Assembly: GCF_900090285.1 (NCBI RefSeq)
Contig: NZ_LT607754.1
Coordinates: forward strand, 5,730,001-5,794,000
Direction: 5' to 3'
DNA from: Micromonospora inositola
GTDB taxonomy: Bacteria; Actinomycetota; Actinomycetes; Mycobacteriales; Micromonosporaceae
Length of the DNA: 64,000 nucleotides
In this document: positions 1 through 64,000 of the stretch, piece by piece
Numbering within the stretch: position 1 is the first letter of the stretch
How the letters are laid out: each line of letters opens with the position of its first letter
Position numbers and translations under genes: made by a program
The notes under the pieces: model-generated
Databases searched by the model: none
What the model was told of the DNA's origin: nothing
What the model saw: the letters and a program-made list of their open reading frames with translations, nothing else

Positions 1-222
1 GGTGGCGCTGGTCCTGCCGAACTGCCCCCAGCACGTGGTCGCCTTCTACGCGGTGCTGCGGCTCGGCGCGGTGGTGGTCGAGCACAACCCGCTCTACACC
101 GCGCAGGAATTGGAGCACCAGCTCACCGACACGGCGCCCGGGTCGCCGTGGTCTGGGACAAGGTCGCCCCGCCACGCGGAGAACCGAGCCGGGAAGATGC
201 CGAGCAGCCCGCGTACCTGTGA
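1..222 (+). pseudogene. Acyl-CoA synthetase (AMP-binding) fragment, truncated
   Basis: The first 48 or so codons read like the N-terminal part of a long-chain fatty-acid CoA ligase (motifs VLPNCPQHVVAFYAVLRLGA and VEHNPLYTAQELEHQL). The start lies outside the window. After HQLTDT, near base 131, the frame breaks. Moving one base restores ARVAVVWDKVAP, the expected continuation, so one G appears to be missing from a G/C run. The restored frame then runs into a stop at 220-222 with no ATP-binding core. The rest of the enzyme (about 400 residues) is absent and is replaced by the end of the sugar locus, so this is a remnant and not an active enzyme. Confidence 0.75.
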
Positions 223-255
223 CCGGGGCTCAGACGGTGTACGGGCCGCCGATGA

Positions 256-1143
256 TCAAGAAGGCCTCTCGAAGGGGTCAACTGCACGGGCGGGGGTCCC
301 GGCAACGTCGACGTCGATCGCGAGCAGAGCGCCGTCCAGCGGCCCGCGTGTCGCCAGCCCGTAGTGGGCGCTGGTGATGAAGAGCCGCCGCAGTTGTGGG
401 CCGCCGAGGCACACGCTGGTGGGCTGGGCCACCGGCAGCCGCAGCTCGCGCTCCAGGCTGCCGTCCGGGCGGTACCGGCGCACCGCGTACCCACCCCACA
501 GTGCCACCCAGAGGTGACCGGCCGCGTCGACCGTCATCCCGTCCGGGGCGCCCTCTTCGGCGGCCAGCCGCAGGAATGGCTCGCGGCCGGAAAGCCCGCC
601 GGTGGGCGGGTCCACGGTGAACCGATCCACCTCGCCCCGGGCGGTGTCGGCCAGGTACATCGTGCACCCTTCGGCGTCGAACGCGGGTCCGTTGGTGATG
701 GTCAAGCCGGTCACCGCGGGCACGGGCACGCCGTCGCGGGCGATTCGGTAGAGGGTGCCCGCGCCGGGCGTGGTGTCCTGCGCCATGCTTCCGGCCCAGA
801 AGCGCCCGTGCGGGTCGGCGACCGCGTCGTTCATCCGGGCCGGCGCCGCGTTGCCGCTCTCCAGGTCGGCCACCGGTCGGTAGCCGTCGGCACCGGTGAG
901 CAGCGCGACGCCGGTGCCGACGGCGGCGAGCCAGTCACCGGCCGCCCCGGCAACCGGCGCCACCGCGCCGAGCGGGGCGTCCAGCCGGCGCAGCTCGCGC
1001 AGCGGCCCGGGCTCGTCGCCGGTGGTCTCCAACAGGCGGCCGGCGAGCAGATCCACGAGGATCAGACGCTCGTCCACCCAGCGGGCGCCCTCGCCCAGCT
1101 CGAACCGGTCGGCGCTCCACGGGGTCGGTTCGGTGAGCCGCAT
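256..1143 (-). CDS. SMP-30/gluconolactonase-like sugar lactonase
   Basis: About 295 residues, the usual length for the SMP-30/gluconolactonase/LRE beta-propeller family. Diagnostic stretches are LGEGARW near the N-terminus (metal-binding Glu), NDAVADPHGRFWAGSM and NGPAFDAEGCTMYLADT (Asn/Asp metal ligands), and DGMTVDAAGHLWVA. Members hydrolyse aldonolactones using a divalent metal. Here the likely substrate is galactono-lactone made by the SDR dehydrogenase of the same operon. The start at 1143 is preceded by GGGAG at good spacing; an ATG one codon upstream (1146) is possible. It is the last gene of the leftward operon, 16 nt after the kinase. Family sure, exact sugar inferred. Confidence 0.9.
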   Translation of the reverse strand: MRLTEPTPWSADRFELGEGARWVDERLILVDLLAGRLLETTGDEPGPLRELRRLDAPLGAVAPVAGAAGDWLAAVGTGVALLTGADGYRPVADLESGNAAPARMNDAVADPHGRFWAGSMAQDTTPGAGTLYRIARDGVPVPAVTGLTITNGPAFDAEGCTMYLADTARGEVDRFTVDPPTGGLSGREPFLRLAAEEGAPDGMTVDAAGHLWVALWGGYAVRRYRPDGSLERELRLPVAQPTSVCLGGPQLRRLFITSAHYGLATRGPLDGALLAIDVDVAGTPARAVDPFERPS

Positions 1144-1159
1144 CATTTCTCCCAAGGCG

Positions 1160-2149
1160 TCAGCGCACGGCCGTACCGGGCGCGTGGTCGAGCAGCGACA
1201 GTTCGGCCCGGTTGGGCAGCCCTTCCCAGTCCCCAGAACTGGCGACGGCGAACGCCCCGGTGGTGACGGCCCGGTCGAGCCGGCCGGAAACGTCGAGCTG
1301 GTCCAGCGTGGCGGAGAGCAGGCCGGCCACGAACGCGTCGCCTGCTCCGACGGCATCCACCACCGGGACGGTACGGGCCGGTCGATGCAGGCTGCCCTGC
1401 GCGGTGTGCATGGTGGCGCCCTGCCCACCGTGCTTGACCACCACCTCGGACACGCCGGCTGCCCGCAGGGCGGTGACCGGATCCGGGTCGTCGCTCAACA
1501 CGGACAGCTCGTCGTCGGAGGCAACGAGCAGATCGACCGAAGGCAGCAACGGGCGGAGCGCGAGGGCGGCCCGATCGACCGGCCAGAGCCGGTGCCGGTA
1601 GTTCACGTCCAGGCAGACCAGTGCGCCGGCGGCCCGGGCCGCGTCGACCGCCGCCCCCACGGCGGCACAGGGCCGCTCGCCGAGTCCGGCGGTGATGCCG
1701 GTGACGTGCAGGATCCGGGGCACTCGCGCGGGTTCCGCGAACGCCGGCGCCACATCCTTCGGGCCGAGCCGCGAGCCGGCCGAGCCGGTCCGGTAGTAGC
1801 TGACCCGGCTGATGTCGCCGATCCGGGCCTCGAACAGGATCAGCCCGGTCGGGGCGCCCGGGTCGATCCGGGCCAGGCTCAGGTCGACTCCTTCCGCGCG
1901 CAGCGTACGGCGGACCAACTCGCCCAGCTCGTCTGCGCCGGTGACGCCGATCCACCGTACCGAGTGGCCGAGCCGGGCCAGGCCGATCGCCACGTTCGAC
2001 TCGGCGCCGGCGACGGAGAGCCCGACGGTACCGCCCAGCCGAAGCGGCGTGGCGGCCCGGAACGCCGCCATCGTCTCCCCTAGCGTCACCACGTCGACGC
2101 CGGAGCCGCGGTCCAACGGGGGGTTTGGGGTGAGGGCGAAGCCGGTCAT
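1160..2149 (-). CDS. dgoK: PfkB-family sugar kinase (2-dehydro-3-deoxygluconate/galactonate kinase)
   Basis: 329 residues, typical for PfkB/ribokinase-type 2-keto-3-deoxy-sugar acid kinases. VVTLGETMAAF near the N-terminus and AGAESNVAIGLARLG are the substrate-side signatures. DAVGAGDAFVAGLL near residue 270 is the C-terminal PfkB signature carrying the catalytic Asp and anion hole. It should phosphorylate 2-keto-3-deoxy-galactonate (or -gluconate) from the dehydratase, feeding the adjacent aldolase. The ATG overlaps the aldolase stop as ATGA (2146-2149), so translation is probably coupled. E. coli DgoK belongs to a different fold, so the symbol marks function, not homology. Confidence 0.88.
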   Translation of the reverse strand: MTGFALTPNPPLDRGSGVDVVTLGETMAAFRAATPLRLGGTVGLSVAGAESNVAIGLARLGHSVRWIGVTGADELGELVRRTLRAEGVDLSLARIDPGAPTGLILFEARIGDISRVSYYRTGSAGSRLGPKDVAPAFAEPARVPRILHVTGITAGLGERPCAAVGAAVDAARAAGALVCLDVNYRHRLWPVDRAALALRPLLPSVDLLVASDDELSVLSDDPDPVTALRAAGVSEVVVKHGGQGATMHTAQGSLHRPARTVPVVDAVGAGDAFVAGLLSATLDQLDVSGRLDRAVTTGAFAVASSGDWEGLPNRAELSLLDHAPGTAVR

Positions 2150-2766
2150 GCCGCGACCGCCGCGAGGAAGTCGGCGGCCCGCCTGCGCAACGCACTCAGG
2201 TCGCCGCCGCAGGCGGCGTCGCCGAGCAGCGGTGAGCCGACCCCGACCGCGATGGCGCCCCGGTCGAGGTAGCCGCGGGCGGACTCGGCGTCCACGCCGC
2301 CGACGGGAACGAACGGGGTACGCGGGAACGGGTCGCGCAGGGCGCGCAGATAATCCGGGCCACCGAGCGAGGCGGGGAAGAGCTTGACCGCCGTCGCGCC
2401 CCCGGTGGTGGCCTGGACCACCTCGGTCGGGGTCAGCGCGCCGCCCAGCACCGGCAGCCCGAGTCGACCCGCCTCGGCGAGGCTCGGCGCCAGCGCCGGG
2501 GTTACCAGATAACTGGCACCGGCCGCGGCGGCCTGCCGGGCCTCGTCGACGCTGAGCACCGTACCGGCGCCCAGACCGTGGTCGGCGCCGAGCGCGGCGC
2601 GCGCCCGGCGCAGCACGCCTAGCGCGTCGGTGCTGGTGAACGACACTTCGATCAGCTTGACGCCGCTGTCGGCCAGGGTCAGCACCGCGGCCAAGGCGGC
2701 GTCTGGATCGTCGGACCGCACGATCGCCAGCAGCCGGTGGGTGCGCAGGGTGTCGAGCAGGTTCAA
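2146..2766 (-). CDS. dgoA: KDPG/KDPGal aldolase
   Basis: 206 residues, class I 2-keto-3-deoxy-6-phosphogluconate/galactonate aldolase. Visible signatures are LLAIVRSDDPDAAL, KLIEVSFTSTDAL (catalytic Glu), GAGTVLSVDEARQA and AVKLFPASLGGPDYL, whose Lys forms the Schiff base. It cleaves the phosphorylated keto-deoxy acid to pyruvate and glyceraldehyde-3-phosphate. The chosen start is TTG at 2766: it overlaps the stop of the upstream gene (TTGA), has GGAGG about 9 nt upstream, and places the conserved DTLRTHRLLAIVR close to the N-terminus. An in-frame start at 2814 would lie inside the previous gene and is less likely. Confidence 0.9.
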   Translation of the reverse strand: MNLLDTLRTHRLLAIVRSDDPDAALAAVLTLADSGVKLIEVSFTSTDALGVLRRARAALGADHGLGAGTVLSVDEARQAAAAGASYLVTPALAPSLAEAGRLGLPVLGGALTPTEVVQATTGGATAVKLFPASLGGPDYLRALRDPFPRTPFVPVGGVDAESARGYLDRGAIAVGVGSPLLGDAACGGDLSALRRRAADFLAAVAA

Positions 2767-3620
2767 CGGTGGTCGCCTCCGGACGATCGATGGGCGGTGA
2801 TGGTGAGCTGCCAATCGACCTCGCCGCCGGCCGGGACCACCGCTGCGTCACCGCCGGCGGCGTCGGCCTCGCCGAGGTCGAAGACCGCGCCGAGCATCGG
2901 TTCGACCCCGATGCTGCGGTACGGCCCCGACGCCGGCCAGCCGCGCAGGTTACGCCAGAGCGCCGTGGATCGGGGCTGGCCGGCACAGTCGAGACGCAAC
3001 CGCAGCGTGTGGACGCCGTCCACCACCTGCACGTCGGGGCAGCCGACCAGGATGGTGCCGAGCGCGGTGCCGTCGTCCGGGCCGAGCCGGTCCAGCGGCA
3101 GTCCGGGCGACGCCGGCCAGGGCGCGGTGTGCCAGCGACTGCCGGCCGGCCATGTTCCGTCAGCGACCTCGCCGTCCGCCTCCGCGTAGAGCCGGGTGGG
3201 GGTACCTGCCGGGGCGAGCAGCCGGGCCGCCGGTGACAGGTCGAGCAGGGCGTGCGCGGCCCAGACGAACCGGTATCCCGGGGCGGCCAGTAGCCGGTAG
3301 CGCGCCACCACCGCCCCGGCCTGCTCGGTGAGCTGCCGGGTGAGCGTGAAGTCGGGGCACTCGACCATGGCTCTGCCCGAGCCGACCGACCGCCATCGGC
3401 GGGACCAAGCGGCCCCGTGGTCGGGCGTGCCGCGTACCGTTGGCACACACTCCTCCAGGCCGCCCGCGTCGATGAACGGGTCGCCCGGGCTGACCCGGTC
3501 GCGACCGGTGGCGGTACCGGTCCAGAGCCACTCGCGGCCGGCGCCTGCCAGGCTGGTCCACCGTCCGCCATACCGGTCGTCAGTCACGACCCGCAACGGA
3601 ACATCGACCGGGCTCACCAT
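2763..3620 (-). CDS. Aldose 1-epimerase (galactose mutarotase)-like protein
   Basis: 285 residues with the layout of the galactose-mutarotase-like beta-sandwich superfamily: an N-terminal RWTSLAGAGREWLW strand pair, GGLEECVPTVRG in the middle, a late VHTLRLRLDC strand and a conserved-looking SIGVEPMLGA near the end. Members interconvert sugar anomers or bind sugars. In a galactose oxidation operon it would present the anomer used by the dehydrogenase. It overlaps the dehydratase by 7 nt upstream and the aldolase by 4 nt downstream, so it is a full operon member. Catalytic His/Glu residues of classical GalM could not be assigned with certainty, so activity is inferred. Confidence 0.75.
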   Translation of the reverse strand: MVSPVDVPLRVVTDDRYGGRWTSLAGAGREWLWTGTATGRDRVSPGDPFIDAGGLEECVPTVRGTPDHGAAWSRRWRSVGSGRAMVECPDFTLTRQLTEQAGAVVARYRLLAAPGYRFVWAAHALLDLSPAARLLAPAGTPTRLYAEADGEVADGTWPAGSRWHTAPWPASPGLPLDRLGPDDGTALGTILVGCPDVQVVDGVHTLRLRLDCAGQPRSTALWRNLRGWPASGPYRSIGVEPMLGAVFDLGEADAAGGDAAVVPAGGEVDWQLTITAHRSSGGDHR

Positions 3621-4759
3621 TCGGCGAACGAGCCGTCGTCGTGCCGCCAGACCGGATTGCGCCAGGTATGACCCGCGCGGGCGGCGGCACGCACCGCCGC
3701 CTCGTCGATGCTGATGCCGAGACCAGGCGCCTCCGGTCGGCGCAGGTGCCCGTCGACAAACCGGAACGGCTCCGGGTCCACCAGGTAGTCGAGCAGGTCC
3801 GAACCCTCGTGGTAGTGGATGCCGATGCTCTGCTCCTGGATCAGGAAGTTGGGCGTGGCGAACGCGACCTGCAGGCTGGCGGCGAGCGAAATGGGCCCGA
3901 GCGGGCAGTGCGGCGCCAGCACGGCACCGAAGGTTTCCGCCATCGTCGCGATCCGGCGGACCTCGGAGATGCCCCCCGCGTGGGACAGGTCGGGCTGGAC
4001 TACCGCCACGCCGGCCTGCAGTGGAGCAAGGAACTCGTGCCGACCGAAAAGGCGCTCGCCGGTGGCGATCGGTACTGGCGAGGCGGTGACGATGTCGGGC
4101 AGCCGGTGGCTCTGCTCCGGCACGACCGGCTCCTCGACGAAGAGCGGCCGCAGCGGGGCGAGTTCCGGCAGGATGCGGCGGGCCGCCGCCGCGCTGGCCC
4201 GGCCGTGGAAGTCGACGGCGATGTCCCGGTCCTCGCCAAGCACCTCACGGGCGGTGGCGACCCGGCGTACCACGTCTGCGACCTCGGCGGACGTGGGGAT
4301 GGCGGTGAGGCGGCCGGAGGCGTTCATCTTGATCGCGGTCATTCCGGCAGCGACCTGTGCGGCGGCCGCGTCGGCCACCTCGCCCGGCTCGTCGCCGCCG
4401 ATCCACGAGTAGATGCGGACCCGGTCGCGGACCGGTCCGCCGAGCAGCGCGTGCACCGGCGCACCGTACGCCTGCCCGGCGATGTCCCACAGCGCCTGGT
4501 CGAGGCCGGCCACGGCGCTGGAGAGCACCGGCCCGCCCCGATAGAAGCCGCCCTTGGTGAGCACCTGCCAATGCTGCTCGATCCGGAGCGGGTCCTCGCC
4601 GATCAGGTACTCGGCGAGCACGTCGACGGCGCTGCGGACCACCTCGGCCCGGCCCTCCACCACGGGCTCGCCCCATCCGATCAGCCCTTCGTCGGTCTCC
4701 ACCCGGCAGAACAGCCACCGGGGCGGGATGAGGAAGGTCTCAATTCGGTCGATCTTCAC
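3614..4759 (-). CDS. dgoD: D-galactonate dehydratase (enolase superfamily)
   Basis: About 381 residues, normal for DgoD of the mandelate racemase/enolase superfamily. Family marks are IETFLIPPRWLFCRVET at the N-terminus, HWQVLTKGGFYRGGP, SWIGGDEP, IKMNASG, the metal-ligand and base stretch AVDFHGRAS, FVEEPV, and APHCPLGPISLAAS holding the second catalytic His. It removes water from D-galactonate to give 2-keto-3-deoxy-galactonate. I place the start at GTG 4759 because AGAGAGG precedes it and relatives start with a KI-RIETFL sequence. An in-frame ATG at 4777 would add six residues. This enzyme is the strongest pointer that the locus serves galactose. Confidence 0.92.
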   Translation of the reverse strand: MKIDRIETFLIPPRWLFCRVETDEGLIGWGEPVVEGRAEVVRSAVDVLAEYLIGEDPLRIEQHWQVLTKGGFYRGGPVLSSAVAGLDQALWDIAGQAYGAPVHALLGGPVRDRVRIYSWIGGDEPGEVADAAAAQVAAGMTAIKMNASGRLTAIPTSAEVADVVRRVATAREVLGEDRDIAVDFHGRASAAAARRILPELAPLRPLFVEEPVVPEQSHRLPDIVTASPVPIATGERLFGRHEFLAPLQAGVAVVQPDLSHAGGISEVRRIATMAETFGAVLAPHCPLGPISLAASLQVAFATPNFLIQEQSIGIHYHEGSDLLDYLVDPEPFRFVDGHLRRPEAPGLGISIDEAAVRAAARAGHTWRNPVWRHDDGSFAEW

Positions 4760-4831
4760 CAGGTGCCTCTCTGCCATGTCGCTCGGCTGCCAGGTCGCTG
4801 CGCTCCTCGGGTCGCCGACGGCCCTACATGC

Positions 4832-5545
4832 TCATTCGCTGTCGCCTCGTTTGCGTTCGCGTACCTTTTGGACGTCCCGGACCGCCTTGTCCAGCAGGCC
4901 GCGCATGGCCTGCTCGGCGCCATCGGCATCGTTCGCCCGGATCGCCTCCACCACCGCCCGGTGGCTGGGTACGGGGTCGTCGTGCTGGGCCACTCCGTGT
5001 ACCAGCCGGTCCCGCTCGGCCAGCCCGGTCTCGATCACCACCTCCATGCGTTCCAGCAGTTCGTTGTGGGTGGCCGCGAGCAGCGCACGATGGAAGCTCA
5101 GGTCGGCGTGGACCTTGGCGGTCGGGTCGGCCGCGGCCGACATCTCGTCCAGCGCGGTGTCGAGGACGGCGAGGTCGGCCTCGGTGGCCCGCAGCGCGGC
5201 GAGCCGCGCCGCCGCCGGTTCGACGATGCTGCGTACTTCGTGCAGCTGGTCGAGCAAGTGCTGACCGGCCCCCTCGGCGAACTGCCACCGGATCACATCG
5301 CCGTCGAGCAGGTTCCAGTCCGTCCGGGGTCGCACGAACGTGCCGCGCTTCTGCCGGGCGTCGACGATGCCCTTGGCGGTGAGGACCTTGAGCGCTTCCC
5401 GCAACGCGGTGAGGCTGACGTCGAGCTCCTCCTGCAGGGCGGCGAGGTTCAGGGTGGCGCCCTCGGCGATCTCGCCGGCGAGGATGCGCCGGGCGATGAC
5501 CTCGACGGTCTGACCGTGGACACCGCGGCGTGCGTAATGTGCCAA
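4832..5545 (-). CDS. GntR-family regulator, FadR/DgoR type (FCD domain)
   Basis: 237 residues: an N-terminal winged helix (GQTVEVIARRILAGEI, LREALKVLTAKGIV, KRGTFVRP) followed by an all-helical FCD ligand-binding domain with the His/Asp metal-binding pattern (HEVRSIVEPAAARLAALRA, HADLSFHRALLAATHN, HRAVVEAI). DgoR and related proteins repress sugar-acid genes and are released by a pathway intermediate. Its place inside the galactonate operon suggests it controls both this operon and the divergent transporter operon. Start is a TTG at 5545 with GAGAAGG about 11 nt upstream. Effector unknown; 2-keto-3-deoxy-galactonate or galactonate is the natural guess. Confidence 0.88.
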   Translation of the reverse strand: MAHYARRGVHGQTVEVIARRILAGEIAEGATLNLAALQEELDVSLTALREALKVLTAKGIVDARQKRGTFVRPRTDWNLLDGDVIRWQFAEGAGQHLLDQLHEVRSIVEPAAARLAALRATEADLAVLDTALDEMSAAADPTAKVHADLSFHRALLAATHNELLERMEVVIETGLAERDRLVHGVAQHDDPVPSHRAVVEAIRANDADGAEQAMRGLLDKAVRDVQKVRERKRGDSE

Positions 5546-5581
5546 TGCTCTGTGTGCCTTCTCGTCCGTTGGTTCGATTTG

Positions 5582-6340
5582 TCAGGCCGAGGCTTTGACC
5601 GCGGTCCAGCCACCATCCACCACCAGGCTGGCGCCGGTCACGTAGGCGGCGTCCGGTGAGGCGAGGAAGGCCACCGCGGCGGCCACCTCATTCGGCGTGC
5701 CAAACCGGCCGGCCACGGTCTGCGCGACGCTACGCTCTCGGTCTGCTTCGGACACTCGGTCCCACGCTGGGGTGAAGATCGGGCCCGGCAGAACGGTGTT
5801 GACCCGGACCTCGGGGCCGTACTCGACGGCGAGCTGGCGACCGAGCGCGACCAGGCCGCCCTTGGCCGCCGCGTACGCCGGGTGTCCGGGAAGTCCGACC
5901 AGCGCGTGCACGGACGAGACGAGCACGACCGCACCCCGGCCGGCGCGTAGGTCGTCCAGGCACGCCCGGACGCCGAGAAAGCTGCCGGTGAGGCTCACCG
6001 CGAGCTGGCGGTCCCACGATTCGCGGCTGGTCTGGTGAGCGGGCGCCACCTCGCTGAAGTAGGCGTTGCTGACCAGGATGTCCACCGGGCCGAGGTGCTC
6101 CCGGAACGCGGTCACGGCGCTGGACCAGGCGGCCTCGTCGGCGACGTCCGCAATGACCGGGTGTGCCCGTCCACCGCTGGCGGTGATTTCTTCGGCTACC
6201 GGGCCGGGGGCGCGGATGTCGGCCAGGCCGACGGCCGCGCCTTCGGCGGCCAGACGCCGCGCAGTGGCCGCACCGATACCCCCACAAGCGCCTGTGACCA
6301 GGGCAACCTTGCCTTCCAGCCGTCGCACGTGCTGACTCAC
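5582..6340 (-). CDS. SDR-family dehydrogenase, probable galactose 1-dehydrogenase
   Basis: A classical short-chain dehydrogenase of about 252 residues: TGACGGIG cofactor loop, an acidic residue at the end of beta-2 (LADIR, suggesting NAD preference), the NAG-equivalent read here as SNAYF, SSVHALVG active-site Ser, YAAAKGG (Tyr-x3-Lys) and a C-terminal TGASLVVDGGW. It is the first gene of the leftward operon, so it most likely performs the first step, oxidation of D-galactose to the lactone. SDRs are promiscuous and the same fold oxidises fucose, arabinose or gluconate, so specificity rests on context. Start taken as GTG 6340; further in-frame starts at 6364 and 6328 cannot be excluded. Confidence 0.82.
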   Translation of the reverse strand: MSQHVRRLEGKVALVTGACGGIGAATARRLAAEGAAVGLADIRAPGPVAEEITASGGRAHPVIADVADEAAWSSAVTAFREHLGPVDILVSNAYFSEVAPAHQTSRESWDRQLAVSLTGSFLGVRACLDDLRAGRGAVVLVSSVHALVGLPGHPAYAAAKGGLVALGRQLAVEYGPEVRVNTVLPGPIFTPAWDRVSEADRERSVAQTVAGRFGTPNEVAAAVAFLASPDAAYVTGASLVVDGGWTAVKASA

Positions 6341-6487
6341 CGCCCGCCGAAACTCGCAGATCAAAACATTAATTACGAAGAAATCTTGACAGTTGTCGCC
6401 CGTCGATGCAACCTACTGCTCACACCGTTTACAGGACCGACACACCGCGACCGTCACGCATCGTATCGATGAGGAAGGGACACCCCC
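6341..6487. promoter_or_regulatory. Divergent control region of the galactose genes
   Basis: This 147-bp stretch separates the leftward catabolic operon from the rightward transporter operon and is unusually AT-rich for the window around 6362-6398. On the plus strand it holds a perfect TTGACA (6386-6391), a good -35 candidate, though I do not see a convincing -10 at standard spacing. GACA-GT-TGTC (6388-6397) is a small inverted repeat overlapping it and could be part of a GntR operator. The SBP start is preceded by GAGGAAGGG just upstream of 6488. Confidence 0.5.
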
Positions 6488-7780
6488 GTGAGCGACTACG
6501 ACCTCAGTCGTCGCCGGTTCCTTGGGCACATCGGCCTCGCCAGCCTCGGCGCGCTCGGCGCCACGAGCCTGGTCGGTTGCGCCAGTTCCGCCAGCACCTC
6601 CAACGGCGGTAACGGCGCCGGCGCGATCACCCTGCAGTCCAACCTCTCCTCGCCCCAGGCCAAGACGGCGATGGAGAAGGTCGTCGAAAGCTTCAACAAG
6701 CTGAACAAGGGCAAGGCGACGCTCAACACCATAGCGGCCGAGACCTACCGCACCCAACTGCCGACCTACCTGACCTCCGCGAATCCGCCGGACCTGTACA
6801 CCTGGTACGCCGGCTCGGTCGCCAACGACTACGCCCGCAAGGGGCTGCTGCTCGACGTCTCCGACGTCTGGAACGGGCTGACCGAGTATCCCGGGTCACT
6901 GCGCTCCCTCTCCACCGACGCCACCGGCAAGCAGGTCTTCGTACCGATGACCAACTACTGGTGGGGCTTCTTCTACCGCAAGTCCCACTTCGCCAAGTGG
7001 GGAGTGCAGGAGCCGAAGACCTGGGCCGAGTTCCTCACGCTCTGCCAGACGCTGAAGGGCAAGGGCATCCCCCCGATCGGCATCGGCCTCGGCGACACCC
7101 CGTGGGTGGCGTCGGCCTGGTTCGACTACCTCAACATCCGGATCAACGGCGCCCCGTTCCACCGCGAACTGCTCGCCGGTAAGCAGCGCTTCGACGACCC
7201 GAAGGTGAAGGCGGTCTTCACCCGCTGGCGCGAGGTGCTGCCGTACTTCGACCCCAAGGGCAAGGCGTACCCGTTCCAGGAGGCGACCACCGCGCTGCTG
7301 GCGGGCAAGACGGGCATGTTCCTGATCGGCACGTTCTTCGCCGACGCCGCGTCCACGGAGGCCATCGACGACATCGACTTCTTCCGGTTCCCGATCATCG
7401 ATTCGGCCGTGCCGGTGGCCGAGGAGGCGCCCACCGACGGCTTCTTCGCCAGCGCCAAGACGGCGAACCCGACCAGCGTCAAGGCCTTCCTGACCTACGC
7501 GGCCTCGGTCGAGGCGCAGGAGGCGTACATCGCCAACAGCGCGGGAATCGTGCTCCCGACGCATCCGAAGGCCAAGGCGGCCGACCGGCCGCTGGTCGCC
7601 AAGGGCAAGGCGATGCTGGAGAGCGCCCAGGAGCTGACGCAGTTCTTCAACCGCGACTCCAGCGACTCGCTGCAGCCGACCGCGGACACCGCGCTCACCA
7701 AGTTCATCGACAAGCCGGACCAGATCGACGCGATCCTGAGCGAGTGGCAGGCCAGCGCCGAGAAGGTCTTCAAAGGCTGA
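6488..7780 (+). CDS. ABC transporter sugar-binding lipoprotein (family 1 SBP)
   Basis: 430 residues. The N-terminus has a Tat-type signal (SRRRFLG, residues 7-13), a hydrophobic stretch and the lipobox LVGC, giving a lipidated Cys at 31. The mature part is a cluster of extracellular solute-binding signatures (NPPDLYTWYAG, WWGFFYRKSHFAKWG, KTWAEFLTLCQTLK, TGMFLIGTFF). It captures an oligosaccharide outside the membrane for the two permeases that follow. GTG start with GAGGAAGGG upstream. The stop overlaps the first permease start (TGATG). Given the alpha-galactosidases around it, raffinose, melibiose or galacto-oligosaccharides are the expected cargo. Confidence 0.93.
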   Translation: MSDYDLSRRRFLGHIGLASLGALGATSLVGCASSASTSNGGNGAGAITLQSNLSSPQAKTAMEKVVESFNKLNKGKATLNTIAAETYRTQLPTYLTSANPPDLYTWYAGSVANDYARKGLLLDVSDVWNGLTEYPGSLRSLSTDATGKQVFVPMTNYWWGFFYRKSHFAKWGVQEPKTWAEFLTLCQTLKGKGIPPIGIGLGDTPWVASAWFDYLNIRINGAPFHRELLAGKQRFDDPKVKAVFTRWREVLPYFDPKGKAYPFQEATTALLAGKTGMFLIGTFFADAASTEAIDDIDFFRFPIIDSAVPVAEEAPTDGFFASAKTANPTSVKAFLTYAASVEAQEAYIANSAGIVLPTHPKAKAADRPLVAKGKAMLESAQELTQFFNRDSSDSLQPTADTALTKFIDKPDQIDAILSEWQASAEKVFKG

Positions 7781-8718
7781 TGACCGCACTCGCTCCAACC
7801 GGTGCCCGCGAACAGCGGCGCCCGGCGGACACCCGCCCGCGGCGGCGGCCGGCCACGCGCCTGTCGCCGCTGCTGGTGGCGTTCGTACTTGTCCCGTTCG
7901 TGGTCGAGACCATCTGGGTCTTCTGGCCCGCTCTGCAGGGCTTCTACTTCTCCGTGACCCGGTGGGACGGCATGACGCCGCCGCAGTTCATCGGCCTCGC
8001 CAACTTCAGGGAAATGGTCGGCGACCAAGTCTTCCGCGGAGCCCTGCGCAACACCGTCATCTGGCTGGTGCTCTTCGGCGGGCTCTCGGTCCTCGGCGGG
8101 TTCGGCATGGCGCTACTGCTGCAGCGGGAGCGCCGGGGGATCGGCTTCTACCGGGCCGCGCTCTTCACGCCGGTGGTCTTCTCGCTGGTGGTCACCGCGC
8201 TGGTGTGGCGGGTCTTCTATCAGCCCGACGGCATCGCCGACCAAATCCTGCGCGCGGTCGGCCTGGAACAGCTGGTCCGCCCCTGGCTGGCCGACCCGCA
8301 GACCGCGCTCTACGCGGTCATCCTGCCCGCGCTGTGGCGGCAGATCGGGTACATCATGGTGCTCTACCTGGCCGGACTCAAGGCGATCGACCCGACGCTG
8401 CACGAGGCCGCCCGGACCGACGGCGCCAACAACTGGCAGCGACTCTGGTACGTCACCGTCCCCCAACTGCGCGGCGTCAACGCGGTCGTGCTCTCGATCA
8501 TCGTGATCGACTCGTTGCGGTCGTTCGACATCGTCTGGGCGCTGACCAAGGGCGGGCCCTACCACTCGTCCGAGCTGCTCAGCACGTACATGTACTCGAC
8601 CGCGTTCCAGAGTCTGCGGCTGGGCTACGGCTCCGCCATCGCCGTGGTGATCTTCATCCTGGCGCTCGCCGTCATCCTCGGCTACCTCGTCCGTGCGTTC
8701 CGAGAGGACAACGCATGA
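7780..8718 (+). CDS. ABC sugar transporter permease (MalF-like)
   Basis: 312 residues with a cytoplasmic basic N-terminus (REQRRPADTRPRRR), six predicted membrane helices and the permease EAA loop (EAARTDGANN then W and P) near residue 210, which docks to the ATPase. FWPALQGFYFSVTRWDG is typical of the first subunit of family 1 carbohydrate importers. The ATG at 7780 overlaps the binding-protein stop (TGATG), and the 3' end overlaps the next permease (ATGA), so all three are one translational unit. No ATP-binding gene is present in the cluster. Confidence 0.92.
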   Translation: MTALAPTGAREQRRPADTRPRRRPATRLSPLLVAFVLVPFVVETIWVFWPALQGFYFSVTRWDGMTPPQFIGLANFREMVGDQVFRGALRNTVIWLVLFGGLSVLGGFGMALLLQRERRGIGFYRAALFTPVVFSLVVTALVWRVFYQPDGIADQILRAVGLEQLVRPWLADPQTALYAVILPALWRQIGYIMVLYLAGLKAIDPTLHEAARTDGANNWQRLWYVTVPQLRGVNAVVLSIIVIDSLRSFDIVWALTKGGPYHSSELLSTYMYSTAFQSLRLGYGSAIAVVIFILALAVILGYLVRAFREDNA

Positions 8719-9539
8719 ACCGCGCATTCCGGACCGGTGCCTTCCACGTCGGAATGAGCCTGGTGGCGCTGCTCTGGCTGGCCCCGATCCTCTGGGTCGT
8801 GGTCATGTCGACGCGTAGCTTCGACGACGTCGCCGCCCACGGCGTCGGCAGCCTGCCGCACTCGTTCACGCTGGACACCTACCGGCAGGCGTGGACCGAC
8901 GGCGGGGAACTGCAGGCGCTCATCAACAGCATGCTGGTCACCGTACCGTCGGTGCTGCTGAGCCTGGCCCTGGCCGCGGTCGCGGCCTTCGCCCTCGGCC
9001 GCTACCGGATTCCCGGTTGGCGCACCATCCTGCTGCTCATGCTCGCCGGCAACCTGCTGCCGCCGCAGATCCTGCTCATCCCGGTGAGCAAGTTCACCGA
9101 GCTGACCGGCCTCTACGACACCCTGTGGGCGCTGATCGGCGTACAGGTCGGCTTCGGGCTCGGCTTCTACACGTTCGTGCTGCACGGCTTCATGCGTGAC
9201 CTGCCGAACGAGATCCAGGAGGCCGCCGTCATCGACGGCGCCGGGCCGGCGCAGATCTTCGCGCGGGTCATCCTACCGCTGACCCGGCCAGCACTCGCCG
9301 CCCTCGGCTCGCTCTCCTTCACCTGGATCTTCAACGACCTGCTCTGGGCGATCACGGTGCTGCGCACCGACGACCGGATGCCGGTAACCCCCGCGCTGCT
9401 CGGCCTCCAAGGGCAGTTCGTCTCCTCGTGGAACGTCATCGCAGCCGGCACGGTGATCGCGGCGGTGCCGACCGTGCTGGTGTTCCTCCGCTTCCAGCGA
9501 CACTTCGTGTCCGGCCTCGCGATCGGCGCCGTCAAGTGA
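8715..9539 (+). CDS. ABC sugar transporter permease (MalG-like)
   Basis: 274 residues, six membrane helices, with the second-subunit EAA motif EAAVIDGAGPAQIF near residue 175 and NTFDVVAxHGV-like periplasmic loops (STRSFDDVAAHGVGSLP). It pairs with the preceding permease to form the channel. ATG at 8715 overlaps the previous stop (ATGA) and its own stop overlaps the GTG of the alpha-galactosidase (GTGA), showing tight coupling from uptake to hydrolysis. Confidence 0.92.
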   Translation: MNRAFRTGAFHVGMSLVALLWLAPILWVVVMSTRSFDDVAAHGVGSLPHSFTLDTYRQAWTDGGELQALINSMLVTVPSVLLSLALAAVAAFALGRYRIPGWRTILLLMLAGNLLPPQILLIPVSKFTELTGLYDTLWALIGVQVGFGLGFYTFVLHGFMRDLPNEIQEAAVIDGAGPAQIFARVILPLTRPALAALGSLSFTWIFNDLLWAITVLRTDDRMPVTPALLGLQGQFVSSWNVIAAGTVIAAVPTVLVFLRFQRHFVSGLAIGAVK

Positions 9540-11635
9540 GCGACGCGGGCAACGGTGCGCAGTGGACGCTGCGCGGCGCGCACAGTGAGTACACGGTGGC
9601 CGTACCGGAGCACGGACGCTGGCTCGAACTGGTGGCCTGGGGCCCGCAGGGAGTCAGCGAGGGCCCGTCGCCGGTGGAGTACCGCGGACCCGTACCGTTC
9701 CTGACGGCCGGGGACGCCGCCCCGATCGAGTACGCCACCGATGCGGCCCGCCCGTTCACCGGCGCCGACCTGGTGGTGGAAACCGCCGTCGGCGACCGCC
9801 GGGTCTCCTTCAGCTACGTCGACGCCGAAGGCGACGGCGGGCGGCTGGCCGTGACCTTCGCGGACCCGGTCACCGGCCTGCGTGCGGTCCTGCACTACCA
9901 GGTGCCGGCCGGTACCGACGTGGTACGGCGGTGGGTCGAGCTGACCAACGCCGGGTCGGAGCCGCTGCGACTCGTCCGAGCCGGCTCCGCCGGATTCTGC
10001 GTACCGACCGCGCATGGCGCCCGGCTCAGCTACCAGTGGGGACAGTGGGCCCAGGAGTTCCAGCTCGACCACGTCGACCTCGAGCACGGCGGGTTCACCG
10101 TCGGCAGCGCGCAGGGCGTGCCGGGGCACGCGTACGTCCCCTGGCTCGCGGTCCGGGACCAGGCCGAGCCGGCGGGCTCGACCTGGGGTGTGGCGTTGGA
10201 CTGGACCGGTTCCTGGGAGATCACCGCGGAGCGGGACACCGGCGGCCTGACCCGGGTGCGGGCCGGCCGGCGCCTTGTCGACGGGTCGCTGGACCTGCCG
10301 CCCGGTGGCCGGCTCACGCTGCCGGCGGTCACCGGCGCCTACAGTCCGGACGGGCTGGACGGCCTGGCGCGGGTCTGGCACCGGTACCAGCGCCAGCTCG
10401 CCGGCGGCCGACTCACGCCGCGGCCGGTGCTCTACAACTCGTGGGAGGCAACGTACTTCGCGGTCGACGCGGAGAACCAGCTCGCCCTCGCCCGGATCGC
10501 CGCGGAGATCGGCGTGGAGACCTTCGTGGTCGACGACGGCTGGTTCGTCGGCCGCAACGATGACACCGGCGGCCTCGGGGACTGGACGCCGGACCCGGCG
10601 AAGTTCCCGGCCGGGTTCGACACCTTCATCAAGGAGGTCCGGGCCCTGGGGCTCAACTTCGGGCTCTGGGTCGAGCCCGAGTGCGTCAACCCGCGCTCGA
10701 AGCTCTACGCCGAGCACCCGGACTGGGTCTACGCGATCCAGGGACGGCCGCTCACCCCGATCCGCAATCAGTACCTGCTCGACCTGGGCCGGCCCGAGGT
10801 GGCCGAGTTTGTGCATTCCACTGTGGACAGGCTGCTGCGCCGGCACGACATCGGCTACCTCAAGTGGGACTTCAACCGGCCGCGTACCGAGCCGGGCCGA
10901 GGCTGGGCGGCGGGGACCGGCGCGGGTGGCCGTGTCGACCTCGACGGCGCGCACGTCGCCAACCTGCACCGGATCTACGAGCAACTGCGTCGCGACCACC
11001 CGCACGTGCTGATCGAGGCCTGCGCCGGCGGCGGCGCCCGTACCGACCTCGCCATGGCGGCCCGCGCTGACGTCTTCTGGCCGAGCGACAACACCGGCCC
11101 GCTGGACCGGCTGGCCATCCAGTACGGCTTCCTGCACGCCAACGCCCCGCACCTGCTCAGCTCGTGGGTCACCGACTCACCTGGACTGTTCGACCCGCGT
11201 CCCCGGTCGTTGGCCTTCCGGTTCGTCCTCGCGATGGCCGGGGTGCTCGGCATCGGCGCCGACATCCGGCACTGGGCCCCGGACCAACGCACGGAGGCGG
11301 CGAGCTGGATCGCCCGGTACAAGGAGATCCGGAACGTCATCACACACGGCACGGTGCATCTGATCGGAGACCCGGGACACCCCCGTTGCGCTGTGCAATA
11401 CACCTCCCCCGACGCCGATACCGTGGTGGTCCTCGCCTGGCACACCGGCCGACTCGACGGCACCGGCCTGCTGCCGTCCCGCCCGGTCCGGCTACCACTT
11501 GCCGGCATCGACCCGGCCGGCGTCTACCGGCACGGCGAGCAGCGCTACTCCGGCAGCCACCTCACGGCGGTCGGCCTGCCGGTGCGGTGGACCGCCGAGC
11601 ACGACGCTGAACTCGTCGTGCTCCGGCGGGCCTGA
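9536..11635 (+). CDS. GH36 alpha-galactosidase (cytoplasmic)
   Basis: 699 residues, the usual size of bacterial GH36 (RafA/AgaA-like) enzymes. An N-terminal beta-sandwich domain (to about residue 300) is followed by the TIM barrel: NSWEATYF, FVVDDGWF, FGLWVEPECVNP, the nucleophile motif YLKWDFNR (Asp445) and the acid/base motif FWPSDNTGPLDR (Asp518). There is no signal peptide, so it splits galactose from imported alpha-galactosides inside the cell. GTG start at 9536 overlaps the permease stop as GTGA. It ends just before a strong bidirectional terminator shared with the facing GH27 gene. Confidence 0.94.
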   Translation: MSDAGNGAQWTLRGAHSEYTVAVPEHGRWLELVAWGPQGVSEGPSPVEYRGPVPFLTAGDAAPIEYATDAARPFTGADLVVETAVGDRRVSFSYVDAEGDGGRLAVTFADPVTGLRAVLHYQVPAGTDVVRRWVELTNAGSEPLRLVRAGSAGFCVPTAHGARLSYQWGQWAQEFQLDHVDLEHGGFTVGSAQGVPGHAYVPWLAVRDQAEPAGSTWGVALDWTGSWEITAERDTGGLTRVRAGRRLVDGSLDLPPGGRLTLPAVTGAYSPDGLDGLARVWHRYQRQLAGGRLTPRPVLYNSWEATYFAVDAENQLALARIAAEIGVETFVVDDGWFVGRNDDTGGLGDWTPDPAKFPAGFDTFIKEVRALGLNFGLWVEPECVNPRSKLYAEHPDWVYAIQGRPLTPIRNQYLLDLGRPEVAEFVHSTVDRLLRRHDIGYLKWDFNRPRTEPGRGWAAGTGAGGRVDLDGAHVANLHRIYEQLRRDHPHVLIEACAGGGARTDLAMAARADVFWPSDNTGPLDRLAIQYGFLHANAPHLLSSWVTDSPGLFDPRPRSLAFRFVLAMAGVLGIGADIRHWAPDQRTEAASWIARYKEIRNVITHGTVHLIGDPGHPRCAVQYTSPDADTVVVLAWHTGRLDGTGLLPSRPVRLPLAGIDPAGVYRHGEQRYSGSHLTAVGLPVRWTAEHDAELVVLRRA

Positions 11636-11676
11636 CGCCTTCTGCCCCGGCTGCCGCCGCCGCTGCCTGCGGACGT

Positions 11677-11714
11677 CGGCCGCACCCAGGTGGAGCATCA
11701 CCTGGGTGCGGCCG
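11677..11714. terminator. Bidirectional hairpin between GH36 and GH27 genes
   Basis: Two perfectly complementary 16-nt arms, starting CGGCCGCACCCAGG at 11677-11692 and mirrored at 11699-11714, enclose a 6-nt loop. It lies between two convergent stop codons. There is no long U tract, which is common for actinomycete terminators. Confidence 0.8.
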
Positions 11715-11721
11715 AGCGCGG

Positions 11722-13782
11722 TCAGCAGGTGGCGTTGAGGCCGGCCCAGTTGGCGCGGTCGTTGTAGCCGCCGTCGCCGGCGTCCCCGACCAGGAGGTCG
11801 AGCACCCGGACGCCGGTCAGGTCGACATCGAACTGGCGGATGTCGTCGCGGGTCAGCACGCCGCTGTCGAAGAGGACCCGGCCGTCGCCGATCACCTGGA
11901 AGGTCGACGTGCCACCCTCGGGTCCGACGTTGCGCACCGCGTCGTCGATGCCGACGGTCGCGGTCAGCCGGCTGCAGTCGCCGCCAAGGTAGTAGCGGAC
12001 CGTCGACGGCGACGCCACGCCGAGCCCGGTCGGGTAGACCTGGCCGAGCATGCTGATCGGCGACCAGCCACCGACGCTCAGGTCGACCGTCGGGCTCATC
12101 CACCCGCTGGTGGCACTGATCCACGAGTGGTGCGACAAGACGACATCACCGTCCGGTGGCGCGGGCGCGACAACCACGCCCGTGCTCGTCTCCTGCCGCA
12201 GCCGTCCCTTCCCGATCACGTCGTACGACGTGGTGGCGGTCAGCGTGGCGGCACCGGGAGCGGCGGAGGCCGCAACGGTCACCGCGAAGGCAAAGGTGGC
12301 GGCCTTGCCCGGGGCCAGCAGGACCGGCGCCCGGTCGAGCGAGCGGACCGACCACCCGGCAGGCGCCGCCAGCGTGACCTGCGGCGCCAGCACCGGAAGC
12401 ACACCGTCGTTGCGTACCGCGACCTCGACCCGCGCCACGTCGCCACTGGCGAGCACCGGCGCGGTTCCCTCCGGCGTCGCCTCGCCACCGACCTGCGTCA
12501 CCTGCGGCAAGCCGGCGGTCACGTGCGGAACACCGGGCAGGCCGTGGTTCGACTCGACCCGGAACAGCGCCGCGCCGTGTGCCGCGACCGCGGCGCTGAT
12601 GGTGCCGGCGCTTTCGGTGACCTCGTTGGTCCACGCGTTCTTCAAGGTGAACCGCGAACCGGACAGGCCGAGCGACGAGGCCTCCGTAGTCAGGATCTTC
12701 GGGGAGTCGCCGCGGTTGAGCAGCACCACTGCCCGCGAGCCGTCGGCCAGCCGCTTCACCCACGTCTCCGTCGTACCGGCGGGCCCGACCCGGACGGCCT
12801 GGACACCCGCGCGATCCTGGTTGATCGCCAGCACGTCGGAGTCGGTGAGGATGTCCACTGAGGTCTGGCTGAGCTTGCGGACATCGCTGCCGATCACCAG
12901 CGGCGCGGCGGCCACCGCCCAGAGCGTCATCTGGGTACGGAATTCCTCGTCGCTCATCCCCAGCTCGGGGCCGAGGTAGTCCGGGTCGTTGAAGTGCCCC
13001 GGCCCGGCGACCTCGGGGTGCCGCGCGTTCGCGTCATAGTTTCGCAGCACGTCCTTGAACTTGATATCGCCGACGAAACCCACATCCGTGTAGGTTCGCC
13101 AAGACTGCGCGATCGCCGGCGAGTAGCTCCAGGAGTACGTCGACTGCTGCTCGGCCGGGTAGTTGCCCCAGTCCGGGGAGGTTACCGGGTTGCAGAGGTT
13201 GAAGATGATGGGGCGCCCGCTGGCGTTGTTCCGCAGCGCCTGCGCGAACTCCGTGTAGACGGTCTTCGGGTCGAGGTTCGCGGCGATCCCGCAGAGGAAG
13301 TCCACCTTGACCGCGTCGAACCCCCAGGCGGCGATCTGGTCGGCGTCGCGCTGGTAGTTGCCGTAGCTGCCGAGTCCGCACTTCCCTGGGAGGTACGGCC
13401 CGGCGTCGGTGTAGATGCCGGCCTTCAGCCCCCTGGAGTGGATGAAGTCGACCAGCGGCCTCAGCCCGTCCGGGAAGCGGGACCGGTCGGCCTGCAGGTC
13501 GCCGGCGGCCGTACGTGGCTCCGGGTCCTGCCAGCCGCCGTCCAGCCAGACGATGTCGTAGCCGGCCTTGGCCAGGCCGCGGGCGACCAGGGCGTCAGCG
13601 ACCTCCCGCACGGACTGTTCCGAGAAGTTGCCACCGAGGCCGAAGTAGGTGTTCCAACCCTGGTAGGGCGTGGGACTGAGTACCTGCTGCGCCGCCGGCG
13701 GCGTGCCGGCGGCGTGGGCGGTTGCGGGCACGACCAGCAGACCGGCCGCGAGGGCGATCAGGGCGGTGAGATGTCGTTTCAC
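11722..13782 (-). CDS. Secreted GH27 alpha-galactosidase with NEW3 and NPCBM domains
   Basis: 686 residues. A Sec signal (MKRHLTALIALAAGLLVV, cleavage near AHA-AG) leads a GH27 barrel: QGWNTYFGLGGNFSE, VWLDGGWQ, GIYTDAG, the nucleophile motif VKVDFLC (Asp161), SWRTYTDVG (Asp233 as acid/base by alignment with GH27 enzymes), and AGPGHFNDPDYL. After the C-terminal beta domain (to about 415) come a NEW3 domain (about 430-515) and an NPCBM carbohydrate-binding domain (about 545-686) ending in NATC. It releases galactose from polymers or oligosaccharides outside the cell, complementing the cytoplasmic GH36 enzyme. Its own promoter lies at 13916-13945. Confidence 0.93.
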   Translation of the reverse strand: MKRHLTALIALAAGLLVVPATAHAAGTPPAAQQVLSPTPYQGWNTYFGLGGNFSEQSVREVADALVARGLAKAGYDIVWLDGGWQDPEPRTAAGDLQADRSRFPDGLRPLVDFIHSRGLKAGIYTDAGPYLPGKCGLGSYGNYQRDADQIAAWGFDAVKVDFLCGIAANLDPKTVYTEFAQALRNNASGRPIIFNLCNPVTSPDWGNYPAEQQSTYSWSYSPAIAQSWRTYTDVGFVGDIKFKDVLRNYDANARHPEVAGPGHFNDPDYLGPELGMSDEEFRTQMTLWAVAAAPLVIGSDVRKLSQTSVDILTDSDVLAINQDRAGVQAVRVGPAGTTETWVKRLADGSRAVVLLNRGDSPKILTTEASSLGLSGSRFTLKNAWTNEVTESAGTISAAVAAHGAALFRVESNHGLPGVPHVTAGLPQVTQVGGEATPEGTAPVLASGDVARVEVAVRNDGVLPVLAPQVTLAAPAGWSVRSLDRAPVLLAPGKAATFAFAVTVAASAAPGAATLTATTSYDVIGKGRLRQETSTGVVVAPAPPDGDVVLSHHSWISATSGWMSPTVDLSVGGWSPISMLGQVYPTGLGVASPSTVRYYLGGDCSRLTATVGIDDAVRNVGPEGGTSTFQVIGDGRVLFDSGVLTRDDIRQFDVDLTGVRVLDLLVGDAGDGGYNDRANWAGLNATC

Positions 13783-13915
13783 ATCGGATCCTTTGCTGCC
13801 CGAGCGATCAGGCGTGCCGGCCCGAATTGATCGTGGACGTGGCCCACCACTCCTTGTTGGAGGGTGCGCCGGTAGCCGGACCGGTCATGCCCGCGCGCCT
13901 GTGGATGTTTCCAGG

Positions 13916-13945
13916 ATCCTGCAGCGGGTCACATGCGTGTGTCAA
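13916..13945 (-). promoter_or_regulatory. Promoter of the GH27 gene with a possible operator
   Basis: On the minus strand a perfect TTGACA (13940-13945), an 18-nt spacer and CAGGAT (13916-13921) form a good vegetative promoter, about 130 nt before the start codon. Just upstream, TAATT-N4-AATTA (about 13949-13962) is a perfect 5-bp inverted repeat in an AT-rich patch that stands out here and may bind a regulator. Confidence 0.55.
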
Positions 13946-14034
13946 TATTAATTCCTAAATTATGAGTTACCTGGGGCGTCGCTCCTTCCCGTGCACGCGC
14001 AGGAACGCGACCGAGAAACGCCCAGCGCAGATGG

Positions 14035-15849
14035 TCAGAACCAGGTCTCCCGGGTGTCCAGGGTGGTCCGGTCCAGGCTCTCCAGCAGGTCGAACTGCGG
14101 GCCGGTACGGGGCAGCTCGTGGCGGAAGAAGTACCGGGCGGCCTGCCGCTTGCCGGCGAGGAAGTCGACGTCCGGCCCGTCCGGGGCGCCGGCCGCCTCG
14201 ACGACGAGCAGCTGCTCCAACCACATCCAGGCGATCACGACGTGCCCGACCGCCTCCAGGTAGACGCTGGCGTTGGCCAACGCCAGCTCCGGGTCGCCGG
14301 TGGCCCAGAGCCGGCGGGTCACCACGCCGATCCGGTCCACCGCCGCGCCGAGCTGGGCGGCCAGCTCGGCCGCCTCCCCCTCCGCCTTCCAGGCCCGGCC
14401 GACCGTCGCGCCGATCGTCTCCAGCAGCAGCGCCAGCCCGGCGCCGCCCTGCATGGTGGCCTTGCGGCCGAGCAGGTCCAGCGCCTGGATGCCGTGGGTG
14501 CCCTCGTGGATCGGGTTGAGCCGGTTGTCCCGCCAGTGCTGCTCGACGTCGTAGTCGCGGGTGTAGCCGTACCCGCCGTGCACCTGGATGGCCAGGTCGT
14601 TGGCGGCCAGGCACCACTGCGACGGCCAGCTCTTGGCGATCGGGGTGAGCATGTCCAGCAGCAGGTGGGCGCGGGCGCGGTCGGCCTCGGCGGGGGCGGT
14701 CTTCTCCTCGTCGAGCAGCCGGCCACAGTAGAGGATCAGAGCGAGCGCGCCCTCCACGTAGCTCTTCTGGGCCAGCAGCATCCGCCGGACGTCGGGGTGG
14801 GCGACGATCGGCACCTGCGGGGTGGTGGGGTCCTTGTCGGCGACCGGCCGGCCCTGCGGGCGTTGGCGGGCGTACCCGACGGCCTTGAGGTAGCCGGTGT
14901 AGCCGAGCGCGGTCGCGCCGGCGCCGACGCCGATCCGCGCCTCGTTCATCATGTGGAACATCTGCGCCAGCCCCTGGTGCGGCTGCCCGACCAGGTAGCC
15001 GACCGCGCCGGCCCGCCCGTACGGCCGGTGCACCCCCTCCCCGAAGTTGAGCAGGGTGTTGGTGGTGCCCCGGTAGCCCATCTTGTGGTTGAGGCCGACC
15101 AGCACCACGTCGTTGCGCGGCCCGAGGGCGCCGTCGGCGTCGAGGAGCACCTTGGGCACGATGAACAGCGAGATGCCCTTGACCCCGGGCGGTCCGCCGG
15201 GGATCCGGGCCAGCACCAGGTGGACGATGTTCTCGGCCAGCTCGTGGTCGCCCCCGGAGATCCACATCTTGGTGCCGGCCAGCCGGTACGTCCCGTCGTC
15301 CTGCGGCTCGGCCCGGGTGGCGATGTCGGCGAGGGAGCTGCCGGCCTGCGGCTCGGACAGGCACATCGTGCCGAAGAAGCGCCCCTCCACCATGGGGCGT
15401 ACCCAGGTGTCGATCTGCTCGGCGCTGCCGTGGTTGAGCAGCAGGTTGGCGTTGCCCAGGGTGAGGAACGGGTACGCGGCGGTGCCGACGTTGGCCGCCT
15501 GGAACCACGCGAAGCAGGCGGCGGAGACGACGTGCGGCAGCTGCATCCCGCCGATGGACTCGTCCAGGCTGGCGGCCAGCAGCCCGGTCTGGGCGAAGAC
15601 GTCCAGGGCGGCCTTGACCTGCGGGATGGTGTGCACCCGGCGGCCGTCGAAGGTGGGCTCGGCGCTGTCGGCGGCCCGGTTGTGGGGGGCGAAATGCTCG
15701 GCGGCCACCCGGGCGGCCAGGTCCAGCACGTCGTCGAAGGTCTCCCGGGAGTGCTCGGCGTACCGGGGCCGCTCGGTCAGCCGGGTCACGTCCAGCCAGT
15801 CATGCAGCAGGAACGCCAGGTCCCGACGGGACAGCAGGGTGGACGACAC
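14035..15849 (-). CDS. Acyl-CoA dehydrogenase, large (FadE/DmdC-like) type
   Basis: 604 residues, longer than the 380-residue classical enzymes and matching the group with an extra C-terminal domain. Seen: GTMCLSEPQAGSSLAD (FAD and substrate region), KMWISGGDHELAENIVHLVL, NHKMGYRGTTNT, IQVHGGYGYTRDYDVEQHWRD, and NPIHEGTHGIQALDLLGRK, whose Glu is the expected base. It introduces a double bond into an acyl-CoA using FAD. GTG start at 15849 follows AAGGAGAC. The next gene upstream (AAA ATPase) ends 23 nt before, so they may be cotranscribed. Confidence 0.92.
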   Translation of the reverse strand: MSSTLLSRRDLAFLLHDWLDVTRLTERPRYAEHSRETFDDVLDLAARVAAEHFAPHNRAADSAEPTFDGRRVHTIPQVKAALDVFAQTGLLAASLDESIGGMQLPHVVSAACFAWFQAANVGTAAYPFLTLGNANLLLNHGSAEQIDTWVRPMVEGRFFGTMCLSEPQAGSSLADIATRAEPQDDGTYRLAGTKMWISGGDHELAENIVHLVLARIPGGPPGVKGISLFIVPKVLLDADGALGPRNDVVLVGLNHKMGYRGTTNTLLNFGEGVHRPYGRAGAVGYLVGQPHQGLAQMFHMMNEARIGVGAGATALGYTGYLKAVGYARQRPQGRPVADKDPTTPQVPIVAHPDVRRMLLAQKSYVEGALALILYCGRLLDEEKTAPAEADRARAHLLLDMLTPIAKSWPSQWCLAANDLAIQVHGGYGYTRDYDVEQHWRDNRLNPIHEGTHGIQALDLLGRKATMQGGAGLALLLETIGATVGRAWKAEGEAAELAAQLGAAVDRIGVVTRRLWATGDPELALANASVYLEAVGHVVIAWMWLEQLLVVEAAGAPDGPDVDFLAGKRQAARYFFRHELPRTGPQFDLLESLDRTTLDTRETWF

Positions 15850-15872
15850 GGGTCTCCTTCCGTCGGGCCGGC

Positions 15873-17327
15873 TCAGCCGCGGCGCAGCCCCGCGACGGCC
15901 TCTCGCAGGTCATCCTGGCTGATCGGGCCGGCCGGTGCACCCTCCGTCGCCTCCCGCATCGCCTTGGCCAGCTGCACCCGGCGCAACACCTCGCGGATGT
16001 CGGCGCCGGTCAGGCCGGGGGTGAGCGCGGCCAGCTCGGCCGGGTCGACGTCGGCGGCGAACATCCGGAAGCCGGGTCCCTCGTGCCGCTGGATCAGCTC
16101 CCGGATCATTTTGGTGATGATCTCGGCGCGGCCGGACTCGTCCGGCGTGGGGATGGCGAGCTTGATGTCGAAGCGGCCGGAGCGGATCAGCGAGGCGTCC
16201 ACCCGCTGCGGGAAGTTGGTGGTGGCCACCACGATGACGTCCGGGTTCTCCTCGAACAGGGTGTTCATCTCCTGCTTGAAGATGCCGGCGACCGCGTTCA
16301 CCGCCTGACTGGCGGCGTCCCCGCCCGCCCCGGCGTAGCTGATGATGCTGTCGAACTCGTCGAACAACATCACCGTCGGCTGCCGGTAGCGGCGGGCCTC
16401 ACGGAAGATCTGCTTGATGTTGCGTTCGGAGCCGCCCAGGTACTTGTCCAGGATCTCCGGGGTACGGATCTCCTTGAAGTCGGCGCCGATCTCGTTGGCC
16501 AGGGCCCGGGCCAGCATGGTCTTGCCGGTGCCGGGCGGGCCGTACATGAGGATGCCCTGCGGGCGGCGGGCACCCCAGCGGGCCATCACCCGCGGGTGGC
16601 GGAACGACACCGCGATCTCCCGGAACCGGGCGACCACCTCGGCCAGGCCGCCGACCTGGTCCAGGGTGACGGCCTCGGTTCGCGGCACGGCCGGGACCAC
16701 CGCCGGCGTGGGTCGCCGACCCACGGTGTAGGTGCGGTCGCGCAGCGCCCCCTCGCCGGCCAGCTCGCGCACCACGTGCAGCACCAGGCCGACCATCGCC
16801 CGCAGGTGGGCAGGGCCGGCCTCGGCGCTGGACACGGCCGCGCGCAGGGTCACCGTCCGCCCGCCGTCGGCGCTCTCGTCGTACGCCAGCTCGGGGTGCA
16901 GGCCGTGCGCGGCGGCCTCGCGCAGCGCCGCCGCCCCGGCCAGGTCCTCCCCGGTGCCGACGCCGGCGGGCCTGAGCCCGAGCCGGCGCGACGCCTCGGC
17001 GAGCAGCCCACCGGCGGTCGGATCGGTGCCGGCCAGCCGGCGGGCGAGCAGCACCCCGGCCGGGCCGGCGACGCCCAGGGTCAGCAGCCCGACCGCGCGG
17101 CCGGCGGAGGTGCGGACCTCCGCGTCGAAATGATGCGTGCCGTCGGCCGCCCGCACGGTGAGCCGGACGGCGCGCACCGGGGCGGGGAAGGGGGCGTCGG
17201 CGAGCAGCTCGGCCGGGCCGGCGTCGGCCGCGGCGAGCAGCCCCGCGGCGTCGACGAGGGTCACCCGGGCCCCGAACAGCGTGAAGGTGTCGGCGTCCGG
17301 CCGCAGGTCATGCCCGTTTCCCGTCAT
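15873..17327 (-). CDS. AAA+ ATPase with an unassigned N-terminal domain
   Basis: 484 residues. The first 200 (LFGARVTLVDAAGLL, VGLVLHVVRELAGEG) are not recognised. The second half is a classical AAA+ module: DQVGGL, Walker A GPPGTGKT, Walker B VMLFDEFDS, sensor 1 VVATTNFP, an arginine-finger-like RSGRFD and sensor 2 LTGADIREVLRR. This arrangement resembles single-ring remodelling ATPases rather than FtsH or Lon, as there is no protease domain or membrane helix. ATG at 17327 is preceded by GGAGGG about 11 nt away. It sits upstream of the acyl-CoA dehydrogenase; a functional link is unproven. Confidence 0.85.
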   Translation of the reverse strand: MTGNGHDLRPDADTFTLFGARVTLVDAAGLLAAADAGPAELLADAPFPAPVRAVRLTVRAADGTHHFDAEVRTSAGRAVGLLTLGVAGPAGVLLARRLAGTDPTAGGLLAEASRRLGLRPAGVGTGEDLAGAAALREAAAHGLHPELAYDESADGGRTVTLRAAVSSAEAGPAHLRAMVGLVLHVVRELAGEGALRDRTYTVGRRPTPAVVPAVPRTEAVTLDQVGGLAEVVARFREIAVSFRHPRVMARWGARRPQGILMYGPPGTGKTMLARALANEIGADFKEIRTPEILDKYLGGSERNIKQIFREARRYRQPTVMLFDEFDSIISYAGAGGDAASQAVNAVAGIFKQEMNTLFEENPDVIVVATTNFPQRVDASLIRSGRFDIKLAIPTPDESGRAEIITKMIRELIQRHEGPGFRMFAADVDPAELAALTPGLTGADIREVLRRVQLAKAMREATEGAPAGPISQDDLREAVAGLRRG

Positions 17328-17442
17328 GGATCCCACGTCCCTCCGCCGACGGTGACCTCTCGAAAGTCTGCCAGCCACCCCCGACAGTCGCCACCGCGCG
17401 CCGGAGCCGCCCGGGCCACCGGGAGCACCTTTCATCGACGTA

Positions 17443-17473
17443 TTGACATCTAAGGGCAACTCGTCGGTAACAT
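17443..17473 (+). promoter_or_regulatory. Probable promoter of the secreted lipase gene
   Basis: TTGACA at 17443-17448 and TAACAT at 17468-17473 are separated by 19 nt, slightly long but acceptable. They lie 140 nt upstream of the lipase GTG in the 285-bp gap shared with the divergent AAA gene. Confidence 0.5.
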
Positions 17474-17612
17474 TCGCCCACCTCGGACGACGTGGGTCCC
17501 CCCGAACCCGTGTCGTACCCCCTCCGAGGTGCCGAACAGGCACGTGGACGGCTCGTGGGCGGCCCGCCGGCCGGCGGCGCCTCGCCCGTCTCCCCCGGAA
17601 GGACCCACCCCC

Positions 17613-18296
17613 GTGACATCGCTCCTGACGAGATGGCTGCTCGCCCTCACGGTCGCCACCACGACCCTGGTCGGCCTCCCCTCCCCCGCGCAGGCCGCCT
17701 CGTACACGCCGTCGAGCAACCCGATCCTGTTCGTGTACGGCTGGAACAGCAGCGCCTCGACCTGGAACACGATGATCAGCCGCTTCCAGGCCGACGGGTG
17801 GCCGTCGAGCCACCTGCGGGCGTTCTCCTACAACACCAGCCAGTCCAACGCCACCACGGCGCAGACGGTCAGTCAGGAGGTCGACAACCTGCTGGCCGCC
17901 ACCGGGGCGACCAAGGTGGACATCATCACCCACTCGATGGGCGGGCTGTCCTCCCGCTACTACCTGAAGAACCTCGCCAGCAGCGGCAAGGTCGACCGAT
18001 GGGTCTCCCTCGGCGGCCCGAACCACGGCACCAGCTCGGCGAACACCTGCGTCAGCACCGCCTGCGCGGAGATGCGGGTCGGCTCGACCTTCCTCGCCAC
18101 CCTGAACTCCGGCGACGAGACGCCCGGCGCCTTCTTCTACGGCACCTGGCGCTCCCCCTGCGACGGGGTCATCAACCCGGTGGACAGCACGATCCTGTCC
18201 GGCGCGTCCAACACCCAGACGGCCTGCGTCTTCCACACCAGCCTGCAGAACGACGCCACCATCTACGGCCAGGTGCGCAACTTCGTCAACCCGTGA
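17613..18296 (+). CDS. Secreted triacylglycerol lipase-like alpha/beta hydrolase
   Basis: 227 residues starting with a Sec signal (RWLLALTVATTTLVGL, cleavage after AQA). The mature enzyme has FVYGWNSSASTWN near the N-terminus (oxyanion region), the nucleophile elbow THSMGGLSSRYYL, and SLGGPNHGTSSA, matching small actinomycete class 2 lipases. Four or more Cys in the second half (NTCVSTACAEM, SPCDGV, TACVFH) suggest disulfides, fitting secretion. A late Asp/His pair probably completes the triad (CVFHTSLQNDATIYGQV). GTG at 17613 follows GGAAGGA. Substrate spectrum cannot be told from sequence. Confidence 0.9.
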   Translation: MTSLLTRWLLALTVATTTLVGLPSPAQAASYTPSSNPILFVYGWNSSASTWNTMISRFQADGWPSSHLRAFSYNTSQSNATTAQTVSQEVDNLLAATGATKVDIITHSMGGLSSRYYLKNLASSGKVDRWVSLGGPNHGTSSANTCVSTACAEMRVGSTFLATLNSGDETPGAFFYGTWRSPCDGVINPVDSTILSGASNTQTACVFHTSLQNDATIYGQVRNFVNP

Positions 18297-18344
18297 CGCC
18301 CGCCGCCCGGCAATAGCCGTCCACGCACACCAACAGGAACGACA

Positions 18345-18397
18345 CCGGCCCGACCGGCCCGGACACCGAGAGATCGGCGTCGGGTCGGCCGGGCCGG
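18345..18397. terminator. Hairpin between lipase and glycosyltransferase genes
   Basis: CCGGCCCG (18345-18352) and CGGGCCGG (18390-18397), with further partial pairing inside, can fold into a GC-rich stem between two convergent genes. Confidence 0.45.
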
Positions 18398-18420
18398 CGG
18401 GCGAGCGGGTCGACGTCGCG

Positions 18421-20022
18421 TCACCGCCCTCGCCAGCGCAGTGTCCGGCGCAGCTGGGCGGCGACCCGGGAGGCGGTGACCGGAACGACGGAGATCATCA
18501 GCCGCCCCGAGTCGTCGAGCACCGGGGTGATCACGAAGAGGCGCGACCCCCGCCGGCGGAGCAACGGGACCGTCGCCCGCACCCGCGGGGCGCGCACCGC
18601 GACCGAGCCGGCCGCGCCGGTGGCCATCGCCGCCCCCAGCGCCCGGCTCGGGTCGAACGGTCCCACCTGGGCGGACACCGCGCGGCGCCGACCGGTGGCG
18701 CCGCAGCCCGCGAGGAGGTCGTCGGCGTCGAACCTGATCCGTATGGCCGTCCCGGCGCCCCCGTCGACCGTCTCGACCCGCGCGGGAACCTCCTCCGCGC
18801 TGACCGACAGCGGGGTCGCCACGACGGCCGCCAGGTCCGGCACGGGGCTGACGGCGGTGATGGTGAGCACCTTGTCGCCGCGCTCGTCGGTCGTCCACTC
18901 CAGCGTGGTGGCATCGAGCTTGGCCAGCCAGTCCGGCACCGCCGTCACGTCGAAGCAGGAGTCCGGCAGGCCACGGGCCGAGTCGCGGAACCCGGGGTAG
19001 GCCGCGTAACGCCGGCCGCCGTCCAGCACCGTGACGGGCACCCCGGTCCGGGCGTCCTGCCGGATCACCGCGAGCAGGTCGTCCAGAGCGCCGTCCCGGG
19101 TCAGCGCCAACCGGATCCGCGTCTCGGCGTTGAGCTGCGCGGCGATGTCCTCGGTGAGGTACGCCTCCACCAGCCGGCCGATGCCGTCGTGGACGAGCTG
19201 CTGGGTGTCCCGGTCCAGCCGCAGCAGGTCGTCCTCGAGCAACTTCGCGATCTCGTGGTCGAACCGGCGGGCGAGGATGGCGTCGCGCTGCTTGCCGGGC
19301 GGGATCAGGTCGGCCACGAACGCCGTCGTGGCCGCCACGGTCCGCAGCCGCTCGGGGTGCCGGCTCAGGTAGGTGATGTTGGTGGCGCTGAACCGCCGCA
19401 CCGCGTAGTAGAAGTCGTAGTCGGCGAGCACCGAGATACGCCGGGCGCGGTAGCAGGCTTCCAGGGTGAACGGCAGGTCGCTGCCGATCGGCAGGTCCTC
19501 CAGGTAGCGGACGCCGTGCTGCTCCAGCAGCTCTCGCCGGAACAGCTTGGTGTTGGCCAGCGACCGCGGCAGGGGCGAGTCGAACAGGTCGACTTCGGGC
19601 TGGGTGCGGGCGAAGATGTCCTGGTAGATGTGGCGGCTGTTGACCCCCACCACCTTGCCCAGCACCACGTCGGAGCCCCACCCGTCGGCCGCCTCGACCA
19701 GCCGGCGCAGCGCGTCCCGTCCCAGGTGGTCGTCGGCCCCGACGAAGAACACGTACCGGCCGGTCGCGGCGTCGAGGCCACGGTTGCACGGGCCGGCCGG
19801 GCCACCCGAGTTGGCCTGGTGGATGACCGTGAAGACACCCGGGTAACGGCGCGCGAACCGGTCCAGCTCCGCGCCGCTGCGGTCGGTCGACCCGTCGTCC
19901 ACCGCGACGATCTGCATCCGGTCCAGGCCGATCGTCTGCTCCACCAGGGACGTCAGGCAGCGGGTCAGGTACGGCATGGTGTTGTAGACGGGCACCACCA
20001 CGCTCACGTCGGGCGGGTTCAC
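18421..20022 (-). CDS. Glycosyltransferase family 2 (long form)
   Basis: 533 residues: an N-terminal GT-A domain (VSVVVPVYNTMPYLTRCL, VAVDDGSTDRSG, NSGGPAGPCNRGLDAA, VFFVGADDHL with the DxD-like Asp pair) and a long C-terminal part of about 250 residues of beta-rich character with no assigned family. It resembles CDP-glycerol/teichoic-type or exopolysaccharide glycosyltransferases with an extra domain. GTG start overlaps the stop of the upstream glycosyltransferase (GTGA, 20019-20022), so the two are one unit. Product unknown. Confidence 0.88.
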   Translation of the reverse strand: MNPPDVSVVVPVYNTMPYLTRCLTSLVEQTIGLDRMQIVAVDDGSTDRSGAELDRFARRYPGVFTVIHQANSGGPAGPCNRGLDAATGRYVFFVGADDHLGRDALRRLVEAADGWGSDVVLGKVVGVNSRHIYQDIFARTQPEVDLFDSPLPRSLANTKLFRRELLEQHGVRYLEDLPIGSDLPFTLEACYRARRISVLADYDFYYAVRRFSATNITYLSRHPERLRTVAATTAFVADLIPPGKQRDAILARRFDHEIAKLLEDDLLRLDRDTQQLVHDGIGRLVEAYLTEDIAAQLNAETRIRLALTRDGALDDLLAVIRQDARTGVPVTVLDGGRRYAAYPGFRDSARGLPDSCFDVTAVPDWLAKLDATTLEWTTDERGDKVLTITAVSPVPDLAAVVATPLSVSAEEVPARVETVDGGAGTAIRIRFDADDLLAGCGATGRRRAVSAQVGPFDPSRALGAAMATGAAGSVAVRAPRVRATVPLLRRRGSRLFVITPVLDDSGRLMISVVPVTASRVAAQLRRTLRWRGR

Positions 20023-21425
20023 CGGGCGTTGACCTCCGCAGTCTCCTGGTCGTCGTCGGCGTGCCCGGCCAGCGCCGGCAGCAGCCGCCGGTAGAGCGCG
20101 TCGAGCCGGTCCGCCTGGGCCTCCCAGGTCCAGCCGGGCAGGGGCGAGTCGGGTCCCTCGTACGCGGCCTGGTAGCGCCGCGGGTCGGCCAGCACGGCCC
20201 GTACGGCCCGGACCAGGTCCGCCGTGTCCCGGGCGCGGAACACCTCACCCTGCCCGGTGGCGCGGACGGTCTCCGCCATCGTCTTCACGTCGCTGACCAC
20301 GATGGGCAGCCGGGCGTGCGAGTACTCGAAGAACTTGGTGATCAGGGCGATCTCGTGGTTCGGCCAGTGGTGGATCGGGATGAGGCCGACGTCGGCCGCG
20401 CTCAGGAACTCCACCAGCTGCCCGTGCGGCACGTACGGCACCAGGTGCACCCGGTCGGCCACGCCGAGCCGGCCGGCCCCGGCCACCAGCTCCCGGACGT
20501 ACGCGGCCGCCGGGTCACCGACCACCAGCGCCAGGTGCACCCCGGGCAGCCGGGGCAGCGCGGCGATGACCGTGTCGACCCCGCGCTGGGCGGCCAGGGC
20601 GCCGCTGTAGACCAGCAGCGGGGTCCGCCGGTCGACGCCGCAGAGCTGCCGCAGGTCGGGGCCCGGTCCGCCATCGGCGGGGCGCTCGTCGGCGGTCACC
20701 GGCGCGTTGAGCAGCACGGTCGGGCGCTCGGTCAGAGCGTGGTCACGGACCAGCAGGTCGGCAAGGGTCTCCGACACGGTGACCACCGCGTCGGCGTGCG
20801 GGACGTACTCGCGGACGTAGGCGAGGTGGGCGGGCAGCCAGCGCGCGTTGTCCCGCCGGGGCCGGGCGCCGGGCAGCCACTCGTGCGCGTCCCAGACCAG
20901 GCTCACCCGACGACCGTCGGCACGCGCCCGCTGCGCCGCCCGGACGCCGACGCCGAGCATCCGGAAGTCGTGGGCGTGGATGAGATCCGGCCGAAGCTCG
21001 TCGATGGCCGGGCCGAGAAGCCGCTCATATCCCCACAGCCCGGGTTCGAGCCGCCGCCAGGCGCGGTCGCCCTGCACGACCCGCCAGAACCGGACCTGGG
21101 CGTGCTCGATGGGGCGACGCGCCAGCCGGGCCATCGACAGCGGCAGGCCGCCCCGGATGACCAACCGGTGCCGCAGGCCCCGGATCCCCGACGGCGTCCC
21201 CGCCGGCGCCCCGCCCATGGGCAGCACCCGGACCCGGGCCCGGCCCAGCTGCCAGCTCCGCTCCTCGTCGATGCGGGCGCAGCCCAGCAGCGTGACGTCC
21301 CAGCCGGCGTCGGCGGCCGACCGTGCGGCCTTCTGCACCCGGGAGTCCCCCTCGACTCCGTTGTCGACGAGCATGACCACCCGAGCGCGGGGGGCCTGCC
21401 CCGCCGGGTCGGCGTCGAGTCGCAT
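20019..21425 (-). CDS. Glycosyltransferase family 4
   Basis: 468 residues, GT-B fold: N-terminal VVMLVDNGVEGDSRVQKAARSAAD, a middle LIHAHDFRMLGVG, and a donor-binding C-terminal half (LLVYSGALAAQRGVDTVI, VHLVPYVPHGQLVEFLSAADVGLIP, TKFFEYSHARLPIV). It probably adds a sugar to a cell-surface glycan. The ATG at 21425 has GGGGAG 8 nt upstream. It pairs with the GT2 gene that follows and faces a second GT2/GT4 pair across a 324-bp gap. Confidence 0.88.
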   Translation of the reverse strand: MRLDADPAGQAPRARVVMLVDNGVEGDSRVQKAARSAADAGWDVTLLGCARIDEERSWQLGRARVRVLPMGGAPAGTPSGIRGLRHRLVIRGGLPLSMARLARRPIEHAQVRFWRVVQGDRAWRRLEPGLWGYERLLGPAIDELRPDLIHAHDFRMLGVGVRAAQRARADGRRVSLVWDAHEWLPGARPRRDNARWLPAHLAYVREYVPHADAVVTVSETLADLLVRDHALTERPTVLLNAPVTADERPADGGPGPDLRQLCGVDRRTPLLVYSGALAAQRGVDTVIAALPRLPGVHLALVVGDPAAAYVRELVAGAGRLGVADRVHLVPYVPHGQLVEFLSAADVGLIPIHHWPNHEIALITKFFEYSHARLPIVVSDVKTMAETVRATGQGEVFRARDTADLVRAVRAVLADPRRYQAAYEGPDSPLPGWTWEAQADRLDALYRRLLPALAGHADDDQETAEVNAR

Positions 21426-21749
21426 GACGGGTTCTCCCCTTCTCCAACCAGCCTTTCGCCCGGCGAGTGTACGGCAGTATCCAGCGCCGACTTTCCGAGG
21501 TGGCCGCGGCCGCCGACCTGCCTCGGAATCGGAGGAAATGGTGTCGAACAACGGCGGCGAATGGTCCGTCCACGTCGGCACGCCACCGCTCTCACCTGCG
21601 TGGAAGGCTGTTGATTCCCTTTTCTAAAGATGCCTGGCGCCTGTCATTAACCCTCTCGTTCCATTCGACCAACTATGGTTCGCAGGACCGTTCCCGGGCT
21701 CGACGGCAGCGAATGCATCTCGCCTTCACGAATGAGTAAGCAGGTTTTC
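21426..21749. other. Intergenic region between divergent glycosyltransferase pairs
   Basis: 324 bp with no supported gene. It includes a locally AT-richer patch (about 21610-21690) likely to hold the promoters for both directions. I could not pick out a clear -35/-10 pair or an operator. Confidence 0.4.
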
Positions 21750-22820
21750 ATGACCCGTACACCTGACGTCAGCGTGGTCATTCCCACCTGTGACCGGCCG
21801 GAGCTTGTGACCCGCGCCGTGCGTAGCGCGCTGGCCCAGACCGTCGACACCATCGAGGTCATCGTGGTGATCGACGGCGGCGACGAGGCGACCCGGGCGG
21901 CGCTGGCCGCCATCGCGGACGATCGGCTCCGGCTGATCCCGCTGCCCGAGCGCGGCGGCGCGCCGAACGCCCGCAACGTCGGCGTCCGGGAGGCGACCGC
22001 GGCCTGGACCGCCTTTCTCGACGACGACGACGAGTGGCTGCCCGAGAAGCTCGCCGTCCAGCTCGACCTCGCGCGGGCCGCGCGGGCGCCGCTGCCGATC
22101 ATCGCCAGCCAGCTGTTCAACCGCACTCCGCGGGCCGAGTTCGTCCTGCCCCGGCGGCTGCCGGACCCCGGGGAACCGATCTGTGAGTACCTGACCGTAC
22201 GCCGGGGGCTCTTCCACGGTGACGGCTTCATCCAGACCTCGACCATCCTGGCCCCCACGGAGCTGCTGCGTCGGGTTCCGTTCACCGTCGGACTGCGCCG
22301 CCAGCAGGAGCTCGACTGGACGCTGCGGGCCGTCAGCCACGACGACGTCGAGCTGGTGATGGCCCCCGAGCCGCTGGTGATCTGGCACCAGGACGAGGAC
22401 CGGCCGCGGATCAGCCTGCAGTCGCCGTGGGAGGCCCAGTTCGAGTGGCTGCGGTCGAGCCGGCCGCTGCTCACCCCGCGGGCGTACGCCGCGTTGGCGA
22501 TGAGCGTGATCGGCTCGATGGCCGCCACCACCCGCAGCTTCCGGGTGTTCTGGACGCTGCTCGCCGACGCCCGTCGGCACGGCCGGCCGAGCCTCCTCGA
22601 CTACGTCACCTACCTGCAGATCTGGCTGCTTCCCCCGCACCTGCGGCACAGCCTGCGCGACCGGCTGCTCAACCGCCGGCGCGGTGACCGTCCGGGCGCG
22701 CTGGTCGAGGCCACCGGCACGGAGGCGACCGCCGACGTCCGTACCCCGCACGCCGAACCGGTTCCGCCCGCCTACCGGGCGCCCGACCCGGTCGCCGGCG
22801 CGGGCCACGTCCGGCCGTGA
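21750..22820 (+). CDS. Glycosyltransferase family 2
   Basis: 356 residues. N-terminal VSVVIPTCDRPELVTRAV, VIDGGDEATRAAL, NARNVGVREATAAW and the metal-binding FLDDDDEWLPEKL are GT-A hallmarks; a QQELDWTLRA acceptor-side motif follows. The last 100 residues are basic with a Pro/Ala-rich tail. ATG at 21750 is preferred because the next codons directly start the first beta strand and AAGCAGG precedes it; ATG 21732 is an alternative. Its stop overlaps the following GT4 gene (GTGA). Confidence 0.87.
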   Translation: MTRTPDVSVVIPTCDRPELVTRAVRSALAQTVDTIEVIVVIDGGDEATRAALAAIADDRLRLIPLPERGGAPNARNVGVREATAAWTAFLDDDDEWLPEKLAVQLDLARAARAPLPIIASQLFNRTPRAEFVLPRRLPDPGEPICEYLTVRRGLFHGDGFIQTSTILAPTELLRRVPFTVGLRRQQELDWTLRAVSHDDVELVMAPEPLVIWHQDEDRPRISLQSPWEAQFEWLRSSRPLLTPRAYAALAMSVIGSMAATTRSFRVFWTLLADARRHGRPSLLDYVTYLQIWLLPPHLRHSLRDRLLNRRRGDRPGALVEATGTEATADVRTPHAEPVPPAYRAPDPVAGAGHVRP

Positions 22821-23962
22821 GCTCCAGGGCGGGTGACGTGCCCGAAGCCACGGTGGTGATCTGGCGCAGCCACCTGCTGCCCGGGTCGGAGACGTTCATC
22901 CGCAACCAGGGTGACGCGCTGTCGAGGTGGCGACCCCGCTATCTCGGCGCGGTGAAGGTGGAGTCGTCGATCGCCCGGGACACCGACGTGATCGCCTTCC
23001 CGGACGACGCGCGCGGCCGCGCCGAACTGCTGGGGCTGAAGCTCACCGGTCGGTCGCGCCGGCTCGAGGCGCCGTTGGCCCGGCTGCGACCCGAGGTGGT
23101 CCACGCCCACTTCGGCGGCGACGGCTGGCTCGTCAGCCGGGCCGCCGGGCGACTCGGCGTACCGCTGGTCATCACCCTGCACGGCCAGGACGTGACCTGG
23201 CGACCGAACCTCCCCGGGCTGAGTGGAGTGCGGCAACGACGGCTCCTGCGCCAGGCGTTCGACCGGGCCGCGCTGATCATCGCCGTGTCGGAGTTCATTC
23301 GCGGCCGGGCTGTCGCCCTGGGCGCCGACCCCCGGAAGGTCCGGGTGCACCACACCGGCGTCCCGATTCCGCCGTCCGTGCCGGCACCCGACAAGAAATG
23401 GGACGTGGTCTTCGTCGGCCGGTTCGTGGAGAAGAAGGGCATCGACGACCTCGTGGAGGCCGTCGGCATGCTCCCCGCCGCGCTCCGGCCGCGGATGCTG
23501 TTCATCGGCACCGGGCCGCTCGAGGCGGCGACCCGCGAACGTGCCGGCCAACTCGGCCTGGACGCCACCTTCCTCGGGATGCAGGACCCGGGCGCGGTCA
23601 GCCGGCACCTGGCCGAGTCGAAGGTCCTGGTGGCGCCGTCGCGGATCGCCTCGGACGGCGACTGCGAGGGGCTGCCGACGACGATCCTGGAGGCGGCGAG
23701 CGTCGGCGTGCCGACGATCGCCACCTACCACAGCGGCATTCCGGAGGCCGTCCTGCCCGGGGAGACCGGCCTGCTCGGTGCGGAACGGGACCGGGCCGCG
23801 CTGGCCGACAACATCCGGCAGCTGCTCGGTGACGACGCGCTGCGGGCCCGGCTCGGCGCCCGGGCGCGCCAGCACGTCGCGGAGCACTTCGACCTACACC
23901 AGCAGACCCGCCGGCTGGAGGAGCTGTACGACTCCCTCGCCGCGCGCAGCCTCTCGTCCTGA
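22817..23962 (+). CDS. Glycosyltransferase family 4 (GT1/4-like)
   Basis: 381 residues, GT-B fold. VIWRSHLLPGSETFIRNQ, VVHAHFGGDGW and ITLHGQDVTW form the N-terminal acceptor half. The donor half has FVGRFVEKKGIDDLVEAV and the E-x7-E motif in CEGLPTTILEAASVG, typical of retaining GT4 enzymes such as those of exopolysaccharide pathways. GTG at 22817 overlaps the previous stop. The enzyme ends 11 nt before the convergent desaturase stop, leaving almost no space for a separate terminator. Confidence 0.9.
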   Translation: MSSRAGDVPEATVVIWRSHLLPGSETFIRNQGDALSRWRPRYLGAVKVESSIARDTDVIAFPDDARGRAELLGLKLTGRSRRLEAPLARLRPEVVHAHFGGDGWLVSRAAGRLGVPLVITLHGQDVTWRPNLPGLSGVRQRRLLRQAFDRAALIIAVSEFIRGRAVALGADPRKVRVHHTGVPIPPSVPAPDKKWDVVFVGRFVEKKGIDDLVEAVGMLPAALRPRMLFIGTGPLEAATRERAGQLGLDATFLGMQDPGAVSRHLAESKVLVAPSRIASDGDCEGLPTTILEAASVGVPTIATYHSGIPEAVLPGETGLLGAERDRAALADNIRQLLGDDALRARLGARARQHVAEHFDLHQQTRRLEELYDSLAARSLSS

Positions 23963-23973
23963 GCCGGGCCCGG

Positions 23974-25107
23974 TCAGCCGGGCAGGGCGTGCGGCAGCGC
24001 GGCCGACGCCCGGCGGCCCGAGCGGCGGTTGGGCAGGGAGAGCCGGATCACCTTCCACCAGGCGGAGGCGACCTGCTTGGGCAGCGGGCCGGTGGTGTAC
24101 TTCAGCCCGTACCGGTCGAACAGCGCCCGCACCTGCGGGGCGATCTCCTGGTAGCGGTTGCTCGGCAGGTCCGGGAAGAGGTGGTGCTCGATCTGGAAGG
24201 ACAGGTTGCCGGTCATGATGTGCATCAGCTTGCTGCCGCTGATGTTGGCCGAGCCGAGCATCTGCCGCAGGTACCACTCGCCCCGGGTCTCGCCCTCGAT
24301 GGACTGCTTCTCGAAGGTCTCGACCCCGTTCGGGAAGTGCCCGCACATGATCACGGAGTGGCTCCATACGTTGCGGATCAGGTTCGCGGTGAAGGTGGCG
24401 GCCAGGGTGCTGAGGAAGGACGGGCCGGACAGCAGCGGGTGGACGAGGTAGTCCTTGAGGACCTGGCGGCGGATCTTACGGCCCACCGCGCGGGCCCGGG
24501 CCCGGAACTCCGGGGCCTTGTGTCGGCCGTCGCGCAGGTTGTGGCCCAGCTCCAGGTCGTACGCGGCGATGCCGTACTGGAAGAAGCATGCGTTGATCAA
24601 GTTCCACAGCGGCTGGCCGAGGTGGACCGGGTGCCACGGCTGGTCCTCGTCGACCCGCATGATGCCGTACCCGAGGTCGTTGTCCTTGCCGACCACGTTG
24701 GTGTACCGGTGGTGCAGCTGGTTGTGCGAGTGCTGCCACTGGTCGGGCGGGGAGACGTGGTCCCAGTCCCAGGTGGTGGAGTGGATCTTCGGGTCGCGCA
24801 TCCAGTCCCACTGCCCGTGCAGGACGTTGTGACCGATCTCCATGTTGTCCAGAATCTTCGCCACCGCGAGGCCGGCGGTGCCCACGATCCAGGCCGGCGG
24901 GAAGAACGAGAAGAGCAGCACCGCGCGGCTGCTCAGCTCCAGCGTCCGATGGGTCTTGATCACCTTGCGGATGTAGCGGGCGTCCCGCTCCCCCCGGTCG
25001 GCGATCACCCGGTCCCGGATCGCGTCCAGCTCCTTGCCGATGATCTCGATGTCCTCGGCGCTCAGGTGGGCGATCGGGTTGACGGCCTTCTTCTGGATCA
25101 CGGTCAC
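23974..25107 (-). CDS. Membrane fatty-acid (acyl) desaturase, DesA3-like
   Basis: 377 residues with the three His boxes of membrane di-iron desaturases: HNVLHG (about 93), HNQLHH (about 128) and QIEHHLFP (about 308), plus hydrophobic stretches (VLLFSFFPPAWIVGTAGLAV; FLSTLAATFTANLI). It inserts a double bond into acyl chains at the membrane, needing electrons from a ferredoxin-type partner. That partner is encoded 15 nt upstream in the same operon (25122-26213), an arrangement also known for mycobacterial DesA3 and its reductase. The ATG at 25107 is preceded by GGAGG-like sequence. Confidence 0.93.
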   Translation of the reverse strand: MTVIQKKAVNPIAHLSAEDIEIIGKELDAIRDRVIADRGERDARYIRKVIKTHRTLELSSRAVLLFSFFPPAWIVGTAGLAVAKILDNMEIGHNVLHGQWDWMRDPKIHSTTWDWDHVSPPDQWQHSHNQLHHRYTNVVGKDNDLGYGIMRVDEDQPWHPVHLGQPLWNLINACFFQYGIAAYDLELGHNLRDGRHKAPEFRARARAVGRKIRRQVLKDYLVHPLLSGPSFLSTLAATFTANLIRNVWSHSVIMCGHFPNGVETFEKQSIEGETRGEWYLRQMLGSANISGSKLMHIMTGNLSFQIEHHLFPDLPSNRYQEIAPQVRALFDRYGLKYTTGPLPKQVASAWWKVIRLSLPNRRSGRRASAALPHALPG

Positions 25108-25121
25108 GTGCGGGCCTCCCG

Positions 25122-26213
25122 TCAGAGTTCGATGTCGCAGGTACCGGCGGCCGCCGACACGCAGGTCTGGATGAGCACGCCGTCACCGGGGACGGCGGTG
25201 GTGAGGTCGCCGTTGCGCAGGTCGCGCACGGCGCCCTGGCGCAGTGGGAGCACGCAGCCGAAGCAGATCCCCATCCGGCAGCCGGAGGGCATCAACACGC
25301 CCGCGTCCTCGCCGGCCTCGAGGATCGGGGTGGCGCCGTCGGTCTCGACGGTCGTCCCCGAGCCGGTGAAGGTGACCGTGCCGCCCTCCCCGGGCGAGAT
25401 CACGGTGGGTCGGAACCGCTCGGTGTGCAGCCGCTCGGCAACGCCCCGGGAGGTCCAGTACCCCTCGACCGCGTCGAGCATGCCGACCGGACCGCAGGCC
25501 CAGGTCTCCCGTTCGACGTGGTCGGGGACCAGGTCCTCGAGTTCGTGCACGCCGAGCAGCCCGTCGGCGTCGGTGTGCCGCTCGACCAGCCGCAGCGCGC
25601 CCCGCGCGGCGAGCGCCCGCAGCTCCGCGCCGAAGATCACGTCGTCCGGGGTGGGCGCGGAGTGCACCAGCACCACGTCGGCCCGGGTGTGCAGGCCGGC
25701 GCGGAGCATCGCCATGACCGGGGTGATGCCACTGCCCGCGGTGAGCAGGAGAACCCGCTCGGGGGTCGCCTCGGGCAGCACGAAGTCGCCCTGCGCCTGG
25801 TCGAGCTGGACGATCGCCCCGGGCCGCGTGCGGCGGACCAGGTGGTTGCTGACCTTGCCGTCCGGGATCGCCTTGACGGTGATCGCGAGGCGGCTGTCCC
25901 GGCTGCCGGGCACCGAGGTGACCGAGTAGGCACGCCACTGGCGGACCCCGTCGACGTCCACGCCGAGGCGCACGTACTGTCCGGGGACGTGGCCGCGCCA
26001 GCCCCGCCCGGGCTGGATGACCACGGTCGCCGCGTCCCGGGTCTCCGGTCGCACGGCGACGATCCGGCCGCGCAGGGCGGCGCCGGCGCGCAGCGGCGCG
26101 ACCAGGTCGAGGTAGTCCTCCGGCAGCAGCGGGGTGGTGACCGTCTCGGCCAGCCGCAGCAGCCTGTCGCGGAAGGAGACCTTCGCGGTGGGCCGCGGGA
26201 CAGTTCTGGTCAT
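25122..26213 (-). CDS. Ferredoxin-NADPH-type oxidoreductase with C-terminal 2Fe-2S domain
   Basis: 363 residues in three modules: FAD-binding barrel (RGHVPGQYVRLGV, WRAYSVTSVPGSR), NAD(P)-binding domain (LLLTAGSGITPVMAML, TWACGPVGMLDAVE) and a plant-type 2Fe-2S domain with Cys at C-x4-C-x2-C (GCRMGICFGC) and a last Cys in IQTCVSA. It passes electrons from NAD(P)H to the desaturase next door. Start taken as ATG 26213; an in-frame ATG at 26240 would add nine residues reaching into the promoter region. Confidence 0.92.
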   Translation of the reverse strand: MTRTVPRPTAKVSFRDRLLRLAETVTTPLLPEDYLDLVAPLRAGAALRGRIVAVRPETRDAATVVIQPGRGWRGHVPGQYVRLGVDVDGVRQWRAYSVTSVPGSRDSRLAITVKAIPDGKVSNHLVRRTRPGAIVQLDQAQGDFVLPEATPERVLLLTAGSGITPVMAMLRAGLHTRADVVLVHSAPTPDDVIFGAELRALAARGALRLVERHTDADGLLGVHELEDLVPDHVERETWACGPVGMLDAVEGYWTSRGVAERLHTERFRPTVISPGEGGTVTFTGSGTTVETDGATPILEAGEDAGVLMPSGCRMGICFGCVLPLRQGAVRDLRNGDLTTAVPGDGVLIQTCVSAAAGTCDIEL

Positions 26214-26296
26214 ATGACCAGGGTGGCCGCGCAATCGCATAACATCTTGACCGGCAAAGGTGAATCAGCCGCAGGTTTTTGTTCGGGGAGAACAAC

Positions 26297-27517
26297 ATGT
26301 CGGACCAGTCCGGGACGACCCGACGCGCCGCCCGCCTCGAGCTGGACGAGCGGGTGGCCGCCCGGCTCCGTGACCGCCTCCCCGTGGTGGCGGAGCGGAC
26401 GGTCAGCGCGATCACCGGCGAGGTGCCGGGCTACTCCGGCGCCCTCACCGGCACCATGCGGGAGAAGATCGAGAACGCCGTACGCATCGCGCTCGGCACG
26501 TTCCTCCAGCTCGTCGAGAAGGCCCAGTCCTCCGACCCGAGCACCCCGCTGACCCCGGCCCTGGAGGCCGCGTACGCGCTCGGCAGCGGAGAGGCACGCT
26601 CCGGCCGCAGCATGGACGCGCTGCTGGCCGCGTACCGGGTGGGGGCGCGGGTGGCGTGGCGGGAGGTCTCCACCACCACCGTCCGCAGCGGGTCGGCCGC
26701 CGAGACGGTCGCCGAGTTCGCCGAGCTGATGTTCGCCTATATCGACGAGCTCTCCGCGGCCAGCGTGGCCGGGCACGCCGACGAGCTGGCCAGCGCCGGC
26801 CGGGTCCAGCGCCGCTACCTGGAGCGGCTGACCCAGCAGCTGCTCGCCGGCGAGCCGGAGGAGACCCTGCGCCGCAGCGCCGAGCGGGCGGACTGGCCGC
26901 CGCCGCAGACGCTCACCGTCGTGCTGCTGCCGCGCCGCAACCTGCGCCCGGTGCTGGCGCTGCTCAGCCCGCACACCCTGGAGAGCGGGGAGGACCTGCC
27001 CGGGGTGGACCTCGCCGAGGAGCTGGCCGTGCTGCTGGTGCCGGACGCGCACGGCACCGGCCGCCGGCAGCTCGCCCGCGTGCTCCACGGGCACCGGGCG
27101 GTACTCGGGCCGGCGCGCCCGTGGAGCCGGGTGGCCGCCTCCTACCAGCGGGCCACGCGGGCGCTCGGCCTCGGTCGGCCCGACAGCGGGCCGCTGGACA
27201 CCGAGGAGCACCTCGCCGAGCTGGTGCTCAGCATGGACCCGGAGGGGCTGGCCGACCTGCGGGCCCAGGCGCTGAAGCCGTTGGAGTCGCTGCCGCCGGC
27301 CACCGCGCACCGGCTCACCGAGACGCTGCGGTCGTGGCTGCTGCACCAGGGCCGGCGCGACGACGTGGCGGCTGACCTGTTCGTGCACCCGCAGACGGTG
27401 CGCTACCGGATGGGCCAGCTGCGCGAGCTGTACGGCGATCGCCTCCACGACCCGGCCACCGTCCTCGACCTGACCCTCGCGCTGGCGATGCCCCCGTCCG
27501 CCCCCGAGCCGGAGTGA
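26297..27517 (+). CDS. PucR-family helix-turn-helix regulator
   Basis: 406 residues. A long helical N-terminal region (GSGEARSGRSMDALLAAYRVGARVAW is the conserved core of the RsbT/PucR-linked domain) is followed by a GGDEF-like domain and a C-terminal HTH_30 domain (DDVAADLFVHPQTVRYRMGQL). Transcribed divergently from the reductase-desaturase operon across 83 bp, so it is a good candidate to control unsaturated fatty-acid synthesis. ATG at 26297 has GGGGAG six nt upstream; an in-frame TTG at 26279 is less likely. Confidence 0.88.
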   Translation: MSDQSGTTRRAARLELDERVAARLRDRLPVVAERTVSAITGEVPGYSGALTGTMREKIENAVRIALGTFLQLVEKAQSSDPSTPLTPALEAAYALGSGEARSGRSMDALLAAYRVGARVAWREVSTTTVRSGSAAETVAEFAELMFAYIDELSAASVAGHADELASAGRVQRRYLERLTQQLLAGEPEETLRRSAERADWPPPQTLTVVLLPRRNLRPVLALLSPHTLESGEDLPGVDLAEELAVLLVPDAHGTGRRQLARVLHGHRAVLGPARPWSRVAASYQRATRALGLGRPDSGPLDTEEHLAELVLSMDPEGLADLRAQALKPLESLPPATAHRLTETLRSWLLHQGRRDDVAADLFVHPQTVRYRMGQLRELYGDRLHDPATVLDLTLALAMPPSAPEPE

Positions 27518-27718
27518 GCAGGGGCGGCCGGACCGGTGGCCCCGGGCGTCCTCGCCGAGCGGACGTACGTCGCACTCGCCCGCCGGTTCTGCCAGGCTGC
27601 GGGCACTCATCACCCTCACCGCCGCTCGCATTTGCGACACACACTCAATCCCGGTCTGCGCGCCTCCGTGGTGGTGGGCGACACCAGGGGCGAACGGTCC
27701 ATCCCGGACCCCGTCGGA

Positions 27719-29356
27719 CTAGTCGACGTCGGGTGCGCCCGTCTCGCGCAGCCCGCCCTCGTCGAGCCGCAACCAGCGGTCCACCTTGATCTCCGTCAGG
27801 AACCGCGCGTCGTGGCTGACCACCACGAACGCGCCCTGGTACGCGCCGAGCGCGCTCTCCAACTGGCCGACGCTGACCAGGTCCAGGTTGTTGGTCGGCT
27901 CGTCGAGCAGCAGCAGCTGCGGCGCCGGCTCCGCGGACAGCACGCAGGCCAGGGTGGCGCGCAGCCGCTCACCTCCGGACAGCGCCCCGACCGGGAGCTG
28001 GGCGCGGGAGCCCCGGAACAGGAACCGGGCGAGCAGGTTCATCCGCTGCGCGTCGGGCATCCCGGGCGCGAACGCGGCCAGGTTCTCCGCCACCGTACGG
28101 TCGAGGTCCAGCAGGTCCAGCCGTTGGGACAGGTACGCGACCCGGCCGTCGGCCCGCTGGACCCGGCCGCCGTCCGGCGTCAGGTCGCCGTGGAGCAGCC
28201 GCAGCAGGGTCGACTTGCCGACGCCGTTGGGCCCGGCCAGCGCGATCCGCTCCGGTCCCCGGATCACCAGGTCGACGCCGTCGTCGGCGAACAGGGCCCG
28301 GTCGCCGTGGTGCACCTGCATCCGTTCGCCGAGGAAGACCGTTCGTCCCGCCGGGACGTTCGTGCCCGGCAGCTCCAGCGTGATCTTCTGCTCGTCGCGC
28401 AGAGCGCGGCCCGCCTCGTCGAGTCGGGCCCGCGCCTCGCTGACCCGCGCGGCGTGCGTCTCGCTCGACTTCCCCGCCGATTCCTGGGCGCCCCGCTTCA
28501 TCGTCCCGGCGAAGATCTTCGGCAGGCCGGCGTTCTTGAGGTTGCGTGCGGCGTTGCTGGCCCGGCGCTCGGCCCGCTCCCGCGCCTGCTGCATCTCCCG
28601 CTTCTCCCGTTTGACCTCCTGCGCGGCGTTGCGGACGTGGCGCTCCGCGATGTCCTGCGCCGCGCGCACGGCCTCCTCGTACGCGGTGAAGTTCCCGCCG
28701 TAGGAGCGGACCCCGCCCCGGTCGAGTTCGAGGATGCGGTCCATCCGGTCGAGCAGCGCCCGGTCGTGGCTGACCACCAGCAGGCAGCCGGTCCACTCCT
28801 CGAGCACCGCGTACAGCTTGCGGCGGGCGTCGAGGTCGAGGTTGTTGGTCGGCTCGTCGAGCAGCAGGACGTCGGGCCGCTTCAGCAGTTGCGCGGCCAG
28901 CCCGAGGGAGACGACCTGGCCGCCGCTGAGGGTGTGCAGCCGCCGGTCGAGCGGCACGTCGCCGAGGCCGAGCCGGTCCAGTTCGGCGCGGCTGCGCTCC
29001 TCGACGTCCCAGTCGTCGCCGAGGGTGGCGAAGTGCTCCTCGCTGGCGTCCCCGGACTCGATGGCGTGCAGGGCCTTGAGCCTGTCGGCGATCCCCAGCA
29101 CCTCGGCGACGGTCCGGGCCCCGTCCAGCGGCAGGTCCTGCGGCAGGTAGCCGAGGACGCCCTGGACGGAGACGCTGCCGCCGGTCGGTCGGTACTGGCC
29201 CGCGATCAGCCTGAGCAGGGTGCTCTTGCCGGCGCCGTTGGGCGCGACGAGGCCGGTGCGGCCCGCGCCGACGGTGAAGGAGAGGTCGGTGAGGACCGGG
29301 GTGTCGTCGGGCCAGGTGAAGGAGAGGTTCGAGCAGGTGATGAACGCGTCGGACAT
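27719..29356 (-). CDS. ABC-F family ATPase (ribosome-associated)
   Basis: 545 residues with two ABC modules and no membrane helices: Walker A APNGAGKST and GPNGVGKST, signatures LSGGQ and LSGGER, Walker B LLLDEPTNNLDLD and LLLDEPTNNLDLV. The linker of about 90 residues is rich in Arg/Glu (AERHVRNAAQEVKREKREMQ), as in proteins that enter the ribosomal E site. ABC-F proteins either tune translation or protect ribosomes from antibiotics such as macrolides and pleuromutilins. The basic linker and possible leader peptide upstream lean toward the protective type, but that is inference. Confidence 0.9.
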   Translation of the reverse strand: MSDAFITCSNLSFTWPDDTPVLTDLSFTVGAGRTGLVAPNGAGKSTLLRLIAGQYRPTGGSVSVQGVLGYLPQDLPLDGARTVAEVLGIADRLKALHAIESGDASEEHFATLGDDWDVEERSRAELDRLGLGDVPLDRRLHTLSGGQVVSLGLAAQLLKRPDVLLLDEPTNNLDLDARRKLYAVLEEWTGCLLVVSHDRALLDRMDRILELDRGGVRSYGGNFTAYEEAVRAAQDIAERHVRNAAQEVKREKREMQQARERAERRASNAARNLKNAGLPKIFAGTMKRGAQESAGKSSETHAARVSEARARLDEAGRALRDEQKITLELPGTNVPAGRTVFLGERMQVHHGDRALFADDGVDLVIRGPERIALAGPNGVGKSTLLRLLHGDLTPDGGRVQRADGRVAYLSQRLDLLDLDRTVAENLAAFAPGMPDAQRMNLLARFLFRGSRAQLPVGALSGGERLRATLACVLSAEPAPQLLLLDEPTNNLDLVSVGQLESALGAYQGAFVVVSHDARFLTEIKVDRWLRLDEGGLRETGAPDVD

Positions 29357-29482
29357 GGGACGTCCTCGTGATGGTGCGGGCGCGCGTGTCAGGGCGGCCC
29401 GGCGGGGAACAGGGCTCGTGGAACGACGGCATGGCGCCACGGCGGCTGCGCTGACGCGCGCCTGCCGAGGGCCCGTCCGGTG

Positions 29483-29512
29483 TCACCCGGAGATGTCGTC
29501 GTCGCCCGCCAT
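29483..29512 (-). CDS. Possible leader peptide upstream of the ABC-F gene
   Basis: A ten-codon reading frame (peptide MAGDDDISG, then stop) begins at ATG 29512 with AGGGAG about 8 nt upstream, 127 nt before the ABC-F start and on the same strand. Many antibiotic-responsive ABC-F genes have such short upstream frames controlling an attenuator. I see GC-rich pairing potential downstream but no unambiguous alternative hairpins, so this remains a candidate. Confidence 0.3.
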   Translation of the reverse strand: MAGDDDISG

Positions 29513-29716
29513 GTCTGGTCTCCCTGTCCCGATCACTCGTGGCCAACCTTAGCAGCGTCCGCCCGCTGCTGGCGGCCCGCGGACGGCGCGGTCGGGAACA
29601 CGGTTGGCGGGCCGCCGGGCGGGTAGTCAGCCCGGCCAGCCGGGTGGCGGCGCAGCTCGTCGTCGTATCCGCGACCCGCCAAGGGCTGCTGGCCGCGCAG
29701 CGGGGGTCGCGGGGGG

Positions 29717-31957
29717 ATGTCGCAGGAGTCACCACCGTCGGGGGACCAGGGCGTCCCGGGCGAGGTCGTGGAGCTGCGGGTCCACGGCGTCTCCGGCGCC
29801 GGGGCCGAGCAGGTGCTGGACCGGCCGCACGTCCAACAGGTGGCCGGGGACCGCAGCGGCGGCTTCTACCGGCCCCGGCCGGACTACCCCGACTCCACCG
29901 GCCCGGGCGGGGTGGTGCTCGAGACGTACCGGTGGAGCGACCTGCCGTCGGGCACGGCCGCACGGACGCTGTCCCTGGTCTTCCTGCTGCCGTTCATGCT
30001 CAGCAACGTGGCGATCTGGATGCGCCCGGCGGGCCGGGGCTCCGGCTCGGGGGTCAAGGTGCTCTGCCGGCTCATCGCGCTCAACCTCTCCCTGGTGTAC
30101 GTGCTCTCCGCGGCCGGCGTCGCCCTCGACCTCATCGCCTGGAAGTGCATGGGCTCGTCCCGCTGCATGGACGAACGCACCTGGCTGTCCTTCCTGGGCG
30201 GCCGCCCGGTCGGACTGCGCCTGGTGGTGCTCGCCGTGCTACCGGTCGCCGCCCTCGGGCTGCTCTGGTTGCTCAGCGTCCGGCCCGGCCGCTCGTACGA
30301 CGCCCTCCGCGCGCCCGGTGGCGACCCCGAGGGCGACCGGCTCAGCGCCGTCGGCCAGTGGGACGCCATGCCGATGGTGGGCCGGTTGCGGGCGATCCAC
30401 GTCGCCGCCGCGTTCGCGGTGCTGAACCTCACCCTCCTCGCCGCGCGGGGCGCCGGCGGGCCGTCGCCCGTGGTGATCGCGCTGGCCACGGTCGCCGGCG
30501 CGGTGCTCGCGACGTGCCTGGCGCTGCTCTGCGCCGGCGCGCCGCTGGAACGGACCTCCACCGGTCCGATGGACCGGCTGGCCGTCACCGTGCGCGTCGT
30601 CGCGTGCGTACTGACCGTGCCCACCCTCGGGGTCGTCGCGCTGGACGGAGCCCCCTGGCCGCACTCCACCGGACTGCCCGGGTACAGCCGGATCGTCGCC
30701 TGGGCGTTCGTCGCGCAGATGACGTTGCTCTTCGCGCTGGCCGTGCTGGCGCTGTGGCGACGTCGCGGCCGAGACCCCCGCTCGGCGCTGCTGCGCGGCC
30801 TCGGCGCGCCGGTCATCGCGACCGTCGCGGTGGGCCTGGCCAGTGCGCTCTCCGCCGAGCTGGTCTACCGGACGGCGTACTTCCTCAACCGGCGGGCGAT
30901 CAACGGACGCACCGACGACCTGGTGCCCCCGCCACTGGCGTACAAGTGGGCGATCTTCACGTTCTTCCTGGCGTCGACCGCCGCGGTGGCGGCGGGCGGC
31001 ACGGGCACCCTGCTAACCCGCCCGGGCCGGCGACGAGCCGCCGCGGCGATCGTCGCCCGGGACTTCCCGAACGCCCCGCCGGAGGCGGCCGACCGCCTGG
31101 ACCGGGTGGCGAGGACCATCGCCCGGGCCCGGTTCACCGAGCGGCTCGGGCCGCTGGCCATCGTGACCGCCGGCCTGGCCGCGGTCGGGCTGGCCGCGAG
31201 CGTGCTGGCCCTGTTCGAGTTCCAGCCCAGCCCGTTGGCGGAGCGGTTCCTCGGCGTGCCGGCTGAATTCGTGAACTTCGGGCTCGCCTTCGGCAGCTAC
31301 CTCATCGCCGGGATCATCCTCGGGCTGGTGGTGGGCGGCCTGTTCGCCTACCGGACGGCCGAGTTCCGCCGGTACGTGGGCGTGCTGTGGGACCTCGGCA
31401 CCTTCTGGCCCCGGGCGGCCCACCCGTTCGCGCCGCCCTGCTACGCCGAGCGGGCCGTGCCAGAGCTGGCGAAGCGGATCAGCTACCTGGCCAGCCAGCA
31501 CGACGGCGTCCTGCTCACCGGCCACAGCCACGGCTCGGTCCTGCTCGCCGCGGCCGTGCTGCAACTGCCGGCCCCGGTGCGCCGCCGGGTCGCGCTGCTC
31601 ACCTACGGGTCCCCGCTGGACCGCCTGTACACCCGGCTCTTCCCGGCATACCTAGGCCGGGACGTGCTGCACGAGGTCGGCGCCCGGATCGGCTGGCGAT
31701 GGGTGAACCTGTGGCGGGAGACCGATCCGATCGGCGGCTGGCTGTTCGCCGCCCACCGGCCCGGCGACCCGCCGCCGCGAGCCGGCCCGAGCGCGGGAGT
31801 GGACCGCCGGCTCCGGGACCCGGAGGACGTGGTGGTGCCCCCGAGCGACAGCGTCCCGCCACCCATCAGGGGTCACTGGCCGTGCGAGTCCGACGAGCGG
31901 TTCGCCGCGGCGGTCCGCGAACTCGTCGGTCGGCTCCGCGACGCGGACCGGAGCTGA
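29717..31957 (+). CDS. Large multi-pass membrane protein with a C-terminal hydrolase-like motif
   Basis: 746 residues, family not recognised. The N-terminus starts soluble (VELRVHGVSGAGAEQVL looks like the first strand of a hydrolase fold), followed by about nine hydrophobic segments between residues 85 and 560 (for example LSLVFLLPFMLSNVAIW, LVVLAVLPVAALGLLWLL, LIAGIILGLVVGGLFAY). The C-terminal part has LLTGHSHGSVLLAAAVLQL, a nucleophile elbow GHSHG, then LLTYGSPLDRLYTRLFP and WVNLWRETDPIGGW, as in lipase-like proteins. It may be a membrane-anchored alpha/beta hydrolase with the fold split around the membrane helices. ATG 29717 after a G-rich stretch. Confidence 0.8.
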   Translation: MSQESPPSGDQGVPGEVVELRVHGVSGAGAEQVLDRPHVQQVAGDRSGGFYRPRPDYPDSTGPGGVVLETYRWSDLPSGTAARTLSLVFLLPFMLSNVAIWMRPAGRGSGSGVKVLCRLIALNLSLVYVLSAAGVALDLIAWKCMGSSRCMDERTWLSFLGGRPVGLRLVVLAVLPVAALGLLWLLSVRPGRSYDALRAPGGDPEGDRLSAVGQWDAMPMVGRLRAIHVAAAFAVLNLTLLAARGAGGPSPVVIALATVAGAVLATCLALLCAGAPLERTSTGPMDRLAVTVRVVACVLTVPTLGVVALDGAPWPHSTGLPGYSRIVAWAFVAQMTLLFALAVLALWRRRGRDPRSALLRGLGAPVIATVAVGLASALSAELVYRTAYFLNRRAINGRTDDLVPPPLAYKWAIFTFFLASTAAVAAGGTGTLLTRPGRRRAAAAIVARDFPNAPPEAADRLDRVARTIARARFTERLGPLAIVTAGLAAVGLAASVLALFEFQPSPLAERFLGVPAEFVNFGLAFGSYLIAGIILGLVVGGLFAYRTAEFRRYVGVLWDLGTFWPRAAHPFAPPCYAERAVPELAKRISYLASQHDGVLLTGHSHGSVLLAAAVLQLPAPVRRRVALLTYGSPLDRLYTRLFPAYLGRDVLHEVGARIGWRWVNLWRETDPIGGWLFAAHRPGDPPPRAGPSAGVDRRLRDPEDVVVPPSDSVPPPIRGHWPCESDERFAAAVRELVGRLRDADRS

Positions 31958-32041
31958 GGCCGCGACGGACACCGCTCACCGGGCCCAGGATCCCGTCGCC
32001 CTCGCCCGCGCCGTCCGGGGAGCGACGGACCCGGCCTCAGC
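31953..32041. terminator. Wide inverted repeat between convergent genes
   Basis: GCTGAGGCCG (31953-31962) is mirrored by CGGCCTCAGC (32032-32041). The arms contain the stop codons of the membrane protein and of the MarR regulator. The 69-nt loop is long and holds internal GC pairing, so it may act as a bidirectional terminator. Confidence 0.35.
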
Positions 32042-32525
32042 AGGCCTGGGCGTCTCCCGACGGATCCTCCAGCGCTTCGATGCAGGTGACGGCGGTGCCG
32101 GTGGCGGCCCGCTGGAGCAGCTCGTAGAGCGTCTCGCGCTGGCCCGGGTCGAGGGCGCCGAGCACCTCCCCCTCCACCGCGGCGAGGGCGCATTCCGCCT
32201 CGTTGAGCCGTCGGGCACCGGCGTCGGTGAGCTCGACGACGTGGCGCCGACGGTCCTCCGGTGAGCGTCGCCGCTCGATCAGCCGCTCCCCTTCCAGCTC
32301 GTTGAGCAGCCCCACGATGTTCGTGCCGTCCATCGCCAGGGTGCCGGCGAGCGCCTGCTGGCTGCTGCCCCCCTGCGCGCGCAGCACGGTCAGGGCGACC
32401 AGGTGACGCGGCCGCAGGCCCAGCGGCGCCAGCACCGTCTCGACCCTCAGCCGCATCCGCCGCGCGAGGTGGTCGAGCAGCGGCGCCAAGCGGTGCTCTG
32501 GCTGGTCGACGGGAGTGGCGGGCAT
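32037..32525 (-). CDS. MarR-family regulator
   Basis: 162 residues: helices around RHLVALTVLRAQGGSSQQALAGTL, recognition helix MDGTNIVGLLNELEGERLIER and wing RRSPEDRRRHVVELTDAG, the standard MarR winged helix. It is divergent from an azoreductase gene, a common pair in which the regulator represses the reductase and responds to quinones or electrophiles. The only Cys residues lie in the C-terminal part (ALAAVEGEV.. TCIEAL.. AQAC), so Cys-based sensing is possible but unproven. ATG at 32525. Confidence 0.88.
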   Translation of the reverse strand: MPATPVDQPEHRLAPLLDHLARRMRLRVETVLAPLGLRPRHLVALTVLRAQGGSSQQALAGTLAMDGTNIVGLLNELEGERLIERRRSPEDRRRHVVELTDAGARRLNEAECALAAVEGEVLGALDPGQRETLYELLQRAATGTAVTCIEALEDPSGDAQAC

Positions 32526-32564
32526 GTGACCAAGCCTACCGCCCGGGTCAGGAGCCTGCGTGCT

Positions 32565-32595
32565 ACAAATGGTTCGCGCAGCACCAATCATTTAT
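32565..32595. promoter_or_regulatory. Possible MarR operator
   Basis: ACAAATGGTT (32565-32574) and AATCATTTAT (32586-32595) form an imperfect inverted repeat (8 of 10 matching) with an 11-nt spacer, in an AT-rich patch between the divergent MarR and azoreductase genes, right where both promoters should sit. Confidence 0.45.
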
Positions 32596-32609
32596 GAAGG
32601 GGAAATCCC

Positions 32610-33257
32610 ATGCCGCACCTTTTGCACATCGACTCGAGCATCCAGGGGGAGCGCTCGGTCAGCCGCCGGCTCACCGCCCGAGCGGCCGCCGCCTGGCGGG
32701 CCGCCCACCCCGGCGGCACGGTCAGCTACCGGGATCTGGGCCGCGAGCCGCTGCCACACCTCGACGAGGCCGGTGGCCTGGCCCGGATGGTGCCGGCGCA
32801 GCACCACAGCCCGGCGCAGCGGGCATCCTGGGCGTTGACCGAGCAGCTCGTCGACGAGGTGAAGCAGGCCGACACGGTCCTGCTCGGGCTCCCGCTCTAC
32901 AACTTCGCCGCGCCCAGCAGCGTCAAGGCGTGGGTCGACCACCTCATCGCACCCGGCCTGTCGTACCACCCGGAGACCCAGGCCGGCCTGCTCGACGGAC
33001 GTGAGTTCATCGTGCTGGCCACCCGGGGCGGCGGTTACGGCGCGGGCACTCCGCGCGCGGGCTGGGACCACGCCGAGCCCTGGCTCCCGCACGGCCTGGC
33101 GATGACCGGTCTCCAGCCCCGCTTCATCACGGCCGAGCTCACCCTCGCCCCGGTGAACCCCGCCATGGCCGGGCTGATCCCGCTGGCCGGGGAGAGCCTC
33201 GAGGCGGCCGAGCGCGACATCGACGACCTCTGGGTGCCGGCCACCGCCGCCGCGTAG
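32610..33257 (+). CDS. azoR: FMN-dependent NADH-azoreductase
   Basis: 215 residues with the flavodoxin-like AzoR fold: HLLHIDSSIQGERSVSRRL (phosphate-binding loop), DTVLLGLPLYNFAAPSSVKAWVDHL and FIVLATRGGGYG. It reduces azo dyes and quinones by two-electron transfer via FMN and likely protects against electrophilic quinones in the cytoplasm. ATG 32610 follows GAAGGGGAAA. Expression is probably controlled by the divergent MarR regulator. Confidence 0.92.
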   Translation: MPHLLHIDSSIQGERSVSRRLTARAAAAWRAAHPGGTVSYRDLGREPLPHLDEAGGLARMVPAQHHSPAQRASWALTEQLVDEVKQADTVLLGLPLYNFAAPSSVKAWVDHLIAPGLSYHPETQAGLLDGREFIVLATRGGGYGAGTPRAGWDHAEPWLPHGLAMTGLQPRFITAELTLAPVNPAMAGLIPLAGESLEAAERDIDDLWVPATAAA

Positions 33258-33378
33258 CGGTAGCCCGATTCGTCTGGTCGTGACCGGCGGTCACCGGCCG
33301 CGTCGGTCACGACCAGACGTTACGATTGTCCGTGAATTCCTTTTCGCCGAGAACAGCGGGACCAGACGAGGCGAAGCC

Positions 33379-33480
33379 GTGCGCGCGGTGGTGCTGAAGA
33401 GTTCGACGGTCCGCTGACCTGCACGAGGTGGCGCAGCCGGTGGCCGGAGTAGGGCAGGTGCTGGTGCGGGTCCGTCTTCG
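33379..33480 (+). pseudogene. Remnant of an MDR-family (quinone reductase/ADH-like) N-terminus
   Basis: The bases from GTG 33379 spell MRAVVLK and, after one shift, FDGPLT and, after another shift, LHEVAQPVAGVGQVLVRV. This is the classical start of zinc-free quinone oxidoreductases and alcohol dehydrogenases. At least two indels break it within 100 nt, and the rest of the 320-residue enzyme is gone. The fragment ends just before the AraC-type regulator gene. Confidence 0.65.
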
Positions 33481-33558
33481 TGGTCGACGTCGGCACCGAC
33501 ACCTGGCCCTGGACCGCCGACCCCTGCCCGGCCCACCCGGGTCATAAGCTGCCAGGTG

Positions 33559-34017
33559 ATGAGCGCGCCGCCCCGTCGGGCCCCGGGTGACCTGCTGGTC
33601 CACCTGCGCCGGGCCCGCGACCACATGGACCGTCACTACGCCGAGCCGTTGGACCTCGCGGCGGTCGCCGCGGTGGCCGGCGTCAGCAAGTACCACTTCC
33701 AGCGGCTCTTCACCGCCACCTACGGCCTCTCCCCCGCCGCGCACCTGTCGCACCGCCGCGTCGAACGCGCGCAGGACCTGCTGCGCGCCACCAACCTCAC
33801 CGTCACCGAGGTCTGCCACGCCGTCGGCTTCGCCAGCCTCGGCTCCTTCAGCAGCCGGTTCCGGGAACTGGTCGGCGAGACGCCGAGCGAGTTCCAGCGC
33901 CGCTGGGGCGCGACCGGCGCGCCCCGCGTACCGGGGTGCTTCGTGCTCATGTGGGGCCTGGCCGAACGGCGCGGGTCCGCAAGCCAGGAGAAGCCGGACA
34001 GGCACGGCGGTTCCTAG
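33559..34017 (+). CDS. AraC-family transcriptional regulator (short)
   Basis: 152 residues consisting almost only of the two-HTH DNA-binding domain: DLAAVAAVAGVSKYHFQRLFTA and TVTEVCHAVGFASLGSFSSRFREL. No ligand-binding domain precedes it. Ten nt downstream is a VOC-family gene; this AraC/VOC pair is frequent in actinomycetes and the two are presumably cotranscribed. ATG 33559 is chosen; a GTG one codon earlier is possible. Confidence 0.88.
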   Translation: MSAPPRRAPGDLLVHLRRARDHMDRHYAEPLDLAAVAAVAGVSKYHFQRLFTATYGLSPAAHLSHRRVERAQDLLRATNLTVTEVCHAVGFASLGSFSSRFRELVGETPSEFQRRWGATGAPRVPGCFVLMWGLAERRGSASQEKPDRHGGS

Positions 34018-34026
34018 CCTGGTCAC

Positions 34027-34458
34027 ATGATTACCAACATCTCGATCACCAGCGTGTTCGTGCAGGACATTGACGCGGCCAAGGCGTTCTACCTCGACGT
34101 GCTCGGGTTCGCCGAGCACACCGACATCACCGTCGGGGACGGCTCCTACCGCTGGTGCACCGTCATGCACCCGAGCCAGCCGGAGCTGGAGGTCCACCTG
34201 ACCCTGCCCGGTCCGCCGTACTCGCCGGAGATGGCGGAGACGTTGCGCCGCGCCCAGGCCGAGGGCGGGATGTTCGGTCTCGGGCTTGCCGTGGACGACT
34301 GCCGCAAGACCCACGAGGAGCTGCGCGCCAAGGGCGTGGAGTTCATCCAGGAGCCGTCCGATCGGCCGTACGGGGTGGAGGCGGTCGCCCGGGACAACTC
34401 CGGCAACTGGCTGGTCCTGGTGGAACACCGCGAGTTCGACCCGGCCGCCTTCGACTGA
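34027..34458 (+). CDS. VOC-family (glyoxalase/bleomycin-resistance fold) protein
   Basis: 143 residues of two beta-alpha-beta-beta-beta units: ITSVFVQDIDAAKAFYLDVLGF opens the first, GLGLAVDDCRKTHEELRAKGVEF the second, and it ends DNSGNWLVLVEH. VOC proteins bind metals and either open, isomerise or sequester small molecules. Linked to the AraC gene before it. Substrate unknown. Confidence 0.88.
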   Translation: MITNISITSVFVQDIDAAKAFYLDVLGFAEHTDITVGDGSYRWCTVMHPSQPELEVHLTLPGPPYSPEMAETLRRAQAEGGMFGLGLAVDDCRKTHEELRAKGVEFIQEPSDRPYGVEAVARDNSGNWLVLVEHREFDPAAFD

Positions 34459-34576
34459 GCCGCCCGGGGACGTCGGCTGCCCTGCCGCCCCGACCAGGGA
34501 CCGCCGGGTCCCGAACCAGCCGTCCCTGGTCGGGGTCCGGCGGCGGTGCGACGGTCGGGCCATGACGTCTCCCGCC

Positions 34577-34915
34577 TTACCGGCCGAGGTGGTCGCCTGC
34601 GGCCCGTCCAGGCCCGGCCCGGGCGACCAGGGCCCGGGGCATGACCAGCGCGGCGACGAACAGCGCCGCCATGGCGACCAGCACCCCCGCCCGGACCACA
34701 CCGACGTCCGCCGGCGTCCGGTCGCCCAACCAGGTGTACGACCCCCAGGCGAGCCAGAGCAACACCAGCAGGAGCAACCCCTGCGCCATGCCAACCGGGG
34801 TCGGCGGCTGCCCGATCAACGCCATGATCCGGGTGAGCGCGAAGACGAAGACGAGGTCGAAGAAGATCTCGTACGGCGTCGCCCGACGATCGCGGCCCGC
34901 CGGCGCCGGTCGCAT
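34577..34915 (-). pseudogene. N-terminal fragment of an LtrA (low temperature requirement A) membrane protein
   Basis: 112 residues beginning like LtrA proteins (YEIFFDLVFVFALTRIMALIG) and covering about three membrane helices. The normal protein is around 380-400 residues. A stop follows RAAGDHLGR, with no continuation in any frame. A complete LtrA paralogue is at 41558-42787. It may still be translated, but it is very likely a broken gene. Confidence 0.75.
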
Positions 34916-34924
34916 CGTGGCTGA

Positions 34925-35746
34925 TCAGCCTCGCAGGAACGCGAGCAGATCCTTGTTGACCTGGTCCTGCATGGTGGACGTGATGCCGTGCGGGGCGCCC
35001 GGGTAGTAGATGTCCTGCGCGTTCGCGATGAGCTGGGCGGTCTTCCTCGCCGAGTCCTTCACGGGGACGATCTGGTCGTCCTCGCCGTGCAGCACCAGCG
35101 TCGGGATGTCGAACTTCGCGAGGTCGGCCCGGAAATCCGTCTCGGAGAAGGCCTTGATGCTCGTGTACGCGTTCCACAGGCCGGCCTGCATGCTCCACAG
35201 CCAGAACTGGTCGAGGATGCCCTTCGACACCTTCGCGCCCTGCCGGTTGGCGCCGTAGAACATCTGCGCCAGGTCCTGGTAGAACTGCGACCGGTCCTTG
35301 AACAGGTTGGCACGCAGCTCGTCGAAGACGCTGATCGGCAGCCCCTCCGGGTTGTCCGGGGACTGCACCATGATCGGCGGCACGGCCGAGATGAGGACGG
35401 CCTTGGCGACCTGCCCCGTCCCGTGCCGGCCGATGTAGCGGGCCACCTCGCCGCCGCCCGTCGAGTGACCGACCAGGGTGGCGTCCCGCAGATCGAGCGC
35501 CTCGATGACCGCCGCCAGGTCGTCGGCGTACCCGTCCATGTCGTTGCGGCCGCTGGCCTGGCTGGACCGGCCGTGGCCCCGGCGGTCGTGCGCGACCACG
35601 CGGAAGCCGTTCTGCACGAGGAAGAGCAGCTGCCCGTCCCAAGCGTCCGCGTTCAGCGGCCAGCCGTGCGAGAACGTGACGACCGGGCCCTCGCCCCAGT
35701 CCTTGTAGTAGATGTCGGTGCCGTCCTTCGTGGTGATGTAGCCCAT
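34925..35746 (-). CDS. Alpha/beta hydrolase, non-heme chloroperoxidase-like
   Basis: 273 residues, typical of cofactor-free haloperoxidases/esterases. [13 protein letters not shown] (oxyanion region), [11 protein letters not shown], the nucleophile elbow [15 protein letters not shown] (Ser), a late Asp in HGEDDQIVP and the His in PGAPHGITS complete a Ser-Asp-His triad. In cells such enzymes act as esterases or perhydrolases. ATG 35746, followed upstream by a 320-bp gap shared with a divergent oxidoreductase gene. Confidence 0.92.
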
Positions 35747-36067
35747 GCCGTTGCCCTCCTGATCGTCGAGACGAACGCGGGCAGGCGGCTGTGGCGGACG
35801 TCCTCACGCCGGCGTCCTACCCGTGAACACCTTCCGGCCGGCGCGGTCACCCGATTACCGATAGGTCCAGGTCGGCTCTTCCCGATGCTATGTGCCGGCA
35901 CCGGGCGTCACGGCCGGTTCACCCGAACGCGGGACCACCGTCAGGCCCGCCCGCCCCGGGGCCCGGACCGCCCTACCTTCGTTGTCACGGATCGGCTCCC
36001 TGCCCGGTCGAGGTGGATGACAGCACGGCGCCCGGCGCGCCGCAGGCAGACAGGAAGTGATCCGATC
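35747..36067. other. Intergenic region between hydrolase and NAD(P)-binding protein genes
   Basis: 321 bp with no supported gene. It should hold the divergent promoters. GCGGTCACCCGATTACCGAT near 35850 is the least GC-biased part. I saw no clear operator. Confidence 0.35.
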
Positions 36068-36823
36068 ATGAAGATCGTCGTCATCGGCGGCAGCGGACTC
36101 ATCGGCTCGAAGGTCGTGGCCATCCTCGGCGAGCAGGGTCACGATACGGTGGCGGCCTCCCCCAAGTCCGGCGTGAACACGCTGACCGGGGCGGGCCTGG
36201 CCGAGGCGCTCGACGGCGCCGATGTCGTCGTCGACGTGTCGAACTCCCCTTCGTTCGCCGACGCCGACGTGCTGGAGTTCTTCGAGACGTCCACCCGGAA
36301 CCTCCTCTCCGCGGAGGCCGCGGCCGGCGTACGCCACCACGTGGCGCTCTCGATCGTCGGCGCCGACCGGATCCCGGACAGCGGGTACATGCGGGCGAAG
36401 GTCGCCCAGGAGAAGCTGATCGCCGCCTCCGCGATCGCCTGGTCGGTCGTGCGGGCGACGCAGTTTCACGAGTTCGTGCAGGGCATCGTCGACAGCGCGA
36501 CGGTGGACGACACCGCGCACCTCGCCCCGGTCCTGATCCAGCCGATCGCCGCGGACGACGTGGCGGCGGCGGTGGCCGAGGTCGCGGTGGGCACGCCGAC
36601 GAACTCCGTCGTCGAGGTCGGCGGCCCGGAGCAGTTCCGCCTCGACGAGCTGGGCCGGGCCACCCTGGCGGCACGCCACGACACCCGCGAGGTGGTGAGC
36701 GACCCGGCGGCGCCGTACTTCGGCGCGGTGCTGGCGGAACGCTCGCTGGTGCCGGCCGACGGCGCCCGCCTCGCCGACACCCGACTGGAGGACTGGCGCG
36801 CCCGGTCCGCCCAGGTCAGCTAG
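36068..36823 (+). CDS. NmrA-like NAD(P)-binding (atypical SDR) protein
   Basis: 251 residues: KIVVIGGSGLIGSKVVAIL is a G-x2-G-x2-G Rossmann start, followed by ADVVVDVSNSPSF, SAEAAAGVRHHVALSIVGADR, YMRAKVAQEKLI and WSVVRATQFHEF. Such proteins bind NAD(P) and act as redox-responsive reductases or sensors; the classical Tyr-x3-Lys is not in its usual place (Y-MRAK is close). ATG 36068 preceded by AGGAAG. Confidence 0.87.
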   Translation: MKIVVIGGSGLIGSKVVAILGEQGHDTVAASPKSGVNTLTGAGLAEALDGADVVVDVSNSPSFADADVLEFFETSTRNLLSAEAAAGVRHHVALSIVGADRIPDSGYMRAKVAQEKLIAASAIAWSVVRATQFHEFVQGIVDSATVDDTAHLAPVLIQPIAADDVAAAVAEVAVGTPTNSVVEVGGPEQFRLDELGRATLAARHDTREVVSDPAAPYFGAVLAERSLVPADGARLADTRLEDWRARSAQVS

Positions 36824-37252
36824 GAAGCCGCGGGGGCGGCCGGTCACGACGGACTGCGGCGACTACCCCCAGACGTGGGGGGCACACATTGACAGCTGAT
36901 TGCTCGTGCGCCCGAGCAGGAGGATGAACGGTGTCGAGATACACCGCCGAGGCGGAACGGCGACAATCTGCGTAGACCTCACGTGTTTGCGAAACGTCAC
37001 GGCGGAAGTTGCCGGTAGGGGGCGGCAATCGCCCTTAACCGGCCCTGCATGCCCGCCAGATCTTGTCCGGTCTTGACTCGGCCGTCGAGGGCTCTGACGG
37101 TCTCATGGGTTGCTGTACCCCAGGAGCGCGCCGTGCGGGCCAACGTCCGGGTCGCACAGGAACGGCACCATGGTCGCGCGAATACGACATCCCTTGGCCT
37201 CCGGTCGCTGGACGGTAGCGCCCAACCGCTGCGCGCCATTCAAAGGCGGCGG
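36824..37252. other. Gap at the start of the accessory zone
   Basis: 429 bp without a supported gene. A perfect 6-bp stem TGCTCG-N6-CGAGCA (36901-36918) is followed at once by GGAGG and a 14-codon frame (GTG 36931, VSRYTAEAERRQSA), which may be the remains of a gene start. Base composition is a little lower in GC than the neighbours. This is about where intact chromosome gives way to broken genes. Confidence 0.35.
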
Positions 37253-38095
37253 TCACCCGGCGGCCGGCAACTCGGCGATCCGTGCGCCGAGGTCCAGCTC
37301 CAGCGGGCCCCGGGTCTGAAAGCCCCGGCCGAACAACTCCTTCGACCGGTCCTGCACCTCCGGGGCGGCGACCAACTCCTGGAACCGGCGGCCGTCGGCG
37401 CGTACGGCGTCGGCAGGCGGCATTGTCAGCTCGTTGATCGCCCGCTTCGTGGAGTGAATCGCCGCCGGAGGAAAGGACGCGATCCGTCGGGCCAGCGTGG
37501 CCACGAACTCATCGAGCTCGGCGTCCGGCAGCGCCCGGTTGATCCACCCATACCGCTCCGCGAGGTCAGCGTCCGCGTCCTGCGCGCCGAGGATCATCTC
37601 CATGGCCCGTCCTCGGCCGAGCAGACGCGCCAAGTGCTGTACGCCACCAGCCCCGGGTGCCACGCCGAAACCGCACTCGGGCTGGCCGAGCAGCGCGTTC
37701 TCCCGCGCCGCGAAGCACATGTCGCAGGCGAGCACGAACTCGCTGCCCGCTCCCCGAGCCCGTCCGCGCAGCTTCGCGATCGTGACGACCGGCACCTCGC
37801 TCAGCTTGCGTAGCACCATGCCGAGAAAGGCGTCCTGCGGACCCCCGCCCGCCTTGGCCGCCTCGGCCGAGTACTCGGCTACCTTGGTCAGATCGACGTG
37901 AGAGATGAAAAAGTCCGGGTCGGCGCTGTCGAAGACGACTACCCGCACCTCCGTGGTCCTGCTCAGTCGGCCGAGCAGGGTGACCAGGTCCCGTACCAAC
38001 TCCGGGCCGATCATGTTGATCGGCGGCGCGTCCAGCGTCGCCGTCAGGACGCCGTCGGTCAGCTCCGTACGCAGGGTCTCGAACGAGGCGTTCAC
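37253..38095 (-). CDS. Enoyl-CoA hydratase/isomerase-family protein
   Basis: 280 residues with the crotonase fold: APPINMIGPELV, VRVVVFDSADPDFFISHVD, the oxyanion-hole stretch LRGRARGAGSEFVLACDM and QPECGFGVAPGAGG. The two catalytic Glu of true hydratases are not both obvious, and the tail of about 30 residues (RGFQTRGPLELDLGARIAELP) is shared with the paralogue at 56889-57734. This suggests a common subfamily that may perform a different reaction (hydrolase, isomerase). Stands alone; 385 bp of gene-free DNA precede it. Confidence 0.85.
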   Translation of the reverse strand: MNASFETLRTELTDGVLTATLDAPPINMIGPELVRDLVTLLGRLSRTTEVRVVVFDSADPDFFISHVDLTKVAEYSAEAAKAGGGPQDAFLGMVLRKLSEVPVVTIAKLRGRARGAGSEFVLACDMCFAARENALLGQPECGFGVAPGAGGVQHLARLLGRGRAMEMILGAQDADADLAERYGWINRALPDAELDEFVATLARRIASFPPAAIHSTKRAINELTMPPADAVRADGRRFQELVAAPEVQDRSKELFGRGFQTRGPLELDLGARIAELPAAG

Positions 38096-38480
38096 CCGCC
38101 TGCTCCTCTCCGTCGCGCGACCGGGGCCGCGGGCAGCGGCGGTGGGATCCGCGGGGCGACCAGCGCCCGGGGCCCGGGGTCACCGGACAGATCGGCGCCC
38201 GATGGTCGCTGTCGATCGTACGGACTGGCTTCGCCCGGCCGTGGCGCTTCGCCGGATCCCAAGCGCGCACCGCGACCCTGTTCAGGCACTCGTAGAGCCT
38301 GTCCCTGTTCCGGAGCCGGCGTGTGTGTTACCACCAGCCATCTCAAGCCGGACCCCCGCCAGGCTTTGCCGGCGGTGGCTTCACTTGACGGGTCCCGAGT
38401 CTGATGACTACCTGCGGTCCGGCCCGCCAAGGTGGCGACCTTCGGCGGGCGCCAGCTCCGGTCCTGATTGGAGTTCTCAC
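38096..38480. other. Gene-free gap
   Basis: 385 bp in which I find no gene with coding character in either direction. It should contain the promoters of the leftward crotonase gene and the rightward frameshifted gene. Nothing else seen. Confidence 0.35.
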
Positions 38481-39154
38481 ATGGGTGAGTGGAGCACGAT
38501 CACCTATCTGCGCACCGCCGACCTCGACCACGCCGAGCGCGCGGTCACCGCGCTATGCGCCGGCGAGGGGTACGCGCCGCTTCCGCCGGGCACGCCGGCA
38601 GGGCGCGACACATGGCGGCCCGGACCGTCGTACGTCCAACCGCTATGGACGATGGCGCTGATACCTGGCGCCGGCGAGTGGACCATGGTGATGACCCTCC
38701 CGCACGCGTTGCTCGGTACCCGCCGCCCCGGAGCCGACCGCCCCCGGCTTGTCGACCTGGCGGTCGCGGCCGGGTGTGACGCGTTCACCTTCGACCTGTT
38801 CGACGGCACGCCTCGGTGCTCGCCGAGGCGAACCCGCGCGGCGAAATGGCTCTGTCCGGGTTCCTCGACGACGAGTGGCGCTACTTCGAGGAACCGCTCA
38901 GCGAGGACAACGCCGATGTGGGATTCCGGCTGCTGGACGTACCGGAACCGCTACGCCAGGCCGGTAGGCGCGGCCTGATGTCGTTCCTCGATATCGGCGA
39001 GCTGGTGGTCGGCGACCGGTACCCGGACGAGTTCGGTCCCGCCGACCGCCCATGGAGCCGGCACTGGCTCTGGTACAACGGCGTGCAGGCGGAGCTGCAA
39101 GACGGCCGGGACATTCCCGTTCCGGGCGTCCGGGTGCGCTTGTTCGCGGCGTAG
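38481..39154 (+). pseudogene. Uncharacterised protein gene with a single frameshift
   Basis: Two reading frames join into one protein of about 224 residues: MGEWSTITYLRTADLDHAE through TFDLFDGTP (from ATG 38481), then VLAEANPRGEMALSGFLDDEW to VRLFAA (stop 39152-39154). The join, near 38810-38816, needs one extra base in ACGCCTCGGTG. No family is recognised; Trp and acidic residues are common and there is no signal or membrane segment. It could be a true frameshift or a sequencing deletion. Confidence 0.7.
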
Positions 39155-39239
39155 CCCCCGGACCCGGCCACGGCACCCCGCACGGCGGCCCTCCAGGCTC
39201 GATGTCCACCCGCTGTCACAGTGCGTAACCGGCTGTCGC

Positions 39240-39752
39240 CTATCGCTGGAGTATGCGATCCTCGACCATCGCCGACCTGCGATGCGCCTTCAGTTGGCGA
39301 GCGGCCATGATCGCGACGACGATCGAGACGATGTACAACACGAACGGAAAGGCCAGCAAGCCCCAGTCCCACATCAGCACGCCACAGACGGTGGCGGTCG
39401 ACGCGTTCAAAGCGACGTAGAAGCGGGCCAGCCCCTGCCCCAGCCGGTACGCCCACGCGCGGTCGCCGCGCAGTCCCTGGCAGGCGACGCCCGTCGCAAC
39501 GGCGAACAGGAACGACGCGACGATGTCGCCGAGCCAGATCGCCGTGCCGACGGTGCCGCCGACTGCCGGGACAAGCAGCAAGTCGACCGGCCCAAGGAGT
39601 GGCCCGATGTTCAAGACCGTGAGCACCCACAGGGTTCCACGAAGCAGCACCGATCCGACCAGCCCGATCAGCAACCAGGTGCCAGCCCACTCATTTTTGA
39701 ACACGTTCAGATTCTGCGCCGTCCTTTGTCCTCCATGCAAGGCGCCGAACAA
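39240..39752 (-). CDS. Small membrane protein, unassigned (DUF4870-like size)
   Basis: 170 residues with four hydrophobic segments (TWLLIGLVGSVLLRGTLWVL; GPVDLLLVPAVGGTVGTAIW; ATVCGVLMWDWGLLAFPFVLYIV; with DIVASFLFAVATGVAC). The C-terminus is basic (RQLKAHRRSAM), so it is likely cytosolic. No catalytic motif. The start may be the ATG at 39752 or a GTG at 39704; the 16 extra residues are polar. Confidence 0.65.
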   Translation of the reverse strand: MFGALHGGQRTAQNLNVFKNEWAGTWLLIGLVGSVLLRGTLWVLTVLNIGPLLGPVDLLLVPAVGGTVGTAIWLGDIVASFLFAVATGVACQGLRGDRAWAYRLGQGLARFYVALNASTATVCGVLMWDWGLLAFPFVLYIVSIVVAIMAARQLKAHRRSAMVEDRILQR

Positions 39753-40047
39753 CCATGATCGCGGTCAGCCCGTTGGCGGCGGCAACATCGCGGACGACCC
39801 TGCGTTCGTCGCGGTTCTCGACGCTGCACGTCGGTATCCGGTCATCGGCTTGAAGCGGCTGACTGGCACACCAGCATCGTGGACGGTCGGCCTCACGGTC
39901 CGCGTCCGGCATGCTCAAGGCCCGTATAACCCGTCAATTGGGGTCACCGTGTAGCGCATCAAGCGGAGCACGACATCGCCGGCAGCCGCCTGTCGAGTCT
40001 CAGGACCTCGGTGACAGAACGGTCTCAAGACGTGAGTGGCACTTCCA

Positions 40048-40076
40048 GCTAGTGCGGTGTCCACTAACGTTCACCG
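40048..40076 (+). repeat. Left terminal inverted repeat of the tnpB element
   Basis: 29-nt copy matching the reverse complement of 41534-41562 with four or five mismatches. It contains the TAG stop codon of tnpB (40064-40066). Confidence 0.75.
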
Positions 40077-40250
40077 GGTTTCCGGTGGGTGTCATGGATC
40101 CTCGCCGTGTGGGCGAGCGACTCCCCACCGGGTGGTGGGGCGGGCCTCCGCGGGCCAACTGATCCTCGCGCCGCCCGGGGTGGGCGGCGGGGGTCACGTC
40201 GGGACCGGCCGGCACCGGGGAGATGCCGGCCGGCTCGACGGTGCGTGACC
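40064..40250 (-). ncRNA. Possible omegaRNA (reRNA) region at the 3' end of tnpB
   Basis: In TnpB systems the guide scaffold is transcribed from the 3' part of tnpB to the element end, with the guide lying just outside. Here the coding end after RuvC-III (downstream of about base 40310) is low-complexity in protein terms and runs to the left terminal repeat at 40048-40076. Exact RNA ends cannot be read from sequence; the assignment is inference. Confidence 0.35.
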
Positions 40251-41518
40251 ACCTCCGGCAGCACAACCGCTGCCGGGGTGGTGGATCCGCCGCCCGGAAC
40301 ACGGGTAGCGATGCTGGCCGCCGCAACGAGGTCGCGGTGCCCGGAGAACGCGCAGTGCGGGCAGGACAGGGTCCGTCCACGGGGTTTCGGCACCCGCCGG
40401 TGGCAGGCGGGACAGGTGGAGGAGGTGCCACGTTCGTCGACCAGCCGGACGGTGATGCCGGCGAGGGTGGCCTTGTCGGTGAGGACCTGGATGAGCCGGC
40501 CGATCTGCCACTGCCGCAACCGCAGGTTGTGCCGCCGCCCCGCCGGCAGGTCCAACACCCCGCGGGGGTCGCCGACGTGTAACACACCGACCCGCTGCCG
40601 CACCGCCCACGAGACGACCGTGCGGGCGGCCTCATGCTGGGCCTGACGCACCCGCCGCCGGTGCCTACCCTGCACCAGGCGGGCCCGACGGCGGTACTGC
40701 CGCCACCGCCGGGATCCCTTCTGACCCGGCTTCGGTGCCCGGCGTGAGACGGCGCGGTGGCGGGATTTGGTGTCGGCCAGGTGCATGCGGTGTTCGGCGC
40801 GGATCGCCCGCCCCGACACCAACAGCCCCTCCCCGCCGGGGCCGGCCACGGCGTAGGGGTGGATGATCCCCAGGTCCACCCCCGCCACCCTGCCGGGGTC
40901 CGGTTCCTCGCCGGGCGGGTAGACCGCCACCGGCACCTCAGCGGTCACGTCGAGGAACAGCCGACCACCCTCACACCGCAGGGTGACCGACCGGACCTGC
41001 TCGACCGGGTACGACACCTCCCGCGCCAAACGGATCCACAACGGCGACGTGCCTCTGGCGGTGGGGATCCGGACCCGGTGCCCGTCGAGGGTGAACGTGC
41101 CGTGATACCAGCGCACCGGCAGCAGCGCACGCCGGCGACGCGGGAACCGGGCCGACAGGTCACCGGCGCTGCGGCGTTTCGCCGCCGCGAACCACGCATC
41201 CGAGAACCGGCGCAACACCGACCGGGCACCCACGGAGTCCAGGTCGGCGAACGTGCCCGGCCCCGACGCCGCCAACTCCCCACACAACTGCTGATAGCCG
41301 ACCAGCGGCGCGTCGTGGCGTCGGCGCCGCCACGCGTTCACCTCCAACACGCACGCCCACACATCACCGGCGGAGCGCAGCAGCCCGAAACACCGCCGCC
41401 GCTGGCCTGGCGTGAGCCGCAACCCGACGCGCGCGGTGCGATGCACGACCCGCGGCGCGGCGGGATCCCGACGACGAGGCACGAACCGAAGCCAACACCA
41501 CCCCTCCGACACTTTCAC
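40064..41518 (-). CDS. tnpB: TnpB, RNA-guided nuclease of transposon origin
   Basis: 484 residues. The N-terminus (VGLRLTPGQRRRCFGLLRSAGDVWACVLEVN) is the standard TnpB opening. RuvC-I is VAGVDLGI (Asp215). A C4 zinc finger is formed by Cys369/372 and Cys386/389, and RuvC-III is FSGHRDLVAAASI (Asp396). At the canonical RuvC-II position, where a Glu is expected, the sequence is LHVGDPRG (Asp317); a Glu is found later in LVDERGTSS (Glu362). The last 80 residues are Arg/Pro/Gly-rich and unlike protein, and may be the reRNA/omegaRNA region read through. GTG start at 41518. It would cut DNA adjacent to a TAM using RNA made from its own 3' end. Confidence 0.9.
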   Translation of the reverse strand: MKVSEGWCWLRFVPRRRDPAAPRVVHRTARVGLRLTPGQRRRCFGLLRSAGDVWACVLEVNAWRRRRHDAPLVGYQQLCGELAASGPGTFADLDSVGARSVLRRFSDAWFAAAKRRSAGDLSARFPRRRRALLPVRWYHGTFTLDGHRVRIPTARGTSPLWIRLAREVSYPVEQVRSVTLRCEGGRLFLDVTAEVPVAVYPPGEEPDPGRVAGVDLGIIHPYAVAGPGGEGLLVSGRAIRAEHRMHLADTKSRHRAVSRRAPKPGQKGSRRWRQYRRRARLVQGRHRRRVRQAQHEAARTVVSWAVRQRVGVLHVGDPRGVLDLPAGRRHNLRLRQWQIGRLIQVLTDKATLAGITVRLVDERGTSSTCPACHRRVPKPRGRTLSCPHCAFSGHRDLVAAASIATRVPGGGSTTPAAVVLPEVVTHRRAGRHLPGAGRSRRDPRRPPRAARGSVGPRRPAPPPGGESLAHTARIHDTHRKPGER

Positions 41519-41533
41519 CCAACCGAACCATCC

Positions 41534-41562
41534 CGGCCAACGTTTGTGGACACGGCACTAGC
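41534..41562 (-). repeat. Right terminal inverted repeat of the tnpB element
   Basis: 29-nt partner of 40048-40076. The stop codon of ltrA (TAG, 41558-41560) lies within it, so the last codons of ltrA were probably supplied or cut by the insertion. Confidence 0.75.
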
Positions 41563-42787
41563 CGGGTGGTGACGCCGGCTCGGGTGGGCGGCCGCGGGCG
41601 CGTGTCGCGTCAGCAACGGCGATCCCGGCGAGGACTGCGATAGCGGCGATGGCGGTCACCAGCGGCGGCACGAGGAGCATCGGCGGTGCCAGGGCGGCCA
41701 GCGCGAGGACGCCGATCCACCGAGGCCGGGACACACGGGCGAAGGTGGCGTATTCGAAGCCGGCTCGACCGACCAGGAACAGCGCGGGTCCGCCGAGGAT
41801 GACGGCGACCCAGGCTGGTGGGGTGTGTTCGAGTGGATGGGCGATGACGAGTTTGTCGCCGACGGCGGTGGTGACGATGCCGGCCAGCATGATCAGGTGA
41901 GCGGCCGCCGCCGTTAGGGCAACGCGGTCCGGATTGCGGGCCGCTTCGATGGCGGCGGGCAACAGTTCCCCGGCCCGACGGATGTAGATCCGCCAGAACA
42001 GGGCCGTGCCGACGAACGACACCACGAACGCCGCCGTCCGATCGGCAGCGAAGCCGGTGCCAGCGAGGGTCATCGTGGTGACCAGGATCAGCTCGCCGAG
42101 CGCAATGATGAAAACTTGCTGGTACCGCTCGGCCAGGTGCTCAGCCACAATCGGAAACCGCGATATGGGCGAGCGACGCAGCCCCGGGGTCGAGTAGCGG
42201 AGGGCGGCGCCCGTGTAGTCCACCGCAACCGCCAGCGTCCACAGGACCGCGCGCCGCGTATCGGGCACGAGTGCACCCGCGATCCACGGCACCGCCGAGA
42301 CACCGAACCAGGACAGCGCCCGGATGCTTCTGCCCTGCAACTCGTGGCCACGCAGGGCGAGGACCAGGAAGAGCTGGCGGCCGACATGGATAGCGACGTA
42401 CATGCCAGCGAAGACCAGACCTCGCCCGCCGAACGCGTCGGGCAGCGCGACCACCATCACCAGGCTGCCGAGCATGGTCGCGGTGACCAGCAGCTGAATT
42501 TCCGGCTGTTGCGGGTCGTACAGGTCGGTGACCCACGCCGTGATGCTCCACACCCACCACATGGCCAACAGCAGCACCAGCGTCTCGAAGGCGCCGCTCC
42601 ACCTGAGATCCTCGAGCAGCCCTTGGGAGAGCTGGGCGAGCGCGACGACGAACACCAGGTCGAAGAACAGCTCCAGGAAGTTCGCCCGCCTCGACTCCTC
42701 GGGCATCCGCAGGAACCGGGCCCCGCTCGTCGTCATCATCCCGCCCGTTCTGCCGGCTTTGTCCGACGCTTGAGGCATTCCTACCAT
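41558..42787 (-). CDS. LtrA-family membrane protein
   Basis: 409 residues with eleven or so membrane segments. Signatures FLELFFDLVFVVALAQL at the start, MWWVWSITAWVTDLYDP, AEHLAERYQQVFIIALGE and ALFWRIYIRRAGELLP are those of low-temperature-requirement A proteins, whose biochemical role remains unclear. The tail after AVLAGIAVADATRARG is short and the stop lies in the repeat of the tnpB element, so the natural end may have been a little different. ATG at 42787 is given; ATGs at 42739 and 42736 follow GGGCGGG and are possible. Confidence 0.88.
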   Translation of the reverse strand: MVGMPQASDKAGRTGGMMTTSGARFLRMPEESRRANFLELFFDLVFVVALAQLSQGLLEDLRWSGAFETLVLLLAMWWVWSITAWVTDLYDPQQPEIQLLVTATMLGSLVMVVALPDAFGGRGLVFAGMYVAIHVGRQLFLVLALRGHELQGRSIRALSWFGVSAVPWIAGALVPDTRRAVLWTLAVAVDYTGAALRYSTPGLRRSPISRFPIVAEHLAERYQQVFIIALGELILVTTMTLAGTGFAADRTAAFVVSFVGTALFWRIYIRRAGELLPAAIEAARNPDRVALTAAAAHLIMLAGIVTTAVGDKLVIAHPLEHTPPAWVAVILGGPALFLVGRAGFEYATFARVSRPRWIGVLALAALAPPMLLVPPLVTAIAAIAVLAGIAVADATRARGRPPEPASPPG

Positions 42788-43027
42788 GAGGCAGGGCTGG
42801 TGATTACGGAGGTGGGTGGGCTGGAATCGGGCGGCCGGGTTTCACGCGGACGACGGTAGCGGCCGATCAGTTCCTCCTATCCGTCGCCGCCTGTCCGGCT
42901 CAGCTCGTCGACCTGGCCAAGGGGGCGGGCGGGCGCTACAGGCGGCTGAGTGTCACCTTGCTCCCGAGATTGATCTGTCCCTACTAACCGACGACGCCGG
43001 AAACACCCTTAGCGAGACAGACCCGGC

Positions 43028-44881
43028 TCAAGCCCGGGCGTCGAGCAGCCGGTCGAGCTCCACGGCCGTGCCGATCAGGGAGAGGTGGCTGAACGCCTGC
43101 GGGAAGTTGCCGGTCTGCTCGCCGGTGGGGGCGATTTCCTCCGAGTAGAGGCCGAGAGGGCTGCTGTAGGTGAGCATCTTTTCGAAGGCCAGCGTGGCGT
43201 CGTCGAGACGTCCGGACTGTGCCAGGGCATTGACGTACCAGAAGGTGCACATGGTGAAGGTGCTCTCCTGGCCGGGGAGGCCGTCGGGTGAGGCGTTCGG
43301 GTCGTACCGGTAGACCAGGCTGTCGCGGACGAGTTCTGCGTCCATGGCTCGCAGCGTTGACTGCCACATGGGGTCCGTGGGCGCGATGATTCCGACGGCA
43401 GGCATGGTGAGCAGTGCCGCGTCCAGGATGTCGGTCGCGTAATGCTGCACGAAGGCACGCCGGCCGGGGTGGAACCCGCGCGTCATGATCTGTTCGTAGA
43501 TCTGGTTCCGGGTACGCACCCACCGGTCGGTGTCGGCCGGTAGTCCGCGTCGATGAGCGAGGCGGACAGCCCGGTCGAGGGCCACCCAGGACATCAGGCG
43601 CCCGTAGGTGAAGTCCTGGCGGCCGCCACGGGTTTCCCAGATCCCGTCTTCGGGCCGGTCCCAGTGCTCGCAGAGCCAGTCCATCATGCGTACGGTGCTC
43701 AGCCACCCGTGGCGATAGATCTGCAGACCATGGCTGTCAGCCTCGTGAAGGGCGTTGAGTGCCTCGCCGTAGATGTCCAGTTGCAGCTGGTTCGCCGCGC
43801 CGTTGCCCACCCGCACGGGCGCTGACCCACGGTAACCCTCGAGGTGGTCGAGCGTCTCCTCGCTGAGATCGGGTGAGCCGTCGACGCGGTACATGATCTG
43901 CAGCGACGCCTGCCGGTCCTCGACTTCCTGGACTCGATCGTTGAGCCAGTCCATGTACCGCCACGCTTCGTCGGTGAAGCCCAGGCAGAGCAGGGCGTGC
44001 ACGGTGATCGACGCGTCGCGGATCCAGGTGTAGCGGTAGTCCCAGTTGCGCTCCCCGCCGATCTGCTCCGGCAGCCCGACGGTGGGGGCGGCGATCAACG
44101 CGCCGGTCGGCGCGTACGTCAGGAGCTTGAGCGTGATCGCCGACCGCTCAACCATCTCCCGCCACCGGCCGATGTAGCGGGAGCGGGCCAGCCAACGCCG
44201 CCAGAAGCCACGGGTCTGCTCTAGCAACTCCTGCACCTCGCCCGGTGTGTAAAAACGCGGCCGGTCAGGTGACACTCCTGTTTCCATAACCACAGCCCCG
44301 GCCTCGCCCTCCCGCAGCGTGGCGATCGCCCGCAAGCCGCCCTCCCCGGTAGGCCGCATTTCCTGCTCGTCGGGCGGGCGTTCGGGGTATCGAACGGTGC
44401 TCACGGCGAGGGAGAGTGAAGGGCTGCGGAAGACGTGCCCCTCGGGGTAGCTATCGAGCTCGTGCGGATCCCGCCCGTAGTTGAAGCGGGGTTGGCAGTC
44501 GATCCGGAACCGCATCGTGCCTCGGACCATCCGCAGCATCCGCACCAGGCGGTGGCGGTCGGTCGCCTCATCCCCCGCGACGGGCATGAAATCCACGAGC
44601 TCACCCACGCCGTCCGCGCTGAGAAACCGGGTGATCAGGATCGCCGTGCCCGGCAGGTACAACTGCTTGCTCACGTACTCGACGCCCTCCGGCAACACCT
44701 GGAAGTGCCCACCCTTGCGCCGATCGAGCAGGCCCCCGAACAGGCTCGGCGAGTCGAACCGAGGGGCGCAGAACCAGTCCAGCGTCCCATCCATCGCCAC
44801 CAGCGCCGCGGTCTGCAGATCACCGATCAAGCCGTGGGCCTCCACCGCAGGGTACGAGTTCACCCGGCCCTCCCACCACAT
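43028..44881 (-). CDS. GH15-type glucan hydrolase (trehalase/glucoamylase-like)
   Basis: 617 residues, the length of actinomycete GH15 trehalases. An N-terminal beta domain (GDLQTAALVAMDGTLDWFCAPRFDSPSLFGGLLD) precedes the (alpha/alpha)6 barrel with ERNWDYRYTWIRDASITV and the late YSEEIAPTGEQTGNFPQAFSH, which contain the acid and base Glu/Asp. Related enzymes split trehalose or maltodextrins in the cytoplasm; there is no signal peptide. Located between the tnpB/ltrA pair and a gene graveyard, with no linked sugar genes. Confidence 0.9.
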   Translation of the reverse strand: MWWEGRVNSYPAVEAHGLIGDLQTAALVAMDGTLDWFCAPRFDSPSLFGGLLDRRKGGHFQVLPEGVEYVSKQLYLPGTAILITRFLSADGVGELVDFMPVAGDEATDRHRLVRMLRMVRGTMRFRIDCQPRFNYGRDPHELDSYPEGHVFRSPSLSLAVSTVRYPERPPDEQEMRPTGEGGLRAIATLREGEAGAVVMETGVSPDRPRFYTPGEVQELLEQTRGFWRRWLARSRYIGRWREMVERSAITLKLLTYAPTGALIAAPTVGLPEQIGGERNWDYRYTWIRDASITVHALLCLGFTDEAWRYMDWLNDRVQEVEDRQASLQIMYRVDGSPDLSEETLDHLEGYRGSAPVRVGNGAANQLQLDIYGEALNALHEADSHGLQIYRHGWLSTVRMMDWLCEHWDRPEDGIWETRGGRQDFTYGRLMSWVALDRAVRLAHRRGLPADTDRWVRTRNQIYEQIMTRGFHPGRRAFVQHYATDILDAALLTMPAVGIIAPTDPMWQSTLRAMDAELVRDSLVYRYDPNASPDGLPGQESTFTMCTFWYVNALAQSGRLDDATLAFEKMLTYSSPLGLYSEEIAPTGEQTGNFPQAFSHLSLIGTAVELDRLLDARA

Positions 44882-45059
44882 CTCACCCGGGACTTACCCT
44901 AACGGGACGGAGCAGGCATAAAGGCTCGAAACTGGCAAAAGCCGACGCCTCACCTTCGGCAGGTCATCGACAGTCCGGGCACAGCGTGCGGGTTGAGCTC
45001 ATCGTGCGGGATGAGCCACTGGTCATCGAACGCGGCGGCGACGTCGCGGAGATCTCCGG

Positions 45060-45290
45060 TCACGCCGTGGCAAATCGCCACCGTTGATCACCAAGCCGGC
45101 GCGGTGGGTCGGCCATGGGTTTCACGTCCGGCGCGCGCAGGTTGGCCTCGAACTGGTCCCTCCGGCGCGCACCCCTCGGGGTGGAGGCGTTCCCGGCATG
45201 GCCCTGCACCCCAGGCCAGGGCCACCGCAGCGGCGCTGGCGCCCATCTCGCGAGCAACCTCGTTGATACCGCTCACTGACCGTCCGACCG
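45060..45290 (-). pseudogene. C-terminal remnant of an aldo/keto reductase
   Basis: Minus-strand pieces read VNEVAREMGASAAAVALAWG and then, one frame over, GARRRDQFEANLRAPD, corresponding to the conserved AKR end (helix before VALAWLL, then PIPGTR and LEENL). At least one indel lies between them. The first 230 or so residues are absent. Confidence 0.6.
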
Positions 45291-45315
45291 CCGCCTGAAA
45301 CACGCAAACCGGCCG

Positions 45316-45416
45316 CTACGAAACCCGGGGCAGCTCACACTTCGCCTTGACATTGAGATCTTGGATCGTGGTTTCATCGGCAACCTCGACCACGAGCAGC
45401 ACATTGATGTATGTCA
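45316..45416 (-). pseudogene. Fragment of a Uma2-family (DUF820) endonuclease-fold protein
   Basis: A 33-codon minus-strand frame between two stops gives VLLVVEVADETTIQDLNVKA, the core beta-strand and D-x-(7)-K motif of Uma2 proteins (PDVVLVVEV.. DLGVKA.. YA). The flanking parts are missing. Uma2 genes are abundant in actinomycetes. Confidence 0.55.
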
Positions 45417-45724
45417 CTCAGCCAGGTGCTTGTGGCGTGGACCGTAACGAAGCAACGCCGCCTGCCGGAAGATACCCGAACCACCCGTCACCGGCAGCGG
45501 GCCACGGACCCTCGCGACGGACATCCGACCAGCACAACCTCCGGATCCTCCCGTGACATGGCCCAATCGGGGGTACCGTCCGGCGGTAGGAACAGCGGCG
45601 GCAGTAGCAGCTCCCGGTCCTCGATCACAGGGGCGTTGATCCGGCCTTGGTGACTGATGGCCGGCGGGAGCCCGGGTGGCCCGGGGCCAGGACCAAAGGG
45701 TTCCCGCCGTCGGGACAGAACACC

Positions 45725-46262
45725 GCAGACAGGACGGACAAGGAGTGGGTACGATGGACGTCAATCTTGAGGTGGTCACGATCCCGGTGTCGGATGTCGA
45801 CAGGGCGCTGGAGTTCTACCGGGATCGCCTGGGCTGGCGACTGGACGCAGACATCAAGGTCGGCGACGACGTCCGCGCCGTGCAACTGACCCCGACTGGT
45901 GACGGCCATACCTCCATCGCGTTCGGCAAAGGCCTGCCGATAGCCGCTGCACCGGGGTCGATGCGGCACCTAGAGCTGGTGACCTCCGACATCGTGGCCA
46001 CACGGGAGGAACTGGCCCAGCGGGGCGTCGACATCACCGAGGTCTACCACGGCCCCGGCAGCCCTTTCTGGCCCGAGGCGCGCCAACCCGGCCCCGACCC
46101 CGAACGTAAGAGCTACAACTCGTACGCCTCATTCCAGGACCCGGACGGAAACGGCTGGACGCTGCAGGAGGTCACCACCCGCCGCGAGGCCCGTTCGTGA
46201 CATCACAAGCCGCGTCCTTGCTCCACCACCTACCGAATGCCGCACACATGTCGATTTTCCAT
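45725..46262 (+). repeat. Long direct repeat, copy A (intact)
   Basis: This stretch matches 53452-53965 plus 55266-55306 with only scattered differences: about 30 bp of leader, the whole VOC gene and about 60 bp of trailer (ACAAGCCGCGTC, then CACCACCTACCG and CACACATGTCGATTTT). In copy B an IS3-family element splits the trailer. Confidence 0.9.
45754..46200 (+). CDS. VOC-family protein, copy A
   Basis: 148 residues: VTIPVSDVDRALEFYRDRLGW opens the first half, MRHLELVTSDIVATREEL the second, ending SFQDPDGNGWTLQEV. Members of this glyoxalase-fold group carry a His/Glu metal site (Glu in DGNGWTLQE). It is nearly identical to the gene at 53481-53936; one visible difference is a 9-nt gap near the end (TTRREARS against TTRMPGREARS). 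AAGGAGTGG precedes the ATG. Function unknown. Confidence 0.92.
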   Translation: MDVNLEVVTIPVSDVDRALEFYRDRLGWRLDADIKVGDDVRAVQLTPTGDGHTSIAFGKGLPIAAAPGSMRHLELVTSDIVATREELAQRGVDITEVYHGPGSPFWPEARQPGPDPERKSYNSYASFQDPDGNGWTLQEVTTRREARS

Positions 46263-46288
46263 GCACATAGCGCCACACGCCGACGATC

Positions 46289-46630
46289 TTGACAGCTGGG
46301 TCGGCCAGTGAGCGCCTGCGCGAGCCACAGCCGGCGGTGCCGCTTCCGGAGGCGTTGCGCGGGGTGGCCGAGGAGACGTCGGCCGCCGGCGTACCGATCG
46401 AGGTGGATGTCGTTGGCTGGGTCCGGCCGCTGCTCGCGGAGGCGGAGGAGCCGCTGTTCGGGGCGGCCCAGGAAGGGCTCGCCAACGTCCGCAAGCACGC
46501 CCGGGCGGCCCGCGCCGCACTGATCCTCGACTATTGGCAGCCGGCTGCTGTTCGGCTGGAGGTGCGCGACGACGGGGCCGGCACGGTCGGTGGCGTCGGC
46601 GGTACGCACTGGTGGACACCGTGGCAATGA
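46289..46630 (+). pseudogene. C-terminal fragment of a NarL-type sensor histidine kinase
   Basis: PLFGAAQEGLANVRKHARAARAAL followed by VRLEVRDDGAG matches the N and G1 boxes of HisKA_3-type kinases. Before it, LPEALRGVAEETSAAG fits the helix after the phospho-His, but the His box, sensor and membrane part are gone, and the expected GHGL..MRERV end is frameshifted. Not functional. Confidence 0.65.
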
Positions 46631-46918
46631 CCTCAAGGCGCGGGTGAGCCTTGCGGTACCGGCGCTTACGCCATCCCGAGCACCACCCGGCTGCGGTGCA
46701 GCACGTTCCGGCACGACGGGCCGGCGCAGCGACCCAGCCAGCGCGCGGACGGCAACCGTCTTGCCGCCGGCTGTCTCATTCAATGCCAGACCTGCACCCT
46801 GGCCGTGGCGGCAGCGGAACCTCGATCAGACGTAACCTCCTCCAGCTGCACCGTGATAGCAATTCGGATATGAACACGCACCACGGCGACATTTCACTGC
46901 TGGACGAGCTGCCCGCGC

Positions 46919-47140
46919 GTGCCGCTGCCGCCGCTGTCGGTGCTGGAGCCGGCTCTGATGCTGGAGGGCGCGTGTGCGCGTGAGGGTCTTCAGGCAGTGG
47001 TCTCGACCGCGCAACGAGCCGCAGAGTTCGGATTCGGTCGGGTGTGGGTCGCCGAACACTACGGCTATTGCTCTGCCGGTAGCGTTGCACCTCCCGTGCT
47101 GGCCACCCATCTAGTGAATGAGGTTCTTGGACGCTGGCCG
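46919..47140 (+). pseudogene. N-terminal fragment of an LLM-class (luciferase-like) monooxygenase
   Basis: LPPLSVLEPALMLEGACAREGLQ.. and AQRAAEFGFGRVWVAEHYG.. with SVAPPVLATHL correspond to the first 70 residues of bacterial luciferase-like flavin enzymes (normally PLSVLDLAPV, then G..R.W.AEHH, then SSAPAVL). The frame is lost afterwards and the next 250 residues are absent. Confidence 0.6.
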
Positions 47141-47175
47141 TGTTCCGGTGAGCACCGCGATGCCTTCGACGCCGT

Positions 47176-47613
47176 CTACACGAGATGCTGATGGCTTGGC
47201 GGGTTGAAGCTCTTGTGAACTATTTCCAGGTGGTTGCCGTCGAAGTCAGCGATGTTGGCTGCGTAGTAGTTCGGGCCGAAGTACGCGCGTGTCGCTGGCT
47301 CGCCCTCGCTCGTTCCGCCCGCCTCAATCGCTGCAGCGTACGCGGCGTTGACCTCGGCCTCATCGTCAGCAACAAACCCTACATACAGTCCGGTTTCACC
47401 GGACTGGCGCTGGCGTAGCCAGATACTGGAGCCGACTGCGACGCCAGACCCGTAGGCCTTGTCGGCCAATCCGTAGAGATCAGGAACTCCCGCGGGTCCG
47501 GTGGAGGAGTCGTAGGTCCCGAGTTCTCTCCACCCCAAGGGCTCTAGGACCGCCGCATAGAAAGCCAGGGAGCGCGGCACGTCGCTTACCGAGATGTAAA
47601 TGTGATCAAGCAC
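47176..47613 (-). CDS. VOC-family protein (glyoxalase fold)
   Basis: 145 residues: MLDHIYISVSDVPRSLAFYAAVLEPLGW, an SSIWLRQRQSG strand, VGFVADDEAEVNAAYAAAIEAGG and the end YYAANIADFDGNHLEIVHK with the metal-ligand Glu. A different VOC subgroup from the duplicated one; close in type to fosfomycin- and glyoxalase-like singletons. Start at ATG 47613. No operon partner. Confidence 0.88.
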   Translation of the reverse strand: MLDHIYISVSDVPRSLAFYAAVLEPLGWRELGTYDSSTGPAGVPDLYGLADKAYGSGVAVGSSIWLRQRQSGETGLYVGFVADDEAEVNAAYAAAIEAGGTSEGEPATRAYFGPNYYAANIADFDGNHLEIVHKSFNPPSHQHLV

Positions 47614-47698
47614 TGTTCATTCCTCTTTGGCGAGTGGACTGTGAATGAGTTCTTGGAAGTTGGCCGCGTTCGAGGATCTGGTCGGCGGTCTTGGCGGA

Positions 47699-47729
47699 TC
47701 ACTGTTGTGTGTCTTTGAACGCGGTGACG
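47699..47729 (-). pseudogene. 3' tail of an isochorismatase-family gene, cut by an IS3-family element
   Basis: 31 nt coding VTAFKDTQQ and a stop align base for base with the end of the intact gene at 55438 (VTAFKNAQP, stop). The IS3-family element begins at the very next base (47730). It is the only remainder of copy A of that gene. Confidence 0.7.
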
Positions 47730-47756
47730 TGAACCGCCCCGAGTCTGGTGGAGTCC

Positions 47757-48065
47757 TCAGACTGTGACCAGGGCTTGCTGGTCGGGTTGATGGTGAGCGT
47801 AGAACATCGATTCGTACTCGTTCGGCGGCAGGTAGTCCAGGGCGGAGTGCAGTCGGTGGTGGTTGTACCAGTCGACCCATTCGGCGGTGGCCAGTTCGAC
47901 CTGGGCGAGGCTGCGCCACGGCCGCCCGGGCTTGATCAGTTCGGTCTTGTAGAGACCGATCGTGGATTCCATCAACGCGTTGTCCAGTGCATCGCCGACG
48001 GTGCCGATGGACGCGTCGATGTCGGCGTCGACGAGGTGAGTGGTGAACCGGAACGACGTGTACTG
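47757..48065 (-). pseudogene. IS3-family transposase orfB, 3' part
   Basis: From YTSFRFTTHLVDADIDASIG to the stop: contains GDALDNALMESTIGLYKTELI, with the third catalytic residue Glu, and WVDWYNHHRLHSALDYLPP. It joins the 5' part (49521-50114) exactly at HSDAGSQ / YTSFRF when the IS30 element and one 3-bp CTG duplicate are removed. Confidence 0.92.
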
Positions 48066-49520
48066 GGCGGATTCAACCGGTGGTCGCAACACCGGGTTGT
48101 TGGAGCGATCGTAGGTGTTCGTCGAGGGCTTCGGCTGGAGTCTTCCAGTCGAGGGTTTTCCGGGGTCGGCTGTTGAGGGCGTGGGCGACGGCGTTGATCT
48201 CGTCGGCGCTCCATCTGGATAGGTCGGTGCCTTTCGGGAAGTACTGCCGCAGCAGCCCGTTGGTGTTCTCGTTGGTGCCGCGTTGCCAGGGGCTGTGGGG
48301 GTCGGCGAAGAACACCGGGACGCCGGTTTCGACCGTGAAGCGTGCGTGCGCAGACAACTCCTTGCCGCGGTCCCACGTCAGCGACCGGCGCAGCTGCTCG
48401 GGCAGTTGGGTGATCGTCTCGGCGAGGGCTTTGCTCATCGTGATCGCCCCATAGCCGGCGAGAGCAGGACCGTTCTTCGTCCGCGGGATCACACCCCAGC
48501 CGGCCTCACGAGGCAGGTGGACTAGCATCGTGAACCTCGTCGTCCGCTCGACCAGTGTCCCGATCGCGGAGCGCTGCAACCCGATGATCAGATCCCCTTC
48601 CCAGTGCCCGGGGACGGCACGGTCCGCGACTTCAGCGGGCCGTTCACTGATCAGCGTGTCGCTTGTGACGTGCGCCCATGCGCGTTGCTTCGCGCGGGCT
48701 CGGGGAACCCGAAGCGCGCGACCGGTCCGCAAGCAGGTGACGAGTTCGCGCTTGAGGGCACCACGGCTCTGGACATAGAGCGCCTGGTAGATCGCCTCAT
48801 GGCTGATGCGCATGGACTCATCCTCCGAGAACTCGGCCCTGAGCCTGCGGGAGATCTGCTCCGGGCTCCACCCGGTTGTCCATGCCCGATCGGCCCGGTG
48901 GGGCTTGTTCCGGCCCTTCCACTGCGGGCCCTGCGGGCCGGTGACCAGTCGGCCATCCGCTGTCCGGATCGCACCCGCAAGCCTTTGCTGGACGTACTCT
49001 CGGAGCCGCTCATTGGCCAGCAGCTTCGCGGTCTTCGGCCGGCGGGCTCGACGTTCCGCATGCCACTGCGCGGTCGAAGCCTTGTAGTCCAACCGGTACG
49101 TCCTGGTCGAGGCGTTGCGCCGCAACTCCCGCGAGATCGTCGACGGGTCTCGGCCAAGCTGGCGTGCGATCTCACGAACGCCCATGCCTTGCGCTCGCGA
49201 CAGAGCGATGTCCTCTCGTTCGCTGAACGACAGATAGCGGCCTGACACCGTCGGCGGCAACGCAGGATTCACGCCGCCAGCGTGCCGGAACCACCGGAAC
49301 CCAACCGGCGACGACACACCCGCCACCGCGGCCGCGTCCTCGGTCATCACACCGGATCGGATCGCAGCCCAAAACTTGACCCTGTCCTCACGCCACGCCA
49401 CCGTCGGCCGCCCCGGCGAAGGAATCTGACCCCGATACTCCCGAACCCGCTTCTGCCCCGGCCCATAAGCCATCGCTCCACCTCTCCGACGAGGTGTTGC
49501 GACGACCGGTTGAATCCGCC
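48066..49520 (-). mobile_element. IS30-family insertion sequence
   Basis: 1455 bp with 28-bp inverted ends (48066-48093 and 49493-49520; GGCGGATTCAACCGGT then one mismatch). A 3-bp target duplication CTG flanks it (48063-48065; 49521-49523). It is complete and sits inside orfB of the surrounding IS3-family element. Confidence 0.93.
48073..49473 (-). CDS. IS30-family transposase
   Basis: 466 residues. N-terminal HTH (YLSFSEREDIALSRAQGMGVREIARQLGRDPSTISREL), then the DDE core: GHWEGDLIIG (first Asp), TWDRGKELSAH (second Asp) and GTNENTNGLLRQYFP (Glu). No breaks. The stop lies inside the left inverted repeat. It cuts and joins DNA to move the element and appears intact. Confidence 0.95.
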   Translation of the reverse strand: MAYGPGQKRVREYRGQIPSPGRPTVAWREDRVKFWAAIRSGVMTEDAAAVAGVSSPVGFRWFRHAGGVNPALPPTVSGRYLSFSEREDIALSRAQGMGVREIARQLGRDPSTISRELRRNASTRTYRLDYKASTAQWHAERRARRPKTAKLLANERLREYVQQRLAGAIRTADGRLVTGPQGPQWKGRNKPHRADRAWTTGWSPEQISRRLRAEFSEDESMRISHEAIYQALYVQSRGALKRELVTCLRTGRALRVPRARAKQRAWAHVTSDTLISERPAEVADRAVPGHWEGDLIIGLQRSAIGTLVERTTRFTMLVHLPREAGWGVIPRTKNGPALAGYGAITMSKALAETITQLPEQLRRSLTWDRGKELSAHARFTVETGVPVFFADPHSPWQRGTNENTNGLLRQYFPKGTDLSRWSADEINAVAHALNSRPRKTLDWKTPAEALDEHLRSLQQPGVATTG

Positions 49521-50114
49521 CTGCGATCCGGCATCCGAGTGGTGGATCAGTCCCGCCTCGACGGGCCGGCCGTCGCGGTCACGGCGCCACAGGCTCATGT
49601 CGAGGGCATCCAGGACCAGGGTGGTGTGCTTCGTGGTGGCCGCCGACCAGCCCACGATCACCCTGGAGTAGACGTCGACGACGAACGCCACGTAGACCAC
49701 CCCGGCGAACGTGGCCACGTGAGTGAAGTCTGCGACCCAGCACCGATTCGGTGCCTGTGCGGTGAAGTCTCGCTGCACCAGGTCCTGCGCCCGTTCGCCG
49801 GCAGGGTCGGCGATGGTGGTGCGGATCTTCTTGCCCCGCACCACGCCGGCCAGGCCGGCCTGCCGCATGAGCCGCTCAACCGTGCAACGGGCCACCTGGT
49901 GGCCGTCGCGCCGCAGCGCCCGCCAGATCTTGCGGGCCCCGTAGACGCCGTAGTTGGCCTGATGCACCCGCCGGATCTCGGCGAGGATCTCGCTGTCACG
50001 CACCGCCCGCGCCGACGGTGGCATGGCTTTGGCCTTGTAGTAGGTGCTGGCGGCGATCTTCATGCCGTGACCAGTCAGGACACGGCAGATCTGCTCGACC
50101 CCGCCGAACTGCAC
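49521..50114 (-). pseudogene. IS3-family transposase orfB, 5' part
   Basis: Begins QFGGVEQICRVLTGHGMKIAAS and includes YGARKIWRALRRDGHQVARCTVERLMR, WVADFTHVATFAGVVYVAFV (first Asp) and IHHSDAGSQ (second Asp), where it is interrupted. Expression in this element type needs a frameshift from orfA (50135-50455); the frame just upstream ([10 protein letters not shown]) supports that. Confidence 0.93.
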
Positions 50115-50134
50115 CCTGTGCGCGTCGATGAACG

Positions 50135-50455
50135 CTACGAGAGATGCTGTGGCCGGTCGAGCTCGGCCGCAAAGAAAGCCGACGCGGCCTTCAAGATCTC
50201 ATTCGCCCGCCGCAGTTCGGCGTTCTCCCGCTTCAGTCGGCGCAACTCGGCGGACTCGTCGCTGGTGACCCCAGCGCGCTGCCCGGCGTCGACCTCCGCC
50301 TGACGGACCCACTTACGCAGCGTCTCGGCCGACCCGATTCCCAGCTTCGCCGCGATCGATCCGATCGCCTCCCACTCGGTGCCGTAGTCACCGCGGTGCT
50401 CCAGCACCAGACGCACCGCCCGCTCCCGCAGGTCTCTCGGGTACTGCCTCGGCAT
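50135..50455 (-). CDS. IS3-family transposase orfA
   Basis: 106 residues: [20 protein letters not shown] and [20 protein letters not shown] form the HTH, followed by the leucine-zipper-like [19 protein letters not shown]. Intact, but its partner orfB is split. Confidence 0.92.
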
Positions 50456-50510
50456 GGCCAGATCCTCTCAAGCAAAGAGGTCTCTACCAGCCCCGGGGCG
50501 GTTCAGCAAC

Positions 50511-50738
50511 TCACGCCCAGATAACAGCGTCCGCAGAGGGGATCGCTGGGGCCGCTGTCACCGACTCAATCGAAGAGCTCGCGGATGACCCCATGGCCCG
50601 CGGCGAGATCACCTTGTCAGGATAGAAGTCGCCGCAGCGACGTACGGCATCGTCCACCGTAGCGACCTTGGCCAACGTCGCCAAGGTACGAAGATCGTCC
50701 ACGTCGCGGGCCCGCGCCGCGAGTGCGGCGCCCTCCAC
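50511..50738 (-). pseudogene. Possible remnant of a DUF6036-like nucleotidyltransferase
   Basis: The frame reads ALAARARDVDDLRTLATLAKVATVDD and FYPDKVISPRA. The pattern RD-x-DD-x-R-x-LA followed by a helix and P-PRA resembles the C-terminal end of toxin-type nucleotidyltransferase fold proteins. The rest is missing; identification is tentative. Confidence 0.3.
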
Positions 50739-51392
50739 CGCGGCGGCCCCGGGCCCCGAGGTTGGCGGGAGTTTTCTCCTCTGCCTCAGAAGACGTGACC
50801 GCCATTAAGGCGGGTGGTCACCCTGGTGGGGCCCGGGCAAGCAAGCGGCTCTGGCTTTAATTGTGCAAGGCTGAGCTTCCGCCCAATCGGCGGGTAGACC
50901 CGTCTTGGCATGGGCGGCGGGTGCGAAGCATGGCGGACCACCGCTCTCCCGCGAGTGAGGTCCTCGGCACGCGCGTCAACACGATCGACTGGCCAAAGTC
51001 GACCTTGCCCATGCCGACAAGGCGCATCTCGGCCGGCAGTTTCAGGACAGCAGGCGTAGTCCGAGGCCGCAGGGCAAGGTGGCCTGCACGGCCAGGATCG
51101 GGAGATGGCGGTTGGGACGGAAGGTGTAGTTGCAGGTGTTGCGGGCGTCGTACCGACCGACGGCACAGCGTCCATGCATGCCTTGCTCGCCAGGACACGG
51201 TGGGGCGAGGCGACGGCCCGTCAGTGAGTTGAACGAGGTCACGGAAGGCCTCGCTCCGTAGACGATGCGGCAGTGGCTGGCTTTCGGAAGTCAACTCAGA
51301 TATGCTCCTGGCATGCGGGGGCTGGATCCCAACCCCCGGGCGGAAGCACGCGTTTCCGCCACGTGGACGCAAGAAAACTCAAGGAGGGTTAC
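50739..51392. other. Gap between IS3 element and hydrolase gene
   Basis: About 650 bp with no convincing gene. Minus-strand pieces near 51000-51240 (GRRLAPPCPG.. RNTCNYTFRPNRHLPILAVQ) look coding but have no recognisable family and are broken. About 100 bp before 51393 resemble the same region upstream of copy B (58660-58765), so the duplication includes the leader. Confidence 0.35.
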
Positions 51393-52469
51393 ATGTCTGG
51401 AATGTCCTCGCCGCGCTCCCGGCGGCGATTTCTTTCCACCTTGTCCGCCGCGATAGCCGTAGCGACCGTTGGATCCCTCGGTCTGCTCGCTGCTCACTCC
51501 GCTGCAGCAGCGGAAGCAGGATCCCACCGCGGAGGGTCAGCGGTCGGGAGTGTGGAAGGCCCCGGTTCCGTCTCGGAGGCGCCGAATCTCCCGCCGGGGT
51601 TCACCAAGACATTTAGCAGCCGGTTCGTCCAGGCCAATGGACTGCGTCAGCACGTGGTCATCGGCGGCGAAGGGCCGCCGCTGCTGTTGGTGCACGGCTG
51701 GCCCGAGACCTGGTATGCCTGGCGCCTGCTGATGCCCACCCTGGCCAAGGACTTCACCGTCATCGCCGTTGACCAGCGCGGCGTTGGCCTGACCGACAAG
51801 CCCCAGGACGGGTACGACACCGCCACCCTCGCCAACGACCTGGTCGCCCTGATGGACGCACTCGGCCATCAGCGGTTCGCCCTGGTCGGCCACGACACCG
51901 GAATGCCGATCGCCTACGCCCTGGCCGCCGATCACCCGGAAAAGGTCGAACGCTTGGTCGTCGCCGAGGCTCCCCTCCCGGGCATCAGCACCTCGCCGCC
52001 GGTGTTCGGCCCCGAGTGGCTCAACGACAGGGTGTGGCACATCGGCTTCAACCGGCTCGCCGAGGTGAACGAGCAGCTCGTCAGAGGGCGGGAAGACATC
52101 TACTTCGGGTACGAGTTCGACATCAACGCCGTGAAGAAACTGCCCGACGACGCCGTCAAGTACTACATCCGCGGACTTGCCCGCGATCGCGATGCCCTGC
52201 GCGGCAGCTTCAACTTCTACCGCGCATTCGACACCACGACTGCGCAGAACGTGGAACGCCAGAAGGCCGGCCTACTGGCCGTGCCCGTCCTGGCGATCGG
52301 CGGAGCGGCAAGCATCGGTGAAGGGGCCGGGGTCACCATGAAGGCTGCCGCACACGACGTGCAGGCCGTGGTCATCCCCAACTGCGGCCACTGGGTCGCC
52401 GAAGAGGCCCCCGAGGAAATGCTGGCCGCGTTGACCACATTCCTCGCCCCGTACCGCGACCGTGGATAA
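51393..52469 (+). CDS. Tat-exported epoxide-hydrolase-like alpha/beta hydrolase, copy A
   Basis: 358 residues. Tat signal PRSRRRFLSTLSAAIAVA, cleavage near AAAA-EA. In the mature part: LLVHGWPETWYAWR (oxyanion hole), DQRGVGLTDKP, nucleophile GHDTGMPIAYAL (Asp rather than Ser, as in epoxide hydrolases and haloalkane dehalogenases), FNFYRAFD (candidate substrate-polarising Tyr) and NCGHWVAEEAPEE (His). It probably hydrolyses an epoxide or halide outside the cytoplasmic membrane. AAGGAGGG precedes the ATG at 51393. Its twin at 58766 is frameshifted. Confidence 0.93.
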   Translation: MSGMSSPRSRRRFLSTLSAAIAVATVGSLGLLAAHSAAAAEAGSHRGGSAVGSVEGPGSVSEAPNLPPGFTKTFSSRFVQANGLRQHVVIGGEGPPLLLVHGWPETWYAWRLLMPTLAKDFTVIAVDQRGVGLTDKPQDGYDTATLANDLVALMDALGHQRFALVGHDTGMPIAYALAADHPEKVERLVVAEAPLPGISTSPPVFGPEWLNDRVWHIGFNRLAEVNEQLVRGREDIYFGYEFDINAVKKLPDDAVKYYIRGLARDRDALRGSFNFYRAFDTTTAQNVERQKAGLLAVPVLAIGGAASIGEGAGVTMKAAAHDVQAVVIPNCGHWVAEEAPEEMLAALTTFLAPYRDRG

Positions 52470-52506
52470 CGACTCGGTCGGCGAGAGCTGATCGTGAGCT
52501 GGCCGA

Positions 52507-52571
52507 GACAGGGCGACGGCCGCGCGGGTTCTTCAATTGTGATTAAGAAGTGGGCTCGCGCGGCCCTGTCC
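52507..52571 (+). terminator. Terminator after hydrolase copy A
   Basis: GGCCGCGCGGGTTCTT (from 52518) pairs imperfectly with AAGAAGTGGGCTCGCGCGGCC (to about 52565), and outer GACAGGG/CCCTGTC extends the stem. A similar hairpin follows copy B at 59878. Confidence 0.75.
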
Positions 52572-52827
52572 CATCCAGCCTTCACCGGCATCTTTCGAGG
52601 AATGCCTTTGCGCGAGCGGGTCTGCGATCCGCTCGGGAGGAAGAACACCGCAGCGCGCGCTGTCGAGCCGCAGCTGCCACCTGCGAGCCGGCGGTCTGCC
52701 GCCGTGTGATGCGGAGCGGCGCATGATACGGCGGTCGCGCGGTGCCGACCGCCGAGATGGTGGCCACGATAGCAAGAGCGCGCACAATAGGAGAGCGGCA
52801 GCAAGGGGCCCGGGAAAGGAGGGCATT

Positions 52828-53025
52828 ATGCTTAAGGAGCGTGAGTCCGGGATGCGGTTATCGGACGAGGAATTCGCGGCTCAGCGTAGGCAGCGGTTCG
52901 GCCGGTTGCCCGCCCAGATGCGACCCGAGGATTACGTCGTACTGATCGAATCCAGCGTTCGCCCCGGCCGGCCGGCGGCGGCTGGCAGCGATGATGAGTG
53001 GATGGTGCGCAACCCGTGCCTCTGA
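52828..53025 (+). CDS. Small uncharacterised protein (65 aa)
   Basis: MLKERESGMRLSDEEFAAQR leads into RFGRLPAQMRPEDYVVLIESS and a Gly/Ala-rich end. It is charged, soluble and of no recognised family. A strong RBS (AAAGGAGGG) stands 5 nt before the ATG at 52828, which is why I call it real. The middle part RPEDYVVLIESS could be a short strand-helix unit. Confidence 0.6.
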   Translation: MLKERESGMRLSDEEFAAQRRQRFGRLPAQMRPEDYVVLIESSVRPGRPAAAGSDDEWMVRNPCL

Positions 53026-53451
53026 CCGCCGACCAGATCCAGGGCACCGCTACAGTTTGTGCCCGAGGGGAAACACGAACCGAAACCCAACGGAGGCCAT
53101 GGCTCTCCGGCGTTATCCGGCTGTCCTAGCGCCGGGACTGTAAAACGAACTGTGAAACTCCTGATGAAGGACCAGCACGGCGCAGAATTCTCGTTCTCCG
53201 GTGGCCGGATTCAGGACTGCGCCATCCAGCAGGACTCGTGCGCCACCGCCCTGGCGAAGGATCTCCACTGCCTGCTCAACTTCACGCCGAAACCCGATCT
53301 TTGCTCCGGGGTCCCGGTTCGCAGGAAAGGTATTGCCAACGACTTGTTGTAACTTGCGATAAGATCCTTTGGATTTTCGAGGCGGCCGGAGCCCGACGTC
53401 GAGGCCAAACCGCCGTAAAGACTTTTTTATCCGCGCATCCTAACTGATGTC
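53026..53451. other. Gap with an unassigned coding-like fragment
   Basis: About 430 bp. On the minus strand a frame near 53100-53310 reads FRREVEQAVEILRQGGG then VLLDGAVLNPATGERE, which looks like a real protein piece, but its ends are lost and no family is recognised. The last 30 bp start the long direct repeat. Confidence 0.35.
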
Positions 53452-53965
53452 GCAGCCAGAACGGAAAAGGAGTGGGTACGATGCACGTCAATCTTGAGGT
53501 GGTCACGATCCCGGTGTCGGACGTCGACAGGGCGCTGGAGTTCTACCGGGATCGCCTGGGCTGGCGACTGGACGCAGACATCAAGGTCGGCGACGACGTC
53601 CGCGCCGTGCAACTGACCCCGACTGGTGACGGCCATACCTCCATCGCGTTCGGCAAAGGCCTGCCGATAGCCGCTGCACCGGGGTCGATGCGGCACCTGG
53701 AGCTGGTGACCTCCGACATCGTGGCCACACGGGAGGAGTTGGCCCAGCGGGGCGTCGACATCACCGAGGTCTACCACGGCCCCGGCAGCCCTTTCTGGCC
53801 CGAGGCGCGCCAACCCGGCCCCGACCCCGAACGTAAGAGCTACAACTCGTACGCCTCATTCCAGGACCCGGACGGAAACGGCTGGACGCTGCAGGAGGTC
53901 ACCACCCGCATGCCGGGTCGCGAGGCCCGTTCGTGACATTACAAGCCGCGTCGTTGCTACACCAC
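53452..53965 (+). repeat. Long direct repeat, copy B, left part
   Basis: Counterpart of 45725-46262 containing the second VOC gene. It is broken at 53965 by the IS3-family element and continues at 55266-55306. Confidence 0.9.
53481..53936 (+). CDS. VOC-family protein, copy B
   Basis: 151 residues, almost identical to the gene at 45754-46200: it starts MHVNLEVVTIPVSDVDRALE instead of MDVNLE, and has three extra residues (MPG) near the C-terminus. Same fold and likely the same activity, still unknown. The 3' trailer is separated from the gene by an IS3-family element starting 29 nt after the stop. Confidence 0.92.
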   Translation: MHVNLEVVTIPVSDVDRALEFYRDRLGWRLDADIKVGDDVRAVQLTPTGDGHTSIAFGKGLPIAAAPGSMRHLELVTSDIVATREELAQRGVDITEVYHGPGSPFWPEARQPGPDPERKSYNSYASFQDPDGNGWTLQEVTTRMPGREARS

Positions 53966-53995
53966 TGAGGTTCCCCCCGGGATGTGGACACCGGG

Positions 53996-54895
53996 TTATG
54001 CCGCGATCTGGTGCAGCGTAGTCGGTGTGAGGGTCTGTTCGTAGTCCGCGGGGCTCAGGTAGCCCAGTGCGGAGTGGCGGCGCCGGTGGTTGTAGAAGGC
54101 GATCCACCGGAACACGTCGCGGCGGGCGTCGGCCTCGGTGGCCCACCGGCGCCGGTCAACGTCGAGTTCACGCTTGCAGGTGGCGAAGAACGCCTCGGCC
54201 AGAGCGTTGTCATACGACGAGCCGATCCGCCCCATGGAGCGGCGGACACCGTGGCGGCGGCAGGCGTCGGCGAAGTCACCGCTGCTGTATTGGGCGCCCC
54301 TGTCCGAGTGGAAGATCACGTCGTCGACCCGGCCGCCGCGGGCGGCGACCGCCGCGTCGAGAGCGTCGATGACCAGGCTGGTGCGCATGTGGGTGTTGAT
54401 CGACCAGCCGATCAGGCGGCGGGTCGCGATGTCGATGACCGTGGCCAGATACAACCAACCGGCCCCGACGCGCAGGTAGGTGATGTCGCCGCACCACCGC
54501 TGGTCCGGTGCGGTGGCAGTGAAGTCCCGCCTGATCAGGTCCGGCGCCGGCGGGGCGGCCGGGTCCGGGATCGTGGTGCGCTTGCGGCGGCGCAGGTGCC
54601 GGCCCACGACATCCCGCTGCCGCATGATCCGCTCGACCCGCTTGCGGTTGACCCGCACACCCTGGCAGCGCAGCTCCACGGTCACGCGAGGCGACCCATA
54701 GGCGCCACCAGAGTCGGCGTGCACCCTGGCGATCTGCTCGGCGAGGGCGTCCTCGTCGGCGGCGCGAGCCTGCCGGGCCGCCTCGCTGGCGCTCCACCGG
54801 TAGAACCCGGAGCGGGACACCGCCAGGACCCGGCACAGCCGCTTGACGCCGAAGGCGGCGCGGTGGGTGGAGATGAACCGGAAGCGGCTGGTCAC
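53996..54895 (-). CDS. IS3-family transposase orfB
   Basis: 299 residues: GVKRLCRVLAVSRSGFYRW, GSPRVTVELRCQG, WCGDITYLRVGAGWLYLATV (first Asp), VIFHSDRGAQYSS (second Asp) and NALAEAFFATCKRELD (Glu), then FRWIAFYNHRRRHSALGYL. GTG start overlaps the orfA stop (GTGA). No breaks. Confidence 0.95.
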   Translation of the reverse strand: MTSRFRFISTHRAAFGVKRLCRVLAVSRSGFYRWSASEAARQARAADEDALAEQIARVHADSGGAYGSPRVTVELRCQGVRVNRKRVERIMRQRDVVGRHLRRRKRTTIPDPAAPPAPDLIRRDFTATAPDQRWCGDITYLRVGAGWLYLATVIDIATRRLIGWSINTHMRTSLVIDALDAAVAARGGRVDDVIFHSDRGAQYSSGDFADACRRHGVRRSMGRIGSSYDNALAEAFFATCKRELDVDRRRWATEADARRDVFRWIAFYNHRRRHSALGYLSPADYEQTLTPTTLHQIAA

Positions 54896-55208
54896 CGATC
54901 CATCTCCTTCGCGAAATAGGCGGCTGCCTTACGCAGGATCTCCTTCTCCTGCCGCAACTCCGCGACTTCGCGGCGCAGGCGGGCGATCTCGGCGTCCTTG
55001 TCCGCCACCGACAGCCCGCCCCCACCCGAGGCCCCGGACCCGTCCGGGTTTGGCGTTCGGCGGCGCGGACCCAGTTCCGCAGCGTCTCGTGACTCATCCC
55101 AAGCTCACGGGCTACCTGGTTGATCGGCCGCCCCGACGAGCGGACCAGATCGACCGCGTCACGCCGGAACTCTTCCGTGTACTTCGATGGACGTCCCAAC
55201 GGGGACAC
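54892..55208 (-). pseudogene. IS3-family transposase orfA, frameshifted
   Basis: PSKYTEEFRRDAVDLVRSSG and GMSHETLRNWVRAAERQTRT form the HTH. Near 55045 the frame must change by one base to regain GLSVADKDAEIARLRREV and FAKEMDR, the usual end. The break lies in a G/C run. It is either an inactivating deletion or a sequencing error. Confidence 0.85.
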
Positions 55209-55265
55209 CCCTTCCTCTGGACCAACGTCCAGTCTCAGGGTGTCCACATCTCAGGGGGAAGCCCA

Positions 55266-55306
55266 CCACCTACCGCCTGCCTCACACATGTCGATTTTCG
55301 AGTACG
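55266..55306 (+). repeat. Long direct repeat, copy B, right part
   Basis: CCACCACCTACCG and CACACATGTCGATTTT continue the sequence seen without interruption at 46222-46262. Confidence 0.85.
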
Positions 55307-55437
55307 CCCGGGACGCCTCATCCAAAGGTGGGCGAACATGCGGGTGCTTGGCGAGGCGTGCACTGAGCCTTGCTGCGCGAAGTTCAACCGGGTTTACGAC
55401 CCGGCCATCTGGCTGCTCGGCAGTTGCCAGGTCGGGA

Positions 55438-56067
55438 TCAGGGTTGTGCGTTTTTGAACGCGGTGACGAGATGTTTGGTGGTGACGATGGCGTGAGCGTA
55501 GGTGGGGCCGTTCAGTTCGTGTGCGGCGTGCATCCTTTCGGGGTTAAGGGCGGCGGTGGCGTCCCGGACTAGCGTCACGTGGTAGCCGAGCTCCATGGCG
55601 TAGCGGCCAGTGGATTCGATGCACGTGTCGGCCAGCAGGCCAACGACCGCTACGTGGGTGATGCCGTGCTGCTTGAGCAGGAAGTCCAGGTCGGTGTTGG
55701 CGAATCCGCTCTGCCCCCAGTGTTCCTGAGCGACGACGTCACCCGTTTGCGGCTGGAAGTCGGGGTGGAAATCCCCACCCCAGGAGTCCCGGGCGAAGTT
55801 GTGGTGCTGTTTCTGGTAGCGCTGGCCGGAGGCGAGGTGGTCCCAGGTCTCGTAGTCGCCTGGCTGCCAGCGGTGGTGCGGGACGAACACCACCCGTATG
55901 CCGGCCTCGCGGGCGGCGGCGATCACGGCGCGCAGGTTGTCCAGCAGACCCACCTCCTTCGCGATGGGCTCCACTTTCGGCCAGGTCTGGCCGCCCTCAG
56001 AGATGAAGTCGTTGTAGGGGTCAACGAGCAGAACTGCCGTGCGGCCGGGGTCGTAGGTCTCAGTCAT
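55438..56067 (-). CDS. Isochorismatase-family cysteine hydrolase
   Basis: 209 residues. AVLLVDPYNDFISEGG near the N-terminus carries the catalytic Asp, and VVGLLADTCIESTGRYAMELGY the catalytic Cys; a Lys in the middle (QKQHHNF region) would finish the triad. Members hydrolyse isochorismate, nicotinamide or other amides. A perfect palindrome lies 19 nt upstream of its ATG (56086-56109). A nine-codon remnant of a second copy survives at 47699-47729. Confidence 0.9.
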   Translation of the reverse strand: MTETYDPGRTAVLLVDPYNDFISEGGQTWPKVEPIAKEVGLLDNLRAVIAAAREAGIRVVFVPHHRWQPGDYETWDHLASGQRYQKQHHNFARDSWGGDFHPDFQPQTGDVVAQEHWGQSGFANTDLDFLLKQHGITHVAVVGLLADTCIESTGRYAMELGYHVTLVRDATAALNPERMHAAHELNGPTYAHAIVTTKHLVTAFKNAQP

Positions 56068-56085
56068 GGTCTCTCCTTAAGAAGA

Positions 56086-56109
56086 TCTGGATGACTCAGC
56101 TCATCCAGA
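56086..56109. promoter_or_regulatory. Palindromic operator candidate upstream of the isochorismatase gene
   Basis: TCTGGATGA-CTCAGC-TCATCCAGA: a perfect 9-bp inverted repeat with a 6-nt spacer, immediately before the gene starting at 56067. The symmetry fits a dimeric regulator; HxlR encoded next door is one candidate. Confidence 0.5.
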
Positions 56110-56300
56110 CTCCGGGGGCTTAATCACCCTAAAGGCGGGTTGTGCAGATCAACCGGCTGTTTCGGCTTCTGGTGCAGCTTGAGCGTCAGCTAAGCGGTCG
56201 GCGGCATGCCGGGTTGCCTTCTGCTCTTGCCTCGAGGACGAGAGGGGGTCAGTCGACCCATCTGGCGCGCCCGCTCGTAGCCCGGACGCCGGCCGGCTCC

Positions 56301-56741
56301 CTAGAGCAAGCTGACGTCCGAGGCGGCGATTTCGTGAGTGTCGTCGTCGGCGATGAAGCCGACGTGGACCGGCTGTCCGGTGGACCGTTGGCGTCGCAGC
56401 GCAGAGGGGCCCGAGGGGCGTGGGCAGTAGCAGTCACCCCATTGCTGGAGCGCGGCGAGGATCACCTGTAGATCCTGGCCGGCAGGGGTCATGTGGTAGC
56501 TGTCCCGGTGCCGGCTTCCCGGCGCCTGGTACGTCCGCTTGCGGAGGACTCCCGCCTCGACCAGTGTCTTCAGCCGGGTGCTGAGCAGGTTTGACGCGAT
56601 GCCCAGCGATGACTGGATTTCGGCGAAGCGGTGCTTTCCGGTGTAGATCTCGCGGATGATCAGCAGCGTCCAGCGCTCTCCCAGCACCTGTAGGCTGCGT
56701 TCGATTGAGCAGGTCGGCTCGTCATGCACGGCTTTGGGCAT
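56301..56741 (-). CDS. HxlR-family winged-helix regulator
   Basis: 146 residues with the family Cys (PTCSIERSL, Cys11), GERWTLLIIREIYTGKHRFAEIQ, LGIASNLLSTRLKTLVEAGVLRKR (recognition helix) and RDSYHMTPAGQDL (wing). HxlR regulators react to electrophiles or oxidants, sometimes through that Cys, and control detoxification genes. Flanked by isochorismatase on one side and crotonase/SDR genes on the other, all leftward. A 9-bp motif is shared by its own upstream region and that of the SDR. Confidence 0.9.
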   Translation of the reverse strand: MPKAVHDEPTCSIERSLQVLGERWTLLIIREIYTGKHRFAEIQSSLGIASNLLSTRLKTLVEAGVLRKRTYQAPGSRHRDSYHMTPAGQDLQVILAALQQWGDCYCPRPSGPSALRRQRSTGQPVHVGFIADDDTHEIAASDVSLL

Positions 56742-56786
56742 GGTCCCTCCTTCACGTCGCTGGCCCACGGGATCACCGACAGTCTA

Positions 56787-56795
56787 GCTTGCGTT
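56787..56795 (+). promoter_or_regulatory. Possible HxlR-binding half site upstream of hxlR
   Basis: GCTTGCGTT here recurs as its complement at 58517-58525, upstream of the SDR that heads the next leftward genes. Shared only by these two upstream regions as far as I could see. Confidence 0.35.
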
Positions 56796-56888
56796 TCGTT
56801 ATGCAACCCAGCCTCGGTGTGGCAACCGTCATGGCGGCCACACCGAGGCTGGATCGTGCTTCGCCGGCTGGTGGCCTGGCTGGATCGG

Positions 56889-57734
56889 TTACGCCTGGTC
56901 TGGCGCCGACTCGGTCACGCGCTGGCCGAGCCGGCGTTCCAGGTCACCGTCTGTGCTGAGGCCGAGGCTCACGAGCTTGGTCAACCGGGCGATGGTTTCG
57001 GGGCGGCCGGCGGTCTGGAAGAAGTCCGCGAGGCCGGGCGGGAGATCGCTGTCGGCCGGGAGTGTCGCGTCGTCGACGTAGCGTTTGATGCCGGCGATGG
57101 CGTAGCGCTCGAAGCTGGCCAGCCGCCGTGCGATCGCGTCGACCTCGCCGTCGAGCTGGGCGTCGGAGAACAGGCGGTTGACATAGCCGTACTGTTCGGC
57201 CCGTGGGCCGTCGAAGTCGTCGCCGAGGAGGACGACCTCCAGGGCCCGGCCGCGGCCCATCAGCCTGGACAGTCGGGCCATCGGCCCGCCCCCGGGAATC
57301 AATCCCATACCGACTTCGGGTTGTCCGAGAACGGTGTTTTCCCGTGAAGCGAACCGCAGGTCGCAGGCGAGGACGAACTCGCTGCCCGCGCCCCGGGCTC
57401 GCCCGCGGATCGCGGCGATGCTGACCACGGGGGCCCGGCTGAGCCGGGCGGTGAGGTCGAGCCAGGGGTGCATGCCGGTCGGCCCCGGCCCCATGGACAC
57501 AGTCTTTGCGGGGTCACCCTCGGTGTCGTAGTGGGCCAGGTAGAAGTCGGGGTTCGCACTATCGAACACCACGACCTTCAGATCCGGATCGCTCTCGATC
57601 TTGTCGACCAGGTCGGCGAGTTCCTCGACCGTGGTCGCGGTGATGGTGTTGATCGGAGGATGCTGGAACGTCACACGCCAGTAGCCGGGTGTCCGGACCT
57701 CGATCGCGAAGTGCGTGTAGCGGGTGTCGCTCAT
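56889..57734 (-). CDS. Enoyl-CoA hydratase/isomerase-family protein
   Basis: 281 residues, crotonase fold: HPPINTITATTVEELADL, VVVFDSANPDFYLAHYD, IRGRARGAGSEFVLACDLRF and QPEVGMGLIPGGGPMARL. It shares its layout with the gene at 37253-38095. It lies 15 nt downstream of the SDR (57750-58445) and is probably cotranscribed with it. The pair of catalytic Glu is not obvious, so the reaction is uncertain. Confidence 0.87.
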   Translation of the reverse strand: MSDTRYTHFAIEVRTPGYWRVTFQHPPINTITATTVEELADLVDKIESDPDLKVVVFDSANPDFYLAHYDTEGDPAKTVSMGPGPTGMHPWLDLTARLSRAPVVSIAAIRGRARGAGSEFVLACDLRFASRENTVLGQPEVGMGLIPGGGPMARLSRLMGRGRALEVVLLGDDFDGPRAEQYGYVNRLFSDAQLDGEVDAIARRLASFERYAIAGIKRYVDDATLPADSDLPPGLADFFQTAGRPETIARLTKLVSLGLSTDGDLERRLGQRVTESAPDQA

Positions 57735-57749
57735 GAGTCTTGGTGCCCT

Positions 57750-58445
57750 TCATCGGGCCGCGTACAACGCGGCGATGTCGTTTGGCAGTGCGGACTTGAT
57801 CTGGCGGCTGAATTCGTCGACGAGCACTTCCTCCTCGCCGGAGAGGAGTCCCTTGATCGCGGCCCGGGCGACCTCCTCAGGGCTAATCTTGGGCTGGTCG
57901 ACGCCGGCGGACAGGTCGGTGTCGACGTACCCGACATGTACGCCCAGAACGTGGGTTCCCTGTCCGCGCAGAGCCAGCCGCATCGCGTTGGACAGCGACC
58001 ACTGCGCTGCCTTGCTCGCCGCATAACCAGCTGCGGGCTCCAAAGCAAGCCAGGATGCGGCCGACAGCATGTTGATGACGGCTCCGCCACCGTTGCGCGC
58101 CAGTGTCGGCGCGAACGCCTGGGTGACAGCCCAGGTGCCGAAGTAGTTGACCTCCATCTCGCGCCGGGCGTCGTCCAGTGACGCGGTGAGCACCGACCCC
58201 GCGAAGGCGGTTCCCGCGTTGTTGACCAGGATCGAGAGTTCGCCGATCGTCTCGACCGCCGTGGCGATGGTGGCCGGGTCCGTGACGTCCAGCTGGATTG
58301 GCACGACCTCGGGGTCGGTGATCAGTTCGGGGCGGCGTGCCGCGGCGTAGACCGTGGCGCCGTGCGCGACAAGCTCACGGGCGAACGCCCGACCGATGCC
58401 CCGGTTGGCGCCCGTCACCAACGCGGCCTTGCCGTGGATCTGCAT
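57750..58445 (-). CDS. SDR-family oxidoreductase
   Basis: 231 residues: TGANRGIGRAFARELVAHGA cofactor loop, LVNNAGTAFAG, active Ser in LSAASWLALEP and YAASKAAQWSLS (Tyr-x3-Lys). A typical NAD(P) alcohol/ketone oxidoreductase. First gene of a leftward pair with the crotonase; the upstream region carries an inverted repeat CTGGCTT-N9-AAGCCAG (58506-58528). Confidence 0.9.
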   Translation of the reverse strand: MQIHGKAALVTGANRGIGRAFARELVAHGATVYAAARRPELITDPEVVPIQLDVTDPATIATAVETIGELSILVNNAGTAFAGSVLTASLDDARREMEVNYFGTWAVTQAFAPTLARNGGGAVINMLSAASWLALEPAAGYAASKAAQWSLSNAMRLALRGQGTHVLGVHVGYVDTDLSAGVDQPKISPEEVARAAIKGLLSGEEEVLVDEFSRQIKSALPNDIAALYAAR

Positions 58446-58505
58446 TGCTTCTTCTCCCGTTCAGTACTGGAGGTCGTCCGACCTTCGCGACGCCAATGTT
58501 AGCAG

Positions 58506-58528
58506 CTGGCTTTTAGAACGCAAGCCAG
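58506..58528. promoter_or_regulatory. Inverted repeat in front of the SDR gene
   Basis: CTGGCTT (58506-58512) and AAGCCAG (58522-58528) are perfectly complementary with a 9-nt spacer. The right half overlaps AACGCAAGC (58517-58525), complementary to GCTTGCGTT upstream of hxlR. Confidence 0.45.
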
Positions 58529-58765
58529 GGTTGGGTCGGACGCTCAGCGAAGCCGTACGCGCGGACCCCGAGTCCGCCGGCCGGGCCTGCGGGATGGCGT
58601 CCGGCTGGATCGCCAGCCGTGCCTGGTGTTCTGGACAGCGCGGCGCGTACTAGCTTTCAAAAGAGCACCCAGCTAGCCTGCCGTGCATGGGGAAGCTCGG
58701 CCCCGACCGGGGCAGAAGTAGGCATTTCCGTCACCTAGCCGCAAACAAGACCCAAGGAAGGTTCC

Positions 58766-59834
58766 ATGTCTGAAATGTTCCCGCCCCACTCACGGCGGAG
58801 GTTTCTTTCCACCTCTGCCGCCGCGATGGCGCAGCGACCGCTGGATCGCTCGGTCTGTTCCCTGCCCAGTCGGCTATAGCTGCGGAAGCAGTCACTCCCC
58901 GCGGTTGGTCAGCGGGCGGGAGTGTCGAAGGTTCCGTTGCGCAGGCGCCGCACCTGCCGCCGGGGTTCACCAAGACGTTCACCAGCCGGTTCGTCCACGC
59001 CAATGGCCTGCGCCAGCACGTGGTCATCGGCGGCGACGGGCCGGCCCTGCTGCTGGTGCACGGCTGGCCCGAGACCTGGTACGCCTGGCGCCTGCTGATG
59101 CCCACACTGGCCAAGGACTTCACCGTCATCGCAGTCGACCAGCGCGGCATCGGTCTGACCGACAAGCCCCAGGACGGGTACGACACCGCCACCCTCGCCA
59201 ACGACCTGGTCGCCCTGATGGACGCACTCGGCCACCAGCGATTCGCCGTGGTCGGCCACGACACCGGAATGCCGATCGCCTACGCCCTGGCCGCCGACCA
59301 CCCGGAGCGGGTCAACCGCCTGGTCGTCGCCGAAGCCCCCTCCCGGGCATCAGCACCTCGCCGCCCGTGCTCGGCCCCGAGTGGCTCAACGACAGGGTGT
59401 GGCACATCGGCTTCAACCGGCTCGCCGAGGTGAACGAGCAGCTCGTCAGAGGGCGGGAAGACATCTATTTCGGCTTCGAGTTCGACATCAACGCCCTAAA
59501 GAAACTGCCCGACTACGCCGTCAGGTACTACATCCGCACCCTCGCCGCCCACCGCGACGCCCTGCGCGGCAGCTTCAACTTCTACCGCGCGCTCGACACC
59601 ACGCTCGCGCAGAACGTGGAACGCCAGAAGGCCGGCCTGCTGACCATGCCGATCCTGGCGATCGGCGGAGCGGCTAGCGTCGGCGAGGGGGTTGGGGAAA
59701 CGATGAACACTGTCGCGCACAACGTGCAGAGCCTGGTCATCCCCGACTGCGGCCACTGGGTCGCCGAGGAGGCGCCCGAGGAGATGCTGGCGGCACTGAC
59801 CACGTTCCTGGCCCCAGACCGCGACCGTGGATGA
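58766..59834 (+). pseudogene. Epoxide-hydrolase-like alpha/beta hydrolase, copy B, frameshifted
   Basis: Paralogue of 51393-52469 with high similarity. Two single-base deletions break it: one near 58830 in the signal region (ATGGCGCAGCGACC where copy A keeps frame) and one near 59338 in CCCCCTCCCGGG, against CCCCTCCCGGG preceded by one more base in copy A. The middle (VIGGDGPALLLVHGWPE through GHDTGMPIAYALAAD) and the end (SPPVLGPEWLNDRVWHIGF to FLAPDRDRG) are each intact in their own frames. Recent loss, or sequencing error in a C run. Confidence 0.85.
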
Positions 59835-59877
59835 CGACTCAGTCGGCGACAGCTGATCGTGGGCTGGCCGTGACATA

Positions 59878-59939
59878 GGGACGGCCGCGCGGGCACTTCG
59901 AGAGTGTGACCAAGAACTAGGCCCGCGCGGCCTTGTCCC
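59878..59939 (+). terminator. Terminator after hydrolase copy B
   Basis: GGCCGCGCGGGC (59883-59894) and GCCCGCGCGGCC (59921-59932) form a perfect 12-bp stem with outer GGGAC/GTCCC pairing. It corresponds to the hairpin after copy A. Confidence 0.8.
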
Positions 59940-60005
59940 AATCACCGCGAAAGCGCGTGAGCCAATGGTCGGACGATCGAGTCATTTTTCTCATACGCTA
60001 GCGAA

Positions 60006-61118
60006 GTGGGCAGATCTGGACCGGAGCCGGAGCGGCACGGCGCCGAGTGGGAACTGATCGAGGCTGCTGTCCGCCCGCGCCGCGAGCCGCGCCAGGTGGT
60101 GTTGCGCCGTGCGATCATCGGCGGCGCGGTGTCGCTCCTCGTCGCCCTGATCATCGGGGCCGGGTTCATTGCCGCCTACATCGGCGCCCTGCACGATCCG
60201 CAGCCGAAGGACGTACCGGTCGGCGTGGTCCGGGCCGATCAGCCCGCGCAGACCCTCCTCACCGCCGTGCGGGCGCAGGGCCGGCAGCTCAAACCCGTCG
60301 GGTACGCCGACCGCGCCGCCGCCGACGCGGCACTGTACCGGCGCGACATCTACGCGGTGCTCGCCAGCGGGACCGGCGCGCCCGGACTGACCCTGACCAC
60401 CGCGAGCGCCGCCGCACCCGCCGCCACCGGGGTGATCGCACACACTCTGACCGTGGCGGCCCAACGCGCGCAGGTCCCGCTCACCGTGACCGACGCCGTG
60501 CCCGTCGACGCCGACGACCCACGTGGCGTGGCGCCGTTCTACCTGACCGTCGGCCTGGTGATCGGCGGCTACTTCGGCGCCATCGCGCTCGGCGCGGCGG
60601 TGGGCACGGTGCCACGCAACGTGTCCCGGGAGGCCATCCGGATCGGCGCCCACGCGCTGCACGCCGCCCTGCTCGGGCTCGCCGGCGCCCTCATCACCGG
60701 ACCCGGCCTGGGGATCTGGGACGGTCGCTTCGTCAGCCTCTTCGGCGCCGGGGCGCTGTTGGCCTTCGCCGCCGCAATGTTCGCGGCCGCCGTGCAGGGC
60801 TGGCTCGCGCGACTCGGCACCGGGCTGATCATCCTGTTGCTGGTGGTGCTGGGCAACCCCGGATCCGGGGGCATATACCCGCCCGAGTTCCTGCCGAACT
60901 TCTTCCGGGACATCCACCTGTGGGACATCCCAGGACTGGGCTCTGATCTGATCAAGTCGGTGATCTACTTCCCGCCCGATGCGGCCAAGTGGCCGGCTGC
61001 CAAGCTCGGCATCTGGGCCGTCGCCAGCATCCTCGTGCTGTTCGCCGCCACCGCGGTGCTCGGGCGCCCCCGGTCCCGTGCGGCGCGCGCCCGCCACGGT
61101 CGCGCCCGGATGGAGTAA
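60006..61118 (+). CDS. Membrane protein of the YhgE/Pip or DUF3533 kind (ABC-2 transporter-like)
   Basis: 370 residues. One membrane helix near 40-60 (AIIGGAVSLLVALIIGAGFIAA) is followed by an outer domain of about 120 residues (DVPVGVVRADQP, YAVLASGTGAPGLTL) and five C-terminal helices (LTVGLVIGGYFGAIALGAAVG; ALHAALLGLAGALITGPGLG; GLIILLLVVLGNPGSGG). The GNP-x-SGG-x-YPPEFLPNFF motif near the end is typical of this family, which is linked to export or surface functions. GTG start. A broken TetR gene follows, perhaps its former regulator. Confidence 0.8.
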   Translation: MGRSGPEPERHGAEWELIEAAVRPRREPRQVVLRRAIIGGAVSLLVALIIGAGFIAAYIGALHDPQPKDVPVGVVRADQPAQTLLTAVRAQGRQLKPVGYADRAAADAALYRRDIYAVLASGTGAPGLTLTTASAAAPAATGVIAHTLTVAAQRAQVPLTVTDAVPVDADDPRGVAPFYLTVGLVIGGYFGAIALGAAVGTVPRNVSREAIRIGAHALHAALLGLAGALITGPGLGIWDGRFVSLFGAGALLAFAAAMFAAAVQGWLARLGTGLIILLLVVLGNPGSGGIYPPEFLPNFFRDIHLWDIPGLGSDLIKSVIYFPPDAAKWPAAKLGIWAVASILVLFAATAVLGRPRSRAARARHGRARME

Positions 61119-61427
61119 CGCCTGGCGCGAGCGCGGCCCAGCGATACGCGCCTTCCTCGAAACCGCCCTGGTCTCAACTGAGTTCGGAGACAAGTGGCGG
61201 TCCCTGATGCAAGAGAACATTACCGTCGCGGCGGAATTCATCGAACGGCAGCGTCCGGTGGGACACCTCCCCGCCGGCCCGCCGACCTCACGCCGCCTAG
61301 CCTCGGCGCTCTTCTGGATGGTCGAGCACGAGCTTACGAACTCTTCCGCGTGCGCGGCCGTGCAGCGGAGATCGAACTGGTAGAAAGGCTCGCTTTGATG
61401 TGGCAGCGGGCCGTGGGGGTGGCATGA
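61119..61427 (+). pseudogene. C-terminal remnant of a TetR-family regulator
   Basis: AIRAFLETALVSTEFGDKWR, AEFIERQRPVGHLPAGPPTSRR and LFWMVEHE continue after one shift as YELFRVRG and IELVERLALMWQRAV, a typical TetR_C end (last two or three helices). The DNA-binding N-terminus is absent. Confidence 0.6.
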
Positions 61428-61455
61428 CCACACCTCCACGGCCCTCATGCGACCG

Positions 61456-62327
61456 TCAGGCGCTGCTCACCGATTCCATCACGGGCAGTGGGCGGGTCTG
61501 CCGGGCGAGCAGGAGGACTGCCATCGCCGCGGTGAGGAGGGAGACCGGGATGTAGATGGCGGGTGCCACTGCGGCGGCCGGCATATTCAGCAACGCGGGC
61601 TGAGGGCGATAGCGACGGCGAGAGCACCGTTGTGGATGCCGATCTCCATCGACGAGGCGACGGCCTGGGGTCGCTCGACGCGGGCGAGGCGGGGCACCCA
61701 GTAGCCGATGACCAGGTTCAGGACGCTGAACGCCGCCGTGAGCGGAAGGATGGAGCCGAAGGAGCGGCCCAGCTGGTCGGCGTTGTGCAGGATCGCACCG
61801 ACGGTCACCACCGCCAACACGATAAGCGCGACGATCCGTACGGCGCGCCTGAGAGTCTGCGCAAGGCCCGGGCGAAGGCGCCGCAGCGTGATGCCTAGGG
61901 CGACCGGCAGCACGACGGTGACGATCAGCGTGACGACACCGTGCGGTTGCAGTCCGATGTTGTGGGCGTGACCGACGTAGTGGCGGGTCACGCCCCACAT
62001 GACGAGCGGCAGCGTGACCACGGCGACCAGCGAGTTGACCGCGGTGAGGGTGATGTTCAACCCGATGTCACCGCGGGCGAAATGGCTGTAGACGGCCGCG
62101 AGCGTTCCGCCGGGCGATGCGGCCAGGAGCAGCATCCCGACCGCGGTGTCGGTGTCCGCGCCGGTCAGCGCGAGCAGCGCCAGGCAGAGCGCGGGCATCA
62201 ACACCAGTTGGCAGGCCAGTGCGGTGCCCACTGCACGCGGCACCCTCATCACGCGGGCGAAGTCCGCGAAGGTGAGGGCCAGTCCCAGGCCGAGCATGAT
62301 GACCGCCAGGGCGAACGGCAACACCAA
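61456..62327 (-). pseudogene. Bile-acid:sodium symporter-family transporter, one frameshift
   Basis: From ATG 62327 the frame gives a BASS-type protein of eight to nine helices (VMLGLGLALTFADFARV, VGMLLLAASPGGTLAAVYSHFARGD, MEIGIHNGALAVAIAL) to about 61597. There the expected SPALLN needs one more C in CAGCCCGCG. The following frame supplies PALLNMPAAAVAPAIYIPVS and the end, at 61456. Otherwise well kept; a sequencing deletion in a C run is possible, in which case it is a normal 290-residue transporter. Confidence 0.8.
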
Positions 62328-62366
62328 GTGGTCAAGACAGAGCTGTGCAACATCTTCTCCTGGGGA

Positions 62367-63128
62367 TCAGTGCTGGTGGTATTCGCCGACCGACTTGGCG
62401 AAGAAGGCACGCAGTGCCTCCTTGTGGTCGTCCTTCAGGAACAACTCGGACAGTTCGTCGACCTGCCGCCGGTGCGCCTCGTCCCGGCTCATCTCCAGGG
62501 CGTCGTTCACGCAGCGCTTGGTGGCCTCCACCGACAGGGGGGCGCAAGTCGCGATCCGCTCCGCCTCCGCCAGCGCGACGTGCATGAGCGCCTCGGGTGC
62601 GCACACCTCGGTTACCAGTCCCCACGCCGCGGCCCGCTCGGCTCCGTAGCGTTCGCCGGCGAGGAGGATCTCCTTGGCCGGCCCGAGTCCCACGATCCTG
62701 GCCAGGCGCCAGAAGTTCGCCATGAGGCGCACGTTGACCCCGGCCGCGACGAAGGACGCCTCGCTCGACGCGACGCGGATGTCGCAGGCCAGGGCCAGCT
62801 CGAACCCGCCGCCGACGGCCGGCCCGTTGACCGCGGCGATCACCGGAGCACGGAACCTCTCCAGGCCGTCGACGATCCGCTCGAAGTCCGCCACGAAGTC
62901 CGGCAGTTCGGTCCGGCTCATCCGCTGGTCCTGGACCAGGTCCGCGCCGGCGGTGAACACACCTGCGGCCCCGGTGAGGACGACCGCACGAACCTCTTGG
63001 TCCTCCAGCCGGTCGATGGCCGTCTTCAGGTGCGCCCGGCTCTCCCAGGAGAGGGTGTTGACGGGCGGGTTGCTCAGTGTGATCACCACGACGTGCGGGG
63101 TGTGGTGCCGCAGCTGGACTGCGCTCAC
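62367..63128 (-). CDS. Enoyl-CoA hydratase
   Basis: 253 residues: NPPVNTLSWESRAHLKTAI, VVLTGAAGVFTAGADL (first oxyanion part and substrate side), AVNGPAVGGGFELALACDIRVAS (second oxyanion part), and a typical C-terminal RRQVDELSELFLKDDHKEAL. GTG at 63128 overlaps the stop of the CoA-transferase fragment (GTGA), so both belonged to one operon for acyl-CoA breakdown. No obvious loss of conserved Glu. Confidence 0.9.
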   Translation of the reverse strand: MSAVQLRHHTPHVVVITLSNPPVNTLSWESRAHLKTAIDRLEDQEVRAVVLTGAAGVFTAGADLVQDQRMSRTELPDFVADFERIVDGLERFRAPVIAAVNGPAVGGGFELALACDIRVASSEASFVAAGVNVRLMANFWRLARIVGLGPAKEILLAGERYGAERAAAWGLVTEVCAPEALMHVALAEAERIATCAPLSVEATKRCVNDALEMSRDEAHRRQVDELSELFLKDDHKEALRAFFAKSVGEYHQH

Positions 63129-63511
63129 TTCTCCTCCTTGGCCACGCCGGCGGCCAGCAGGGCCTCGATCTCGGACGGGCTGAAGCCCGCCTCGGTCAGT
63201 ACGTTGGTGGTGTGCTCGCCCAGCAGCGGGGCAGGACGGTGAATGGCTGCCGGAGTGTGGGAGAACTTGACGGGCACTCCGATGTGCTTGACCGGCCCTG
63301 CCGTGGGGTGTTCGACCTCGACGAGCATCCGCCTGGCCCGGACCCGGGGGTCGGAGTAGACCTGACCGATGTCGTACACGGGTCCGGCGGGAATGCCGTG
63401 TGGCAGGAGGATGTCCATCCACTGCTCGGTGGTGTGCTCCAGGAACTTCTTCTGCAGTTCCTCCGTCAGCGACGGGCGGTTGGCCAGACGGGACATCGGA
63501 TCGGCAAACAT
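63125..63511 (-). pseudogene. CaiB/BaiF-type CoA-transferase, C-terminal part only
   Basis: About 128 residues: RLANRPSLTEELQKKFLEHT, GIPAGPVYDIGQVYSDPRVR, HPTAGPVKHIGVPVKF and LLGEHTTNVLTEAGFSPSEI are the last third of family III CoA-transferases (usual length near 400). The N-terminal 260 residues with the catalytic Asp are missing; coding sequence stops at the terminator and tRNA fragment to the right. A product could be translated from ATG 63511 but would be inactive as a transferase. Confidence 0.88.
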
Positions 63512-63525
63512 AGAAGAAAGTCAAA

Positions 63526-63560
63526 GCCCTGACCAGCGTGTATGCTGGTCAGGGCCTTTT
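63526..63560. terminator. Strong hairpin terminator next to the tRNA fragment
   Basis: GCCCTGACCAGC (63526-63537) and GCTGGTCAGGGC (63544-63555) are perfect 12-bp arms with a 6-nt loop. T-rich tracts follow on both strands (CTTTTGT right; CTTTGACTTTCTT left), so it can stop transcription either way. It is most likely the natural terminator of the tRNA gene whose 3' end lies alongside. Confidence 0.9.
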
Positions 63561-63566
63561 GTCTGC

Positions 63567-63607
63567 CGGGACGGCCGGATTCGAACCGACGACCCCTTGA
63601 CCCCCAG
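63567..63607 (-). other. attachment site: 3' portion of a tRNA-Pro(GGG) gene
   Basis: On the minus strand, 41 nt run from CTGGGGGTCAAGG (anticodon loop with GGG) through the T arm GTCGG-TTCGAAT-CCGGC to the 3' acceptor CGTCCCG. The part before it does not fold as a tRNA: the anticodon stem and D arm are absent. A tRNA truncated exactly at the anticodon loop is the mark left by tRNA-targeting integrases, for example pSAM2-type actinomycete elements in tRNA-Pro. Confidence 0.75.
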
Positions 63608-64000
63608 AACTATCCGCCACACGTCCACGCACGTCACGCACGCTATTCCCAAGATCAGGACGTGTAGTCGACGGCATGCGGCCACCCATCGCGCACGCCG
63701 TGTGGTCCCCACCTGGTCTCCGGGCGCTACGCAACCGGTTGGCTACGAGCCAACCCAACCGACCCTCGGTACCCGGGCTCGCTGGGGTGATGCTGCGGGC
63801 CGCCCGTCGGCCTCTTGCAGACTAGGTGTGGACTGCCCGCCCGCCAATGGACGTCCGGAAGGTGACGTACGCCGTGGTCTCTCCGCGGCGGCCTGCAGCA
63901 AGCACCTGCAGGCCTTCGCCGGAACTCCGGTTACACATTGTCACCCCGTTGGACGGTTTTGCCGTTACCAGCCACTGTGCCCTCCGCTGATGACCAGCGA
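63608..64000. other. Element side of the attachment site; no gene recognised
   Basis: 393 bp with no credible coding frame. A 9-bp perfect stem GGCCTGCAG-N7-CTGCAGGCC lies at 63890-63914. If the tRNA fragment is an attachment site, this is the edge of an integrated element that continues beyond the window. Confidence 0.4.

Follow-up and report, generated by a model that had tools for sequence, protein, structure and literature searches.

What kind of transposon carries the tnpB gene of this locus, and does the protein, a relative of Cas12, contribute anything to the persistence of its carrier? Prokaryotic TnpB has been placed in the IS200/IS605 and IS607 families, and capture by DDE elements is described for the eukaryotic Fanzors (PMC10711439 and PMC3627910, in the parts of these papers available to us). 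Bacterial elements that carry tnpB alone are said to be without inverted ends and target duplications (PMC3627910, available part). The locus analysed here lies in a stretch of 64 kb, termed 'the window', that covers positions 5,730,001-5,794,000 of a 6.7-Mb Micromonospora chromosome. A preliminary description had noted a tnpB element with 29-bp inverted ends and CTAG at both borders, and had suggested that tnpB is the cargo of a 'MITE-like' element moved by a DDE transposase acting in trans.

The element, its ends and its borders

The inverted ends and the CTAG borders are confirmed, and the exact span of the element is given in Table 1. The left end agrees with the reverse complement of the right end at 24 of 29 bases; its next best match on either strand of the 64-kb window reaches 19 of 29, and its best match in five mononucleotide shuffles (one strand of each) reaches 17-18. 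A repeat search of the window did not list the inverted pair, which contains no exact run of nine bases. In copies with different flanks, homology ends at the borders of the element. CTAG is scarce in the window, with 26 occurrences in 64 kb.

The preliminary description had raised a possible duplication of CTAG. Empty sites do show a single CTAG (see below), but the duplicated bases are most likely only the TA within it, in keeping with the IS630 rule; the C and G around TA are best read as preferred flanks of the target together with the element's own terminal G and C. Sites reading CTAG cannot by themselves separate a 2-bp from a 4-bp duplication, and in 7 of the 86 distinct 3' flanks that start with TA the following G is absent and TA is kept. 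Duplication of TA is described for IS630-family elements (PMC2170065, available part).

Table 1. Features of the tnpB element and its insertion site (positions within the window)
Feature	Position	Strand	Basis
Whole tnpB element, 1,507 bp (GTGC...GCAC)	40052..41558	- (tnpB orientation)	borders common to copies with different flanks
TA, left copy of target duplication, within CTAG 40049-40052	40050..40051	.	sequence and empty sites
TA, right copy of target duplication, within CTAG 41558-41561	41559..41560	.	sequence and empty sites
Terminal inverted repeat, tnpB 3' side	40052..40080	.	24/29 bases as at the other end
Terminal inverted repeat, tnpB 5' side	41530..41558	.	similar to the termini of IS630 transposase elements
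Predicted scaffold of the guide RNA (omega RNA/reRNA), sharing bases with the 3' part of the tnpB frame; 5' limit set arbitrarily	40052..40281	-	44-copy alignment (conserved stems, loop lengths)
Terminal hairpin, 3' arm (bases 9-13 of left inverted repeat)	40060..40064	-	covariation, partner counts
Terminal hairpin, 5' arm (one U-G pair in window copy)	40094..40098	-	covariation
Proposed 20-nt guide (inferred length and start), assuming a scaffold that runs to TAG	40029..40048	-	flank counts and PMC10711439 (available part)
tnpB open frame from likely GTG start (residue 13 of 484-aa ORF)	40064..41482	-	NCBIfam/Pfam; upstream stops in other copies
tnpB conserved core	about 40283-41482	-	profile matches
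GCTA, proposed TAM side of insertion site	41559..41562	-	5' flank G in 49/51
ltrA-family gene, TAG stop codon as insertion target	41558..42787	-	Pfam LtrA, 297.5 bits

Copies, empty sites and distribution

Eight full-length copies, 89-100% identical to the window copy, are found in its own genome, and at least 26 of 160 Micromonospora genomes (own included) hold a full-length copy, defined as one that spans query positions 1 or 2 to at least 1504, with two candidates scored per genome. A wider tally of 122 of the 160 genomes includes short end-only matches and chance matches. Both ends could be called at 44 of 51 loci with a tnpB match, giving lengths of 1,486-1,519 bp; of these 44 copies, 39 have CTA at the end of the 5' border and 41 have TA at the start of the 3' border.

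Empty sites were sought with 14 joined flanks as queries against 25 genomes. As the preliminary description had anticipated, two other Micromonospora genomes (L151 and L156) contain the site of the window copy in its empty form with a single CTAG (...CCCGGCTAGC...), both reading ...CACCCGGCTAGC..., and the empty sites of a second copy, L064, read ...CACCGGCTAGGG... (L129 and L152). At a third, L003, the junction in ten relatives is CTCAG or TCAG rather than CTAG, so that its target differed by a base or was one base longer; the relative of L004 can be aligned only roughly. The suspicion that the repeats might belong to the ltrA neighbourhood independently of tnpB is contradicted, as they accompany the tnpB element at unrelated sites.

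Beyond the genus, a scan of one genome per species, with a 68%-identical relative from genome G200 as the query, returned 37 loci, among them loci from Actinoallomurus, Paractinoplanes, Plantactinospora, Rugosimonospora, Blastococcus and a Frankiaceae MAG. Twelve of the 14 loci outside Micromonospora were examined: six (L277, L279, L288, L290, L297 and L306) are bordered by TA at both ends, which agree at 17-20 of 22 bases; L298, whose contig starts at the element, agrees at 13 of 22; L287, L292, L295 and L299 gave no convincing end pair (9-12 of 22); and the G200 locus itself (L276) begins at a contig start, its 3' end alone being read. Four more distant copies, from two other genomes of the phylum and with cores 56-60% identical, have ends at CTA that agree at 14-17 of 22 bases and a tip reading GTGC or a near variant (GCGC, ATGC). 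Close relatives are rare in broad samples: at E <= 1e-40 they occur in 4 of 150 genomes sampled from the order, among them the window's own genome and two of its genus, and at E <= 1e-25 in 3 of 346 sampled from the phylum, again counting the window's own.

Such ends, bordered by CTA, were also seen on short derivatives, 148 to 303 bp long (L385 743-890, L386 709-1011, L087 1681-1844 and L088 1471-1634), with no room for tnpB; two 164-bp derivatives with matching ends occupy different sites in one genome (G062). In three copies from three genomes (L059, L070 and L078) one border reads CTCACTG instead of CTA, possibly a shared neighbouring repeat.

IS630 elements as the carrier

An element with the same ends and a transposase of its own, which the preliminary description had proposed to look for, is represented in Micromonospora by IS630 transposase elements, most of them 1,234-1,244 bp long, whose ends are nearly (not fully) identical to those of the tnpB element and whose borders are the same CTA and TAG. 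The IS630 end GTGCTCTGACCACAAACGTTGGCCGGG equals the 5' end of the tnpB element L059 over 27 bases, the IS630 element L092 (genome G131) and L059 (genome G094) being identical over their first 27 bases. Two DDE_3 matches occur in the window's own genome. One belongs to an intact transposase element (L054 868-2115), with CTAGTGCTCTGACCAGAAACGT common to both of its ends; beside it lies a second end with a transposase-like fragment. The transposases of L092, L054 and a third element, IS630-B, score 162.6, 174.2 and 271.1 bits against the NCBIfam IS630 profile (cut-off 100), and all three also pass Pfam DDE_3. Relatives of the L092 transposase were found in 48 of 160 genomes of the genus at E <= 1e-80, and a DDE_3 match in six of the eight tnpB-bearing genomes searched for it. 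The other two, G051 and G080, gave no DDE_3 match, so the transposase partner is not always present today.

Ends in common with an IS630 transposase element, and insertion at TA with duplication of TA, are thus both found here; TA ends 51 of 60 distinct 5' flanks and starts 86 of 92 distinct 3' flanks. A preference of the IS630 family for CTAG was reportedly the subject of a 1991 paper by Tenzen and Ohtsubo, to judge from its title. These comparisons support the reading that tnpB is the cargo of a non-autonomous element of the IS630 type (the bacterial branch of Tc1/mariner), and not of an IS200/IS605 or IS607 element. The suggestion of a DDE transposase acting in trans is likewise supported and can be narrowed to the IS630 family, by which the element would be moved. 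An IS5-type origin, IS5-type elements having CTAG-like targets, was dropped after IS630 elements with similar ends turned up.

The spacing between DDE_3 genes and tnpB elements is constant in genome G050, which raised the possibility of a composite IS630-tnpB unit. This was rejected for most copies, because the IS630-B copies are 96.6-100% identical whereas the tnpB copies L372-L377 are 88.7-98.9% identical (for L377, in the opposite orientation, the IS630-B identity of 96.8% was taken from BLAST). Joint movement is possible for the pair L372/L373, in which tnpB is 98.9% and IS630-B 99.9% identical. IS630-B, 1,141 bp long, is situated at the 5'-border CTAG of six full tnpB elements (L372-L377) and of two further ends (L378 and L379) of that genome, in one orientation in seven of the eight, and the border of the tnpB element seems to be a favoured target of it. 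In the window's own genome, at about 707.2-708.2 kb (L107 1721-2733), two IS630-type ends in the same orientation, separated by 1 kb, enclose a frame judged by eye to resemble an inositol monophosphatase.

The TnpB protein

Profile matches and a structural search agree on the family and the fold. The protein scores 137 bits against NCBIfam guided_TnpB (cut-off 100), and Pfam Cas12f1-like_TNB and OrfB_IS605 are above their cut-offs. In Foldseek the top ranks are TnpB and Cas12f complexes, the best being 8iaz (ISFba1 TnpB; E 9e-17) and 8h1j (TnpB-omegaRNA; E 2e-16), with TM-scores of only 0.4-0.5 from a structure model of limited quality (pLDDT 73, pTM 0.50). The GTG at 41482 is the probable start, because 15 other copies have an in-frame stop upstream of that point.

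Residues D203, E350 and D384 are unchanged in all 22 aligned sequences. The canonical position of the RuvC-II glutamate is occupied by G (VGDPRG), which had first suggested a dead TnpB; a displaced glutamate, six residues before a zinc-finger cysteine (VDERGTSSTC) and invariant in 22 of 22, offers an explanation. A D-E-D RuvC triad is therefore present, with its glutamate at the position called Ealt, the term for this displaced arrangement in PMC10711439 (available part). The RuvC-I motif is GVD(L/V/F)G in 21 of 22 rows, and GVDLG in the window. In the Actinoallomurus relative (L277) it is GVDPG, together with the displaced glutamate; the pairing of a DPG of the GVDPG type with a displaced glutamate is given as the 'fingerprint' of Fanzors (PMC10711439, available part). 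Across the 22 rows Ealt is thus present and DPG absent except in L277.

The core frame is intact in 39 of 44 copies, with a median dN/dS of 0.17 (199 of 200 sampled pairs), and TnpB is, on these values, under purifying selection. It would be a compact nuclease, with a core of about 400 amino acids and its active-site glutamate displaced, and the TAM predicted for it is GCTA(G).

A predicted guide RNA at the transposon end

An alignment (A1) of the last 233 nucleotides of 44 copies, three flank bases included, resolves into near-invariant blocks split by loops, and the changes in loop length are not multiples of three. RNAalifold predicts 54 pairs from A1, 2 of which covary within the genus; a search of Rfam gave no family match for the RNA region. 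A second alignment (A2) comprised 18 chosen sequences, made up of ten diverse copies and eight further Micromonospora copies. The last predicted stem joins bases 9-13 of the inverted repeat to an internal arm about 30 nt further inside, and its pairing is kept through the combinations UCCAC/GUGGA, UCAAC/GUUGA, UCAG/CUGA and ACCAC/GUGGU. In A2, 96.7% of its cells are paired, as against 81.2% when shuffled and 22-41% when slid; both sides are changed in four of the five pairs, and the innermost pair fails in 3 of the 18 sequences. Of 500 shuffles of A2, none reached the covariation score and 35 reached the number of pair types, in a test that was not blind, the stem having been chosen from the A2 sequences themselves.

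An inverted partner of the end core is found at 75 of 86 tnpB 3' ends (shuffled expectation 8.2) and at 9 of 51 tnpB 5' ends (expectation 10.0). The corresponding counts for IS630 elements are 7 of 43 at 5' ends (expectation 2.3), which is likewise in excess, and 3 of 34 at 3' ends (expectation 8.6). Taken by end type, these counts argue against a general DNA-binding repeat, and the transposon end seems to be built into the scaffold of the predicted guide RNA. A comparable arrangement has been predicted for Fanzor1 and Fanzor2* reRNAs, with the terminal inverted repeat and the target duplication taking part in the scaffold (PMC10711439, available part).

Flank asymmetry and an apparent TAM

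Flanks were given the orientation of tnpB and reduced to distinct sequences; in an IS630 control, the transposase set the orientation. In all 51 distinct 5' flanks that end in TA (9 of the 60 are not bordered by TA), C precedes TA, and in 49 of the 51 G precedes CTA, giving GCTA. Of the 86 distinct 3' flanks that start with TA, 79 continue with G, and the mirror C comes next in 31. The two sides differ (49/51 versus 31/86; p 2e-13), whereas those of the IS630 control do not (26/43 versus 18/34; p 0.64). When the sites are paired, the G is found on the 5' side only, on both sides, on the 3' side only and on neither at 27, 15, 1 and 1 tnpB sites, at 7, 8, 8 and 6 IS630 sites, and at 83, 59, 86 and 110 of 338 background NCTAGN sites in the DNA analysed.

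The 5' border of the single 'neither' site, L237, was later hit by another IS630, and one exception, L061, is the wrong way round. All eight outer flanks beneath the nested IS630-B insertions (at six full tnpB copies and two further ends) are G, a count to which IS630-B's own preference could add. Outside Micromonospora, ten elements with both borders have G (six) or C (four) as the 5' base, three of the four C-bearing copies coming from one genome (G478), and the 3' mirror G is seen in one. A stop-codon context as the cause of the flanking G was rejected, a coding stop appearing likely at 6 of 51 5' borders and 20 of 86 3' borders. The asymmetry has the appearance of a TAM (GCTA or GCTAG) that TnpB superimposes on the transposase's CTAG; an end or orientation bias of the transposase is a possible cause instead.

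Proposed mechanism and alternative explanations

The reading that we favour, with a probability of roughly 0.78, is that of a non-autonomous IS630 element which carries tnpB and a guide RNA, is moved in trans and is kept by TnpB cutting at the GCTA(G) empty site. An IS630 transposase encoded elsewhere would recognise the ends and would cut and paste the element into CTAG, duplicating TA. TnpB would be a nuclease guided by an RNA that continues through the 3' inverted repeat into the flank, with flank sequence thereby serving as the guide; the inverted repeat would form part of the RNA's last hairpin, as the covariation suggests, and the fixed TA(G) probably lies within the scaffold. TnpB probably needs GCTA or GCTAG beside its target, the presumed target being the empty site, and a cut there after excision would lead to recombination with the sister copy and restore the element. 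Copies beside GCTA on the tnpB 5' side would then be kept, and copies without the motif lost over time. Retention of this kind, in which a TnpB cut is followed by recombination that restores the element, is known for IS200/IS605 TnpB. The carrier type, the duplication within CTAG, the constrained nuclease, the end within a conserved hairpin and the one-sided flank motif are read from the compared sequences, and from them we infer transposition, RNA read-through and guided cleavage.

Could the transposase alone account for the flanking G? It is conceivable, if rather unlikely, that an IS630 transposase moves the element and that slight differences between its ends set its orientation relative to the G, TnpB being perhaps inactive or irrelevant to the choice of site. 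The ends do differ within the first 20 bases at 43 of 44 paired sites, mostly by 1-5 bases, and the orientation bias of IS630-B beside tnpB borders (7 of 8) indicates that target asymmetry can influence a transposase of this family. Against this, IS630 elements with nearly the same ends are unbiased (7 versus 8), and the G tracks the orientation of tnpB even though the ACC/TCC variants of L084 and L105 stand at the opposite ends from those of L008. Where the outer 20 bases of the two ends differ at two positions or fewer (19 paired sites), the G is still on the 5' side only in 11, on both sides in 7 and on the 3' side only in 1.

It is very improbable that the copies are a dead dispersed repeat, in which tnpB is a functionless passenger and the RNA-like conservation reflects transposase binding sites: truncated copies are indeed many, but 39 of 44 cores are open with the low dN/dS given above, the active-site residues are invariant in 22 of 22, and an internal partner of the end is frequent nowhere but on the tnpB 3' side. 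Scarcely credible is an IS200/IS605 or IS607 element without tnpA ('IS1341-like') whose inverted ends are coincidental; the annotation of the protein as IS605 OrfB/TnpB would fit it, whereas the CTA (39/44) and TA (41/44) borders, the ends in common with IS630 transposase elements and the empty sites speak against it. The earlier picture of a MITE-like cargo stands as to the ends, which are of the IS630 type, and falls short in that tnpB is probably more than a passive passenger, since its RNA seems to include the end and its sites carry an apparent TAM.

Relation to known systems

The closest parallels lie among the Fanzors. As in Fanzor1 and Fanzor2*, a TnpB-family protein is the sole gene between Mariner-type ends with a TA duplication (PUl-4; Bao and Jurka 2013, PMC3627910, available part), the ends and the duplication are predicted to lie within the RNA scaffold, and the RuvC glutamate is displaced (PMC10711439, available part). 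The present element differs in its bacterial host, its bacterial IS630 carrier and its RuvC-I motif (GVDLG in the window, not DPG), and its capture by IS630 was presumably independent of that of the Fanzors.

With the IS630 family (Tc1/mariner superfamily; IS630, ISY100) it shares the end type, the TA duplication and the CTAG preference, and it departs from that family in having no transposase inside and in carrying tnpB and its RNA instead. MITEs are short, non-autonomous elements with the ends of DDE transposons, and the element resembles them in these respects, but at 1.5 kb it holds a conserved, constrained gene. An RNA that crosses the right end of the transposon into the flank, predicted here, is a trait of the TnpB of IS200/IS605 (ISDra2) and IS607 (ISXfa1) as these are described in the available sources, and a fixed flanking base within the scaffold is reported for IS607 (PMC10711439, available part). 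Elements of these two families have other transposases, in IS607 a serine transposase, and are without inverted ends or duplications; the element described here has both, and tnpB with its RNA takes up nearly the whole length of the copies (1,486-1,519 bp).

A literature search, with subscription papers and most preprints outside its scope and some sources available only in part, found no report of a bacterial TnpB on an IS630, mariner, MITE or DDE element. If the proposal is true, a bacterial TnpB on IS630, a relative of Tc1/mariner, would represent the Fanzor-type step of DDE capture within bacteria. We lean towards the broader view that a whole clade of bacterial TnpB, its guide RNA remodelled around the transposon end, rides IS630 elements in place of HUH or serine ones, and that the insertions display a footprint of selection by the nuclease, because the transposase's target, CTAG, is shorter and more symmetric than the one-sided TAM. 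In IS200/IS605 a single motif serves both as transposase target and as TAM. The target of the present element is distinct from its apparent TAM, and the role of TnpB in keeping the element can hence be tested from natural insertion sites.

The insertion site in ltrA

The window copy is inserted in the stop codon of the ltrA-family gene, and the element's terminal G restores the TAG. Two ltrA-like loci of the same genome, that of the window (41558-41562) and L002, each have a tnpB element at the corresponding stop codon, TAG, either through independent insertion or through duplication of one segment.
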